Shown piece by piece: positions 1 to 64,000 of a DNA stretch of 64,000 nt (positions within the stretch are counted from its first letter, which is position 1; the number at the start of each line of letters is the position of its first letter). The stretch is from Modestobacter sp. DSM 44400 (GTDB taxonomy: Bacteria > Actinomycetota > Actinomycetes > Mycobacteriales > Geodermatophilaceae). Both the position numbers and the translations under genes were made by a program. The notes under the pieces were generated by a model. That model saw nothing but the letters and a program-made list of their open reading frames with translations. It was not told the origin of the DNA and ran no database searches. Location of the stretch: contig NZ_FNOZ01000001.1 in the NCBI RefSeq assembly GCF_900107175.1, forward strand, positions 310,001 to 374,000, given 5' to 3'.

Positions 1-404
1 ATGATCCCGGTGCTCTGCAGAACGGCGAGAGCGATGGTCAGGTAGCGGGTGTACTGGGTCAGCTTCTGCTGGCCCGACTGCCCTTCCTTCTTCAACTGCT
101 CGAAGCGCGGAATGACCACGACCAGCAGCTGCACGATGATGCTCGCGGTGATGTACGGCATGATGCCGAGCGCGAAGACCGACAGCCGGAGGAGCGCACC
201 GCCGGAGAACAGGTTCACCAGCGAGTAGACGTCTCGCTGGTCGGAGGCCTGGGCCTGCTCGAGACAGCTGTTGATCGCCGCCACCGAGACACCCGGTCCA
301 GGGACGCTCGCGCCCAGCCGGTAGATGGCGATCATCGCCAGGGAGAACAGCAGCTTGCGCCGGAGGTCTGGCGTCCGGAACGCCGCGGCGAACGCCTGCA
401 GCAC
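1..404 (-). CDS. secY: Preprotein translocase subunit SecY (3'-truncated by window edge)
   Basis: SecY is the channel-forming membrane subunit of the Sec translocon, working with SecE (also in this window) and SecG. Only the first 134 residues are present; the rest lies beyond the window edge. Visible are the short cytoplasmic N-terminus, a first membrane segment (about residues 18-36) ending in the family-typical RLGASVPGPG, the plug/TM2 region with FSGGALLRLSVFALGIMPYITASI, and the start of the first cytoplasmic loop (PRFEQLKKEGQ). The GTG start at 404 is chosen because GGGGAGGG lies just upstream. It follows rplO after an unusually structured 130-bp gap. Identity is certain; only the length is unknown. 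Confidence 0.97.
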   Translation of the reverse strand, partial: MLQAFAAAFRTPDLRRKLLFSLAMIAIYRLGASVPGPGVSVAAINSCLEQAQASDQRDVYSLVNLFSGGALLRLSVFALGIMPYITASIIVQLLVVVIPRFEQLKKEGQSGQQKLTQYTRYLTIALAVLQSTGI

Positions 405-440
405 GTGCCCTCCCCGAGTCGGTCGTGTGAGGCTATCAAC

Positions 441-472
441 GGGCCCGCCCGGCGCTGGTGCCGGGCGGGCCC
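441..472 (-). terminator. Perfect 13-bp GC hairpin between rplO and secY
   Basis: A perfect inverted repeat (gggcccgcccggc, 6-base loop, gccgggcgggccc) sits between the rplO stop and the secY start. On the transcribed (minus) strand it is not followed by a T-run, so it may be a weak terminator, an attenuator or an mRNA-stabilising 3' structure separating the ribosomal protein part of spc from secY-adk-map. Confidence 0.6.
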
Positions 473-479
473 GAAAAGG

Positions 480-526
480 CCCCCTGCAGGCCCCTCCGCG
501 AGTTTGCGAGCGGTGGGGGCAGGGGG
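480..526 (-). other. Second intergenic hairpin, rplO-secY gap
   Basis: Arms ccccctgc (480-487) and gcaggggg (519-526) pair perfectly. Inside them cccctccgc (491-499) pairs with gcggtgggg (510-518) with one mismatch, around a 10-base loop. It lies 9 bases after the rplO stop, so the rplO 3' end would be followed by two stacked stem-loops. Confidence 0.5.
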
Positions 527-534
527 GTCGTCTT

Positions 535-978
535 TCAGATCTGGGTGGTGCTGCCCCCGGCCGCACCGATCTTCTCGGCCGCAGAGGTGGAGAACGCGTG
601 CGCGTGTACGTGCACCTGCACGCCGCCGAGCTCACCGGTGCCGAGCACCTTGACCGGCTGCCCACGCCGCACGGCGCCGGCGTCGGCCAGGGTGCCGGGA
701 CTGATCGACCCGCCGTCCGGGAACAGCGAGGCGATCCGGTCCAGGTTCACCACCTGGAACACGACCTTGTTGATGTTCGTGAAGCCCGAGAGCTTCGGCA
801 GCCGCATGAACAGCGGGGTCTGACCGCCCTCGAAGCGGGCCGAGACCTGCACGCGGGCACCGGAGCCCTTGGTGCCGCGACCTGCCGACTTGCCCTTCGA
901 GCCCTCACCACGACCCACGCGGGTCTTCTTGGTGTGGGCGCCGGGTGCTGGACGCAGGTGGTGGACCTTGAGTGTCAT
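535..978 (-). CDS. rplO: 50S ribosomal protein L15 (uL15)
   Basis: Large-subunit protein that links 23S rRNA domains late in assembly. The 147-residue product has the family's basic Gly/Lys-rich N-terminal tail ([23 protein letters not shown]) and the conserved [16 protein letters not shown] segment. The ATG at 978 (MTLKVHHL) is the family start; a longer in-frame opening to 1128 overlaps rpmD and has no L15 similarity. It is the last ribosomal protein gene of the spc operon before secY, 25 bp after rpmD. Confidence 0.97.
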
Positions 979-1003
979 GACTGTCTTCCTTCTCGCCCGC
1001 GGC

Positions 1004-1186
1004 TCAGACGATCTCTTCGACGGTGACCAGGTGCGGCACCGTCGCGACCATCCCGCGGATCTCGGGACGGTCTTCCTGGACGACCGAGTCGTGGATCCGC
1101 TTGAGTCCCAGCGAACGCAGCGTCTCACGCTGGTTCGGCTTGGTGCCGATGCCCGACTTGATCTGGGTGACCTTCAGTTGAGCCAT
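1004..1186 (-). CDS. rpmD: 50S ribosomal protein L30 (uL30)
   Basis: Small 60-residue L30 with the usual [14 protein letters not shown] start, the [18 protein letters not shown] core and a typical C-terminus ([10 protein letters not shown]). It is the normal bacterial length. The ATG at 1186 lies a single base after the rpsE stop (1188-1190), so rpsE and rpmD are almost certainly translationally coupled within the spc operon. Confidence 0.97.
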
Positions 1187-1187
1187 C

Positions 1188-1838
1188 TCAGACCCCCTGC
1201 CCGGCCCGCGCGCGCAGCATGGCCGCCGGGGCGACGTGCTCCAGGGGCAGACCGCGGCGGGCCGCGATCTCCTCGGGACGGACGAGGTCCTTGAGCGCCT
1301 GCATGGTCGCGTGCACGATGTTGATCGGGTTGGAGGACCCGAGGCTCTTGGAGAGCACGTCGTGGATACCGGCGCACTCGAGGACGGCGCGCACCGGGCC
1401 GCCGGCGATGACGCCGGTACCGGGGCTGGCCGGCTTGAGGAGCACGACACCCGCGGCCGCCTCACCCTGCACCGGGTGCGGGATGGTACTGGCGATGCGC
1501 GGCACGTTGTAGAAGTGCTTCTTGGCCTCCTCGACGCCCTTGGCGATCGCCGCGGGCACCTCCTTGGCCTTGCCGTAGCCGACGCCCACCTTGCCGTCGC
1601 CGTCGCCCACGACCACCAGGGCGGTGAAGCTGAAGCGACGACCACCCTTGACGACCTTGGACACGCGGTTGATGGCCACGACCCGCTCGATGAACTGGCT
1701 CTTCTCGGCGGCGCCGCCGCCGGGGCCGCGCCCGCCGTCACGCCGGTCACGACGGTCGTTGCCGCCGCCCGCTCCGCCGGGGCCGCCGGGGCCACCGGTC
1801 CCGCCGGCGCCACCGCCGCGTCGCTGTGGTCCTGGCAT
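1188..1838 (-). CDS. rpsE: 30S ribosomal protein S5 (uS5) with Gly/Arg-rich N-terminus
   Basis: S5 lines the mRNA entry channel and contributes to decoding fidelity. The 216-residue product starts with a Gly/Pro/Arg-rich, probably disordered segment of about 45 residues, then the dsRBD-like domain ([31 protein letters not shown]) and the C-terminal domain ([28 protein letters not shown]). It is longer than the E. coli protein because of the N-terminal tail, as in many actinobacteria. ATG at 1838. Confidence 0.97.
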
Positions 1839-1890
1839 CAGACGTCCCTCTCGATCATGCTCGGCATCTCACTCGACAGTGGAGTGCTCA

Positions 1891-2322
1891 TCAGAAGTCC
1901 AGCCCACCCTCGCGGGCGGCATCGGCCAGCGCCGCGATGCGGCCCTGGTAGCGGTTGCCACCGCGGTCGAAGACCACCGCGGTGATTCCCGCCGCCTTGG
2001 CGCGCTCGGCGACCAGCGCGCCGACCCGGCCGGCCAGGGCGGACTTGTCGCCCTCGGCGCCCTTCAGACTGGCGTCCAGCGTCGAGGCACTGGCCAGGGT
2101 GTGACCGACGGTGTCGTCGACGACCTGGACGTGGATGTGCCGGGAGCTGCGCTTGACCACCAGACGCGGACGCTCCGGCGTGCCGGAGACGCGCTTGCGC
2201 AGCCGGTTGTGCCGGCGGAGCTTGCCGATGCGTCGGGCGGTGCTGATGTCGGTGCCGACGGGCTTGTGCACCCGGGCACCCTTCGCGGCGGTACCGCTCG
2301 TGGAGTTCGCTGCCTGTGCCAT
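1891..2322 (-). CDS. rplR: 50S ribosomal protein L18 (uL18)
   Basis: 5S rRNA-binding protein of the central protuberance. Conserved core visible: [40 protein letters not shown]-like helix and the C-terminal [26 protein letters not shown]. The ATG at 2322 shares its first base with the rplF TGA; an adjacent GTG at 2325 would add one residue. Overlap with rplF implies coupled translation. 143 residues, slightly long at the N-terminus. Confidence 0.96.
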
Positions 2323-2861
2323 CACTTGCCCGTCTTCCCGACCTTGCGCTTGACGACCTCGCCCTGGTACCGCACGCCCTTGCCCTTGTACGGGTCGGGC
2401 TTGCGGATCTTGCGGATCTTGGCGGCGACCTCGCCGACCTGCTGCTTGTCGATGCCGGTCACCCGCAGGCGGGTGGGGGCCTCGACGGTGAAGGAGATCC
2501 CGTCAGGGGCCTTCACCAGCACCGGGTGGCTGAAACCCAGCGCGAACTCCAGGTCCGAACCACGGGCCTGGACGCGGTAACCCACGCCGACGATCTCCAG
2601 GGTCTTGTCGTACCCCTGGGTGACGCCGGTGATCATGTTGGCGATGAGGGTGCGGGAGAGGCCGTGCAGGGCCCGGCTCTCACGCTCGTCGTTGGGACGC
2701 TGCACCAGCAGCGTGCCGTCCTCACCGCGTTCGACGGTGATGGGAGCTGCGACCGTGTGGCTCAGCTTCCCCTTCGGGCCCGAGACGTTGACGGTGCGCC
2801 CCTCGAGGGCGACGTCCACTCCGCTCGGCACCGGAATCGGGAGTCGACCGATCCGTGACAT
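2322..2861 (-). CDS. rplF: 50S ribosomal protein L6 (uL6)
   Basis: Two-domain L6 (179 residues) that sits near the factor-binding site and stalk base. Start [15 protein letters not shown] and the signature [21 protein letters not shown] near the C-terminus are clear. It lies 15 bp after rpsH and overlaps rplR by one base. Length and start are standard. Confidence 0.98.
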
Positions 2862-2876
2862 GTCTGCTCGCTCCTC

Positions 2877-3287
2877 TTACCAGACGTAGGCGAGGACTTC
2901 CCCACCCACGCCCTTCTTGTTCGCCTGCCGGTCGGTGAGCAGTCCGGTGGACGTCGAGATGATCGCCACACCCAGGCCGCCGAGCACCTTGGGCAGCGCG
3001 GTGGACTTCGCGTAGACCCGCAGGCCGGGCTTGGACACCCGGCGGAGACCGGCGATGCTGCGCTCGCGGTTGGGCCCGTACTTGAGGTCGACCACCAGCT
3101 CCTTGCGGATGTGGCCGTCCTTCTCGACATCTTTGACGGTCCAGCCGCCGATGTAACCCTCCTGTTGGAGGATCTCGGCGACCTTCGTCTTCAGCTTCGA
3201 CGACGGCATGGCCGCGGCGTCGTGGTACGCAGAGTTGGCGTTGCGGATCCGCGTCAGCATGTCCGCGATCGGGTCGGTCATCGTCAT
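2877..3287 (-). CDS. rpsH: 30S ribosomal protein S8 (uS8)
   Basis: S8 binds the central domain of 16S rRNA and, in well-studied bacteria, is the translational autoregulator of the spc operon. The 136-residue product has [18 protein letters not shown] at the start and the C-terminal signature [29 protein letters not shown] at 3287 is used; a second in-frame ATG two codons later is possible. A 142-bp gap separates it from rpsN, the longest gap in this part of the operon. Confidence 0.97.
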
Positions 3288-3429
3288 GGGTGCGTCGTGC
3301 CTCTCTCGCCGCGGTTCCGCACGCTATGGTGCGCGGGCCTCTCGGCGACGTGGGTGATGCCTCGGTGGTTTCCCGTGTCCGGGAGGTCAGCACCGCCGGG
3401 TGACCGGCGGGCTGACCGACGTGCAGGTG

Positions 3430-3615
3430 TTACCAGCTGGACTTGGTCACGCCGGGGAGCTCCCCGGCGTGGGCCATTTCCCGAACGCAGATCCGGCAGA
3501 GGCCGAACTTGCGGAATACAGCGTGGGGGCGACCGCACCGCTGGCAGCGGGTGTAGCCGCGCACCTTGAACTTCGGAGTGCGGGCCGCCTTGTTGACAAG
3601 CGCCTTCTTGGCCAT
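3430..3615 (-). CDS. rpsN: 30S ribosomal protein S14 type Z (zinc form)
   Basis: Short 61-residue zinc-binding S14. It carries two CxxC pairs (CQRC and CRIC) plus the family ending [15 protein letters not shown]. This is the C+ form found in the spc operon of actinobacteria and Firmicutes, in contrast to the longer Zn-independent paralogue induced on zinc starvation. Start [12 protein letters not shown] at 3615; rplE lies 22 bp upstream. Confidence 0.98.
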
Positions 3616-3637
3616 CTCTTCAGTCTCCTCGCCCGCG

Positions 3638-4222
3638 TCAGCGGGTCGCGTTCACGACGGTCAGGCCGGCGAAGGGGAAGCCGAGCAGCGTGAGCAGCTC
3701 GCGACCCTCCTCGTCGGTGGTGGCGGTGGTGACCAGCGTGATGTCCATGCCACGCGGGCGGTCGATCCGGTCGACGTCGATCTCGCGGAACATCGACTGC
3801 TCGGTCAGACCGAAGGTGTAGTTGCCGTGACCGTCGAACTGCTTGGGGTTGAGCCCGCGGAAGTCACGGATGCGGGGCAGGGCCAGCGAGAGCAGGCGGT
3901 CCAGGAACTCCCACATCCGGTCGCCGCGAAGGGTGACCTTGGCGCCGATCGGCATGCCCTCGCGCAGCTTGAACTGGGCGATGGACTTGCGGGCACGGAC
4001 GACGATCGGCTTCTGGCCGGTGATCGCGGTGAGATCCCGGACGGCGCCGTCCATCAGCTTGGCGTCGCGGGTGGCCTCACCGACCCCCATGTTGACCACG
4101 ATTTTGGTCAGACCGGGGATCTGCATGACGTTGGAGTAGCCGAACTCGGATTGCAGGGCCGGCGCGATGTCCTCGCGGTAGCGGGCCAACAGCCGGGGCA
4201 GCTCACGGGTGGGTGCGGTCAT
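3638..4222 (-). CDS. rplE: 50S ribosomal protein L5 (uL5)
   Basis: 5S rRNA-binding central protuberance protein, 194 residues. Recognisable segments are [21 protein letters not shown], the [25 protein letters not shown] block and the end [11 protein letters not shown]. It is 5 bp downstream of rplX. No unusual features apart from a slightly long N-terminus compared with E. coli. Confidence 0.98.
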
Positions 4223-4227
4223 GGGGA

Positions 4228-4563
4228 TCAGAGGTCCTTACCGGTGCGCCGCGAGACCCGGATGCTGCGGCCTTCCTCGTCCTTGCGGTAACCGACCCGG
4301 GTCGGCTTGTCCTCGGAGTCGATGACCATCACGTTGCTCACATGGATCGCCGCCTCCTGGGTGACGATGCCGCCCGACTGGGCGCCGCGCTGGCTGGTGC
4401 TGATCCGGGTGTGCTTCTTCACCCGGCCGATGCCCTCAACGAGCACCTTCTGCGTCTTCGGGAAGGCCGCGATGACCCGCCCCTTGGCGCCCCTGTCTTT
4501 GCCGGACAGGACGACTACCGAGTCGCCCTTCTTGACCTTCATCGACGGGGTCTTGTCCGCCAT
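4228..4563 (-). CDS. rplX: 50S ribosomal protein L24 (uL24)
   Basis: Assembly-initiator protein at the exit tunnel rim, 111 residues. It has the KOW motif near the start ([21 protein letters not shown]) and the usual [20 protein letters not shown] stretch. The ATG at 4563 lies 2 bp after the rplN stop. Much longer in-frame openings upstream cross rplN, rpsQ and rpmC and are not coding. Confidence 0.97.
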
Positions 4564-4565
4564 GA

Positions 4566-4934
4566 TCACAACACCTCCGGAGCGAGCGAGATGATCCGCA
4601 TGAAGCGCTTGTCGCGGAGCTCGCGGCCCACCGGGCCGAAGATGCGCGTCCCGCGCGGGTCGCCGCTGTCGCGGATGATGACCGCGGCATTCTCGTCGAA
4701 GCGGATGTAGGAGCCGTCGGGACGACGGCGCTCCTTCACCGTGCGGACGACGACGGCCTTGACGACGTCGCCCTTTTTGACGCCGGCGCCCGGGAGGGCG
4801 TCCTTCACGGTGCCGACGATGACATCGCCGATGCCCGCGTAGCGCCGCCCGGAGCCGCCGAGCACACGGATGCACAAGAGCTCCTTGGCACCGGTGTTGT
4901 CGGCGACTCGCAGTCGCGACTCCTGCTGGATCAC
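4566..4934 (-). CDS. rplN: 50S ribosomal protein L14 (uL14)
   Basis: 122-residue L14, at the subunit interface and docking site for the silencing factor RsfS. Nearly canonical throughout: [28 protein letters not shown], the [12 protein letters not shown] segment and [23 protein letters not shown]. It is the first gene of the spc operon proper; the 237-bp gap before it (4935-5171) may hold its promoter. Confidence 0.98.
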
Positions 4935-5171
4935 TACCTGCTCCTATGTCTCTGTGGTGACAGCCGGGCCGGATCGGTGAACCGGCTGTCCGGGTCCGAC
5001 GTGCCGACGCACCGGCGGCGTACGCCACCGGTGCGTCTGAGCGCGTGACCCGGGATGCGGCGCTCCCTCGCAGGCGCGCCAGTCGTCCAGAGTAACCGCT
5101 CGCGACGTGCACTGCGCGGCTGGGTCTGTTCCGAGGAAGCTTGCTCGCTTCGCTCGGATTCTCGGTCGGGC
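4935..5171. other. Non-coding gap between rpsQ and rplN
   Basis: 237 bp with no convincing gene. It separates the S10 operon (ending in rpsQ) from the spc operon (starting with rplN), so a terminator and/or the spc promoter is expected here. Near the rpsQ end (5131-5165) a GC-rich inverted sequence with ccgag...ctcgg ends and an internal gaagc...gcttc pair could form a stem-loop. I could not pick out a convincing -10/-35 pair. Confidence 0.5.
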
Positions 5172-5483
5172 TTACTTGGCCTTCTCGACCACGGTCACCA
5201 GCCGCCACCGCTTCGTGGCGGAGGTGGGCCGTGTCTCCATGATCTGCACGCGGTCGCCGATGCCGGCGGTGTTCTGCTCGTCGTGCGCCTTCAGCTTGCT
5301 GGTGCGGCGCAGGACCTTGCCGTACAGAGCGTGCTTCACGCGGTCCTCGACCTCGACCACGATCGTCTTGTTCATCTTGTCGCTCACGACCAGGCCCACG
5401 CGCACCTTGCGGTACCCGCGACCGGCCAGACCCGGGCCACTGCTGGCCTGGTCCTCCGCGGTGGTGTTGCTGGACTCGCTCAT
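5172..5483 (-). CDS. rpsQ: 30S ribosomal protein S17 (uS17)
   Basis: Early-binding 16S rRNA protein, 103 residues. Core motif [35 protein letters not shown] is plain. It has a 20-residue polar N-terminal extension relative to E. coli. The ATG at 5483 overlaps the end of rpmC (stop at 5480-5482) by 4 bp, indicating translational coupling. Last gene of the S10 operon. Confidence 0.97.
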
Positions 5484-5713
5484 GCCACACCCTCGTTCGG
5501 GGCAACGGAAAGACCCAGCTCGCGCTCGCGCATGATCGTGTAGATCCGGGCGATGTCGCGGCGGACGGTCTGCAGTCGCCGGTTGTTGTCCAGCTGGCCG
5601 GTGGCCACCTGGAACCGCAGGTTGAACAGCTCTTCGCGCGACTCGCGCAGGCGCGTGGCCAGCTCGTCGGCTGACAGCTCACGCAGCTCGGGGGCGGACA
5701 GTCCGGCGGCCAT
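5480..5713 (-). CDS. rpmC: 50S ribosomal protein L29 (uL29)
   Basis: Two-helix tunnel-exit protein and part of the docking site for trigger factor and [30 protein letters not shown] is the family signature; 77 residues. The ATG at 5713 shares one base with the rplP TGA; a GTG immediately before (5716) is an alternative. Coupled on both sides (rplP and rpsQ overlaps). Confidence 0.96.
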
Positions 5714-6129
5714 CACACCTCTCCTTCACGGGTGATGAAGCGGCACTTCATGGGGAGCTTGTGGATCGCGCGGCGCATGGCCTCGCGGGCCACCGGCTCG
5801 TCCACCCCGGCGAGCTCGAAGAGCACCCGGCCCGGCTTCACGTTGGCCACCCACCACTCCGGCGAGCCCTTGCCTGAACCCATGCGGGTCTCCGCGGGCT
5901 TCTTGGTCAGCGGACGGTCCGGGTAGATCGAGATCCACACCTTGCCGCCACGCTTGATGTGGCGGGTCATGGCGATACGAGCGGATTCGATCTGCCGGTT
6001 GGTGACGTACGCCGACTCGAGGGCCTGGATCGCGAAGTCACCGAAGTTGATCGCGGTACCGCCCTTGGCAGCACCGGACCGGCTCGGGTGGTGCTGCTTG
6101 CGGTGCTTGACCCGGCGAGGGATCAACAT
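5713..6129 (-). CDS. rplP: 50S ribosomal protein L16 (uL16)
   Basis: Late-assembly protein contacting the A-site tRNA elbow. 138 residues, starting [15 protein letters not shown] and containing [33 protein letters not shown] and the C-terminal [16 protein letters not shown]. It lies 2 bp after rpsC. Length and sequence are standard. Confidence 0.98.
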
Positions 6130-6131
6130 GG

Positions 6132-7052
6132 TCAGGCCCCCTGCTCTGGCGCGGTGTTCTCGGTACCGGCCGCTGTGGCGGTCGCGGTGCCCTCGGTGCC
6201 GACGGCCTCGGCGACGGTCTGCTCGACAGCCACGTCACCGGAGCTCCTCGCCACGGCCGAGGTGTCCTGGGCCGGACCGGTCGAGTCCTCAGCCGCGGCC
6301 CGGCCGGCCTCGGTGCCACCGGCGGTGGTGCCGGTCGAGCCGGACCTGCGCTGCGGGCGCTGGGCGCGCTCGCGGCGCTGCTGACGCTGGGCGAGGGCCT
6401 CGAGAGCCTCCCGCTCGGCGCGCGAACCGCTGGCGTCACCCTTGTAGATCCAGACCTTCACGCCGATGCGGCCGAAGGTGGTCCGGGCCTCGTAGATGCC
6501 GTAGTCGATATTCGCCCGCAGAGTGTGTAGGGGCACACGACCCTCGCGGTAGAACTCCGAACGGCTCATCTCGGTGCCGCCGAGGCGACCCGAGCACTGC
6601 ACCCGGATGCCCTTGACCTGCGGGCTGCGCTGCGCGGACTGCATGGCCTTCCGCATGGCGCGACGGAAGCTGACGCGGCTGGAGAGCTGCTCAGCGACGC
6701 CCTGGGCGACCAACTGCGCGTCGGACTCGGGGTTCTTCACCTCGAGGATGTTCAGCTGCACCTGCTTGCCGGTGAGCTTCTCCAGCTCTCCGCGGATGCG
6801 GTCGGCCTCCGCACCGCGGCGACCGATGACGATGCCCGGCCGGGCGGTGTGGATGTCCACGCGGACGCGGTCACGGGTGCGCTCGATCTCCACCTTCGAG
6901 ATCCCCGCGCGCTCCATGCCCTTGCCCATCAGCTTGCGGATCGCCACGTCTTCCTTGACGTAGTCCGCGTACAGCTTGTCGGCGTACCAGCGGGACTTGT
7001 AGTCGGTGGTGATGCCCAGCCGGAACCCGTGCGGGTTGACCTTCTGACCCAC
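6132..7052 (-). CDS. rpsC: 30S ribosomal protein S3 (uS3) with long acidic/Ala-Thr tail
   Basis: S3 carries a type-2 KH domain at the mRNA entry site. Conserved: [24 protein letters not shown], the KH GxxG-like [16 protein letters not shown], and the C-terminal domain through [13 protein letters not shown] (about residue 218). After that a roughly 85-residue Ala/Thr/Glu/Arg low-complexity tail brings the protein to 306 residues against about 233 in E. coli. The GTG start at 7052 overlaps the rplV TAG by one base. Confidence 0.97.
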
Positions 7053-7516
7053 TAGCGGGTCCCTCCCCTCGAATTGCTCTTCTGCTGGACGGCGGGACCG
7101 GACTGCCCGGTCTGCCGGCGTGCCTTACGGGAACGCAGTGCGAGCTCAGCGCTGGTCGAGACCTCGCTGACCTCCACGGTGATGTGGCTGGTCCGCTTGT
7201 TGATGCGGAAGGCCCGGCCCTGGGCCCGCGGACGGATCCGCTTGAGCGTGGGCCCCTCGTCGACGAACGCCGCGCTCACGACGAGCGCAGCCGGGTCGAG
7301 GCGCAGGTTGTGCTCGGCGTTCGCGACCGCGCTGGCGACGACCTTGGCCACCGGCTCGCTGGCCGTCTGCGGAGCGAAACGCAGCAGCGCCAGCGCCTCG
7401 CCGGTCGGCAGGTAGCGGATCATGTCCACCACCCGCCGCGCTTTCATCGGGGTGACGCTGACGAACCGGGCGGTTGCCCGGGCGACCGGCGTCTCCTGTC
7501 CCAACTGGGAAGTCAT
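7052..7516 (-). CDS. rplV: 50S ribosomal protein L22 (uL22)
   Basis: L22 lines the peptide exit tunnel; its hairpin loop contributes to the constriction. Signature regions are [19 protein letters not shown] and the hairpin [25 protein letters not shown]. The ATG at 7516 ([10 protein letters not shown]) fits the family; an in-frame opening to 7579 runs into rpsS. The C-terminus extends about 30 residues past the conserved core as a Gln/Ser/Arg tail. 154 residues. Confidence 0.96.
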
Positions 7517-7538
7517 TGGCTGTCTCTTCTCTACCTGG

Positions 7539-7820
7539 TCAGCCGCGCCGCGACCGGCGGTCGTCCTTGATGTGCCCACGGAAGGTGCGCGTGGGCGCGA
7601 ACTCGCCCAGCTTGTGCCCGACCATCGCCTCGGTCACGAAGACCGGGACGTGCTTGCGGCCGTCGTGCACGGCGAGCGTGTGCCCGAGCATGTCGGGGAT
7701 GATCGTCGAGCGCCGCGACCAGGTGCGGATGACGTTCTTGGTGCCCTTCTCGTTCTGGGCGTCCACCTTGGCGAGCAGGTGGTCGTCGACGAAGGGGCCC
7801 TTCTTCAGGCTGCGTGGCAT
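7539..7820 (-). CDS. rpsS: 30S ribosomal protein S19 (uS19)
   Basis: Head protein contacting S13 and the A-site finger. 93 residues, almost invariant: [19 protein letters not shown], the [27 protein letters not shown] core and the [12 protein letters not shown] ending. Standard size, 22 bp upstream of rplV. Confidence 0.98.
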
Positions 7821-7841
7821 CTCAGTCGGCTCCTAACCCGC

Positions 7842-8675
<834 letters not shown>

Positions 8676-8744
8676 GGTTCCTCAGAGTCCCTGTCTGTTC
8701 TCTCTGGTCCGGTGGGTAGGGCCGAGCGTCTGACGGCATGGCCG

Positions 8745-9047
8745 TCAGGTGCCCGGGCCCCCGAAGAGCTCGATGCGGTCGCCGGGGGCAACGGAGACAA
8801 TGGCGCGCTTGGTGTCCTTGCGCTTCCCCATCACAGCGCCCTTCGAGCGCTTCCTCTTCCCCTGGCGGTTGATCGTGTTGACGGCGAGGACCTTCACGTT
8901 GAAGACCTGCTGCACAGCGATCTTGATCTGCGTCTTGTTCGCGTCGGGACGAACGATGAACGTGTACTTGTTCTCGTCCAGCAGCCCGTAGCTCTTCTCC
9001 GAGATGACCGGGGACAGCAGGACGTCCCGGGGGTCGCGGACGCTCAT
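8745..9047 (-). CDS. rplW: 50S ribosomal protein L23 (uL23)
   Basis: Tunnel-exit protein that recruits trigger factor and SRP. 100 residues: [43 protein letters not shown], then [16 protein letters not shown]. Its ATG overlaps the rplD stop by 4 bp. A 69-bp gap with a small GC inverted repeat precedes rplB. Confidence 0.97.
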
Positions 9048-9973
9048 GCCTTCTCCTCGGTGGTCTCGTCGCCGGTCCCGACGGTCTCGGGATCGGCCTT
9101 GGCAGCCTCGGCCGGCGTGGTCACGTCGGCCGCGTCGACCTTGGCCGCCCCCTTGCGCGGAGCTGCGGTCGCCTCGGGCGCGGACACCGTCTCCACGGTC
9201 CCCTCGCCCTCGGCCGGGGCGATCGACGGCAGGCCACCGGGGGTCTCGTGGGTGGCGAGATCGGGCAGTTCGTCGGACGAGGCGTGCCCGACGGCACCCT
9301 TGCCCTTGGCCGGGCCGGCCACGTACTCGGCGAGCGCGGTCTCGGTGAAGACCACCTCGTCAGCGACCAGCACGTCGTAGGTGTTGAGCTGGCCGGCCTC
9401 GATCAGGTGCACCCGCGGCGCGTTGCGCAGGCTCACCCAGTTGAGGACGTCGTCCCGGTCCAGGACGACGAGCACGCGCTTGGCGGTCGTGAGGGCATCG
9501 AGCACGGCCAGGGCCGACTTGGTCGACGGGCTGTCGCCCTCGACGAACGCCGACACGACGTGCACGCGGTCCTCCCGGGCCCGGTCGGAGAGGGCACCGC
9601 GCAGGGCGGCGACCTTCATCTTCTTGGGGGTCTTCTGCTCGTAGTTCCGCGGCTGCGGACCATGCGAGACACCACCGCCGGCGAACTGCGGCGCACGCAG
9701 CGAGCCCTGGCGGGCGCGACCGGTGCCCTTCTGGCGGTAGGGCTTGGCGCCTGTGCCGCTGACCTGGGCCCGCGTCTTGGTCGAGTGGGTACCCTGGCGC
9801 GCGGCGGCCAGCTGGGCCACCACGACCTGGTGCATCAGGGAGACGTTGGCGCTGGCGTCGAAGAGCTCGCCGGGCAGCGTGACGCTGCCGGTGCTCTCCC
9901 CCGCCGGCGTCCGGACAGCGACCTCACGGTCCGTCCGGGCCTGCGCCCTCGACTCGGCGATCGACTGGCTCAC
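9044..9973 (-). CDS. rplD: 50S ribosomal protein L4 (uL4) with low-complexity C-terminus
   Basis: L4 reaches the tunnel constriction and in E. coli regulates the S10 operon. The loop region [38 protein letters not shown] is intact. The conserved domain ends near residue 230 and is followed by about 80 residues rich in Ala, Thr, Glu and Pro, giving 309 residues against about 201 in E. coli. ATG overlaps the rplC stop by 4 bp. Confidence 0.97.
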
Positions 9974-10635
9974 TTCGTGTCACTCCCCACGGGGCCGCCC
10001 TTGACCGCAGAGCGGACGAGCAGGAGCCCACCACGCGGACCGGGGACAGCGCCCTTGATGAGCAGCAGACCCTTCTCCGCATCGACCTTGTGGACCGTCA
10101 GCGACAGGGTGGTCGTGGTGACCGCCCCCATGCGCCCGGCCATGCGCACGCCCTTGAAGACGCGACCGGGGGTGGAGGCCCCGCCGATCGAGCCGGGGGC
10201 GCGGTGCTTGCGGTGCGTGCCGTGTCCGGCGCCCAGGCCCTTGAACCCGTGACGCTTCATGACACCTGCGGTGCCCTTGCCCTTGCTGGTGCCGGTGACG
10301 TCGACCTTGGCCACGCCGTCGAGTGTGGAGACGGTGAGCTCCTGCCCGACCTCGTAGTCGCCGGCGTCCTCGGTGCGCAGCTCGACCAGGTGCCGCCGCG
10401 GCGTGACACCCGCCTTGGTGAAGTGCCCACCCTCGGGCTTGTTCACCTTGCGGGGGTCGATGGCGCCGAAGCCGAGCTGGACGGCGGAGTAGCCGTCTCG
10501 CTCGGGGGTGCGGACCTGAGTGACCACGCACGGGCCCGCCTTGACCACGGTCACCGGCACGATGCGGTTGTTCTCGTCGAAGACCTGGGTCATCCCCAGC
10601 TTCTCGCCGAGGAGACCACGGAATGTGCTCGCCAT
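9970..10635 (-). CDS. rplC: 50S ribosomal protein L3 (uL3)
   Basis: Assembly initiator near the peptidyl transferase centre. 221 residues: [25 protein letters not shown] at the start, then the hallmark [40 protein letters not shown] loop, and [23 protein letters not shown]. It is 14 bp after rpsJ and overlaps rplD. Confidence 0.98.
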
Positions 10636-10649
10636 GTCTGGGACAGCCT

Positions 10650-10955
10650 TTACTGGATGTTGACGTCGACCGAAGCCGGCAGGTCGATGCGCATGAGCGC
10701 GTCGACCGTCTTCGGCGTCGGGTCGAGGATGTCGATGAGCCGCTTGTGCGTGCGCATTTCGAAGTGCTCGCGCGAGTCCTTGTACTTGTGCGGAGACCGG
10801 ATCACGCAGTACACGTTCTTCTCCGTCGGCAGCGGCACCGGGCCGACGACGCGCGCTCCGGTCTTCGTCACCGTGTCCACGATGCGCCGCGCCGAGGCAT
10901 CGATCGCCTCGTGGTCGTAGGCCTTCAGCCGGATGCGGATCTTCTGTCCCGCCAT
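10650..10955 (-). CDS. rpsJ: 30S ribosomal protein S10 (uS10) / NusE
   Basis: S10 doubles as the transcription antitermination factor NusE and binds NusG (encoded at 31858-32757). 101 residues with [59 protein letters not shown]. The ATG at 10955 is the family start; an in-frame opening to 10997 adds 14 residues without support. First gene of the S10 operon; its promoter should lie in the 123 bp after tuf. Confidence 0.97.
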
Positions 10956-11040
10956 CGCCTGTCTTCGCTCCTGCCGATCGGGTGTTTCGAAAGTCACAGC
11001 TGGGTCGGATGACCCGGGGGTCCCGGGGCGACCCGGGAAT

Positions 11041-11072
11041 GGTGGGCGACGACCGTCAGGCCGCCGCCCACC
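11041..11072 (-). terminator. Hairpin after tuf
   Basis: Arms ggtgggcg (11041-11048) and cgcccacc (11065-11072) form a stem six bases past the tuf stop, with further pairing possible in the loop. No T-run follows on the minus strand. Probably the end of the str operon or an mRNA 3' structure ahead of rpsJ. Confidence 0.5.
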
Positions 11073-11078
11073 AGGGGC

Positions 11079-12272
<1,194 letters not shown>

Positions 12273-12336
12273 TGGGTTCCTCTCTTCGTGTGTTTCGCAG
12301 TCGTACGCGAGTCTGGGGTTGCGGGCGGTGCTTGGC

Positions 12337-12361
12337 CGGCTGCGGGCAATGCCCGCGGCCG
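12337..12361 (-). other. Hairpin between fusA and tuf
   Basis: Arms cggctgcgggc (12337-12347) and gcccgcggccg (12351-12361) pair over 11 bases with one G-U type position and a 3-base loop, 8 bases past the fusA stop. No T-run; probably a processing or stabilising structure that lets tuf be expressed separately. Confidence 0.45.
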
Positions 12362-12369
12362 AGTGTTCG

Positions 12370-14469
<2,100 letters not shown>

Positions 14470-14574
14470 CGCTCTCACTCCTCTTCTTTCTCGTCCGTTC
14501 GCGGTGCCCGGGGGTCGCCCGGGCCGACCGCGGGCAGCGGCTGCCGATGGGCTGGGCGCATCAGCGGTGGTGGA

Positions 14575-15045
14575 TCACCAGCGGTAGTGCGCGAAGGCCT
14601 TGTTCGACTCGGCCATCTTGTGCGTGTCCTCGCGGCGCTTCACGGCGGCACCGAGGCCGTTGCTGGCGTCGAGGAGCTCGTTCGTCAGACGCTCGGTCAT
14701 CGTCTTCTCGCGACGGCCCCGGCTGTACTGGATGAGCCAGCGCAGGCCCAGGGTCGTACTGCGGGAGGGACGCACCTCGATCGGCACCTGGTACGTCGCA
14801 CCGCCGACGCGGCGGCTGCGGACCTCGAGGGCCGGCTTGACGTTGTCCAGCGCGCGCTTGAGCGTGACCACCGGGTCGGTGTCGTTCTTGGCGCGAACGC
14901 CCTCGAGGGCGCCGTAGACGATCGCCTCGGCGATCGACCGCTTGCCGTCGACCAGCACCTTGTTCACCAGCTGGGTGACCAGCTGCGACTGGTACACCGG
15001 GTCGACGACGAGGGGACGCTTCGGGGCGGGGCCCTTGCGCGGCAT
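14575..15045 (-). CDS. rpsG: 30S ribosomal protein S7 (uS7)
   Basis: Head-organising 16S rRNA-binding protein and E. coli str-operon regulator. 156 residues: [36 protein letters not shown] and the C-terminal [14 protein letters not shown]. Its ATG overlaps the rpsL TAA by one base (TAATG), implying coupled translation. Confidence 0.98.
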
Positions 15046-15419
15046 TAGCTCTTCTCCTTCTTCGCGCCGTACTTACTGCGCGCCTGCTTGCGGCCGCGGA
15101 CTCCCTGGGTGTCCAGCGAGCCTCGGATGATCTTGTAACGGACGCCGGGGAGATCCTTCACCCGGCCGCCGCGCACGAGCACCATGGAGTGCTCCTGCAG
15201 GTTGTGCCCGACGCCCGGGATGTAGGCGGTCACCTCGATACCACTGGTGAGGCGGACGCGAGCGACCTTGCGCAGCGCCGAGTTCGGCTTCTTCGGCGTC
15301 GTCGTGTAGACGCGCGTGCACACGCCGCGGCGTTGAGGGGAACTCTTCAACGCCGGGGTCTTGGTCTTCTCGACCTTGTCCTCGCGGCCCTTGCGGACCA
15401 GCTGCTGGATCGTGGGCAT
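15045..15419 (-). CDS. rpsL: 30S ribosomal protein S12 (uS12)
   Basis: Decoding-centre protein, 124 residues. The streptomycin-relevant lysines K43 ([13 protein letters not shown]) and K88 ([12 protein letters not shown]) are both wild-type, so no rpsL-type streptomycin resistance is predicted. First gene of the str operon; its promoter must lie within the long gap upstream (15420-16095). Confidence 0.98.
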
Positions 15420-16095
15420 GGGTGGCCTGGATCTCCTGCCTGCGCTGGGTCGTGCTGTGGATGGGTGGTGCGGTGCTGTTGTGTGCCCGGTCGCCCGGCC
15501 GTGCTCTGCGCGTCCGGCCGCAAGTCACCGTCCGGTACCCGCGGTCGGGCGTGTCCGCCCTTCGCCAGAACCGGCCAGCTGATCGAGCCGGACTCGTCGC
15601 CCCTCGCGACTCGGCACCAGCCTGCCCACTTGACGGTGGGCGGGACCCTCGGAACCGGTGATCGTCAACGACCTCCGGGCACCCAGGTGCACCGCGAACG
15701 GGAGCAAGGCCCAGATATCCCTGGGCACGGCTGACCACGATACCCGGGCATCGGAACCCGGTCAAAGCCGGGGTCCGACGCCTGCGCGGGCACCGCGCCG
15801 GCCGTCGGGAGAGGGAACGGGTCCGCGGGCCCGACACATTCCCCTGCGACGCGCCGTCCGTGGGTACCGGCCACCGCGGGCGGCCGGCGCGGGAGTGGCC
15901 GTGGAGGCCAGTATCGCGCGCGAACCGGTCGGAGCGCCGGCCGGAACCGTACCTCCCGGTGAATGTGTAGCCCGGCGCGCGTCCGGGCGGGATGGTCACC
16001 GGGCCACGTGTCGTTCTCGCCGTTCGCGTCGCTCCCGTCACCCCCTCCCCCTACCGTCGGGGCCGACCCGCTCACCCCGATCCCTGGAGGCCGCC
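15420..16095. other. 676-bp gap between divergent rpsL and the protease gene
   Basis: No convincing gene. The region separates the minus-strand str operon from the plus-strand protease gene and should contain both promoters. Long open frames cross it on both strands but have no recognisable protein features and no ribosome binding sites. Immediately before the protease start a GGAGG (16086-16090) is visible. Confidence 0.5.
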
Positions 16096-17097
16096 GTGCT
16101 CCCCGACTCCGCCCGTGAGCTCAAGGCTCGTCTGTCGCGCCTGCTGTCCGAGGCGCCGCCCGGGAGCGTCACCACCAGCGCCGTGAACGACGGTGAACTC
16201 GCCGGTACCGGGGCGACCCGCTGGAGCGGGGTGGCGCTCGGCCTGGCGCCCGTAGGGACGGACTCTGTGCACCTGGCGATCCGGCTGGTCGACCGCGCCG
16301 ACGCCGAGGTGGTCCTCAGCGGTCTGGGCGACGCCGCCCGGGCCGAGGTCGACGTCCGGGTGATCGGTCGGGTGCAGGCTCTGTCCTCACTCACCCCGGG
16401 CGAGCTGCAGCAGCGCGTGCGGCCACTGCGCCCGGGCCTCTCGATCGGTCATCCCCACGTGACCGCCGGGACGCTGGGCGGCTTCGTCCGGCGGCCGCGG
16501 TCCAGCGGGCTGCTGGTGCTGAGCAACAACCACGTGCTGGCCGACAGCGGGTCCGGCCGTGCAGGCGACCTGGCGCTGCAGCCGGGCGCGGCCGACGGCG
16601 GCGCCACGGCCGACCGGATCGGCGTGCTGAACTCCTTCGCGAACCTGAGCGCCGAACCCGGCAACCTCGTCGACGCGGCGCTCGCCACGCTCGACGACGG
16701 CGTCGAGGCCGACCCGGGCGGCTATCCCGGGGGCCAGCTGGCCGCCCTGGTGGCCGCGGTGGACGACATCGACCCAGAGGAGGCGGTGGAGAAGGTCGGG
16801 CGTACGACCGGGCACACCCACGGTCGGGTCACCGCGGTGGAGGTGGACGGGGTAGGGGTCCAGTATGACGACGGAGTGCACACGTTCGACGATCAGGTGG
16901 AGGTCGAGGGGCTCAGCGGCGGGTTCAGCGCCGGTGGCGACAGTGGCTCGGTCATCTGGCGCAGCCGCGACCGGGCGCCGCTGGCCCTGCTGTTCGCCGG
17001 CTCGGAGACCGGGGGCAGCGCCGGCGGCGGGGTCACCTTCGGCAACCCGTTCGCCACCGTGCTGGCCACCCTGGGGGTGGAGTGGGTGTCCTCCTGA
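16096..17097 (+). CDS. Trypsin-like serine protease, cytoplasmic, with N-terminal accessory domain
   Basis: 333 residues from a GTG at 16096 with GGAGG 5 bases upstream. The second half is a chymotrypsin-fold protease: His146 in LSNNHVLAD, Asp193 in GNLVDAALATL and Ser283 in SAGGDSGSVIW form a credible catalytic triad. Residues 1-100 form a separate alpha/beta-looking domain (GVALGLAPVGTDSVHLAIRL ... VRVIGRVQAL). There is no signal peptide or membrane segment, so the enzyme is probably cytoplasmic, which is unusual for this fold. Substrate unknown. The next gene encodes a protein resembling residues 45-96. It is related in general architecture to Nal1-type plant/bacterial trypsin-like proteins, but I cannot assign a family with certainty. 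Confidence 0.75.
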   Translation: MLPDSARELKARLSRLLSEAPPGSVTTSAVNDGELAGTGATRWSGVALGLAPVGTDSVHLAIRLVDRADAEVVLSGLGDAARAEVDVRVIGRVQALSSLTPGELQQRVRPLRPGLSIGHPHVTAGTLGGFVRRPRSSGLLVLSNNHVLADSGSGRAGDLALQPGAADGGATADRIGVLNSFANLSAEPGNLVDAALATLDDGVEADPGGYPGGQLAALVAAVDDIDPEEAVEKVGRTTGHTHGRVTAVEVDGVGVQYDDGVHTFDDQVEVEGLSGGFSAGGDSGSVIWRSRDRAPLALLFAGSETGGSAGGGVTFGNPFATVLATLGVEWVSS

Positions 17098-17121
17098 GCC
17101 GTTGAAGAGCACCATGGGTGC

Positions 17122-17337
17122 ATGACGGACCGTGCCACTGCCCGTGCCGCGAAGATCACGCTGGCCACTCGCTTCGCCGGCGACCCCGGGGTAGCCGCGG
17201 TCGGGCTGACCCGCCGGGACGCGGAGTACGTGGTGCGGGTCGACCTGGTGGAGGCCGGCGCCGGCGCCCGGGTGCCCGACGACGTCGACGGCGTCCGCGT
17301 GGTCACCCACGTGATCGGGGTGGTGCGGGCGCTCTAG
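17122..17337 (+). CDS. Small protein resembling the N-terminal domain of the adjacent protease
   Basis: 71 residues, 24 bp after the protease stop and on the same strand, so probably co-transcribed. The sequence aligns by eye with protease residues 45-96: GVAAVGLTRRDAEYVVRVDLVEA against GVALGLAPVGTDSVHLAIRLVDR, then VTHVIGVVRAL against VDVRVIGRVQAL. It has no transmembrane segment and no catalytic motif. Ribosome binding site is weak (GAAGAG). A free copy of an accessory domain next to the enzyme suggests a regulator, inhibitor or assembly partner, but that is inference; it could also be a simple paralogue. Confidence 0.65.
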   Translation: MTDRATARAAKITLATRFAGDPGVAAVGLTRRDAEYVVRVDLVEAGAGARVPDDVDGVRVVTHVIGVVRAL

Positions 17338-17428
17338 CCACTCTCGCCACCCGGGTGGCCGGGCCCGGCCGCGCTACGGTCCCCAGCGGTGGCGCCGACG
17401 AGTGCGCCACGAACGCCGAGGAGGGCAC

Positions 17429-18469
17429 GTGCGCATCGGTATCCAGGCCAGCTATTCAGGGGGCTTCACAGAGACCGCGGCCGAGATTCGCGACCTGGAG
17501 GCGGCAGGGCTCGACGTCGTGATGTGCGCGGAGGTCTACACCTTCGACGCGGTCAGCCAGCTGGGCTACCTGGCGGCGGTGACCGAGACCGTGGAGCTGA
17601 TGAGCGGCATCCTGCCCATCTACAGCCGCACCCCTGCCCTGACCGCGATGACCGCCGCCGGCCTGGACTTCGTCTCCGGTGGCCGCTTCACCCTCGGGCT
17701 GGGCGCCTCCGGCCCGCAGGTCATCGAGGGCTGGCACGGGTTGCCGTACGACGCCCCGCTGCAGCGCACGCGCGAGGTGGTGGAGATCTGCCGCCAGGTG
17801 TGGCGCCGCGAACGGCTGGTGCACGACGGCCCCAAGTACACCGTGCCACTGCCGGCCGACCAGGGCACCGGGCTGGGCAAGCCGCTCAAGCTCATCAACA
17901 CCCCGGTGCGCGAACGGATCCCGGTGCTGCTGGCCGCGATCGGTCCGAAGAACGTCGAGCTGGCCGCCGAAATTGCCGAGAAGTGGGAGCCGATCTTCTT
18001 CCACCCCGAGCGCGCCGCCGACGTATGGGGCGCGCCTCTGGCGGCGGGCAAGGCCAAGCGTGACCCCACCCTGGGAGAGCTCGACGTCGTCGTCGGTGTG
18101 CCGGTTGCCATTGGTGGGAACGTCGACCACCTGCTGGAGGCAGTACGCCCCGGGGTGGCCCTCTACGTCGGCGGAATGGGCGCGAAGGGCCGGAACTTCT
18201 ACAACGACCTGGCCCGCCGCTACGGCTACGAGGCCGAGGCCGAGGCCATCCAGGAGCTCTACCTGGCCGGCCGAAAGGACGAGGCAGCGGCCGCGGTGCC
18301 CGAGGAGCTGGTGCGGGCCACGTCGCTGATCGGACCGGAGTCCTACGTCGCGGAGCGGATCGCGGCGTTCGCCGAGGCCGGCGTCACGACGATCAACGTG
18401 CAACCGATGGACGACAGCCGCAAGGGGCGTCTGCGCACCGTCGAGACGATGCGCCGGCTGGCCGGCTGA
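17429..18469 (+). CDS. LLM-class F420-dependent oxidoreductase (Rv3520c-like)
   Basis: 346-residue TIM-barrel flavin/F420 oxidoreductase of the luciferase-like family. N-terminus VRIGIQASYSGGF, the cofactor/substrate strand MSGILPIYSRTPALTAMTAAGLDFVSGGRFTLGLGASGPQVIEGWHG, IPVLLAAIGPKNVELAAEIAEKW and the C-terminal GVTTINVQP are typical of the F420-dependent branch named after Rv3520c. GTG start at 17429 has GAGGAGGG directly upstream. The substrate cannot be read from sequence. It is 91 bp after the small protein and followed by the strong hairpins shared with rpoC. Confidence 0.85.
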   Translation: MRIGIQASYSGGFTETAAEIRDLEAAGLDVVMCAEVYTFDAVSQLGYLAAVTETVELMSGILPIYSRTPALTAMTAAGLDFVSGGRFTLGLGASGPQVIEGWHGLPYDAPLQRTREVVEICRQVWRRERLVHDGPKYTVPLPADQGTGLGKPLKLINTPVRERIPVLLAAIGPKNVELAAEIAEKWEPIFFHPERAADVWGAPLAAGKAKRDPTLGELDVVVGVPVAIGGNVDHLLEAVRPGVALYVGGMGAKGRNFYNDLARRYGYEAEAEAIQELYLAGRKDEAAAAVPEELVRATSLIGPESYVAERIAAFAEAGVTTINVQPMDDSRKGRLRTVETMRRLAG

Positions 18470-18508
18470 ACTCGCCGGGCCGCATCCCGGGACCTGCCCC
18501 CCCAGAAC

Positions 18509-18575
18509 CCGTTGATCATCGGCGGGTGGCTGCTCGACACGCCACCCGGGGCAGCCACCCGCCGATGATCGACGG
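18509..18575. repeat. Near-perfect 25-bp inverted repeat (REP/MITE-like)
   Basis: A 20-bp perfect arm at 18514-18533 (beginning gatcatcggcgggtgg) is repeated inverted at 18551-18570 and the pairing extends outward to 24 of 25 positions (18509-18533 / 18551-18575), with a 17-base spacer. It lies in the convergent gap between the F420 oxidoreductase and rpoC, upstream of a separate terminator, so it is more than a simple terminator. It may be a REP-type element. Confidence 0.7.
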
Positions 18576-18613
18576 AAGCGCAGGCGAGGACTCCCCAGGA
18601 CACCACAGACCAC

Positions 18614-18646
18614 AGAGGGCCCCCAGGCATCGCCTGGGGGCCCTCT
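18614..18646. terminator. Bidirectional terminator hairpin at rpoC 3' end
   Basis: 15-bp perfect stem agagggcccccaggc / gcctgggggccctct with a 3-base loop, 16 bp from the rpoC stop. It lies in a convergent gap, so it can terminate both rpoC (minus) and the F420 oxidoreductase gene (plus). No strong T-run, as is common in GC-rich actinobacteria. Confidence 0.75.
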
Positions 18647-18661
18647 CTGTCACTCAGCGCG

Positions 18662-22567
<3,906 letters not shown>

Positions 22568-22639
22568 GTGGCTACCCCTTTCCCGGGGCTAGATAGCTCT
22601 TGTTTCTCTGCACTTTGTCTGTGCTTGTTGCTGTGGCCT

Positions 22640-22695
22640 GGAGGCCGGGGAGAGTTTTCGCGGAGCTTGCGGAGCGAAAACTTTCCCCGGCCTCC
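22640..22695 (-). other. 22-bp stem-loop directly after the rpoB stop
   Basis: Arms at 22640-22661 and 22674-22695 pair at 21 of 22 positions (central motif gttttcgc / gcgaaaac) with a 12-base loop. The outer base abuts the rpoB TAA (22696-22698). As rpoB and rpoC are expected to be co-transcribed, this is more likely an RNase processing or partial-attenuation site than a full terminator. Confidence 0.65.
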
Positions 22696-26205
<3,510 letters not shown>

Positions 26206-26793
26206 GATGCGTCCTTCCAAGGACCTCACGACGTGCGGGCGTACGGGTGCGGGTCGTCCTGGGTCGTCGTCGGTTTCGGCGGGGCTGCCTGCGACGGCCG
26301 GAGCACCCACCAGTGGGGTCAACACGAGGTGACCGGGATTCGATTCCGGGCACTCCAGGTGACCCGTGTCGGCGGGTCGGCAGTCAGAGGGCAGCGCAAC
26401 AGGAGACCCTACCCCTGCTCTGCGCCGGTGTCCACGTCGGGCCGCCGGAGCGGCCGGGGACCCACCCCGAGGGGCGGCCGGCGCCGCCCGCCGCACCGGC
26501 GGCCGGGGAGACCGGCCAGCGGGTACGGCGCGAGCGGGGCGCTGTCAGCTGCAGATGATGCCAGCGGACCGGCACCGTGGGGACCGCCACGCCGATGACA
26601 TGTGGACGGGCCGGCGGCAGCCAGTCGTCGGTGAGCAACGGGAGTTCGCTGCTCGCCCCGTCGGACGTGACGCACATCGCCGGGACCTCCGTCCAACGCA
26701 GCGAGGGCCGACCCACCGGAGTAGATCGGCCCTCGCTGGAGTGCGGGCGGTGCTGGTGGTGCTACCCGGCGGCCGGAGCCGCCGGGCGGGGGG
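26206..26793. other. 588-bp gap between rplL and rpoB
   Basis: Holds the hairpin described separately near the rplL end and, by position, the rpoBC promoter. Open frames on both strands lack similarity and start signals. I see no convincing gene or consensus promoter pair. Confidence 0.5.
26700..26737 (-). terminator. Hairpin downstream of rplL
   Basis: Perfect 12-bp stem agcgagggccga / tcggccctcgct with a 14-base loop, 57 bp past the rplL stop. Position matches the well-known partial attenuator between rplJL and rpoBC that sets the ratio of stalk protein to polymerase; no T-run follows. Confidence 0.6.
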
Positions 26794-27180
26794 TCACTTG
26801 ACGGTGACGGTCGCCCCGGCGCCCTCGAGGGAAGCCTTGGCCTTTTCGGCGGCGGCCTTGTCGACCTTCTCCAGGACCGGCTTCGGCGCACCGTCGACCA
26901 GGTCCTTGGCCTCCTTGAGGCCGAGCGAGGTCAGACCGCGCACCTCCTTGATGACCTGGATCTTCTTGTCGCCGGCAGCCTCGAGGATGACGTCGAACTC
27001 ATCCTGCTCGGCCGGGGCCTCGGCAGCGGCGCCACCGGCGGCCGGGGCGGCCGCAGCGGCGACCGGAGCGGCCGCGGTGACGTCGAAGGTGGTCTCGAAC
27101 TCCTTCACGAAGTCCGACAGCTCCAGGAGGGTCATCTCCTTGAAGGCGTCCAGCAGCTCGACGGTGGAAAGCTTGGCCAT
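26794..27180 (-). CDS. rplL: 50S ribosomal protein L7/L12 (bL12)
   Basis: Multi-copy stalk protein recruiting translation GTPases. 128 residues: N-terminal dimerisation helices ([27 protein letters not shown]), Ala/Pro-rich hinge, and C-terminal factor-binding domain with [30 protein letters not shown]. Acidic as usual. 17 bp after rplJ. Confidence 0.98.
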
Positions 27181-27197
27181 GGTGTCTCCTTGGGGGG

Positions 27198-27839
27198 TCA
27201 GTCGGTGCTGGCCGCGGTGTCCGCGGCAGCAGCGGTGGTGTCGGGTGTGGTATCAACAGCAGCGGTGTCGTCGGCAGCAGCCGGAGCGGCCGTGTCGTCG
27301 GCGGCAGGAGTCGCGGAGCCCTCGGCGGACTCCTTCTTCTCCTGCAGCGCGGCGGCCAGCCGGGCGACCTGCGACAGCGGGGCCTGGAACAGCCCGGCAG
27401 CCTTGGTCAGGTTGCCCTTCATCGCGCCGGCCAGCTTGGCCAGCAGGACCTCGCGGGACTCGACGTCGGCGAGGCGGGTGACCTCGGCGGCATCGACCGT
27501 GCGGCCCTCGACGACGCCACCCTTGACGACGAGCATCGGGTTGGTGCGCGCGAAGTCGCGGATCGCCTTGGCGGCCTCCACCGGGTCGCCGGAGACGAAG
27601 GCGATGGCGGTCGGGCCGTTGAGCAGCGGGGCGAGGTCGGAGTGACCGACGGCGTCCACCGCCCGCTTCGTCAAGGTGTTCTTGACGACGGCGTAGCTGC
27701 TGCCCGCACCGAGGGAACGGCGCAGCTGGGTCAGCTGCGCCACGGTCAGCCCGCGGTACTCGGTGAGCACGGCCGCACTGGACTCCTGGAACAGGCTGGT
27801 GATCTCCTCGATCACCGCGGCCTTGGCCTGCGTGGGCAT
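27198..27839 (-). CDS. rplJ: 50S ribosomal protein L10 (uL10) with acidic Ala-rich tail
   Basis: Stalk base protein to which L7/L12 dimers bind. 213 residues: [49 protein letters not shown]. The C-terminal helix binding L7/L12 is followed by about 40 residues of Ala/Asp/Thr low-complexity sequence. ATG at 27839 with GAGAGGAGG upstream; a much longer open frame antisense to the methyltransferase gene is an artefact. Confidence 0.96.
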
Positions 27840-28199
27840 GGGCCTCCTCTCGTCTGTCGGGCGACCACCGGCCGGCGTGCACACGGACGTCGATGGCCCC
27901 GGAGACGGCGAACGCCCCGGCGCAGGGCGCACGGGGCGAGGTACGGCCGCGACCCGCGGGCACGGGGCCCAGGTCACGACGCGTTCGTCGTACCGTCCAC
28001 CTGCGCGGGTCGCCCGGAGGTCCGGGACCTTCGATCGCACGCACGCGTGCGACGACCAGCGGTCTTGGGGGGAACGCAGGCAAGGGTACGCCATCGGCCG
28101 CGGGCGTCGGCCGGCGGTGCGGGGACGACGGCAGCACCGGGGCCATCCGGGCGTCGGGGTAGCACCGAACGCCTTCGCGGACCCGCCCCCGACGACAGG
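27840..28199 (-). promoter_or_regulatory. rplJ 5' leader / divergent promoter region
   Basis: 360 bp between divergent rplJ and the methyltransferase gene with no gene. Bacterial rplJL leaders commonly carry a structured RNA bound by L10(L12)4. The sequence is very GC-rich and could fold, but I could not identify the conserved kink-turn element, so this is a positional inference. Confidence 0.35.
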
Positions 28200-29525
28200 A
28201 TGCCCGTGCCCACCACCCCTCCCCCCGACCGCTCCGTCGCCGGGCGCCTGGCCGCCGTCGCCACCGACGTGCTCGGCGACCTGCCGGTCCGGATCCGCGC
28301 CTGGGACGGCAGCCAGGCCGGCCCCGAGAACGCGCCCGTCGTCGTCCTGCGCAGCCGCCGGGCGCTGCGCCGGCTGCTGTGGAACCCGAACGAGCTGGGG
28401 CTGGCCCGGGCCTACGTCGCCGGCGAGCTGGACGTCGACGGGGACCTGGCCGAGGGGCTGTCCCAGGTGTGGTCGGTCATCGGCAGCCGCCCGCCGGCAG
28501 TGCCCCGCCGGCGCGACCAGCTGCGCTGGGCGGGGACCGCGCTGCGGCTGGGCATCCTGGGCCGCCGGCCAGCCGCGCCGCCGGAGGAGGCCGTGCTGTC
28601 CGGGCAGCGGCACACCACTGACCGGGACAGCGACGCGATCAGCTACCACTACGACCAGAGCAACGACCTCTACGCCGCCCTCCTCGACGAGCAGATGGCC
28701 TACTCGTGCGCGTACTTCCGCGCCGACCCGGCGACCGACCCGGGAGCCGCCGACGGCAGCTACACCGTCACCGAGGCACAGCGGGACAAGCTGGATCTGG
28801 TCTGCCGCAAGCTCGGCCTGCAGCCGGGCAGGCGACTGCTGGACGTCGGCTGCGGCTGGGGGTCGCTGATCCTGCACGCCGCCGAGCACCACGGCGTGCA
28901 CGCCACCGGCGTCACCATCTCCGCCCAGCAGCGCGACCACGTGGAGAAGCTGGTCGCCGAACGCGGGCTCGCCGACCGGGTCAGCGTGCGGCTGCAGGAC
29001 TACCGGGACGTGCCGGTCCCGCCCGAGGGTCGCTACGACGCGGTGTCCTCGATCGAGATGAGCGAACACGTCGGCCAGGGGCAGTACCCCGTCTACGCCG
29101 CCACGCTGCACCGCCTGGTGCGCCCGGGCGGGCGGGTGCTCGTGCAGGCCATGAGCCACGCGAGTGCCCCGGGCGGGGGCGCCTTCATCGAGCGCTACGT
29201 CGCCCCGGACATGCACATGCGGCCCACCTGGGACACCGTTGCACTGCTCGCCGCGCCGGGCCTCGAACTGCGAGACGTGGAGAGCCTCCGCGAGCACTAC
29301 GTATGGACCGTGCAGGCCTGGGCCCGGCAGCTCGAAGACCGCTGGGACGACGTCGTCGCGCTCATCGGGGTCGCCGGTGCCCGCATCTGGCGCCTCTACC
29401 TGGCCGGCGGCGGGCTTACCTTCCGCGAGGGCCGGATGGGCGTGGACCAGCTGCTGTTCGTGCGGCCCACCGAAGGGGGTGGGTCCGGCATGCCGGCCAC
29501 CCGCCGGGACTGGGTCCTCGGCTGA
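28200..29525 (+). CDS. Cyclopropane-fatty-acyl-phospholipid synthase family methyltransferase
   Basis: 441 residues. SAM-dependent enzyme acting on unsaturated acyl chains of membrane phospholipids to form a cyclopropane or mid-chain methyl branch. Motif [12 protein letters not shown] (213-223), the acceptor-site segment [25 protein letters not shown] (149-173) and SIEMSEHVG are family hallmarks. The ATG at 28200 abuts an AGGA; a GTG at 28206 has better spacing to it, so the protein may start two codons later. A DUF1295 membrane protein gene overlaps its stop, a pairing seen in actinobacterial methyl-branched lipid loci. Whether it makes cyclopropane or 10-methyl/methylene products cannot be decided. 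Confidence 0.88.
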
Positions 29526-30358
29526 CCGCACCCGGGCTGGACTGGGGCACCTTCGGCCTCGACGCGGCCCTCACCGCGGGAGCGGTCTGGCTGCTCCTGA
29601 CCGCCACCTGGGTCGTCGCGCTCCAGCTCGGCCGGCACTCCGTGGTCGACATCGTCTGGGGCGCCGGGTTCACGGTGGTCGCCGTCCTCAGCGTGCTGCT
29701 GGCCGCCGCGCACGGCGTCGGGAACCCCGGACGAGGGTGGCTGGTCGTCGTCCTCACCGGCGTGTGGGGGCTGAGGCTGGCGGTGCACATCGCCCGGCGC
29801 AACGCCGGGCGCGGCGAGGACCCGCGGTACGCCGACATCGCCGCCCGGGCCGCCGGCTCCCCGGCCGCGCACCTGTACCGCCGGGTCTACCTGGTGCAGG
29901 CCGCGGCGATGTGGGTGGTCTCGCTACCGCTGCAGGTCGCTGCCCACCAGGAGGGGCCGCTGACCTCGGGTTGGGCCCTGCTGGTCATGGTGCTGGGGAT
30001 CCTGCTCTGGGCCGTCGGGCTGTTCTTCGAGGCGGTCGGCGACGCGCAGCTGGCCCGGTTCACCGCCGATCCGGCCAACGCTGGGCGGGTCAACGACCGG
30101 GGTCTGTGGCGGTACACGCGGCACCCGAACTACTTCGGTGACGCCTGCGTGTGGTGGGGGCTGTTTCTGCTGTCGGCCCGGCACTGGTCGGGGTGGGTGT
30201 TCGTGTGCGCCCCGGCGCTGATGACCTGGACGCTGGCCCGCGGCACCGGAGCGCCGCTGACCGAGAAGCGGATGGCGACCTCGCGCCGCGGCTACGCCGA
30301 GTACGTGCAGCGGACCAGCGGCTTCGTGCCGCTGCCGCCCCGGGCCCGGAGACGGTGA
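29522..30358 (+). CDS. DUF1295 integral membrane protein (steroid-reductase/ICMT-like fold)
   Basis: About 278 residues with six or more hydrophobic segments. The C-terminal [17 protein letters not shown] ... [27 protein letters not shown] block is the hallmark of DUF1295 proteins, which resemble 5-alpha-steroid reductases and isoprenylcysteine methyltransferases. The reading frame opens inside the methyltransferase gene and I find no ATG, GTG or TTG near the expected start; a CTG at 29522 overlaps the upstream TGA (CTGA). The next GTG, at 29642, would delete the first membrane segment. Likely acts with the upstream methyltransferase on branched acyl chains, perhaps as a reductase. Confidence 0.8.
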
Positions 30359-30378
30359 GGGCCCTGAGACGCCAGAAG

Positions 30379-30404
30379 GGCCCCGCAGCGTACGCTGCGG
30401 GGCC
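30379..30404. terminator. Bidirectional terminator, DUF1295 gene / rplA
   Basis: Perfect 12-bp stem ggccccgcagcg / cgctgcggggcc with a minimal loop, 21 bp after the DUF1295 stop in a convergent gap. A short gttct follows on the plus strand. Confidence 0.75.
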
Positions 30405-30504
30405 GTTCTGCGGAGTCCTGTCGTCAGGCGGAGTGGAACGGCCCGACTCCGCGGCCCGGTCCGCTCCTCGCTCGTTCCTCGCTGCGATGCTCCCGGGCCT
30501 GTCG

Positions 30505-31224
30505 TCAGGCGGAGGGCTCGTCCACCAGCAGGTTGCGCGTCCGGTTCGGGTCGACCTGGATGCCGGGGCCCATGGTCGTCGAGACGGTCACCTTGCGGAC
30601 GTACCGACCCTTGGCAGCCGAGGGCTTGGCGCGCAGTACCTCGTCGAGGGCGGCGGCGTAGTTCTCGACCAGCTTGGACTCGTCGAAGCTGACCTTGCCG
30701 ATGACCAAGTGCAGGTTCGACTGCTTGTCCACGCGGAAGTTGATCTTCCCGCCCTTGATGTCGTTGACGGCCTTGGTGACGTCGGGGGTCACGGTGCCGG
30801 TCTTCGGGTTCGGCATCAGGCCACGGGGGCCGAGGATGCGGGCGATGCGGCCGACCTTGGCCATCTGGTCCGGCGTCGCGATCGCGGCGTCGAAGTCCAG
30901 GAAGCCGCCCTGGATACGCTCGATCAGGTCGTCGGAGCCGACGACGTCGGCGCCCGCGGCCTCGGCCTCGGCGGCCTTGTCACCGGTCGCGAAGACGATG
31001 ACGCGGGCGGTCTTGCCGGTGCCGTGAGGCAGGTTGACCGTGCCGCGGACCATCTGGTCGGCCTTGCGGGGGTCGACCCCGAGGCGGATCGCGACCTCGA
31101 CCGTGGCGTCGTACTTCGTGGTCGAGGTCTTCTTCGCCAGGCCTGCGGCCTGCAGCGGGCTGTACAGCGTGGCCTCGTCGACCAGCTCGGCGACCTTGCG
31201 GTAGTTCTTGCCGTGCTTCGCCAT
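30505..31224 (-). CDS. rplA: 50S ribosomal protein L1 (uL1)
   Basis: Mobile L1-stalk protein, 239 residues, that helps release deacylated tRNA and autoregulates the L11 operon in E. coli. Start [16 protein letters not shown], core [23 protein letters not shown] and the C-terminal [21 protein letters not shown] are canonical. 143 bp after rplK. Confidence 0.98.
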
Positions 31225-31367
31225 GGTGATTCCTCTCGGCCGTCCTCAGGACGGCGATCGTGTGGTGAACGGGCCTGGCGAGGCCCTCCCACTCGTGACT
31301 TGCTGGAACGGCCCCGGTGCAGGGACCCGGCCCGAGCGGAGCTAGGGCTGGGGGGCACCGGGGTCCT

Positions 31368-31796
31368 TCACTTGACCGTGATGCCCATCGACCGGGCGGT
31401 GCCGGCGATGATCCGCTCGGCCTGATCCAGGTCGTTGGCGTTCAGGTCGGCCATCTTCGTCTGAGCGATCTCCCGGACCTGGTCACGGGTGACCGTGGCG
31501 ACCTTGGTCTTGTGCGGCTCGCCCGAGCCCTTCTCCACCCCGGCGGCCTTCAGCAGCATGCGGGCTGCCGGGGGCGTCTTGGTGACGAAGGTGAACGACC
31601 GGTCCTCGTAGACCGAGATCTCGACCGGGATGACATTGCCGCGCTGCGGCTCGGTCTCGGCGTTGTAGGCCTTGCAGAACTCCATGATGTTCACGCCGTG
31701 CTGACCGAGGGCGGGGCCCACGGGCGGCGCGGGGGTGGCCGCACCGGCGTTGATCTGGAGCTTGATGACCGCGGTCAACCGCTTCCTGGGGGGCAT
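31368..31796 (-). CDS. rplK: 50S ribosomal protein L11 (uL11)
   Basis: GTPase-associated-centre protein, 142 residues; target site of thiostrepton-type antibiotics and needed for RelA activation. Proline-rich N-terminal segment [32 protein letters not shown] and the C-terminal RNA-binding [10 protein letters not shown] are intact. Lies 61 bp after nusG. Confidence 0.98.
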
Positions 31797-31857
31797 GACT
31801 TCCTTCTTCTGTGTACCTGGTGGTGGCTCTGAGGGGAGCTGGGTGGGACGGACGGAG

Positions 31858-32757
31858 TCAGATCTTCTGGACCTGGCTGAACGACAGCTCGACCGGCGTC
31901 TCGCGGCCGAAGATGGAGACCAGCACCTGCAGCTTCAGCTGCTCGCCGTTGATCTCGTTGATGGTGGCCGGCAGGGTGGCGAACGGCCCGTCCATGACGG
32001 TGACCGACTCGCCGACCTCGAACTCGACGACCGCAGCGGTGCCGCCGGTGGCCGTGCTGGCCTCGGCCGCGGCGGCCTGCTTGGGCGCGGTGGGCGGAAC
32101 GAGGATCTTCACGACCTCGTCGAGGGTGAGCGGCGAGGGACGGGAGGTGGCCCCGACGAACCCGGTGACCCCGGGGGTGTTGCGCACCGCACCCCAGGAC
32201 TCGTCGTTGAGGTCCATCCGGACCAGCAGGTAGCCGGGGAAGACCTTCCGGTTGACCTGCGTCCGCTTGCCGTTCTTGATCTCGGTGACCTCCTCGGTGG
32301 GCACCTCGATCTGGTAGATGTAGTCCTCCATGTCCAGCGACGTGATGCGGGACTCGAGGTTTGTCTTGACCTTGTTCTCGTAACCGGCGTAGGAGTGCAC
32401 GACGTACCAGTCGCCGGGCGCGGTCCGTAGGGCCTTGCGCAGCGCCTCGGCCGGGTCCTCGTCCTCCTCCTCGGCGGCCGCGAGGGTCTCGGCGACCAGC
32501 GGATCGTGGTCCGGGGCCGGGGCGGCCGCCGGATCGCTCACCAGCGGGTCGCGGCTCCCGTTGTCGGCGTCGGGGACCACGTCGGCCACGCCACTGGCGA
32601 TGTCCTGGTCCGCCGTGTCGGAGGAGCCTTCGGCGGACCCGGGCTGGTCGGCGCCGGTCTCGATGTCGGCAGTGCCGCGCTCGTCGAACCGGGCGTCGTC
32701 GAGGTCGATCGCCTCGACGTCGCTGTCGGTGTCGAAGGGCTCGCGGGGGTCGGTCAC
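31858..32757 (-). CDS. nusG: Transcription termination/antitermination protein NusG with acidic N-terminal extension
   Basis: NusG bridges RNA polymerase to Rho or to ribosomal S10. The NGN domain starts at [23 protein letters not shown] and the C-terminal KOW domain at [24 protein letters not shown]. Before them lie about 115 residues that are strongly acidic and Ala/Asp-rich, making 299 residues against about 181 in E. coli. GTG start at 32757 with AAGGAAGAG 5 bases upstream. It sits in the conserved secE-nusG-rplK-rplA order. Confidence 0.97.
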
Positions 32758-32801
32758 AGGGTCTCTTCCTTCTCGGGTGTGGTGCAGTCGCAGGGGGCGG
32801 A

Positions 32802-33305
32802 TCAGCCGAAGACGGCGACCACGCCCTTGGCGAAGGCGATGTCCAGGCCGGCGACGAGCGCCACCATCACCGCCACGAAGACGATCACCACCGTCGTGTA
32901 GGTGATGAGCTCCTTGCGGCCGGGCCAGATGACCTTTCGCAGCTCGGCGACGACCTCGCGCAGGAACCGGCCGAGGCTGCGCTTGTCCCGCAGCTCGGCC
33001 GCGCGGGCCCGTTCGGCGTCGGCCCGCGATCGGGTGCTCTCACCGCTGCGCGGGGAGTCGTCCGGCCGGCCGGCCGGACGGCTGCCCGCCCGCCGACGGC
33101 GGGTCGGGGTGGCGACGACCTTGTCCTCGTCGACCTCGGCCTCCTCGGCCACCTCCGCCTCGGCCGCCTCGAGCTCCTCGACGTCCTCGACGCCGGGGGC
33201 CTCGCGGTCGATCTGCTCGTCGCTCAGCTCACCGTCGGCACCGGCGCCGTCGGGACCGGACGGGCGCGTCGGCTCGTCCCCATGTCCCGGCTTGTCCTCG
33301 CTCAC
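32802..33305 (-). CDS. secE: Preprotein translocase subunit SecE with long charged N-terminus
   Basis: SecE clamps SecY. The conserved part is the C-terminal 70 residues: amphipathic [46 protein letters not shown] with one membrane segment. About 95 residues of Glu/Asp-rich then Arg/Ser-rich sequence precede it. The GTG at 33305 is chosen with GAGG upstream; the frame continues through the tRNA-Trp gene, so a longer start is impossible. 167 residues. Confidence 0.94.
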
Positions 33306-33370
33306 AGCGCCTCGCTCGTCTCGGTCGTGCCCGGTGTCGGTCTCTCGGTGTCGCTTGTTCCCTGAGGTGG

Positions 33371-33443
<73 letters not shown>

Positions 33444-33871
33444 AGTGCCCCGGTCGGGTGCGTACACCCGGTCAGGACCCTCCGGGACGCGGGGCGCGCC
33501 ATGGCACGACCGGGCTCCTGCACAGGGCCCCGGGCACGCCGGTGGCGGGGTCCCACGGCCCCAGGGCGTCGACTGTACGGGACCGCATGGACCGGCAGCC
33601 AACACGCCAGGTCACCGAGGCCCCCGAGGCGCCTCCGACGGGCCCCGGGGCCCTTGTGACCCGGCGAGGTCATGACCGCCCCGTACCCGGTGATGCGCGC
33701 CGCGTTCGACCAGCGGTGGCACCACCGGGCCCATGCTGCGTGAGATCGGCGGGGGGACCACGCACGCCAGCGCGGTGCCAGCCGAGCTGCTGCCGGAGGA
33801 TGCGGACGACGACCTGGTCAGGGGCCGCCGCCGGACGAGCGGCTGCTGGGCGGCGCGAGGTGGTGGCCGGC
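33444..33871. other. 428-bp gap between tRNA-Trp and the M1 peptidase gene
   Basis: No convincing gene. A 23-codon frame on the plus strand at about 33672 (starting MTAPYPVM) has GCGAGG just upstream but stops quickly and might be a remnant. Other open frames are GC-driven. The tRNA-Trp promoter should lie here. Confidence 0.45.
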
Positions 33872-35368
33872 TCAGCCAGGCAGGTCGTCGACGTCCAACG
33901 CGCCGGCCGCGACGAGCACGTCCCGGGCCGCGGGGAGGCCGGCCAGCGCCGTCGCGACGTCGGTGGGGGTGGCGATCGCCCAGGCCCGGGCGTCGACGTA
34001 GCAGCGGACGGCGGCGTCGAACGCCGCCGCTCCCGCCGCCTCCCGGGCGGCGAGCAGCATGGCCGCACCCTTGCCGTAGACGGCGGTGACGTAGCTGCCG
34101 TTGCTGGGGAACTCCTCCATCGAGGCGCCGACGTCGCCTGCCCGGGCCACCACGGTCGCCACCGCCGGAGGGTCGACCGGGGTGACCACCGACTCCGCGT
34201 AACTGGCGAAGGCCTCGTCCATCCACGGGTCGCGGAACTGCGAGTTGCCGACCATCCCGTAGAACCACATGTGGGCCACCTCGTGCACCAGCACCCCGGC
34301 CGGCGGGCCGAGCAGCAGGATCGAGGACGGGTACTCGATGCCACCGCCCAGGATCGTCAGCTGCGGCACGGTGAGGGTGCGGTAGGGGAACGCCCCGAAC
34401 CGGTCCACCAGCGCCGTGAGGGCCGCCGCGGTGGCGTCGGTCAACGCCTGCGCCCGGGTCTCCGCCCCGTCCCCGCCGTCGTTGCCGGCGGGCAGCACGC
34501 CGGCGGTGACCCGGACGCCGTCCACGATGGTCTCGGCGGTGGTGAAGTCGCCGGCCGCGACGCTTACGTCGCGGGCCGCGGGCTCGCTGGACGTCCAGGT
34601 GCGCCGCCCGTCCCGGGGCGCGGAAGGTTCCGCCTGGTCACCGGTCATCAACACCGTCATCCCCGCGGGGACCTCGACCGAGAGCGTCGTGTCGGCGGCC
34701 GGGCTGATGGCGGTCTCGCCCAGCAGGCCGGCGAAGGGATCGTGTGCCCAGCCGACGCCGGGCTCCCAGGCCAGCAGAGGCGCACCGCTGGCCCACCAGG
34801 AGGCGCCGTCGGCGGTCCCGACCCGGTCGAAGGCGCCCTCGCCCAGTGCCAGCGTGAAGTCCAGCAGCACCTCCGTGGACTCCCCCGCCGCCAGCCGCCG
34901 GGTGAGCGGCAGCACGTAGCGACCGCCGGGCGGGCCGGCGGCAGCGGGCTCGTAGTGGCCGCGGGTCACGTCGTCACCACGGACGCGGTCGACGGTCAGC
35001 CGGTTGCCCTTCTCACTGGACCCCGGCCCGTTCGGCACCAGCCGGAAGACCAGCTCGCCGGTGGGCAGGTCGGGGGTGAAGACGACGCTTTCGGAGCCGG
35101 TGACGGTGCGCCCGTCGTCGGAGAGGGAGAAGTCCACGTCCACCACCGGCCGGTCCGGGTCCGGTGCCGCCCGCTCGGCTGGGCATGCGCCCGTCCACGG
35201 TCCCGCACTGGAGTGCGGGTCGTCCGACGGCGCGCTGCGCGACGACGCACTGGGGACGGCGGTGCCGGTGGCTCCCGCGTCGGGGGACGGCGGGCTGCCC
35301 GACTCACAGCCGGCGGTGGTCACGGCGAGCAGCAGCACGATCCCGGCCAGGCCGCGTCGCCGGGACAC
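33872..35368 (-). CDS. M1-family zinc metallopeptidase lipoprotein
   Basis: 498 residues. N-terminal signal with lipobox TAGC (Cys21) followed by a Ser/Pro/Ala linker points to a lipid-anchored, extracytoplasmic protein. The M1 zinc site is complete: HEVAH (362-366) plus Glu385 in PWMDEAF, with the exopeptidase-like GGGIEYP (341-347) in place of GxMEN. N-terminal beta domain resembles the aminopeptidase N saddle. Shorter than full aminopeptidase N, lacking the large C-terminal helical domain. GTG start at 35368, 8 bp after the hadB-like stop, so probably part of the had operon. Peptide substrate unknown. Confidence 0.85.
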   Translation of the reverse strand: MSRRRGLAGIVLLLAVTTAGCESGSPPSPDAGATGTAVPSASSRSAPSDDPHSSAGPWTGACPAERAAPDPDRPVVDVDFSLSDDGRTVTGSESVVFTPDLPTGELVFRLVPNGPGSSEKGNRLTVDRVRGDDVTRGHYEPAAAGPPGGRYVLPLTRRLAAGESTEVLLDFTLALGEGAFDRVGTADGASWWASGAPLLAWEPGVGWAHDPFAGLLGETAISPAADTTLSVEVPAGMTVLMTGDQAEPSAPRDGRRTWTSSEPAARDVSVAAGDFTTAETIVDGVRVTAGVLPAGNDGGDGAETRAQALTDATAAALTALVDRFGAFPYRTLTVPQLTILGGGIEYPSSILLLGPPAGVLVHEVAHMWFYGMVGNSQFRDPWMDEAFASYAESVVTPVDPPAVATVVARAGDVGASMEEFPSNGSYVTAVYGKGAAMLLAAREAAGAAAFDAAVRCYVDARAWAIATPTDVATALAGLPAARDVLVAAGALDVDDLPG

Positions 35369-35376
35369 CGGTGCGG

Positions 35377-35805
35377 TCAGCTCAGCGCGACGACGGCCCG
35401 GGCGAGGGAGAGCACCTTCGCGCCGCCGCTGGTAACGGTGAGGTCGATCCGGACCCGGCCGTCCTCGAGCAGCGCGGCCACCCGGCCGCGGACGGTTAGC
35501 TCGGCGCCGGCGTCGTCGTCGGGGACGACGACCGGCCGGCTGAACCGGACCTGGTAGTCGACGACCGCCCCGGGGTCGCCGACCCAGGCGGTGACGGCGC
35601 GGGCGGCGAGGCCGGCGGTCAGCATCCCGTGGGCGATGACGCCGGGTAGGCCGACCTCGCGGGCGACCCGCTCGTTCCAGTGGATGACGTTGAAGTCCCT
35701 CGACGCGCCGGCGTAGCGGACCAGGTCGGCACGGGTGACGCGGGAGACCTGCTCGGGGAGCTCGGTGCCGACCGCAACGTCGGCCAGCCCGACGGCCGCA
35801 CTCAC
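35377..35805 (-). CDS. hadB: MaoC-family (3R)-hydroxyacyl-ACP dehydratase, HadB-like
   Basis: 142-residue hot-dog fold hydratase. The hydratase-2 signature YAGASRDFNVIHWNERVAREVGLPGVIAHGML contains the catalytic Asp and His. In M. tuberculosis HadB is the catalytic partner of HadA in FAS-II elongation. The GTG at 35805 overlaps the hadA stop (GTGA), indicating coupled translation and heterodimer assembly. Symbol is by synteny and motif; the organism need not make mycolates, so the acyl substrate is uncertain. Confidence 0.85.
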   Translation of the reverse strand: MSAAVGLADVAVGTELPEQVSRVTRADLVRYAGASRDFNVIHWNERVAREVGLPGVIAHGMLTAGLAARAVTAWVGDPGAVVDYQVRFSRPVVVPDDDAGAELTVRGRVAALLEDGRVRIDLTVTSGGAKVLSLARAVVALS

Positions 35806-36248
35806 GCCGCGCCCCGGGCGACCAGCATGGACGTGGTGGTGCACACCGGTTCGCCGTCCTCGGTGGCCAGGTCGACGCGCGTGGTGAGCATGTCGTTGCC
35901 GGCCACGCTGCGGACCGCGTCGATCGAGGCGGTGGCGACCAGCCGGTCGCCGGCCGTGATCGGGCGGTGGTGGGTGAAGCGCTGCTCGCCGTGCACCACC
36001 CGGCTGTAGTCGATGCCCACGTCGGGGTCATCGACTACCACGTCGCCGGCACCCAGGCTCAGCACGATGGCGAAGGTGGGCGGGGCGATCACGTCCGGGT
36101 GACCGGCCGCCCGCGCCGCGACCGGGTCGCGGTAGAGCGGGTCGGGGTCACCGAGCGCCGTGGCGAACTCGGCGATCTTCTCGCGGCCGACCTCGTACAC
36201 GGCAGAGGGCGGGTAGCTGCGCCCGACCAGTCCTGCGTCCAGCGCCAT
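35802..36248 (-). CDS. hadA: MaoC-family dehydratase subunit, HadA-like
   Basis: 148 residues; hot-dog fold without the catalytic Asp/His pair in the usual position, matching the N-terminal, non-catalytic type of subunit (HadA/HadC). Motifs: YPPSAVYEVGREKIAEFATALGDPDPLYRD, APPTFAIVLSL, GEQRFTHHRPITAGD. In actinobacteria it lies between rpmG and hadB as here. HadC is absent; the following gene is an M1 peptidase. Confidence 0.85.
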   Translation of the reverse strand: MALDAGLVGRSYPPSAVYEVGREKIAEFATALGDPDPLYRDPVAARAAGHPDVIAPPTFAIVLSLGAGDVVVDDPDVGIDYSRVVHGEQRFTHHRPITAGDRLVATASIDAVRSVAGNDMLTTRVDLATEDGEPVCTTTSMLVARGAA

Positions 36249-36293
36249 GCTCCCCGCCCTCTCGCCCTGCTCGTCTCGCGGTGACCGCCTGCG

Positions 36294-36458
36294 TCAGCGG
36301 GTCTCGCGGTGGACCGTGTGCTTCCGGTCGGTCGGGCAGTACTTCTTCAGCTCGATCCGGTCGGGGTCGTTGCGCCGGTTCTTGCGGGTGATGTAGTTGC
36401 GGTTCTTGCACTCCTGGCAGGCCAGGGTGATCTTCGGACGGACGTCAGTGGCTGCCAT
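36294..36458 (-). CDS. rpmG: 50S ribosomal protein L33 (bL33) with incomplete zinc ribbon
   Basis: 54 residues, start [34 protein letters not shown]. Zinc-type L33 normally has CxxC...CxxC; here the first pair (CQEC) is present but the second reads YCPTD, so the fourth cysteine is an aspartate. Zinc could still be held by three Cys plus Asp or be lost. ATG at 36458; longer in-frame opening is rejected because it runs toward tRNA-Met. Confidence 0.95.
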
Positions 36459-36548
36459 GAGCTTCCTCGCCTTGTCGTTCTCGGATGCTGCCGTGTCCAG
36501 CGGGTGCCGGACGCGACGACAAACCCCGGTGCCGGGGTCCGTCTGGGG

Positions 36549-36622
36549 TAGCGGTGACCGGACTTGAACCGGTGACACAGCGATTATGAGCCGCTTGCTC
36601 TACCAGTCTGAGCTACACCGCC
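36549..36622 (-). tRNA. tRNA-Met (anticodon CAT, elongator)
   Basis: 74-nt cloverleaf: acceptor ggcggtg/caccgct with a terminal G-U pair, D-arm, anticodon loop ctCATaa, T-arm accgg-ttcaagt-ccggt. The standard G1 pairing indicates elongator rather than initiator. CCA is not encoded. Confidence 0.93.
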
Positions 36623-36665
36623 GGGTGACCGAACGGCCCGGTCTCGCGACAGGACCGGTGGTCGG

Positions 36666-36738
36666 AGCCCCTTTACGGAATCGAACCGTAGACCTTCTCC
36701 TTACCATGGAGACGCTCTGCCGACTGAGCTAAAGGGGC
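36666..36738 (-). tRNA. tRNA-Thr (anticodon GGT)
   Basis: 73-nt cloverleaf with acceptor gcccctt/aaggggc, anticodon stem tctcc/ggaga enclosing atGGTaa, and T-arm tacgg-ttcgatt-ccgta. Forms a pair with tRNA-Met upstream of rpmG. Confidence 0.95.
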
Positions 36739-36847
36739 ATGCTCGGATCGAGTGGAAACTCTACCTGGCGGAGACACGGTGGGTGTCGCCGGGGTCGAGC
36801 CCCGCGCGTCCGGGCGCAGGAAGACTCTAACAGTCGGCTGCGCGGCC

Positions 36848-36936
36848 AGCCGTTGTCCCCCGCACCGGAGGTGGGTCGGTCAGGTGGCGGCACGGCGTAG
36901 CCGTTCCGCCCTGCACCGGAGGTGGGCCGGTCAGGT
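36848..36936. repeat. Two direct 38-bp repeats, period 51 bp
   Basis: Copies at 36848-36885 and 36899-36936 share the core caccggaggtggg(t/c)cggtcaggt and diverge slightly at their left ends. The second copy overlaps the stop codon of the EAL protein gene. Function unknown; possibly an intergenic repetitive element copied in tandem. Confidence 0.75.
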
Positions 36937-39468
36937 CCGGACGAACAGGCGCCGGTGGATGGCGCCCGGCGCGGCACTGCGGACGCCGGTGCGGGCGAGC
37001 AGCCAGCCTTCCAGTCGGTCCTCCGGCAACGGGCGGCTGACCAGGAAGCCCTGCACCTTGTCGCAGCCCATCTGGGCCAGCAGGTCGCGGGTCACCTCGT
37101 CCTCGACGCCCTCGGCGACGACCCGCAACCCCAGGTTGTGCGCCAGCTCGACGATCGACCGGGCGATGAAGGACTCATTCTGGCTGGTGGACATGCCCAG
37201 CACGAACGACTTGTCGATCTTCAGTTCGTCGATCGGGAGCTGGCGGAGCTGGGACAGCGACGAGTACCCGGTGCCGAAGTCGTCCATGGACAGTCGCAGA
37301 CCCAGGGAGTGCAGGTCGGCCAGCACCGTGCCGTTGCGCACCGTGTCATCGACCACACTGCCCTCGGTGAGCTCTAGGGTGAGCAGCTCACCGGGTACCC
37401 CGTGCCGCCGGAGCGCTCGGCGCACCCGGTCGACGAGGTCCGGCTCGGACAGGCAGCGCGCCGACAGGTTCACCGCGACCGACAGGGCGATGTCCTGGTC
37501 CAGCCAGCGGCGGCAGCGGTCCAGCGCCCGGTCCAGGACGTAGTCGGTGAGCGAGCCGATCCGGCCGATCTGCTCGGCCAGGCTGATGAAGTCGTCGGGC
37601 GGGACATTGCCGTATCGCGGGTGTGCCCAGCGGACCAGCGTCTCGACCGAGACGATGTCGGACGTGCGGGTGTCGACGATCGGCTGGAAGACCACAGTGA
37701 TCTGCCGCTCGGCCATCGCCGTCTCCAGCTCCGCGCCCAACTGCAGCCGGCGCAGGCTCTGCTGGTCCAGCACCGGGTGGTAAGTGGCCACCCCGCCGGA
37801 GTTCTGTGCGGCGAGCAGGGCGACGTCGGCGCGCTGGATGAGCGTGCCGGAGTCCGATCCGTGCACCGGGGCGGCCGCGACCCCGATGGTCAGCGACACC
37901 TCCAGGTCCAGCCCGGCCACCCGGGCGCGGGTGGAGGCCGCCTCCCGCAGCCGGCGGGCCGCGCGCTCGGTCGCCGCCAGGGACAGCGAGGGCAGCAGGA
38001 CGGCGAACTGGCCGGCCTCCATCCGCGCGACCACGGCCTGCGGCGGTGCGTGCTCACGCAACAGCCCGGCGGTGACCAGGAGCAGCTCGTCGCTGGCAGC
38101 GTGGCCGAGGGTGTCGGTGACGTTGGTGTAGCCGTCGAGCGAGGCCAGCACCAGGCCCACCCGGTCAGCCGGACCGGCCAGCAGCAGCGCGTCGATCTCG
38201 GCACCCAGCCGCTGCCGGTTGGGCAGGCCGGTCAGCCGGTCGTGGTCGGCGTCGTGCCGGATCTGGCTGAGCAGCTGCTGCTGGCGGATCGCCGCGTTGA
38301 CGTGGGTGAGCATCGAGTCCAGAGCTCCCCGGTCGCCGTCGGCGAAGGAGACGACGTCGCCCCGGCGGTCGCAGACCTCCAGATAGCCCGGCTCACCGGC
38401 GGCGGTGGTGACGGGCGCGCCCAGCACCTCGCGGGCGCCGCGGCGCTCCAGGGCGGCGGCCTCGGCGCCGTGCGACCGGCCGGCGGACACCAGGACCGGG
38501 CCGGTGACCCCGCCGGCCAGCGCCCGACGGCGCAGCGGGTCGTCGGGGTCGCCCGGTCCGTCGTACCAGGCCAGCTCGCCGTCGGCGGCGTCCACCACGA
38601 GCCTCGGCCCCTCGTCGAGGTACGGCGGTAGCCACAGCGCCACCCGGTCGGCGTGCAGCAGCTCGCGGACGGCGCTGACGATCTCGCGGGTACCGGCCTC
38701 GTCCGGGCTGACCAGCTCCACGCGACGGGCGAAGTCGTAGACCCGCTGCACGGTGCGCCGCTCACGCACAGCCCGGGCGGACTGGCGGAAGATGGCCAAC
38801 ACACCGAGCAGCAGCGGGGCCATGAGCGCCCACGCCCAGGTGGTCTTCGCGGTGAGCAGCAGGGCGATGACGGCGACCACGACGCCCAGCGGGCCGACCA
38901 CCGCATTGGGCAGCGCGGCGAGGAAGAACGACCAGCCGGGGAAACCGTCGGCCAGGCTGATGGCGGCGCCGACGCCGATCACGCTGACCAGCCACACCAC
39001 GAGGATTGTCACGACCAGGGCGAGCCAGGTGAGCGGGCGGTTGACGTCCACCGGCGGGAACAGGGCCAGCACGGCCACCCCGGCGGCGAGCTCGGTGACC
39101 GCCAGCGCGCCGTTGAACACCAGCTTGGCCAACGGATAGCCCTGCACTCGCATGACCACGGCGATGGCGCCAACCCAGGCCACCGCCGTCCAGAAGCCGC
39201 CGATCTCGACCAGGCCGAAGATGATGGCTATCTCGGTGGGCGAGGCGGAGATGGTCTGTTTGCGAAACTCGAGGTCCAACTGGACGGACTCGGTGAGGAC
39301 GAAGATCAGCAGCAGCCCCAGCACCGCCCACCAGGGCGGTGTCGCCCAGGTAGTGGAGAGCGCGGGGACGCCGACGACGACAGCCACGGCGACCGCCAGG
39401 CTGGCGATCGTCCACGGTTGCCGCATCAGGAGGGGCCCCGGGGACCCGGGGACCAGGGGCTCGGCCAA
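36931..39468 (-). CDS. Membrane-bound GAF/GGDEF(degenerate)-EAL protein
   Basis: 845 residues: about seven N-terminal membrane segments (residues 20-225, MASE-like sensor), a GAF-like domain, a GGDEF domain whose active motif has become MEAGQF (no cyclase activity expected) and a C-terminal EAL domain. The EAL domain keeps the catalytic set: ETLVRW, NLSARCL, ELTEGSV, DDFGTGYSSL, KIDKSFV, AEGVE and QGFLVSRPL. Predicted c-di-GMP phosphodiesterase, with the degenerate GGDEF perhaps binding GTP as a regulator. Start is TTG at 39468; ATG at 39426 is an alternative lacking a clear binding site. Confidence 0.88.
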   Translation of the reverse strand: MAEPLVPGSPGPLLMRQPWTIASLAVAVAVVVGVPALSTTWATPPWWAVLGLLLIFVLTESVQLDLEFRKQTISASPTEIAIIFGLVEIGGFWTAVAWVGAIAVVMRVQGYPLAKLVFNGALAVTELAAGVAVLALFPPVDVNRPLTWLALVVTILVVWLVSVIGVGAAISLADGFPGWSFFLAALPNAVVGPLGVVVAVIALLLTAKTTWAWALMAPLLLGVLAIFRQSARAVRERRTVQRVYDFARRVELVSPDEAGTREIVSAVRELLHADRVALWLPPYLDEGPRLVVDAADGELAWYDGPGDPDDPLRRRALAGGVTGPVLVSAGRSHGAEAAALERRGAREVLGAPVTTAAGEPGYLEVCDRRGDVVSFADGDRGALDSMLTHVNAAIRQQQLLSQIRHDADHDRLTGLPNRQRLGAEIDALLLAGPADRVGLVLASLDGYTNVTDTLGHAASDELLLVTAGLLREHAPPQAVVARMEAGQFAVLLPSLSLAATERAARRLREAASTRARVAGLDLEVSLTIGVAAAPVHGSDSGTLIQRADVALLAAQNSGGVATYHPVLDQQSLRRLQLGAELETAMAERQITVVFQPIVDTRTSDIVSVETLVRWAHPRYGNVPPDDFISLAEQIGRIGSLTDYVLDRALDRCRRWLDQDIALSVAVNLSARCLSEPDLVDRVRRALRRHGVPGELLTLELTEGSVVDDTVRNGTVLADLHSLGLRLSMDDFGTGYSSLSQLRQLPIDELKIDKSFVLGMSTSQNESFIARSIVELAHNLGLRVVAEGVEDEVTRDLLAQMGCDKVQGFLVSRPLPEDRLEGWLLARTGVRSAAPGAIHRRLFVRT

Positions 39469-39543
39469 CGTCAGCCTGTCTGTAAGGGGGAGGCGTCAAC
39501 CGAAAGTAACAGTGCGCCGGACCCTTGCGGGGCAACTCACCCC

Positions 39544-39576
39544 GATGAGGCAGCCTTACATCGAGGCTGCCTCATC
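39544..39576 (-). terminator. Perfect 13-bp hairpin between the micropeptide gene and the EAL gene
   Basis: gatgaggcagcct / aggctgcctcatc with a 7-base loop, 17 bp past the micropeptide stop and 75 bp before the EAL start. It could end a separate micropeptide transcript or act as an attenuator for the EAL gene. Confidence 0.7.
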
Positions 39577-39592
39577 CACGAGGGAACGGAGG

Positions 39593-39679
39593 TCAGCGAC
39601 CCCACTTCCAGGTGCGGCCCCACTTCCAGGTGCTGCGCGCGGTGGCGGTGCGGGTGTCCAGAGCGATGGTGCGGGTCAT
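39593..39679 (-). CDS. 28-residue micropeptide with duplicated TWKWGR end
   Basis: ATG at 39679 preceded by GAGGAGG with 5-base spacing (positions 39685-39691), one of the best ribosome binding sites in the window. The peptide has a Thr/Arg/Ala-rich half and ends TWKWGRTWKWGR, an exact hexapeptide duplication coded by the direct DNA repeat ccccacttccaggtgc at about 39599-39632, then TGA. No signal peptide or helix-type membrane segment. A perfect hairpin follows. I do not recognise the family. It may be a free bioactive or regulatory peptide, a precursor for modification, or a Trp-sensing leader peptide; the sequence alone cannot decide. Confidence 0.6.
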   Translation of the reverse strand: MTRTIALDTRTATARSTWKWGRTWKWGR

Positions 39680-39810
39680 GACGCCTCCTCAGGCATGGTT
39701 CGACTGCGTGACGTGCGGCAGCCGCCCACGCGGGGGCAGAGCGTCGTCCGGCAACAGACCGCGTTCAGAAGAGTGCAGCCTGTCACCCACACGGTGCAAG
39801 CGCTGACACC

Positions 39811-39846
39811 GGAGCGTGATCTTCCTCGGGGGAGTCATCACGCTCC
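39811..39846. other. 10-bp inverted repeat downstream of the ESX-like gene
   Basis: ggagcgtgat (39811-39820) and atcacgctcc (39837-39846), separated by 16 bp. It lies 73 bp after the stop of the 657-residue gene and upstream of the micropeptide gene, so it could be a terminator for the former or an operator for the latter. The AT-richer stretch beside it (about 39851-39872, with tatgaat on the minus strand) could hold a promoter. Confidence 0.4.
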
Positions 39847-39918
39847 GTGTTCGACATTCATATCGTTGTTACCGACGGGTGACTCCGTGACACCATCAGG
39901 GGCCCGGGCAGCGGCCTG

Positions 39919-41892
39919 TCACCGGCGCCGAGTCCTCCGCCCTCCCTTCGGGCGCTGCCGGTCCGGAATGTCGACGTCGTCCAGCGGGTCGAACGGCGAG
40001 GAGGTCACGGGCAGCTCGGGCACGCCCAGCAGTGCGGCGGCCCGGCCGAACCCCACCCGCCCCGCGGCCCCACCTCCGGGCACCACCTCGTCGGCCAGCC
40101 GGGCCGCGTCGGCGGCAGTACGCACCGGGCGGGTGTCCCGGGGGACCACCACCTCGCTGTCGGCCCGGAACGCGCGGGCCGCCAACCCCTCGAACGCAAC
40201 CAGGAACGGACGGGCCCGACCCTGGACCGCGAGGGAGGGCAGCGTCACCGCGACCGTCCAGTTCAGCTGCCGGTCGACGGCGTTGGCGAACTCACGGGCG
40301 CAGTCGAGGGCGTGCCGCACCCGCATCCCGTACTCCTGCACCGCGACGTAGGCGCCGGCCACCTCCCCGACCTCCGCACCTTCCGGCCCGTTGCGCAGCG
40401 CCGCGGTGAGGGCGCCGGTGACCACGGCGTCCTGGCCCGGCTGGCTCAGCAGAAACCCCAGCCCGCGGAGGGCGGCGTCCGTGGCGCCGTCGAGGGCTCC
40501 ACCGCCGACGGCCGACCGGAGTGCGCCGGCCACCGGGCCGCCGACCTGGGCGGCCACCAGCCCACCGGTCGCGTCGCGGACGGCGGGGAGGAGCGCCCGG
40601 TCGTCCAGCGCGGGGCTGCGGGAGCCCGGGGCCAAGCCCCGCCCCAGGGCCTCGAGCCCAGCCAGGGCGGTACCAGCACCCTCCGGCACGGCCGCCCCCA
40701 GGTCGATGACCCCAGACAGCGCCGCCCCTCCGTCCGGCCAGTCCCGCGCCAGCGCCGCACCCCAGGCCGCCGGGGTGGCCAGCAGATCGGCGGCGGCCGT
40801 GCCGTCGGACGCCCGCAGGAGCACGTGCAACGCGGCGTCCACCGGGTCGGGCGGCGTCCCCGTCGTCCGGTCGACGGCACTGACGCCCTGGACGCGTTCG
40901 CGCTCGAGCATCGCGCGCCCCCAGGTGGCCGCCAGCCGCGGGCCGGCACCCGGGGCGGCCAGCACGACGCCCATGCCGACGGCGACCACGTCCACGCCTC
41001 CGTCAGGAGCGCGGGGATCGAGCAGCCCACCGGCCGGCCCGTCGCCGTGCAGCGTGCGCGCGAGCAGAGCGGCCAGCTCCTTCCCTTCGCCGGTGTCGGC
41101 CGTCGAGCCGAGCACCGCCAGCAGGTAGGTGGTCCCCTCCGGGCCCAGCCCCCGGGCCAGGGCCTCGGCGAAGGCGGGCATGTCCGCGTAGGCGGTGTAG
41201 CGGCCGGCGGTCGCGTCGATCCCGGCGAAGTTGCGGGGTGCGGTGAGTGCCGTCGCGGCGTCCAGCCCCAGCCCGGTCATGGCCTGCATTCCCCAGCCGG
41301 GTAGCACCGTGGCCAGCCGCACGGTCACCCGCGGCGCCTCCCCCGGTCGCCCCACGCCACCCAGCGGACCGGTGGCCGCGGCCAGCACCGCAGCCGAGCG
41401 CTGCGCGTCGTCGGCCAGCTCCGCCAGCAGAGCACGGTGTTCGGCGGCCCGGGCCGCCTCCGCGGCGACCATGTCGGCGAGGAGCGCCGCGGCCTCCGGC
41501 GGCGGGCCGGCGTCGAGCGGGCCCGGCTCTCCGACCAGTGCGGCCAGCCGCGGCGCCGCCACGGCGTACTGCTCTTGCTGGCGGGCCCGCAGCACGGCCA
41601 GCCGTCGCTCGACCAGCAGCCAGGCCTCCGCGTGCGCCTGCAACCGGGCCACCGCGTTGGTCACCGCACGGTGCACGTCGCCGGCCACCGCCGTCGCCGC
41701 AGCCATTTCCGACCCCGCTCGCGCGGCGTCGGCTCCTCGCCAGCCACGCAACACCGCGACCGGTTCCAGCTGGTGGCACAGCACCCCCGCGGAGAAACCG
41801 GCCGATGTCAGCTCCCCGACCGCGGACAGCAGACCGGCTGCGGAGCCCGGCGGGTCCGGCAGCGGGACGGGCGGCGGCAGGACGGCGCTCAC
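39919..41892 (-). CDS. 657-residue protein, probable ESX (type VII) partner/substrate, function unknown
   Basis: Long Ala/Gly/Leu-rich, mostly helical protein without signal peptide or membrane segments. The N-terminal 200 residues are coiled-coil-like (AHAEAWLLVERRLAVLRARQQ), resembling WXG100/LXG-type heads. The middle contains NFAGIDATAGRYTAYADMPAFAEALARGLGPEGTTYLLAVLGSTADTGEGKELAALLARTLHGD, reminiscent of large actinobacterial ESX-associated proteins (DUF6571-like). C-terminus is basic (RPKGGRRTRRR). GTG at 41892, 7 bp after the EspC-like gene, so the two are co-transcribed. No conserved enzyme or toxin motif seen. Confidence 0.6.
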   Translation of the reverse strand: MSAVLPPPVPLPDPPGSAAGLLSAVGELTSAGFSAGVLCHQLEPVAVLRGWRGADAARAGSEMAAATAVAGDVHRAVTNAVARLQAHAEAWLLVERRLAVLRARQQEQYAVAAPRLAALVGEPGPLDAGPPPEAAALLADMVAAEAARAAEHRALLAELADDAQRSAAVLAAATGPLGGVGRPGEAPRVTVRLATVLPGWGMQAMTGLGLDAATALTAPRNFAGIDATAGRYTAYADMPAFAEALARGLGPEGTTYLLAVLGSTADTGEGKELAALLARTLHGDGPAGGLLDPRAPDGGVDVVAVGMGVVLAAPGAGPRLAATWGRAMLERERVQGVSAVDRTTGTPPDPVDAALHVLLRASDGTAAADLLATPAAWGAALARDWPDGGAALSGVIDLGAAVPEGAGTALAGLEALGRGLAPGSRSPALDDRALLPAVRDATGGLVAAQVGGPVAGALRSAVGGGALDGATDAALRGLGFLLSQPGQDAVVTGALTAALRNGPEGAEVGEVAGAYVAVQEYGMRVRHALDCAREFANAVDRQLNWTVAVTLPSLAVQGRARPFLVAFEGLAARAFRADSEVVVPRDTRPVRTAADAARLADEVVPGGGAAGRVGFGRAAALLGVPELPVTSSPFDPLDDVDIPDRQRPKGGRRTRRR

Positions 41893-41899
41893 CGGCGAT

Positions 41900-42181
41900 T
41901 CACTCGGGCACCCCGGCGTCGCGGCCGGACAGCAACGAGCCGTCCAGCCCCAGCCAGGAGTCGGCCGCACCGGCCACGGCCGTCCCGAGCCACCGCAGCT
42001 CCCCGGCCAGGCAGCCCGCCGCCGTCCGCAGCGTCTCGCCGAAGGCCTGCAGCGCCTCGCCCACCGCTCCGGCCACCGGGTCGCCAGGCACCGCCGCCGC
42101 CATCCGGTCGCCGGAGTCGGCCGCGGCCTGCAGGACACCGGCGAGGGAGTACAGCTCGGCGGGCACCACCTCGATCGGCAT
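41900..42181 (-). CDS. EspC-like/WXG100-type small protein
   Basis: 93 residues, all helix-prone: MPIEVVPAELYSLAGVLQAAADSGDRMAAAV, two helices joined by GDPVAGAVGEALQAF, then a conserved-looking Trp (RWLGTAV) and an acidic end. Size and pattern match the EspC/T7SS_ESX or WXG100 families, whose members form helical hairpins and are exported by type VII secretion, usually as heterodimers with the neighbouring product. No ESX core genes are in this window. Confidence 0.6.
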   Translation of the reverse strand: MPIEVVPAELYSLAGVLQAAADSGDRMAAAVPGDPVAGAVGEALQAFGETLRTAAGCLAGELRWLGTAVAGAADSWLGLDGSLLSGRDAGVPE

Positions 42182-42345
42182 GCCGGGGAGTCTGCGTGCT
42201 CCGGAGGACACCGCGGCGGCGTCGTCCACAGGCACACCGATGCAGGGCGGCCTCCGCACCCCCGCGGTCCACACCGTCCACAGGCGTCGTCCACAACCGG
42301 TGGACGACGGGAGCCGATCCGCGCCGGCGGACTTATCCTGCGCGG

Positions 42346-42786
42346 GTGTCCGACCTCGAGCCCCGGCCGGCCGGCCGCGAACGCGGCTCGACGCTGCCGT
42401 TCGTACTGGTCTGCTGGCTGGTCGCGGCACTGATGGTCTTCGGCGCGATCGCGGCCTCCGACGCCTTCCTGGAGCAGCAACGGGTGCAGGCGGTCTGCGA
42501 CGGGGCCGCGCTGGCCGCTGCCGACCAGGCCGACGAGGCCGCCGTCTACACCCAGGGAGTGGGCGCTCAGCTCCCGCTGACCCGCGCCACTGCCGAGGCG
42601 GCGGTGGCCGACCAGCTTGCCGACGCCGATGCCCGGCTGGATCGCTGGTCGGCGACCACCGACGGCGTGGAGGTGACAGTCTCGTGCACCCGGTCGGTGG
42701 AGATCGCCTTCTCCTGGCTGTTCCTGGCCGGCCAGCCGCTCGAACGCACCGCGGTGGCCAGCGCCCGCGCGCCCACGGCACCCTGA
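42346..42786 (+). CDS. TadG-like/pilus-assembly-type membrane protein
   Basis: 146 residues from a GTG at 42346. One N-terminal membrane segment (STLPFVLVCWLVAALMVFGAIAASDAFLEQQRVQAVCDGAALAAADQADE) is characteristic of TadE/TadG-like proteins (the RxxxQxxxDxAALAAA stretch). The remaining domain would face the outside and contains SVEIAFSWLFLAGQPLERTAVASARA. Single gene, without other tad/flp genes nearby, so its partner system is unknown. Divergent from the ESX-like pair; ribosome binding site is weak. Confidence 0.75.
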   Translation: MSDLEPRPAGRERGSTLPFVLVCWLVAALMVFGAIAASDAFLEQQRVQAVCDGAALAAADQADEAAVYTQGVGAQLPLTRATAEAAVADQLADADARLDRWSATTDGVEVTVSCTRSVEIAFSWLFLAGQPLERTAVASARAPTAP

Positions 42787-42799
42787 GCCCGGACGGCAG

Positions 42800-42830
42800 A
42801 CGGCCCCCGACCATGCAGGTCGGGGGCCGT
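42800..42830 (+). terminator. Terminator of the TadG-like gene
   Basis: Perfect 13-bp stem acggcccccgacc / ggtcgggggccgt with a 5-base loop, 14 bp past the stop codon and just before the 3' end of tRNA-Tyr (convergent), so it may serve both. Confidence 0.8.
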
Positions 42831-42842
42831 CCGTACCGGGTG

Positions 42843-42924
42843 TGGCGGGTGAAGGATTCGAACCTTCGTAGGCTAAGCCGACGGATTTACAGTCCGCTCC
42901 CATTGGCCACTCGGGCAACCCGCC
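42843..42924 (-). tRNA. tRNA-Tyr (anticodon GTA)
   Basis: 82-nt class II tRNA with acceptor ggcgggt/acccgcc, anticodon loop ctGTAaa, a long variable arm (gtcggcttagcctac region) and T-arm gaagg-ttcgaat-ccttc. Discriminator A; CCA not encoded. Confidence 0.96.
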
Positions 42925-43020
42925 GCGTTTGGTACCGGGAGAGCGTACAAGACGACGGACTCCCACTCGGGGGGGTCCTCGGGCGATGCGGGTCCACCCG
43001 CGCGAAAGGAAGGAACGGAC

Positions 43021-43512
43021 ATGGCCGACGCGTCCTTCGACGTCGTGAGCAAGGTCGACCGCCAGGAGGTCGACAACGCCCTGAACCAGGCGGCCAAGGA
43101 GCTCTCGCAGCGCTTCGACTTCCGGGGCACCAACGCCAGCATCGCCTGGGCCGGCGAGGAGGGCGTGATGCTGCAGGCCGACACCGAGGAGCGGGTCGCC
43201 GCGGCGCTCGACGTCTTCAGGGAGAAGCTGGTCAAGCGCGGCATCTCGATGAAGGCGCTGGACGCCGACGAGCCGCAGGCCTCGGGCAAGACCTACAAGT
43301 TGTCGGCGCGGATCCAGCAGGGCATCGCCTCGGACAAGGCCAAGGAGATCGCCAAGGCCATCCGCGACGAGGGACCCAAAGGAGTGCAGGCCCAGATCCA
43401 GGGCGACCAGCTGCGAGTCAGCGGCAAGAAGCGGGACGACCTGCAGGCCGTGCAGCAGCTCCTCAAGAGCCGGGACTTCGAGATCGCCCTGCAGTTCGAC
43501 AACTACCGCTGA
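43021..43512 (+). CDS. yajQ: YajQ-family nucleotide/c-di-GMP-binding protein
   Basis: 163 residues; [37 protein letters not shown] and the C-terminal [30 protein letters not shown] are canonical. YajQ proteins fold as two ferredoxin-like domains; some (Xanthomonas) bind c-di-GMP and modulate transcription. AAGGAAGGA precedes the ATG. Its last 21 bases are duplicated at 48386-48406 and mark the left edge of the putative island. Confidence 0.95.
43492..43512 (+). repeat. Left direct repeat (att-like), 3' end of yajQ
   Basis: 21 bp covering the last six yajQ codons and the stop. The same sequence with one A-to-G change recurs at 48386-48406. Repeats at gene 3' ends that flank foreign-looking DNA are the classic footprint of site-specific integration. 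Confidence 0.7.
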
Positions 43513-43541
43513 TTGAGCGTATCTCCGCAATCAGCGGCGTG

Positions 43542-43775
43542 TCAGAGCTCGTTGGTCCGCACTGGGTCCGCACCAGCGCCCAGCGCGGCGGCCATGAGGT
43601 CGCCCGCTGCGGCGGGCGTGCGGGTCCTCGGCGGCTGCGGGGCCTCGTACTCAGCCAGCACCTTCAGCTTGTACTCAGCGGCGAAGGAACGCCGTCGGGG
43701 ACGCTCGGCTCGAGGACTCACCGCACCATAGTCGGCGGCCACCACCGCGTGCAGCTTTGCGTCCGTCATCGTCAT
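43542..43775 (-). pseudogene. Transposase orfA remnant (IS3-type, truncated)
   Basis: 77-codon frame. Residues 28-44 (RRRSFAAEYKLKVLAEYEA) match the N-terminal helix-turn-helix start of IS3-type transposase OrfA proteins, but the expected remainder is replaced by a Pro/Ala-rich end before a stop, so it is a truncated remnant. ATG at 43775. It lies 30 bp from the yajQ repeat, at the left border of the island. Confidence 0.65.
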
Positions 43776-43909
43776 TCGTGGTCAACCTGTCTCACCCTGT
43801 GCAGTGCAGAGGGAAGAAGAACTACCCGAGGTGTCTCACGCCAGCTGACGTACAGGTCGAGCCCCCCGCTCAACGGATCAACCACCCGTAGATTCAGGAC
43901 GTTATCCAT
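43772..43909 (-). CDS. Short ORF (45 aa) overlapping the transposase remnant
   Basis: ATG at 43909, ending in a TGA that overlaps the ATG of the transposase remnant (ATGA). The product includes VVDPLSGGLDLYVSWRETPRVV. I do not recognise it. The coupling suggests it belonged to the same mobile element, but it may be a chance frame. Confidence 0.3.
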   Translation of the reverse strand: MDNVLNLRVVDPLSGGLDLYVSWRETPRVVLLPSALHRVRQVDHE

Positions 43910-43945
43910 GTCGCTTGGTGCTCGAGCCGGAGCGTGAGCGCGGAG

Positions 43946-44725
43946 TCAGCCCGAAGCGGCGCTGATGCCGACCTGTCCGAGCACGAGAGCAGCTACGGCG
44001 AAGACGAGCCAGGCGAACCAGCGCTTGAGTCGGCCGGTGTCCAGCCGTGCGCCGAGGCGCCCGGCGACGAGAGCGGCGACGACTGCGGCTGCCGTGAAGC
44101 CGACAGTGATGGGGACGTCGATGGGGGCGTCGCTGGCGTGGGCGGCGAATCCTGCTGCGGAGTTGACGGCCACGATCACAAGCGAGGTGCCGATGGCCGT
44201 GGTCATCGGGAGGCCGAGCGCGATCACCAGCACGGGGATGATCAAGAACCCGCCGCCGACGCCGAGCAGCCCGGTGAGGAACCCGACGACGAGTCCACCG
44301 GCCATGGTGCGGGGCAGGCAGCGGCGCCAGTTGACGGTGCCGTGGTCAGTGGCGCAGGCGGCGCCGGTGCTGGGCTTGTCCTGAAGCATCCGGACGCCGG
44401 CCGCGATCATCAGCAACGCGAAGACCGCAAGCACGACATCGTCGGGCAGCAGTCGGTTGACCCCGGCCCCGGCGAAGGCCGTCGCCACCCCGGCTGCGCC
44501 GAAGAGCAGTGCAATCCGCCAGGCGATCTGGCGGGCGCGCAGTCTGGGCAGCAGGGCGACGACGGCGGTGATGCCGACGACCAGCAGCGATGTGGCCACG
44601 GCCTGGGGCAGCGGCTGCCCGACGACGTAGACCAGGGCGGGCACGGCCAGGATCGACCCGCCCCCGCCGAGGAGTCCGACGAGGACGCCGATGACCAGGC
44701 CGAGGCAGATCGCTGCGGCGATCAC
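43946..44725 (-). CDS. TauE/SafE-family permease (sulfite/sulfoacetate exporter type)
   Basis: 259 residues with seven or eight membrane segments in two repeats, each starting with the family glycine motif: [26 protein letters not shown] and [26 protein letters not shown]. The family exports sulfite, sulfonates or related anions. The GTG start (44725) overlaps the stop of the upstream broken rhodanese gene (GTGA), and it lies in a sulfur cassette, so export of sulfite or thiosulfate produced by persulfide oxidation is a reasonable guess. Confidence 0.88.
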
Positions 44726-45254
44726 GAGCTAGTGGTGTCGCGGGTCGGCCTGGTGGTGGCCGTACGCAGCACGTCCAGGACGTCGTCGAGGCGGACCGAC
44801 TGATTGCCCCGGTTGTAGGGCAGGGCCAAGAGGGCCGCGCCCATGGCGCAGGTGCCGGTCACCGCAGCCACGGTGAGACCTGCGCCGATGCCGCCGGCCG
44901 GGAAGCGGGCCTTGGGGAAGCGGATGGAGGCCAGGACGCTTCCGGCGACGAGGCCGCCGGCGACCAGGCGGACCTGGCGCTCGAGTGCCCAGCGCCGGCG
45001 GCCGCGGCGTACTGGGTGCCCACCGCGGTGCGGGCGCGGTTGCCGGCCTGGCAGACCAGCACGACCGGGTCGTCGAGAGCGGCAGCCAGGGTCTCGGCGT
45101 GCTCGTGGACCAGCGGCAGGGGGACGTTGACCGAGCCAGGCACGTGCGCGGTCTCGTACTCAGCGGGAGCGCGGACGTCGACGAGGGTCGGGGCGACCGG
45201 ATCGTCGACCTGGGCGGCCACGGCGTCGGGGGCCATGAGGACAGGGCTGGTCAT
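44722..45254 (-). pseudogene. Rhodanese-DUF2892 protein gene, broken by deletion/frameshift
   Basis: The first part (ATG at 45254) is a rhodanese domain with the catalytic loop VCQAGNRARTAV. After about residue 90 the frame loses similarity (ends at 44859), while a different frame then encodes the expected YgaP-type tail: RQVRLVAGGLVAGSVLASIRF ... TGTCAMGAALLALPYNRGNQ to a stop at 44722. The usual GGxxAW end of the rhodanese domain is missing between them, so an internal deletion near 44990 shifted the frame. Total length (533) is not a multiple of three. Could be a sequencing error only if a longer stretch is also missing. Confidence 0.7.
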
Positions 45255-45512
45255 CGGGTGGTGTCTCTCTCTGTTCGAGGAAGGGGCCGGTCGCCACCGG
45301 GTGGGGGGACCGGTGGCGGCCGGAGTTCAGAAGCGGCGCAGCAGCCGGCGCAGCCGGCCCCCACCGGTGGATGTATCGGCGAAGGCATGGCCGGGGCAGC
45401 GCTGGGCGGACGGGACGCCGGCGGGAACCCGGTCGACGTGCCGACCACAGCCGGCCCAGGTGGTCAGGCAGGTTCGAGAGGCAACTGCTCGACACATCGG
45501 AGCCTCGACTCC

Positions 45513-46889
45513 TCAGATCGAGACCGAGGCGATGTGCAGCCCGGCCGCAGCCGAGCCGGTGTCGGGGTCGCCGTAGCCGCCGTCGACCAGCACGGGTCGA
45601 CGGCCGGTGCGGGCGAGGATGGACGCGGCGATCGAGGCGCGGTAGCCCGAGCCGCAGTAGACCCAGACCTCGCCGGCCGGGACATCGTCGACCCGGCCGG
45701 AGAGCTCGTGGATGGGGATGTGGATGGAACCCCGCACCCCGCCGGCGGCGCGCTCGTCGTCGCGGCGGGCGTCCAGGACGACGGTGTCGTCGTGATTGTC
45801 GAGCTGAGCAGCCAGGCCAGCGAAGTCCGTCACCGGGTAGCAACCCAGCTCCCGGCCCGCAGCCAGCTCGTCCGGGTTGCCTACGGCGGCACCGGCGAGG
45901 CGGTCGATGCCGATGCGGACCAGCTCCCGGCGGGCGTCGGCGACCTGCTGCTCGGACTCCCCGATGAGCGTCAGTGGGGCGCCCCAGTCGTAGAGCCAGC
46001 CCAGATAGGTGACGAAGTTGTTGCTCAGCTCGAAGTTCAACGCCCCGGGCAGATGGCCGGCGGCGAAGGCGGTGCGAGCCCGCAGGTCGACCACCCACTC
46101 ACCTGCCGCCAGCCGGGTGGCCAGCTCTTCAGGGTCGACCGCTCGCGGGGTGGACAGGTCCACCGGATCGGGGCCAGCGGCGTTGGTCGGCCCCATGTGG
46201 GCGTAGTAGGCCGGGTAGGCGCCGAGGCCGGCGATGAGCTGGTCGACGAAGGCCTGTTCATCCTGGGTGAGCGCGGGGTTGACCTTGCGCTGCTCGCCGA
46301 CTGTGGAGGAGTTCCCGCTGGTCGGCGTTGCGGCGCAGAAGCTGCCGAAGCCGTGGCTGGGGAACACCGCGGTGCCCGCCGGCAGCTCGTCGACCAGGCG
46401 CCGCACCGAGTGGAACTGGGCGTGGGTGAGCGTGTCGGTGTGCTCGGCGCCGAGCAGGTCGGTGCGCCCGGTCGCGCCGTAGAGCATCGAGCCGCCGGTG
46501 AAGACCGCTTGCACACTGCCCTCGGCGTCGGCGAGCACGTAGGCGACGTGATGATGGGTGTGCCCCGGCGTGTGCAGCACCTGCAGGCGCATCGGGCCGG
46601 CGACCAGCACGTCGCCGTCGGAGGCCGGAACCCGCTCGTAGGACACGCTGTCCCCGGCGGGGACGACATAGGCCGCACCGGTCACCCGGGCCAGCTCGAG
46701 CCCGCCGGTGACGTAGTCGTTGTGCACGTGGGTCTCGAGCACGTGGCTGATGGTGACGCCCCGGTCAGCAGCCAGCGCCTGGACCCGGTCGATGTCGCGT
46801 TGGGGATCGATGACCACGCCCACCCCGGCATCGCTGACCAGGTAACTGCGGTCCCCGAGGCTGGTCGTCTCGATGATGTCAATCTGCAC
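45513..46889 (-). CDS. Persulfide dioxygenase-type MBL-fold protein fused to two rhodanese domains
   Basis: 458 residues. Residues 1-245: metallo-beta-lactamase fold of the ETHE1/CstB type with THVHNDYVTGG (His54, His56, Asp58; a Tyr in place of the second Asp-His His), TPGHTHHHVAYVL and HGFGSFC. Residues 260-350: rhodanese domain without active-site Cys. Residues 365-458: second rhodanese domain with active-site Cys in VWVYCGSGYRAS. Expected role: oxidation of glutathione/low-molecular-weight persulfide to sulfite, with sulfur transfer by the rhodanese domain. Starts at an ATG at 46889; 71 bp after the single rhodanese gene. Confidence 0.88.
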   Translation of the reverse strand: MQIDIIETTSLGDRSYLVSDAGVGVVIDPQRDIDRVQALAADRGVTISHVLETHVHNDYVTGGLELARVTGAAYVVPAGDSVSYERVPASDGDVLVAGPMRLQVLHTPGHTHHHVAYVLADAEGSVQAVFTGGSMLYGATGRTDLLGAEHTDTLTHAQFHSVRRLVDELPAGTAVFPSHGFGSFCAATPTSGNSSTVGEQRKVNPALTQDEQAFVDQLIAGLGAYPAYYAHMGPTNAAGPDPVDLSTPRAVDPEELATRLAAGEWVVDLRARTAFAAGHLPGALNFELSNNFVTYLGWLYDWGAPLTLIGESEQQVADARRELVRIGIDRLAGAAVGNPDELAAGRELGCYPVTDFAGLAAQLDNHDDTVVLDARRDDERAAGGVRGSIHIPIHELSGRVDDVPAGEVWVYCGSGYRASIAASILARTGRRPVLVDGGYGDPDTGSAAAGLHIASVSI

Positions 46890-46960
46890 GGTTCAGTCCC
46901 AGGTACGGTACGGGGTAGGGGTACAAAGCAGCCGAACGAAAGCGTCGGCGTTGCGGTCGC

Positions 46961-47263
46961 TCAGGCGACCGGCTTGCCGTACTCGGTCCAGGCGTTCATG
47001 CCGCCGTCGAGGTTGGACACCTCGTAGCCGGCAGCCGACAGAGCCTCGGCGGCCTTCTGGCTACGCCGCCCGCTCTGGCACACGGTGATGATCGGGGTGT
47101 CCGTGTCCAGCTCGCCCTGACGGGCGGCCAGCTCGCCGAGAGGAATGTTGGTGCTGCCGGCAATCGCGCCGGTTGCGACCTCATCAGGCTCACGCACGTC
47201 GAGCACGCGGGCAGAAGTCTCTGCGGCGACCTGGGTCGGCGTCAGCTGTGGGATCGTTGCCAT
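46961..47263 (-). CDS. Single-domain rhodanese (sulfurtransferase)
   Basis: 100 residues forming one rhodanese domain: LDVREPDEVATGAIAGSTNIPLGEL, active-site loop VCQSGRRSQKAAEAL and closing NLDGGMNAWTEYGKPV. Soluble, cytoplasmic. Transfers sulfane sulfur; in cst-type operons (CstA-like role) it feeds persulfide to the dioxygenase. 36 bp after the CstR-like gene. Confidence 0.9.
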   Translation of the reverse strand: MATIPQLTPTQVAAETSARVLDVREPDEVATGAIAGSTNIPLGELAARQGELDTDTPIITVCQSGRRSQKAAEALSAAGYEVSNLDGGMNAWTEYGKPVA

Positions 47264-47299
47264 GAGTTTTCCTTCGAGTCGTCGTAGGTGTCGTGAACA

Positions 47300-47575
47300 T
47301 CAGGCGAGCGAGAGCAACAAGCGCTCGAGTTCGCGGAGATCGACCTCGCGGGTCTCCTCCTCGGAGTTGATCGAGCAGTACCGCATCCCGGTACTGACAA
47401 CGGCAAAGCTCGCCTTGTTCAGCGCCTTGGACGCGGCCGCCAGCTGGGTGACCACGGCGGCACAGTCGCGGCCGTCCTCGATCATCCGGACGACGCCGCC
47501 GATCTGGCCCTGAATGCGATTGAGGCGCTTCACGACGTCGCCGAGCTCGCCCTGGGGGATGTCCACGTGCTCCAC
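47300..47575 (-). CDS. cstR: CsoR/CstR-family repressor, persulfide-sensing type
   Basis: About 91 residues, all-helical DUF156 repressor: GDVVKRLNRIQGQIGGVVRMIEDGRDCAAVVTQLAAASKALNKASFAVVSTGMRYC. It keeps the two reactive cysteines but has Gly where copper-sensing CsoR has the His ligand four residues before the second Cys, which fits the CstR (persulfide) class rather than Cu(I) sensing. GTG at 47575 is chosen, next to a perfect palindromic operator; GTG at 47566 is an alternative. Divides regulation of the downstream rhodanese-dioxygenase genes. Confidence 0.82.
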   Translation of the reverse strand: MEHVDIPQGELGDVVKRLNRIQGQIGGVVRMIEDGRDCAAVVTQLAAASKALNKASFAVVSTGMRYCSINSEEETREVDLRELERLLLSLA

Positions 47576-47580
47576 TGTAG

Positions 47581-47596
47581 ATACCCCCGGGGGTAT
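47581..47596. promoter_or_regulatory. Palindromic CsoR/CstR operator
   Basis: Perfect 16-bp palindrome atacccccgggggtat. It matches the known operator type of the CsoR/CstR family (TACCCC..GGGGTA with C/G-rich centre). It lies 5 bp before the repressor start codon, consistent with autoregulation of the whole operon. Confidence 0.85.
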
Positions 47597-47832
47597 GCGC
47601 AAGGATCGACTTCCTCCGCACAGGCTTTCGCGTGACAGGGGGCCAGCTGACCGTCAGCCGCCTCGGCTCACCGCAGTTATCGCTGATGCCCTGGCCGTCG
47701 AGGAAGGCCGCGAAGCCGAAAGGGGCGAAAGCTGCTGCGCACCCAACGCCTTCAGTAGGGCGGCATCCAACGACACCCCTGAGGCGTGTGGCTGCGGAGA
47801 AGCCTGCGCAGTGAAGCCGACGACGTCCCGAG

Positions 47833-48020
47833 TCAATCGTGGACGGGCTGACCGCTGACGTGATGGTCGGCGTGGAAGAGGGCCTCGTTGAGGAGGTTGC
47901 GCACGTGGCCACCTCGCAGGCGGTAGAGCACTCGACGCCCGTCTCGGGGTCCGTCGACCACGCCGGCAAGGCGCAGCTTGAACAGGTGCTGACTGGCCAC
48001 CGTGGGTCGATCCGCAGGTC
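47833..48020 (-). pseudogene. ArsR-type regulator remnant (C-terminal half)
   Basis: The frame contains TVASQHLFKLRLAGVVDGPRDGRRVLYRLRGGHVRNLLNEALFHADHH, the recognition helix, wing and last helix of an ArsR/SmtB repressor ending with HADHH. The N-terminal helices (DPTRLRIL-type) are absent; sequence before about 48020 is unrelated. So a truncated gene, perhaps once the regulator of a metal transporter. Confidence 0.65.
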
Positions 48021-48106
48021 GAAAGCAACCTTCAGCATTCCCCACAAGCAGGCCACTCGGCGGGTCGGAGTGGCCGACCGGGGGACAACTCTGCCCGGCC
48101 CCGCTC

Positions 48107-48373
48107 TCAGGCGTCGGCGCGCGGGTCGCCCCGCCGCCCGGGCGTTGTCTGGCGGACCAGCCGCCGGGCCGTGTCCACCTCCCGGGCGACCGGACCGCGA
48201 ACGCCCCCGGCGTGGATCTCGGCGTCGTCGGGCGGCCGGTGATTGCGCAGGTCGTCCTCGAGCTGCCGGATCGCCCGCCCCAGGACGGCGACCTGGCCCG
48301 GCTCACGCACCGGCTCCCCGGCCCGCATGGCGATGACCGCCTCGGTCACCGCGTCCGACGTCCGCTCCAGCAA
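48107..48373 (-). CDS. Hypothetical protein (88 aa)
   Basis: Possible small gene immediately inside the right repeat. TTG at 48373 or ATG at 48328 could start it. The product has a helical segment (AVLGRAIRQLEDDLRNH) and a basic end; no family recognised and no clear ribosome binding site. May be chance. Confidence 0.3.
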   Translation of the reverse strand: MLERTSDAVTEAVIAMRAGEPVREPGQVAVLGRAIRQLEDDLRNHRPPDDAEIHAGGVRGPVAREVDTARRLVRQTTPGRRGDPRADA

Positions 48374-48385
48374 TACGCCGAGAAT

Positions 48386-48406
48386 CAGTTCGACGACTAC
48401 CGCTGA
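48386..48406 (+). repeat. Right direct repeat (att-like), copy of yajQ 3' end
   Basis: 21 bp, 20 identical to 43492-43512, reading as a remnant of the QFDNYR-stop end of yajQ (here QFDDYR). Neighbouring bases on both sides are unrelated to yajQ, so only the 3' tip is duplicated. Confidence 0.7.
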
Positions 48407-48448
48407 CGTCCCAAGGGCGCCCGGCGGGCCGCCGGGCGCCGCCGGCGT

Positions 48449-49327
48449 TCACCGCTGGCCGAGGTCCCGGGCCATCTCCTCCAGTCGCGCGATCCGCTGC
48501 GGCATCGGCGGATGGGTGGCGAACATGGTGGCCATCCCGGCCCCGCGGAACGGGTTGGCGATCATCAGGTGGCTCTGGGCCACCAGCCGGTCCTCCTGCG
48601 GCAGCGGCCGGGCGGCGACGCCGCTCTCCAGCTTGCGCAGCGCCCCGGCCAGCGCGAGTGGGTCCTGCGAGAGCTGGGCACCGGATGCATCGGCCTGGAA
48701 CTCGCGGCTGCGGCTGACCGCCATCTGCACCAGCCCGGCGGCCACCGGCCCCAGGAAGACCAGCAGCAGTCCACCCATGGCGTTCCCTCCACCCCGCTCG
48801 TCGGAGCGACCCCCACCGAACAGCGACGCGAACATCGCCATGTGCGCCAGGTAGGTCACCACCGTGGCCATCGCCCCGGCGACGGAGCTGATCAGGATGT
48901 CGCGGTTGTAGACGTGGGAGAGCTCGTGGGCCAGCACGCCGCGCAGCTCCCGGCGGTCGAGCAGCTCGAGGATGCCTTGCGTGCAGCAGACGGCGGCCTT
49001 GCGCGGGTTGCGCCCGGTGGCGAAGGCGTTGGGCTGGTCGGTGGGGCTGACGTAGAGCCGGGGCATGGGCTGGCGGGCCTGGGTGGCCAGCTCCCGGACG
49101 ATCGTGTAAAGCTGCGGCGCCTGGGTCTCGGTGACCGGGAAGGCACGCATGGCCCGCAGCGCCAGCTTGTCCGAGTTGAAGTAGGCGTAACCGTTGACGG
49201 CCAGCGCGATGACCAGCGCGATGAACAGGCCGCCGCGTCCGCCGATCAGCGCGCCGACGGCCAGGATGACCCCACCCATCAGGCCCAGCAGCAGAGCGGT
49301 CTTCAGAGCGTTGTTCCAGCGGTGCAC
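48449..49327 (-). CDS. htpX: HtpX-type membrane M48 zinc metalloprotease
   Basis: 292 residues; two N-terminal membrane segments, zinc site HELSH (134-138), third ligand in [12 protein letters not shown] and additional C-terminal hydrophobic segments ([32 protein letters not shown]). HtpX degrades misfolded membrane proteins. GTG start at 49327. In mycobacteria htpX lies near yajQ and grcC1, supporting that the intervening island is inserted. Confidence 0.95.
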
Positions 49328-49557
49328 GCCCGCTCAACGCCCGCTTGCCGACGCCCGTTCCCCCGACGGGCCCGACGACCGGCGGGTGAGAGCCAGCGCA
49401 CGCGACCAGGCGCAGCACCGGGGGAATCGACGCGGCCCCGGCGGTGCTGCCCACTGAAGAGCAGGCTCTCTCCTGTGTCCCGTCCCTCACGTTGGCACAG
49501 CGGCGAGTCACACCCGGCAACGCGCACGTAACCTGACCGGTCGGAGGTCCACAACAG

Positions 49558-51546
49558 ATGACTGGCATCACACCAGGCAGCACCGCCCCCGCCGGCGCGG
49601 CCGTCGACGCCCCCAGCTCCGCCCCCGGCGGACTGGTCAAGAGCGTCGTCGCCCTCGACCGGGTCGTCATCCGCTTGGCCGGTGACTCCGGCGACGGCAT
49701 GCAGTTGACCGGCGGCCGCTTCACCAGCGAGACGGCGACCTTCGGCAACGACCTATCGACGTTGCCGAACTTTCCCGCCGAGATCCGGGCGCCAACGGGA
49801 ACCCTGCCCGGCGTCAGCTCCTTCCAGCTGCATTTCGCCGACCACGACATCATGACCCCCGGGGACGCCCCCGACGTGCTGATCGTGATGAACCCGGCCG
49901 CGCTGAAGGCCAACCTGCCCGACCTGCCCGGTGGCGGCCTCCTGATCGCCGACGCCGACGAGTTCACGCCGCGGAACCTGGCCAAGGTCGGCTACGCGAG
50001 CAACCCCCTCGAGGACGGGTCGCTGGACGGGTGGCAGCTGGTCAGCGTGCCGCTGACCTCCATGACGACCGACGCGCTCGCGGACTCGGGCCTGGGCAAG
50101 AAGGAGGCCGAGCGGAGCAAGAACATGTTCACCCTCGGTTTGCTGTCGTGGATGTACCACCGGCCGACCGAGGGCACGATCCGCTTCCTGGAGCGACAGT
50201 TCCGCCGCAAGCCGCAGATCGCCGCGGCGAACATCGCCGCGTTCCGGGCCGGCTACAACTACGGCGTCACGACCGAGGCCTTCGCGGTCTCCTACGAGAT
50301 CAAGCCGGCCCCGATGGCACCGGGGAAGTACCGCAACATCTCCGGCAACCAGGCGCTCGCGCTGGCCATCGTCGCGGCCGGGCAGCGCTCCGGCCTGCCG
50401 GTGTTCCTGGGCGCGTATCCGATCACGCCCGCCTCGGACGTGCTGCACGAGCTGTCCAAGCACAAGGCCTTCGGGGTGCGGACCTTCCAGGCCGAGGACG
50501 AGATCGCCGGAATCGGCGCAGCGCTCGGAGCCTCCTTCGGGGGCGCGCTCGGCGTCACGACGACCTCGGGTCCCGGCGTGGCGCTCAAGTCCGAGACCAT
50601 CGGCCTGGCGGTGATGACCGAACTTCCGCTGGTCATCGTCGACGTGCAGCGCGGCGGGCCGTCGACCGGCCTGCCGACCAAGACCGAGCAGTCGGACCTG
50701 CTGCAGGCGCTCTATGGCCGCAACGGTGAGGCCCCGGTGCCGGTGATCGCGCCGCGGTCCCCCGGTGACTGCTTCGACGCCGCCCTCGAGGCAGCGAGGA
50801 TCGCGCTGACCTACCGGACGCCGGTGATTCTGCTGTCCGACGGCTACCTCGCCAACGGTGCCGAGCCGTGGGCGGTGCCGATCATCGACGAGCTGCCCGA
50901 CCTGCGGGTGGACTTCGCGACCGAGCCCAACGGCGAGGACGGCGAGTTCCTCCCCTACCTGCGCGACCCGGAGACCCTGGCGCGCGCCTGGGCCGTCCCG
51001 GGGACCGCGGGTCTGCAGCACCGCATCGGCGGCCTGGAGAAGGCCGACAAGACCGGCAACATCTCCTACGACGCCGACAACCACGACTTCATGGTGCGCA
51101 CGCGCCAGGCCAAGGTCGACGGCATCGCCGCCTCCCTCCCGCCGACGGAGGTCGACGACCCCGACGGGGATGCCCGCGTCGCCGTCATCGGCTGGGGCTC
51201 GACCTACGGGCCGATCGGGGCCGCCTGCCGTCGGATCCGGGCCTCGGGTCGGTCCATCGCCCAGGTCCACCTCCGGCACCTCAACCCGCTGCCGGCCGAC
51301 CTCGGCGAGATCCTCGCCCGCTACGACCGCGTCGTCTGCCCGGAGATGAACCTCGGGCAGCTGGCCATGGTGCTGCGGGCGAAGTTCCTCGTGGACGTGC
51401 AGAGCCACACTCAGGTGCGCGGCCTGCCCTTCCGGGCCGCCGAGCTGGCCGCCGTCCTGCAGGACGTCATCGACGGCACCACCGGGACGGTCGCCACCTC
51501 CGACAGCAGCTCCGACACCCCTGCACAGACGGGAGCGGCCCTGTGA
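49558..51546 (+). CDS. korA: 2-oxoglutarate:ferredoxin oxidoreductase, alpha (fused gamma-alpha) subunit
   Basis: 662 residues. The N-terminal gamma domain (VIRLAGDSGDGMQLTGGRFT) is fused to the alpha domain beginning RNISGNQALALAIVAAGQRSGLPVFLGAYPITPASDVLHELSKH, followed by the characteristic VGVTTTSGPGVALKSETIGLAVMTELP. CoA-dependent oxidative decarboxylation of 2-oxoglutarate to succinyl-CoA with ferredoxin as acceptor, the alternative to the Lpd-dependent complex in actinobacteria. ATG at 49558 with GGAGG upstream. Overlaps korB by 4 bp (GTGA). Confidence 0.95.
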   Translation: MTGITPGSTAPAGAAVDAPSSAPGGLVKSVVALDRVVIRLAGDSGDGMQLTGGRFTSETATFGNDLSTLPNFPAEIRAPTGTLPGVSSFQLHFADHDIMTPGDAPDVLIVMNPAALKANLPDLPGGGLLIADADEFTPRNLAKVGYASNPLEDGSLDGWQLVSVPLTSMTTDALADSGLGKKEAERSKNMFTLGLLSWMYHRPTEGTIRFLERQFRRKPQIAAANIAAFRAGYNYGVTTEAFAVSYEIKPAPMAPGKYRNISGNQALALAIVAAGQRSGLPVFLGAYPITPASDVLHELSKHKAFGVRTFQAEDEIAGIGAALGASFGGALGVTTTSGPGVALKSETIGLAVMTELPLVIVDVQRGGPSTGLPTKTEQSDLLQALYGRNGEAPVPVIAPRSPGDCFDAALEAARIALTYRTPVILLSDGYLANGAEPWAVPIIDELPDLRVDFATEPNGEDGEFLPYLRDPETLARAWAVPGTAGLQHRIGGLEKADKTGNISYDADNHDFMVRTRQAKVDGIAASLPPTEVDDPDGDARVAVIGWGSTYGPIGAACRRIRASGRSIAQVHLRHLNPLPADLGEILARYDRVVCPEMNLGQLAMVLRAKFLVDVQSHTQVRGLPFRAAELAAVLQDVIDGTTGTVATSDSSSDTPAQTGAAL

Positions 51547-52652
51547 CCGCCATCGAGTCCACCAACGCCCACGTCCACGACCTCGGCATGCCGGGCAACC
51601 CGATCTCCGCTGCGATCGCGGACTCGGTCGCCGTCTCCGGGGAGAAGCAAACCGCGCTCAAGGCCAAGGACCTCAAGACCGACCAGGAGGTCCGCTGGTG
51701 CCCCGGTTGCGGTGACTACGTCATCCTCAACGCCGTCCAGAGTTTCCTACCCAGCCTGGGCATCGCCCGCGAGGACATGGTCATCGTGTCCGGGATCGGC
51801 TGCTCCTCGCGGTTCCCGTACTACATGAACACCTACGGGATGCACTCGATACACGGCCGCGCGCCGGCGATCGCCACCGGTCTGGCCGCCTCCCGGCCGG
51901 ACCTGTCGGTGTGGGTGGTGACCGGGGACGGCGACGCGCTGTCGATCGGCGGCAACCACCTGATCCACACGCTGCGCCGCAACGTGAACCTGACGATCCT
52001 GCTGTTCAACAACCGGATCTACGGGCTCACCAAGGGTCAGTACTCCCCCACCAGCGAGATCGGCAAGGTCACCAAGTCCACCCCGATGGGCTCGCTGGAC
52101 CACCCGTTCAACCCGGTGTCGCTGGCGCTGGGCGCGGACGCCACGTTCGTCGGCCGGGCGATGGACTCCGACCGCAAGGGGCTCACCGACGTGCTGCGCC
52201 AGGCGGCGGAGCACCAGGGCACGTCGCTGGTGGAGATCTACCAGAACTGCAACATCTTCAACGACGGCGCGTTCGAGCTGCTCAAGGACCCGGCCACGGG
52301 CACCCAGTGGACGATCCCGCTGGTGCACGGCGAGCCCCTGGTCTTCGGCCCGGGCGGGGCGTCCTGCGTGGTGCGCGACGAGGTCGGCGGGCTGCGCATC
52401 GCCGAGCGCAACCAGGTCGACGCCTCGGAGATCGTGGTCCACGACGCGCACCGCAACGACCCCTCCTACGCCTTTGCGCTGTCCCGGCTGTCCTCCCAGG
52501 ATCTCCGGTACACCCCGATGGGTGTGTTCCGCTCGGTCGACAAGCCGGTCTACGACCGGATGATGGCCGACCAGCTCGAGGAGGCCCGCGCCGAGCGGCC
52601 GGCCGACCTCGCCGCCCTGCTGGCCGGCGGCGACAGCTGGACCGTGAGCTGA
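51543..52652 (+). CDS. korB: 2-oxoglutarate:ferredoxin oxidoreductase, beta subunit
   Basis: 369 residues. Binds thiamine diphosphate (GDGDALSIGGNHLIHTLRRNVNLTILLFNN) and one 4Fe-4S cluster: Cys53 and Cys56 in WCPGCGDY, Cys87 in IGCSSR and a fourth in YQNCNIF. The GTG at 51543 overlaps the korA stop, and the frame upstream inside korA is an artefact. Followed by the structured element 52651-52811. Confidence 0.95.
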   Translation: MTAIESTNAHVHDLGMPGNPISAAIADSVAVSGEKQTALKAKDLKTDQEVRWCPGCGDYVILNAVQSFLPSLGIAREDMVIVSGIGCSSRFPYYMNTYGMHSIHGRAPAIATGLAASRPDLSVWVVTGDGDALSIGGNHLIHTLRRNVNLTILLFNNRIYGLTKGQYSPTSEIGKVTKSTPMGSLDHPFNPVSLALGADATFVGRAMDSDRKGLTDVLRQAAEHQGTSLVEIYQNCNIFNDGAFELLKDPATGTQWTIPLVHGEPLVFGPGGASCVVRDEVGGLRIAERNQVDASEIVVHDAHRNDPSYAFALSRLSSQDLRYTPMGVFRSVDKPVYDRMMADQLEEARAERPADLAALLAGGDSWTVS

Positions 52653-52811
52653 GCACATCGTCATCCTCACGGATGACACTGCGCCCACGTGCCGTGCCCC
52701 GGCTGCACAGCGCCGTTTCCTGTGCCACCTCGGGAGGGCCTCCGGCCCTCCGCTCGGCGTGACCCGCTTTGCGGTCACGCAACACGGGGGCATCCGGATG
52801 ACGATGTGCTC
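52651..52811. repeat. 161-bp element with perfect 16-bp terminal inverted repeats (MITE-like)
   Basis: gagcacatcgtcatcc at 52651-52666 is repeated inverted at 52796-52811. The ends overlap the korB stop and the stop of the convergent PQQ-type dehydrogenase. The inside is densely palindromic: ggagggcc...ggccctcc at about 52732-52750, and gcgtgacc...ggtcacgc just after. Either a miniature inverted-repeat element or an elaborate shared terminator. Confidence 0.7.
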
Positions 52812-54006
52812 AGTGCGGCGTCACCCGCAGCAGCAGGTCCTCGCCGTCCCCGTTGTCGGTGGTGAGGTACAGCGCCCCGTCGCTGCCCAGCTGGGGGCTG
52901 CGGATGCGGCCGTAGTCGTCTTCCACCTCCGGCAAGCGGAACTGCTCCACGAGCGCCCCGTCCGGACCGATCCGCAGCGCGAGCACGCCGGTGTCCTTCT
53001 GCACGCCGACCAGTAGCAGTCCCTCGTAGCTCCCCCACTCCTCCCCGTCGAGGAAGGTGGCGCCGGAGGTGGCGATCGTCGGGTCCCCGGACGACCACAC
53101 GGCGGGCACGGCCCCGGGCAGGTCGAGGTCGGTCATCGGGACGCTCTCGTCGTAGCCACCGTGGGCACCGTCGGGGTCGTACCCGAAGTTCCCGCCGGCG
53201 ACCGAGGAATTCACCTCGTCGTCGCGGCCCGTGCCCTGCTCGACGGTGTAGACCGCGTCGGTCCCCGGCTGGACGGCGATGCCCTGCACGTTGCGGTGCC
53301 CATAGCTGAGCACGAGCCGGGTCCGGGGGCCGGCGTCGGCGGCGAACGGGTTGCCGGCAGCCGGTCCCCCGGTGGCAGCATCGATCCTCAGCACCTTGCC
53401 GGCCAGCGAGCCGAGGTCCTGCGCGTTGCTGCCTACTGCGTTGTCTCCGGTGCCTACCAGCAGGGCGCCGGTCCGGTCGAAGCGCAGCCGGCACCCGCCG
53501 TGCCGTCCGGAGGCGGCGTTGACCGGGATGCCGCCGAGCAGCGGATCGGCCACCCGCGTGGCCGCCGTCCACTGGGCATCGACGGCCCAGGCGACCAGCT
53601 CGATGCCCGGCCCGCCGTCCGCACCGCCGTCAGTGACGCCCTGACAGGTGTAGAACCGCCGGTTCACGGCGAAACCGGGGTCCAGGACCAGGCCCATCAG
53701 CCCGGTCTCGCCGCGGGCGAACAGGTCACCGAAGTCGGCCGCCACCGGCTGCACGGTGCCGTCGGGCAGCACGGCGGTGAGCCCGCCGGGGCGCTCGTCG
53801 AGCAGCAGCGTGCCGTCGGGGGCCTGGGCGACGTCCCAGGGGTGGTCCAGGCCATAGGCGACCACCTCGACCTGCAGCCCGGGCGCGCCGGCGGGCGGGG
53901 CCGTCAGGGAGGAGCCGGAGGGCACGCCGGCGACGGCGCCGCCCCCGCAGCCGGACAGCACGAGGACGGCGGTCAGACCGGCGAGGGGCACGGAAAGGCG
54001 GCGCAC
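52810..54006 (-). CDS. PQQ-dependent sugar dehydrogenase-type beta-propeller lipoprotein
   Basis: 398 residues. Signal peptide with lipobox LSGC (Cys20), then a six-bladed propeller of the glucose/sorbosone dehydrogenase type: GLDHPWDVAQAPDGTLLLDERPG, FARGETGLMGLVLDPGF, RHGGCRLRFDRTGALLVGTGDN, SYGHRNVQGIAVQPG, GGNFGYDPDG. It is an extracytoplasmic protein; PQQ use is assumed from the family, not shown. GTG at 54006; the GGAGGA directly abuts it, so the true start might differ slightly. It follows the polyprenyl synthase by 20 bp. Confidence 0.85.
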   Translation of the reverse strand: MRRLSVPLAGLTAVLVLSGCGGGAVAGVPSGSSLTAPPAGAPGLQVEVVAYGLDHPWDVAQAPDGTLLLDERPGGLTAVLPDGTVQPVAADFGDLFARGETGLMGLVLDPGFAVNRRFYTCQGVTDGGADGGPGIELVAWAVDAQWTAATRVADPLLGGIPVNAASGRHGGCRLRFDRTGALLVGTGDNAVGSNAQDLGSLAGKVLRIDAATGGPAAGNPFAADAGPRTRLVLSYGHRNVQGIAVQPGTDAVYTVEQGTGRDDEVNSSVAGGNFGYDPDGAHGGYDESVPMTDLDLPGAVPAVWSSGDPTIATSGATFLDGEEWGSYEGLLLVGVQKDTGVLALRIGPDGALVEQFRLPEVEDDYGRIRSPQLGSDGALYLTTDNGDGEDLLLRVTPH

Positions 54007-54026
54007 TCCTCCAGGATGCGCGACGC

Positions 54027-55091
54027 TCAGCTGGTGCGGGTGACCACATAGGTGCACAGCGACGACAGTGCCTGGCGCACCGGCCCGTCCGGCACGGCCG
54101 ACAGCCGGCCCCGGGCACGGTCGGCGTACTCGCCGAGCACCTCGTTCGCCCGGGCCAGGGACGCCGAGGATCGCAGCAGTGCCAGCGCCTCGGCGTGCAG
54201 GTCGTCATCGATGACCGGGCCGGCGACGAGTTCCCGCAGCCGCGCCTCGGCCGGGTCGTCGCCGGCCAGCGCGAACAACACCGGCAGGGTGGCGATGCCT
54301 TCGCGCAGGTCGGTGCCAGGTGACTTCCCGGAGGCAGTGCTCTCGCTGACGATGTCGATCAGGTCGTCGGAGAGCTGGAAGGCGACCCCGACCTCCTCGC
54401 CGAAGGCGGTCAGCGCGGTCACCAGCTCGTCGTCGACGCCGGCGAAGGAGGCACCGAAGCGGGCCGAGGTGGCCACGAGCGAGCCGGTCTTGTCGGCCAG
54501 CACGGCCAGGTAGTGGGCGATCGGGTCCTCGCCGGGGCCGGCTCCCACGGTCTCCCGGAGCTGCCCGGTGACCAGCCGCTCGAAGGTGCGGGCCTGCACC
54601 CTGACGGCCTCGGGCCCCAGATCGGCGAGCAGGTCCGACGCGCGGGCGAAGAGGAAGTCGCCGGTCAGGATGGCGACGCTGTTGCCCCAGCGGCTGTTCG
54701 CGCTGGGGGCGCCGCGGCGCACGGACGCCTCGTCCATCACGTCGTCGTGGTACAGCGTGGCCAGGTGGGTCAGCTCGCAGACCACCGCCGACTCGACCAC
54801 CCCCGGGGCGCGCGGGTCGCCCAGCTGCGCGGCCAGCAGCGCCAGCATGGGCCGGAAGCGCTTGCCGCCGGCGGCCATCAGGTGCCCGGCGGCCTCGCTG
54901 ACGAAGGGGTGCTCGCTGGCCACGGACGAAGTCAGGGCGGCCTCCACCCGGGCGAGGCCGTCGGCGAGGGACTCGCCGAGCTCCCCCTCGGGCAGCCAGG
55001 CCCCGATGGTCGAGGCGGGAGTGGAAGGCCGGTGCCACAGCTGGGCGTCGCCCCCGCTGCCCCGTGCGCTGGTGGTGCCGGCTCCGCTCAT
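54027..55091 (-). CDS. Trans-polyprenyl diphosphate synthase (GrcC-like)
   Basis: 354 residues. First Asp-rich motif DDVMD (116-120), second DDLID (242-246), and GGKRFRPMLALLAAQLG: a chain-elongating all-trans prenyl synthase. Position between htpX/korAB and nuo fits a long-chain enzyme for the menaquinone side chain; M. tuberculosis grcC1 (Rv0562) beside htpX (Rv0563) supports this. ATG at 55091 is used; an in-frame opening to 55142 has no support. Product chain length is not readable with certainty. Confidence 0.9.
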   Translation of the reverse strand: MSGAGTTSARGSGGDAQLWHRPSTPASTIGAWLPEGELGESLADGLARVEAALTSSVASEHPFVSEAAGHLMAAGGKRFRPMLALLAAQLGDPRAPGVVESAVVCELTHLATLYHDDVMDEASVRRGAPSANSRWGNSVAILTGDFLFARASDLLADLGPEAVRVQARTFERLVTGQLRETVGAGPGEDPIAHYLAVLADKTGSLVATSARFGASFAGVDDELVTALTAFGEEVGVAFQLSDDLIDIVSESTASGKSPGTDLREGIATLPVLFALAGDDPAEARLRELVAGPVIDDDLHAEALALLRSSASLARANEVLGEYADRARGRLSAVPDGPVRQALSSLCTYVVTRTS

Positions 55092-55161
55092 CAACCGACG
55101 AAGATAGCGGCCGCGCGAGTCCACCCGAGCACCGGGCTCCACCGCCGTCCCCGCTCGGCCC

Positions 55162-56706
55162 TCAACCCACGAGCACCGCGGCGGACCGGGCGAGGTCCAG
55201 CACCGAGCCGGGCACGATGCCCAGCACCAGCGTGGCGGCCGCGGTCACGGCCAGCACGGTCGTGGTCGGCAGGCCGGCCACCCCGACGGTGGGCCCGTCG
55301 GGCGCGGGGTCGGAGAAGTACATGAGGACCACCAGGCGCAGGTAGAAGAAGGCCGCGACGGCGCTGGCCAGCAGCGCGATGACCGCAAGCGGCCAGGCGC
55401 CGACCTCGATGGCCGCCCGGAAGACGGCGAACTTCCCGGTGAACCCACTGGTGAGCGGGATGCCGGCCAGCGCGAGCAGGAAGAACGTCATCAGCCCGGC
55501 GGTCAGCGGCGAGCGCTGGGCCAGGCCGGCCCACTGGGACAGGTGGGTGGCCTCGCCGTCACCGTCGCGGACCAGGGTGACCACCGCGAAGATGCCCAGC
55601 GTGGTGAGCCCGTAGGTGAGCAGGTAGAACATCGTCGCCGCCAGCCCCGACCCCGAGCCGTCGTTGCTCAGCCCGATGACCCCGGTGAGCAGGAAGCCGG
55701 CGTGGGCGATGGAGGAGTAGGCGAGCATTCGTTTGACGTCGGTCTGGGTGAGCCCCAGCACCGCACCCACGACCATGGACACGATGGCCAGGCCGTAGAC
55801 GAGCGGCCGCCAGGTCCAGTCGGCGGTGCCGAAGCCCACGTAGAGCAACCGCAGGATGGCGCCGAACGCAGCGACCTTGGTGGCCGCGGCCATGAAGGCG
55901 CTGACCGGGGTGGGAGCACCCTGATAGACGTCCGGCGTCCAGGTGTGGAACGGCGCGACGCTGGCCTTGAACATCAGCCCGACGACGAGCAGGCCGAGAC
56001 CGAGCACGAGCAGCGTGTCGGTGCCGTCGGCGCTCGACGCGGCGCGAATGTCGGCCAGCTGCACACTGCCGGTCGAGCCGTAGACCAGCGCCAGGCCGTA
56101 GAGGAAGAAGGCCGAGGCGAAGGCGCCGAGCAGGAAGTACTTGACCGCCGCCTCCTGGGACAGCAGCCGGCGGCGCCGAGCCAGCCCGGACATCAGGTAC
56201 AGCGGGAGGCTGAGCACCTCGAGGGCCACGAACATGATCAGCAGGTCGTTGGCCGCGGTGAACAGCATCATCCCGCCGACGGCGAAGGACGCCAGCGGGT
56301 AGACCTCGGTCTGCACCCGCTCGGACGTGGCCAGTTCCACGTCGCGCAGGCTGCCGGCCGGGACGGCCGCGGAGGCGACGAACGCCGAACGGGCCGGGTC
56401 GAGGGACCGTTCGGCGAACAGCAGCACCGACAGCGCGCCCAGCGCCGCGATGATGGCCTGCAGGAACAGTGCGGCGCCGTCGACGGCCAGCGCCCGGCCG
56501 GCGGTGACCTCCCTGGTGCCGGCCAGCAGGATGGTGGAGGCGAACGCGCCCACCATGCCGACCAGGGCGAGGGTCACCTGCACCGGGTGCCGGACGTCGC
56601 GCGGGGCGAACGCCTCCACGAGCACCCCGACGGCTGCGGCGCCGAAGACGAACAGCAGCGGGGCCAGCGCGGCCAACGACAGGTCGGGGGCCTGGATGGC
56701 GCCCAT
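55162..56706 (-). CDS. nuoN: NADH-quinone oxidoreductase subunit N
   Basis: Antiporter-like proton-pumping subunit of complex I, 514 residues, about 14 membrane helices. Family segments FKASVAPFHTWTPDVYQGAPTPVSAFMAAATKVAAF and TDVKRMLAYSSIAHAGFLLTG include the conserved Lys residues of the channel. ATG overlaps the nuoM stop by one base. Last nuo gene; 70 bp separate it from the polyprenyl synthase start. Confidence 0.97.
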   Translation of the reverse strand: MGAIQAPDLSLAALAPLLFVFGAAAVGVLVEAFAPRDVRHPVQVTLALVGMVGAFASTILLAGTREVTAGRALAVDGAALFLQAIIAALGALSVLLFAERSLDPARSAFVASAAVPAGSLRDVELATSERVQTEVYPLASFAVGGMMLFTAANDLLIMFVALEVLSLPLYLMSGLARRRRLLSQEAAVKYFLLGAFASAFFLYGLALVYGSTGSVQLADIRAASSADGTDTLLVLGLGLLVVGLMFKASVAPFHTWTPDVYQGAPTPVSAFMAAATKVAAFGAILRLLYVGFGTADWTWRPLVYGLAIVSMVVGAVLGLTQTDVKRMLAYSSIAHAGFLLTGVIGLSNDGSGSGLAATMFYLLTYGLTTLGIFAVVTLVRDGDGEATHLSQWAGLAQRSPLTAGLMTFFLLALAGIPLTSGFTGKFAVFRAAIEVGAWPLAVIALLASAVAAFFYLRLVVLMYFSDPAPDGPTVGVAGLPTTTVLAVTAAATLVLGIVPGSVLDLARSAAVLVG

Positions 56707-58334
56707 CAGTTGGTCCCCTCGGAGCCGGGATGGGTGGGGGTGATGCCGCCGGGATCGGAGCCGACGTCGTCCATCGTGGCCGCCACGGCCGGCCGGACCA
56801 GGTCGATCAGCGGCTGCGGGTAGACCCCGAGCGCCACGATCAGTGCCACCAGCGGCGCGACCACGGCGAGCTCGCGGCGGGAGAGGTCCTGCACCCGCAG
56901 AGAGCGGGTGCGCGCCGGGGCGTCCATCACCGCGGTGGCCCCGCCGGAGGTCCCGGCCGGCACCGCCGCAGCGGGCTCGTCATCGGCGAGCAGCACGCCG
57001 CGCGGCGGGCCGTGCATCGTGCGCTGATACATGATCAGGATGTAGAGGGCGGCCAGGATGATGCCGGTGGTCGCCAGGATGGTGAACACCGGGCGGGTCG
57101 GGAACGCGCCGATGAGCACCAGCAGCTCGCTGACGAAGCTGCTGGTGCCCGGCAGCGACAGGGAGGCCAGCCCAGCGATGAGGAACACGCCGGCCAGCAG
57201 CGGCGCCTTCGCCGCGACACCGCCGTAGTCCCGGATGTGCCGGGAGCCGCCGCGCGCGATCAGCATGCCGATGACCAGGAACAGCAGGCCGGTGGCGATG
57301 CCGTGGCTGACCATGTAGAGCACCGCGCCGGTGGCCGCCTCGGTGGTGAAGGCAAAGATGCCCAGCGCGATGAAACCGAAGTGCGCGATCGAGGTGTAGG
57401 ACACCAGGCGCTTCATGTCGCTCTGTCCCATGGCCAGCAGCGCGGCGTACAGCACGCCGATGACCGCCAGGACCAGGATCCACGGTGCGAGGTCGCGCGA
57501 CGCGTCGGGGAACAGTGGCAGGCAGTAGCGCAGGAAGCCGAACGTGCCGACCTTGTCCAGCACGCCCACCAGGAGCACCGCACCGCCGATGGGCGCCTCC
57601 GCACCGGAGTCGGGCAGCCAGGTGTGGAAGGGCACCAGCGGGGCCTTGATGGCGAAGGCGACGAAGAAGCCGATGAACAGCAGCTTCTGCACGCCCGGGT
57701 CGATGTCCAACTGGCGCAGGGCGTCGAAGGCGAAGGTGCCCTGCCCCAGCTGGGAGTTGCTGACCACGTAGAGGCCAATGACCGAGGCCAGCATGACCAA
57801 CCCACCGACCAGGCTGTAGAGGAAGAACTTCATTGCCGCGTACTGCCGGCGCGGGCCGCCGTAGCTGCCGATCAGGAAGTACATCGGGACGAGCATCGCC
57901 TCGAAGAACACGTAGAACAGGAAGACGTCGGTGGCGGCGAAGACCCCGACCATCATCGCCTCGAGCAGCAGCAGCCAGGCGACGTAGGAGCGCATCGACC
58001 GGTGCGCCGGCATCGTGTCGGCCCAGGAGGCCACCAGCACCACCGGGACCAGGAGCCCGATCAGCAGCAGCATGACCAGCGCGATGCCGTCGACGCCCAG
58101 GGCGAAGCTGACCCCGAAGTCGGCGATCCAGGACACCGAGGTGGTCAGCTGGAAGCGCGGTCCGCCGGTGTCGAAGGCGACGGTGGCCAGCACGGCGAGC
58201 AGGAAGACCAGCAGGCTGACACCGAGGGCCACCTGCTTGGCCAGCAGGTCACGGCCGCGGGGCAGGGCCGCGACGACGGCGGCACCGGCGGCCGGGACGA
58301 CGATCATGGCCAGCAGCCACGGGAAGTCGCTCAT
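56706..58334 (-). CDS. nuoM: NADH-quinone oxidoreductase subunit M
   Basis: 542 residues; antiporter-like subunit. Conserved [32 protein letters not shown] (Glu of the first half channel), [20 protein letters not shown] and [19 protein letters not shown] at 58334 overlaps the nuoL stop (ATGA). The C-terminal region has an extra Pro/Ala-rich loop before the last helix. The long frame upstream inside nuoL is not coding. Confidence 0.97.
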
Positions 58335-60241
58335 CCCGCCGTCACCGCCACCAGCGCACCGGCCACGAGAACCGCGCCGCCCAGCATGCCCAGCGCGTAG
58401 CTGCGCACGAAACCGGTCTGCGCCCGGCCGAGCCGGGACGATGAGCCGCCCAGCGCCGCGGCTGTCCCGTTGACCACGCCGTCCACTCCTCGGTTGTCGA
58501 CGAACACCAGTGCCCGGGTCAGCCACATCCCCGGTCGCATGAGCAGCGACTCGTTGACCGCGTCGGCGTAGATCGCGTGCCGGGCGGCCCGTACCACCGG
58601 CGAGACCCGGGCCGGTGCGGTGACCGGCACCTCGCGCCGGCCGACGAACAACCACGCGACGACAGCGCCCAGGAGGACCACCAGGCTGACCAGCACGCTC
58701 ACCAACAGCGGCGGGATCGCGTGCGCCGCGGCCTCCGCGGGCTCGCCGAAGACCGGCGCCAGCCAGTCGGCCAGCGGAAAGACCTCGACCAGCAGGAAGC
58801 CGGCGGCCACCGACCCGACGGCCAGCACGACCATCGGGACGGTCATGACGCCGGGTGACTCGTGCGGATGGACCCCGTCGTCCCAGCGTGGCCGGCCGAA
58901 GAAGGTCAGCAGCATCAGCCGGGTCATGTAGAAGGCGGTCAGCCCAGCACCCAGCACGGCGACGCCACCGAGCAGCCACCCCGACACGCCCCCGCGGTCG
59001 AAGGCCGCCTCGATGATGGCGTCCTTGGTCCAGTAGCCGGACAGCAGCGGGAACCCGATGAGTGCCAGGTAACCCAGGCCGAAGGTGACGAAGGTGGTCT
59101 TCATCTTCCCGGCCAGACCGCCGTACCGGCGCATGTCGGTCTGGTCGCCCATGCCGTGCATGACGGAGCCGGCGCCGAGGAACAGCCCGGCCTTGAAAAA
59201 GCCGTGGGTGAGCAGGTGCGCCAGGCCGGCGACGTAGCCCACCGGGCCGAGCCCGACGGCCAGGAACATGTAGCCGATCTGGCTCACCGTGGAGTAGGCG
59301 AGCACCTTCTTGATGTCGTCCTGCGCGCAGCCCGCTATCGCGCCGATCATGAGGGTGATGGCGCCGACGACCAGGACGACGGTGCGCGCGCTCGGGCTGG
59401 CGTCGAAAATCGGGGCGCTGCGGGCGATCAGGTACACCCCCGCGGTCACCATGGTCGCGGCGTGGATGAGCGCCGACACCGGGGTGGGGCCCTCCATGGC
59501 GTCGGGCAGCCAGGCCTGCAGCGGGAACTGCCCGGACTTGCCGCAGGCCCCCAGCAGCAGGAGCAGCCCGAGCGCGGTGACGGTGCCGCCGGCCAGCAGC
59601 CCGACGTTGCCCAGGACGCCCGCGTAGGACGTGGTGCCCAGCTGGGCGAACATGACGAAGACCGCGAGCGCCAGGCCGACGTCGCCGACCCGGTTCATGA
59701 CGAACGCCTTCTTGGCCGCGGTGGCCGCGGCCGGGCGGGTGTACCAGAAGGCGATCAGCAGGTAGGACGCCAGGCCCACGCCCTCCCAACCGACGTAGAG
59801 CGCCACGTAGCTGTTGCCCAGGACCAGCAGCAACATCGCGGCGACGAAGAGGTCCAGGTAGGCGAAGAACCGCCGCCGGGCCGGGTCGTGGGCCATGTAG
59901 CCGATCGAGTACACGTGGATCAGCGCGCCGACCCCGGTGATCAGCAGGACGAAGACCGCCGAGAGCGGGTCGAACAGCAGGCCGGCGCCGACGTCCAGCG
60001 AGCCGGTCTGGATGAAGGTGAACAGGTCGACGTCCACCGACCGCCCGTCGACCCCGGCCAGCTGGACGGTGCAGGCCAGCCCCAGCACGAATGCGGCCAC
60101 CACAGTGCCGGTGCCCAGTAGGTGGCCCCAGCGATCGGTGCGCCGCCCGCCCAGCAGCAACACCGCAGCGCCGGCCAGCGGCAGCGCGATCAGCAGCCAG
60201 GAGGCGGCGAGCAGCCCGGTGGCGGGCAGCGTCTCAGACAC
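58331..60241 (-). CDS. nuoL: NADH-quinone oxidoreductase subunit L
   Basis: 636 residues; the largest antiporter-like subunit with the long lateral helix at the C-terminus. Hallmarks: [100 protein letters not shown] at 60241 with GGGA 5 bases upstream; 20 bp after nuoK. Confidence 0.97.
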
Positions 60242-60261
60242 GTCGGTCGGTCCCGTCTCGC

Positions 60262-60561
60262 TCAGTACTTCAGCAGGTTGGCGTCGTCGACGGACGCCGA
60301 GCGGCGGGTCCGGTAGATCGACATGATGATGGCCAGGCCGACGACCACCTCGGCGGCGGCGACGACCATGACGAAGAAGGCGATCAGCTGACCGTCGAGC
60401 GTGCCGGTGGAGCGCGCGAACGTGACCAGTGTCAGGTTGACCGAGTTCAGCATCAGCTCGACGCACATGAACACGACGATGGCGTTGCGCCGCACCAGCA
60501 CGCCGACGGCGCCGATGGTGAACAGGACCGCGGCCAGCACCAGGTAGTTCGCGATGGTCAT
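60262..60561 (-). CDS. nuoK: NADH-quinone oxidoreductase subunit K
   Basis: 99 residues, three membrane helices, MrpC-like. [18 protein letters not shown] and [19 protein letters not shown] contain the conserved membrane Glu residues of the E-channel. ATG overlaps the nuoJ stop by 4 bp. Confidence 0.97.
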
Positions 60562-61433
60562 GACGGGTCCCCTTCCCGGCTCGAACCGGTACCGTCCAGC
60601 GTCCCGAGGGCGGCGTCGGTGCCGCCGCGGTGCGGGATACCGGCGCGCTCGGCCCCCAGGCTGGCCGGCGGGAGCTCGTCGACGTCCTGGGGCTCGATGC
60701 CGGTGCTGAAGCTGGCCACCGACGGCGTGCCGTCGGGCAGCCGGCCGGGGGCGGCGATGGAGTTGGCCCGGGCGTAGACACCGGGTCCGGGCAGCGTCTG
60801 CGGGTGGTCGGCGGTGAGGAAGCGGGCGCGGGACAGCTCCTTCTGGCTCTGCCGGCTACCGGGCTCGCGCTCGGTGTGGGCCAGGATCATCGCGCCGACC
60901 GCGGCGGTGATGAGCAGCGCGCTGGTGACCTCGAAGGCCAGCAGGTACCGGGTGAACAGCAGCCGGGCGATTGCCTCGATGTTGCCGTCGGCAGCGTCCC
61001 CGCTGCCGCCCTGGACGGCGTCCAGGCCGCGCACCACGGTGCCCTCGGTGGCCCGGGCGATGCCCGCGCCGACCAGCCCGGCGAAACCGACGCCGAGCAC
61101 GATGGCCGCGACCCGCTGTCCGCGCAGGGTCTCCACGACGGAGTCCGATGTGTCGCGGCCGACCAGCATCAGCACGAACAGGAAAAGGATCATGATCGCG
61201 CCGGTGTAGACGATGATCTGCACCGCGCCGAGGAACGGCGCCTCCTGGACGACGTAGAAGATGCCCAGCGCCAGCATCGTGTTGACCAGGAACAGCGCCG
61301 AGTGGACGGCATTGCGGCTGAACACCATGCCGAGGGCACCGAGGACGGCGATCGGCGCGAGGATCCAGAACGCGACGGCCTCGCCGGTGCCGAGCTGCAC
61401 GCCGGTGTCGGCGGCCGCGGCAAGCGCGCTCAT
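60558..61433 (-). CDS. nuoJ: NADH-quinone oxidoreductase subunit J with long C-terminal tail
   Basis: 291 residues: five membrane helices in the first 180, including the family core [47 protein letters not shown] polar tail of about 100 residues (Pro/Gly/Ser/Asp-rich) follows, longer than in E. coli NuoJ (184). ATG overlaps nuoI by 4 bp. Confidence 0.97.
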
Positions 61434-62089
61434 ACCTGCTCCCCGATGACCGGTTCGGCGGCCGACGACGTCTCCGGGACGCGCAGGTAGTAGTCCTTCT
61501 CGTCGTTGCCCAGCCGCATCGGGTGCGGCGGGGCCTCCATGCCGGGCAGCAACGGCGCCATCAGCTGCTCCTTGGTGTAGATCAGCGCCTGCCGGTCGTC
61601 GTCGGCCAGCTCAAAGTCGTTGCTCATGGTCAGCGAGCGGGTCGGGCAGGCTTCGATGCACAGGCCGCAGAAGATGCAGCGCAGGTAATTGATCTGGTAG
61701 ACGCGGCCGTAGCGCTCACCCGGGGAGAACCGGGCCTCCTCGGTGTTGTCCCCGCCCTCGACGTAGATCGCGTCGGCCGGGCACGCCCAGGCGCACAGCT
61801 CGCATCCCACGCACTTCTCCAGGCCGTCGGGGTGCCGGTTGAGCACGTGTCGGCCGTGGTAGCGGGGCTTGGTCTGCTTGGGGACGTCGGGGTACTTCTC
61901 GGTCGTCACCTTCTTGAACATGGTGGCGAAGGTGACGCCGAAGCCCTGGGCCGGGCCGGGCAGCCAGCTGGCCCGCTTGGCCGGTGGCGCACCCGTCTCG
62001 GCAGGGCGCTCGACGTCGGCGCCGCTCCCGCGAAGAGGGATGGCGCCGTCGCGTCGGGCAGGGGTGGAGCCGGTCGTCGGCTCAGACAT
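61430..62089 (-). CDS. nuoI: NADH-quinone oxidoreductase subunit I
   Basis: 219 residues; carries clusters N6a and N6b in two CxxCxxCxxxCP motifs, [12 protein letters not shown] and [13 protein letters not shown]-terminal polar extension of about 40 residues before the amphipathic [19 protein letters not shown]. The ATG at 62089 overlaps the nuoH stop by 8 bp. Confidence 0.97.
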
Positions 62090-63542
62090 CGCCGTCCTCC
62101 TCGAGCGTGGGGGCGGAGCTGCGCCGTCCGGTGCCGACGACCACCGACTCCCGGCTGCGCAGCCGGGGCGACGGGGGCACCGCGAGGTCCATCGGTGGAA
62201 TGGGGAACCCGCCCTCGGACCGGCTGGGTCCGGTGCGGCCGGCCGATCCGCGGCGCGGTCCTGCGGCGGGCAGCACCTCGGGCTCGGTCGGGTTGATCGA
62301 TCCGGCCGCGGCCCTGGCCGCGGCGATCCGGGTGGACCGGTTGCTGACCCGGGAGGCCACCAGCAGCCCCGCGAGCACGACCAGGGCGATCGGCACGCCG
62401 ACGAACACGGCGATCTCCCCGCCGTCCAGGTCGGCCTCGCGGGAGACGGTGCGCATCGTGGCGACCACCAGGATCCAGACCAGCGCGGTGGGGACCAGCA
62501 CCTTCCACCCCAAGCGCATGAACTGGTCGTAGCGGAGCCGGGGCAGCGTGCCGCGCAGCCAGATGAAGACGAACAGCGCGACCACGACCTTGGCGAAGAA
62601 CCACAGCAGGGGCCACCAGCCGGTGTTCGCGCCGTCCCAGATCGAGATCGGCCACGGCGCCCGCCAGCCGCCCAGGAACAGGGTGGCCGCCAGCGCCGAG
62701 ACGGTGACCATGTTGACGTACTCGGCGAGGAAGAAGAGCGCGAACTTCAGCGACGAGTACTCGGTGTGGAAGCCGCCGACCAGCTCGCTCTCGGCCTCGG
62801 GGAGGTCGAACGGTGCTCGGTTGGTCTCCCCGACCACGGCGATGACGTAGATGACGAAGGAGACCGGCAGCAGGACGGCGAACCAGCTGGGGCCGGTGAA
62901 GTCCGCGCCGAAGAAGCTCAGCGCGGTGCCGTTGGCCTGCGCGGCGACGATTTCGGAGGTGGACATCGACCCGGCGTAGAGGAACACCGCGACGATGGAC
63001 AACCCCATGGCGATCTCGTAGCTGACCATCTGCGCGGCGCTGCGCAGGCTGCCGAGCAGCGGATAGGTGGATCCGGACGCCCACCCTCCCAGCACGATGC
63101 CGTAGACGCCCATCGCCGAGGAGGCCAGCACGATCAGCACGCCGATCGGTGCATCCGTGAGCTGCAGCGGCGTGCGCTGGCCGAAGATGCTCACCGTCGG
63201 GCCGAGCGGGATGACCGAGAAGGCGAGGAACGCCGGGATGGTGGCGATCACCGGGGCGAGGAAGTACACCGGCCGGTCGGCCAGCGTAGGCATGATGTCT
63301 TCTTTGAAGGCCAGCTTCAGGCCGTCGGCGAGGCTCTGCAGGTAGCCGCGCGGGCCGACCCGGTTTGGGCCGATCCGCTGCTGCATGCGGGCGACGACCT
63401 TGCGCTCGAAGACGATCGCGAACAGCGTCATCACGACCAGCAGGCCGAAGACGCCGACGATCTTGATGAGTACGATCCACCACACGTCGTGCCCGAAGTC
63501 CTCCAGCGTCGGCTGGTCGCGGGCGGCGATCAGGTCGATCAC
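62082..63542 (-). CDS. nuoH: NADH-quinone oxidoreductase subunit H with C-terminal extension
   Basis: 486 residues; membrane subunit forming the quinone tunnel. Core: [82 protein letters not shown]. About 90 extra residues follow the last helix. GTG at 63542 has GAGGAGG 5 bases upstream and gives a [18 protein letters not shown]-terminus; the opening to 63626 is rejected. Confidence 0.96.
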
Positions 63543-63615
63543 TGGTCCTCCTCGCTGGCGCTCGGCGGCACCGCGCCCGACGATGCTGTGCCCATGCGTG
63601 ACCTCGCAAGCTCGG

Positions 63616-64000
63616 TCACGAGGCACCTCCGCTCAGGCTCGACACGGCGGTGGCGCCGGGGGCCGGCGGCCCGGCAGAGAGCCGGACGACCGTGCCCGGG
63701 CCCGCGCCGAGGTCGGTGCGGACCGCGCAGCCCGGGGAGCGCATCGGCAGCCAGACCACCTGGTCCGGCATGTCGACCACCGCCACCGGCAGGGTCACCG
63801 CGCCGGCCGGACCGGTGACGGTGAGCGGGTCACCGTCGGCCACCCCGAGCCGCAGGGCGGCGTGCTTGCCGAGCCGGGCGACCGGTGGTCGGGCGGTGCC
63901 GGCCATGGCCGGCTCGTCGCGCTGCAGCGTGCCGACGTCCAGCAGCTGCCGCCAGGAGGCGAGCACCACCTCGTCCTCGCCGAGCGCCAGTGCGGGGGCC
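63616..64000 (-). CDS. nuoG: NADH-quinone oxidoreductase subunit G, C-terminal part (5' end outside window)
   Basis: The last 127 codons of nuoG: a molybdopterin-dinucleotide-binding-like domain ([61 protein letters not shown]). In NuoG this domain is a structural relic of molybdoenzymes. The frame is open to the window edge. A small hairpin-forming sequence (cgtgacc...ggtcacg) lies in the 73-bp gap before nuoH. Confidence 0.92.

Follow-up and report, generated by a model that had tools for sequence, protein, structure and literature searches.

The window analysed here, a stretch of 64,000 nucleotides from Modestobacter sp. DSM 44400, carries on its minus strand a micropeptide gene whose next gene downstream encodes a large membrane GGDEF-EAL protein, hereafter called the sensor (Table 1). 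An open reading frame of 28 codons ending in TGA had been reported for the micropeptide locus in an initial annotation that gave no strand; position and length are borne out, and the gene lies on the minus strand, the plus strand encoding unrelated residues. Its own GAGGAGG Shine-Dalgarno motif is likewise present, though 4 and not 5 nt from the ATG, and so is the perfect 13-bp hairpin after the gene, which has a loop of 7 and starts 16 and not 17 nt past the stop. The duplication of TWKWGR, described as exact, is exact at the protein level, whereas a single silent base (GGC versus GGT) sets the two 18-nt DNA units apart. In a register anchored on tryptophan the two units read STWKWG and RTWKWG.

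Table 1. Features of the micropeptide locus and its partner gene (positions in the window)
Feature	Position	Strand	Remarks
Promoter-like pair TTGCAC - 18 nt - CACTCT	39770..39799	minus	putative; RNA start probably near 39762
Conserved 5' leader element (model R1)	39677..39762	minus	proposed helices GCGG/CCGC, GGCTGC/GCAGTC and Shine-Dalgarno hairpin
Shine-Dalgarno GAGGAGG	39684..39690	minus	within a small hairpin kept in most relatives
Micropeptide gene, 28 aa	39593..39679	minus	ATG 39679-39677, TGA 39595-39593; product MTRTIALDTRTATARSTWKWGRTWKWGR, then stop
Hexapeptide unit 1, TWKWGR	39614..39631	minus	
Hexapeptide unit 2, TWKWGR	39596..39613	minus	
Terminator-like hairpin	39544..39576	minus	no U-run
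CACTGTTA, conserved CRCTGYTA motif	39507..39514	minus	just 5' of the sensor gene; putative separate promoter/operator
Partner sensor gene, 845 residues	36931..39468	minus	multi-TM (about residues 16-240), GAF, degenerate GGDEF (EAGQF), EAL with main motifs

The micropeptide gene is real. A same-locus orthologue exists in all 22 Modestobacter genomes that have the downstream gene, in agreement with the earlier view that the peptide is far from noise, and these orthologues together with 295 silent versus 13 replacement differences between array units (see below) rule out a chance ORF or a slippage artefact. The proposal of a protein-coding micropeptide gene with its own Shine-Dalgarno sequence and hairpin is therefore supported.

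The micropeptide family in Geodermatophilaceae

The N-terminal part of the sensor was found in 102 of the 112 Geodermatophilaceae genomes searched, and the upstream DNA was read in all 102. A micropeptide ORF with a Shine-Dalgarno sequence precedes the sensor gene in each of the 101 readable cases (Modestobacter, Blastococcus, Geodermatophilus and others), the only unreadable one (G068) being cut by a contig end. As had been proposed, the peptide was compared among relatives: conservation at the amino acid level is strong, the repeat number varies, and the micropeptide of one genome of the same genus (G011) is 89% identical. The family members share a common build in which a start of 2 to 22 residues, mostly rich in Ser, Thr and Ala, is followed by 1 to 5 units. 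The unit is mostly R-x-x-[KR]-W-[GSTNA]; a few carry Ser or Met instead of Lys/Arg, and the third residue is A, V, S, N, W, F, I, T, H, Q, M, L, P or G. Counted from the anchoring tryptophans, 99 of 101 arrays have at least two Trp at a spacing of 6 (2 in 32 arrays, 3 in 43, 4 in 21 and 5 in 3); G030, which has the single unit RTVRWG only, stands outside the 101 arrays counted. A W-x-W core is found in the units of Modestobacter (except G015) and, outside this genus, in a single genome (G104); in the remaining relatives each unit contains one Trp. By eye, the Geodermatophilaceae peptides have no signal sequence or hydrophobic N-terminus.

No NCBIfam model matches the window peptide or one longer relative, and the earlier suggestion of an undescribed peptide family holds insofar as no family library or paper searched names it. 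One metagenomic genome (G093) has two sensor-peptide pairs (L159 and L214) with arrays of TARWGR and TAKWGR, and it may be a mixed bin. A public record named "UNVERIFIED_ORG: Bacillus sp. AZ43" (L399) holds a Blastococcus-type locus, and its name therefore looks wrong.

Uniform units within genomes, different units between genomes

The 99 arrays yield 193 adjacent unit pairs, of which 182 show no difference at any of the five non-Trp positions. Their codons comprise 657 identical ones, 295 silent differences and 13 replacement differences, compared to an expectation of 2.64 replacements per silent change if the same codons underwent random single changes. Eight of the 13 replacements fall on the opening residue of an array's first unit, where the choice of register is arbitrary, and a recount with an identity-based register (101 arrays) gives 299 silent and 8 replacement differences. 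The unit is identical in 94% of within-array pairs versus 1.2% of random between-genome pairs, and where the residue is the same, its codons agree in 66% of cases within arrays versus 51% between them. We read this combination of copies that are equal at the protein level, drifting silent sites and a unit that shifts between species as concerted evolution plus selection for sameness. At the level of sequence, these comparisons establish the micropeptides as a protein-coding family whose unit is nearly always uniform within a genome and changes between genomes. Several identical, species-specific units, a trait of multi-copy signal precursors, are present.

Leader, hairpin and promoter-like motifs

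A leader block that mostly begins with GCGGTC[CT]GT and reaches the ATG is conserved across the family. The model of this block (R1), built from 90 sequences, was used to search 249 genomes of the order and finds one place in each of the 39 matching family genomes and nothing convincing outside the family; weak order-level matches in G210 and G160, which come without such a peptide, were dropped. Ten family genomes without the sensor have weak R1 matches of at most 22.5 bits (six of these genomes are less than 90% complete and four are 92-98% complete). One genome of genus g6 (G122) has the peptide (L212) and no convincing R1 match, so that a missing element is no proof of a missing peptide. 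An exact 19-base scan of public genomes yields 70 stretches, and the few in unrelated taxa (for example Acidobacteriia, Tropicibacter, Frigoribacterium and Henriciella) are taken as chance.

The three proposed helices of the leader are paired in 88.3% of cells versus 35-59% when slid, and they include double changes such as U-A to A-U. Two of five measures are no better than shuffles, and we therefore speak of a modestly supported structured leader. RNAalifold applied to the whole leader recovers a lone 4-bp helix, so that a strongly structured riboswitch was rejected, and the window yields only 4 tRNAs and no riboswitch or leader family above the Rfam gathering cut-off. On the other side of the peptide gene, a perfect stem of at least 8 bp lies within 75 nt past the stop in 59 of 101 loci (mean longest stem 9.2 versus 5.3 in shuffled sequence), and 88 of 101 loci have the CRCTGYTA motif in the following 260 nt, versus 0 of 101 when shuffled. 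We infer that the peptide is made from a separate small transcript and that the sensor gene then has its own promoter. The heptamer GGGTGAC (39782-39788, minus strand) is kept before the peptide leader and GGGTGAG (39536-39542, minus strand) before the sensor gene; the two are perhaps a shared regulator site.

The sensor gene and its neighbourhood

A check of the neighbours, also proposed in the initial annotation, identifies the downstream membrane GGDEF-EAL gene as the constant partner of the micropeptide, a context that had been missed along with the analogous Trp-repeat tails of S8 subtilases described below. Pfam has no match, MASE domains included, to the multi-TM region of the window sensor, and MASE9 matches 1 of 36 sensor members at E=0.047. 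In 52 aligned sensors the GGDEF site reads E-x-x-[QR]-F in at least 47, which makes cyclase activity unlikely. The EAL motifs ETLVRW, DDFGTG and VAEGVED are kept in 50 of these 52 sensors, and the remaining two do not align there. Two relatives from outside the family (L349 and L350) have an intact GGDEF. An AlphaFold2 model of sensor residues 1-262 (from 36 sequences) is predicted to be all helical at a pLDDT of 85.5. Foldseek finds no significant match to this model in the PDB (E 0.45 or worse); the matches of highest probability (up to 0.93) include 4huq chain S, TmRibU, ThiT and CbiM, which are ECF transporter components, S-components among them.

The wider neighbourhood was compared in 20 larger contexts (18 from Modestobacter and 2 from other genera). 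The sensor gene and two small genes beyond it (35802-36248 and 35377-35844) follow the peptide in all 20, a gene at 43021-43512 precedes it in 19, and the gene at 43946-44725 is found in the window only. Located on the plus strand and 1.2-4.0 kb upstream of the peptide in those 19 contexts, the gene at 43021-43512 looks YajQ-like by eye. YajQ proteins bind c-di-GMP, and the neighbourhood may therefore hold more than one c-di-GMP function. A very divergent gene reaching from 39919 to about 41890 (minus strand) lies upstream in 30 of 52 loci, with a mean distance of 0.58 among the 26 used.

Possible co-evolution of the unit with the membrane domain of the sensor

Distances between units were compared to distances between sensor domains for the 52 loci with a complete peptide and sensor, using phylogeny-free permutation tests. 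Unit distance correlates with the distance of the TM domain at r 0.284, versus 0.076 for GAF, 0.023 for GGDEF and 0.038 for EAL. The partial correlation with the TM domain is 0.346 given EAL and 0.365 given GGDEF (permutation p 0.001), and within sequence clusters the correlation is 0.347 (p 0.001). Along the sensor, the correlation with the unit drops past residue 240, where the TM region ends, though a partial r of 0.30 is reached by an EAL window (residues 625-648) as well.

The TM domain is the fastest-varying part of the sensor, and genes next to it served as controls. Given each of two downstream neighbour genes, the partial correlation of unit and TM domain is 0.209 (n=45, p 0.013) and 0.235 (n=43, p 0.006), and given the equally fast upstream gene (distance 0.58 versus 0.54 for the TM domain) it is 0.262 (p 0.012, n=26). 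Conversely, the upstream gene given the TM domain reaches a partial correlation of 0.068 (p 0.25, n=26). These values point to a modest signal of co-evolution between unit and TM domain (partial r 0.21-0.37, p 0.001-0.013) in a family in which the adjacency of the two genes is constant.

Trp-repeat arrays at other sensor loci and on S8 subtilases

Outside the family, sensor loci were read for the best 30 of 39 order-level matches, and a clear Trp-repeat peptide lies upstream in 4 of these 30 and, by these criteria, in none of the other 26. One family has the repeats (DGGSWTFA)n and (DGNTWTFV)n, another has TPGALWGYTSGALWG, and the fourth carrier is a short protein with a hydrophobic start and the end DGAGWGVAPNNDGAGWG. 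Carriers placed before the sensor include the f9 and f7 micropeptides, with units DGGSWTFA and GALWGYTS. At 20 further sensor loci (19 of them class-level, some cut), a Trp array is found upstream in 10 and a Phe array in 1. The latter, (NGPSF)n of G326 (L289, NGPSFNGPSFNGPSFN, then stop), precedes a sensor of the same kind, and the aromatic residue thus need not be Trp.

Nine of these ten Trp arrays are the ends of long ORFs, for example as (GATWS)n, (GSQWS)n or (GLRWN)n, and the three long ORFs that were checked against Pfam match Peptidase_S8 (E 3e-26 to 2e-14). The tenth is a 52-residue, signal-peptide-like protein ending in RGTRWGSADRGTRWG (G344); by eye, short proteins of this signal-peptide-like kind precede the sensor in G344 and G038. 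The Pentapeptide repeats of Pfam reach at best 16.3 bits on the subtilase tails, under the cut-off of 27.

To avoid ascertainment, arrays were then picked without reference to the sensor. Searches by repeat pattern are noisy, with reverse-pattern controls equally high in many genomes, and 11 Trp arrays were chosen by eye among the matches listed, leaving out one (G349 C2) already known beside a sensor. Of the 16 sensor-independent loci followed in all, 2 are cut and 14 are readable. At 13 of the latter, simple hydropathy windows predict 4-8 TM helices for the open frame that comes next, taking the frame with most TM helices where frames overlap. The sole exception is L343, where no multi-TM gene adjoins the W-tail. 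Among the 13 multi-TM loci, a PAS- or GGDEF-type motif is present in nine and a second array-bearing subtilase intervenes in two. Trp-tail matches occur in 32 of 108 genomes of the family to which the window belongs; ten of these tail loci were examined, and one is cut while all nine others are followed by a frame with 5-9 TM helices that carries a V-[HY]-V-Q-x-x-R-[ED]-x-H-[TG]-F-S stretch. In total, a multi-TM gene comes next in 22 of 23 readable sensor-independent loci. In the set L312-L327, the following TM gene resembles known sensors by BLAST at L318 and L321 and does not at L317, L319 and the cut L320.

Some tails are very uniform (GLSWS, GSSWR, GAGWR), others are mixed (L317, L343, L345, L351, L437), and some reach about 20 units. 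Geodermatophilaceae S8 subtilases at a separate locus (L444-L453) have at least 13-14 Trp units that are mostly uniform (GLSWS, GVSWS, GMSWS, GLTWN), and a multi-TM gene comes next at each readable locus. Tandem array-bearing subtilases before one multi-TM gene are seen at L432/L438 and L437/L440 (G592 and G636), and the tandem pair of G592 has differing units, GATWS and GASWT.

The sequences establish that in other Actinomycetota arrays of analogous build form the C-terminal tails of S8 subtilases, and that the genes of these enzymes stand directly in front of multi-TM genes. Like the micropeptide array, these tails are built in tandem from a unit with one Trp, are often uniform, lie near the stop and have a multi-TM gene next; unlike it, they sit on a long enzyme and have a period of 5 instead of 6, and no family model found names them. 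What connects the two is a likeness in design and place only.

Discussion

We favour the view, at somewhat less than an even chance, that the array is a cognate partner, probably a multi-copy peptide ligand, of the sensor's membrane domain. The micropeptide, which is linked to the sensor gene and selected at the protein level, would then be the smallest, free-standing version of a tandem Trp-repeat partner that belongs to a membrane c-di-GMP protein, with ligand action, processing and export as putative steps. Each unit may be a short ligand recognised by the TM domain that co-evolves with it, and the array would be a multi-copy precursor or a multivalent ligand of a design comparable to yeast alpha-factor. 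Ligand binding might switch the c-di-GMP output, which in Geodermatophilaceae is probably EAL phosphodiesterase activity given the degenerate GGDEF and the seemingly intact EAL domain. The 5' leader may set the amount of peptide, and the hairpin would part the peptide gene from a sensor gene with its own promoter. Such a partnership would explain the matching copies and the joint change of unit and TM domain as well as the carriers, be they subtilases or bare micropeptides, and the adjoining multi-TM gene. Its chief weakness is that the Geodermatophilaceae peptide has no signal sequence and that a ligand acting from outside would need an exporter; the micropeptide may be exported by an unrecognised route or act from inside.

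Yeast alpha-factor and the ComX/Agr-type signals are peptide pheromone precursors, the former being multi-copy. Several identical short units in one precursor are shared with alpha-factor, and as with multi-copy and bacterial peptide signals the unit differs between species, the bacterial cases also having an adjoining receptor gene that appears to co-evolve. Unlike for these pheromones, no signal peptide or processing enzyme is recognised at the window locus, and the putative receptor is a GGDEF-EAL protein instead of a histidine kinase or GPCR; we claim no sequence relation.

The main rival is a docking or tether element, which we consider unlikely: the array would bind the membrane domain and hold a partner there, namely the subtilase in other taxa, and the micropeptide would act as a competitor or form part of the sensor as a structural subunit. 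This fits with the subtilase array staying on the enzyme as encoded, directly before a multi-TM gene, and with the degenerate GGDEF, and co-evolution with the TM domain fits it equally well; however, the micropeptide has no catalytic cargo and tails of up to about 20 units look excessive for one site. A known parallel is LapD, which holds the protease LapG. Both LapD and the sensor are membrane GGDEF-EAL proteins with a degenerate GGDEF, and the sensor is paired with a protease gene in related taxa, whereas its TM domain differs, its EAL motifs are kept, and any protease at the locus is an S8 subtilase (the W-tail loci have an S8 gene and a multi-TM gene, and no protease is recognised at the window locus). 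LapD is reported to control periplasmic proteolysis (PMC3032553). Next among the rivals, and rather improbable in our judgement, is a cis-acting leader peptide, in which the array, as it is translated, would act with the 5' leader and hairpin to control transcription or translation of the sensor gene. The peptide lies upstream and on the same strand as the sensor in the loci read, is flanked by the 5' element and hairpin and has no signal peptide, all as expected for a leader. Against this, codon-based attenuation does not call for identical residues within arrays at freely changing silent sites, an arrest peptide should stay the same in sequence from species to species while the array changes between genomes, the conserved promoter-like motif lies past the hairpin, and array divergence follows the sensor's TM domain. 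The transcription-attenuator leader peptide trpL is similar as a short Trp-containing ORF with its own Shine-Dalgarno sequence before a hairpin and a longer gene, but here the Trp codons are spaced by 6, the repeat copies are held identical in residues and the downstream gene is GGDEF-EAL and not Trp-related; with no run of regulatory codons and no amino acid biosynthesis gene downstream, a Trp attenuator leader is not supported.

That the product is a cationic Trp peptide acting on membrane or wall, as an antimicrobial or an adhesive, and is co-regulated with the c-di-GMP enzyme by chance, strikes us as very improbable: the Geodermatophilaceae units are indeed rich in Arg, Lys and Trp and free of acidic residues, but those of f9 and f7 are not cationic, the linkage to one sensor gene is constant and the copies must match. 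A RiPP precursor that a radical-SAM enzyme cross-links, as with darobactin (hinted at in the initial annotation on account of W-x-W) or the triceptides, appears highly improbable. W-[GSTNA]-R and, in Modestobacter, W-K-W-G-R resemble known cross-linked cores, the W-x-W-x-[KR] core of Modestobacter being the trait shared with such precursors, and some SPASM protein is encoded in 18 of 23 Modestobacter genomes. Yet SPASM is absent from three peptide-bearing genomes (G009, G012 and G020, 95-99% complete) and no SPASM enzyme is conserved; the sole match in the window genome lies on another contig than the peptide (C166 versus C104), most arrays have one Trp per unit, and many stop right after W-x with the third residue missing. 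As W-x-W is moreover nearly confined to Modestobacter and not conserved in the family, the darobactin-like reading is unsupported and was discarded.

Returning to the cognate partner, a bolder form of it, which we put forward tentatively and rate as possible but doubtful, is that tandem arrays of one short Trp unit, as micropeptides or tails of secreted subtilases, constitute a gene-encoded peptide language for c-di-GMP in Actinomycetota. They would act as species-specific multi-copy ligands, read through an ECF-S-like and so far undescribed membrane domain to which GAF-GGDEF-EAL is fused; ligand and receptor would co-evolve, and concerted evolution would keep the array uniform. The open full-text literature searched contains nothing on the micropeptide family, the Trp tails or such a pairing, which is no proof of absence.

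For many membrane c-di-GMP proteins the ligands are unknown. Putative sensory domains such as MASE1 are described in one review as being without discernible physiological purpose (PMC8846402). A uniform unit per genome that changes freely between genomes while silent sites drift represents an unusually clean case of selection for copy sameness, and our analysis indicates a widespread two-gene arrangement that no family library searched names. What lies beside the gene of this c-di-GMP membrane protein is a large and apparently undescribed Trp-repeat family, a placement suggestive of a gene-encoded peptide as the partner of this protein. If such a cognate partner does adjoin, one such class of receptors would be directly testable with synthetic hexapeptides.
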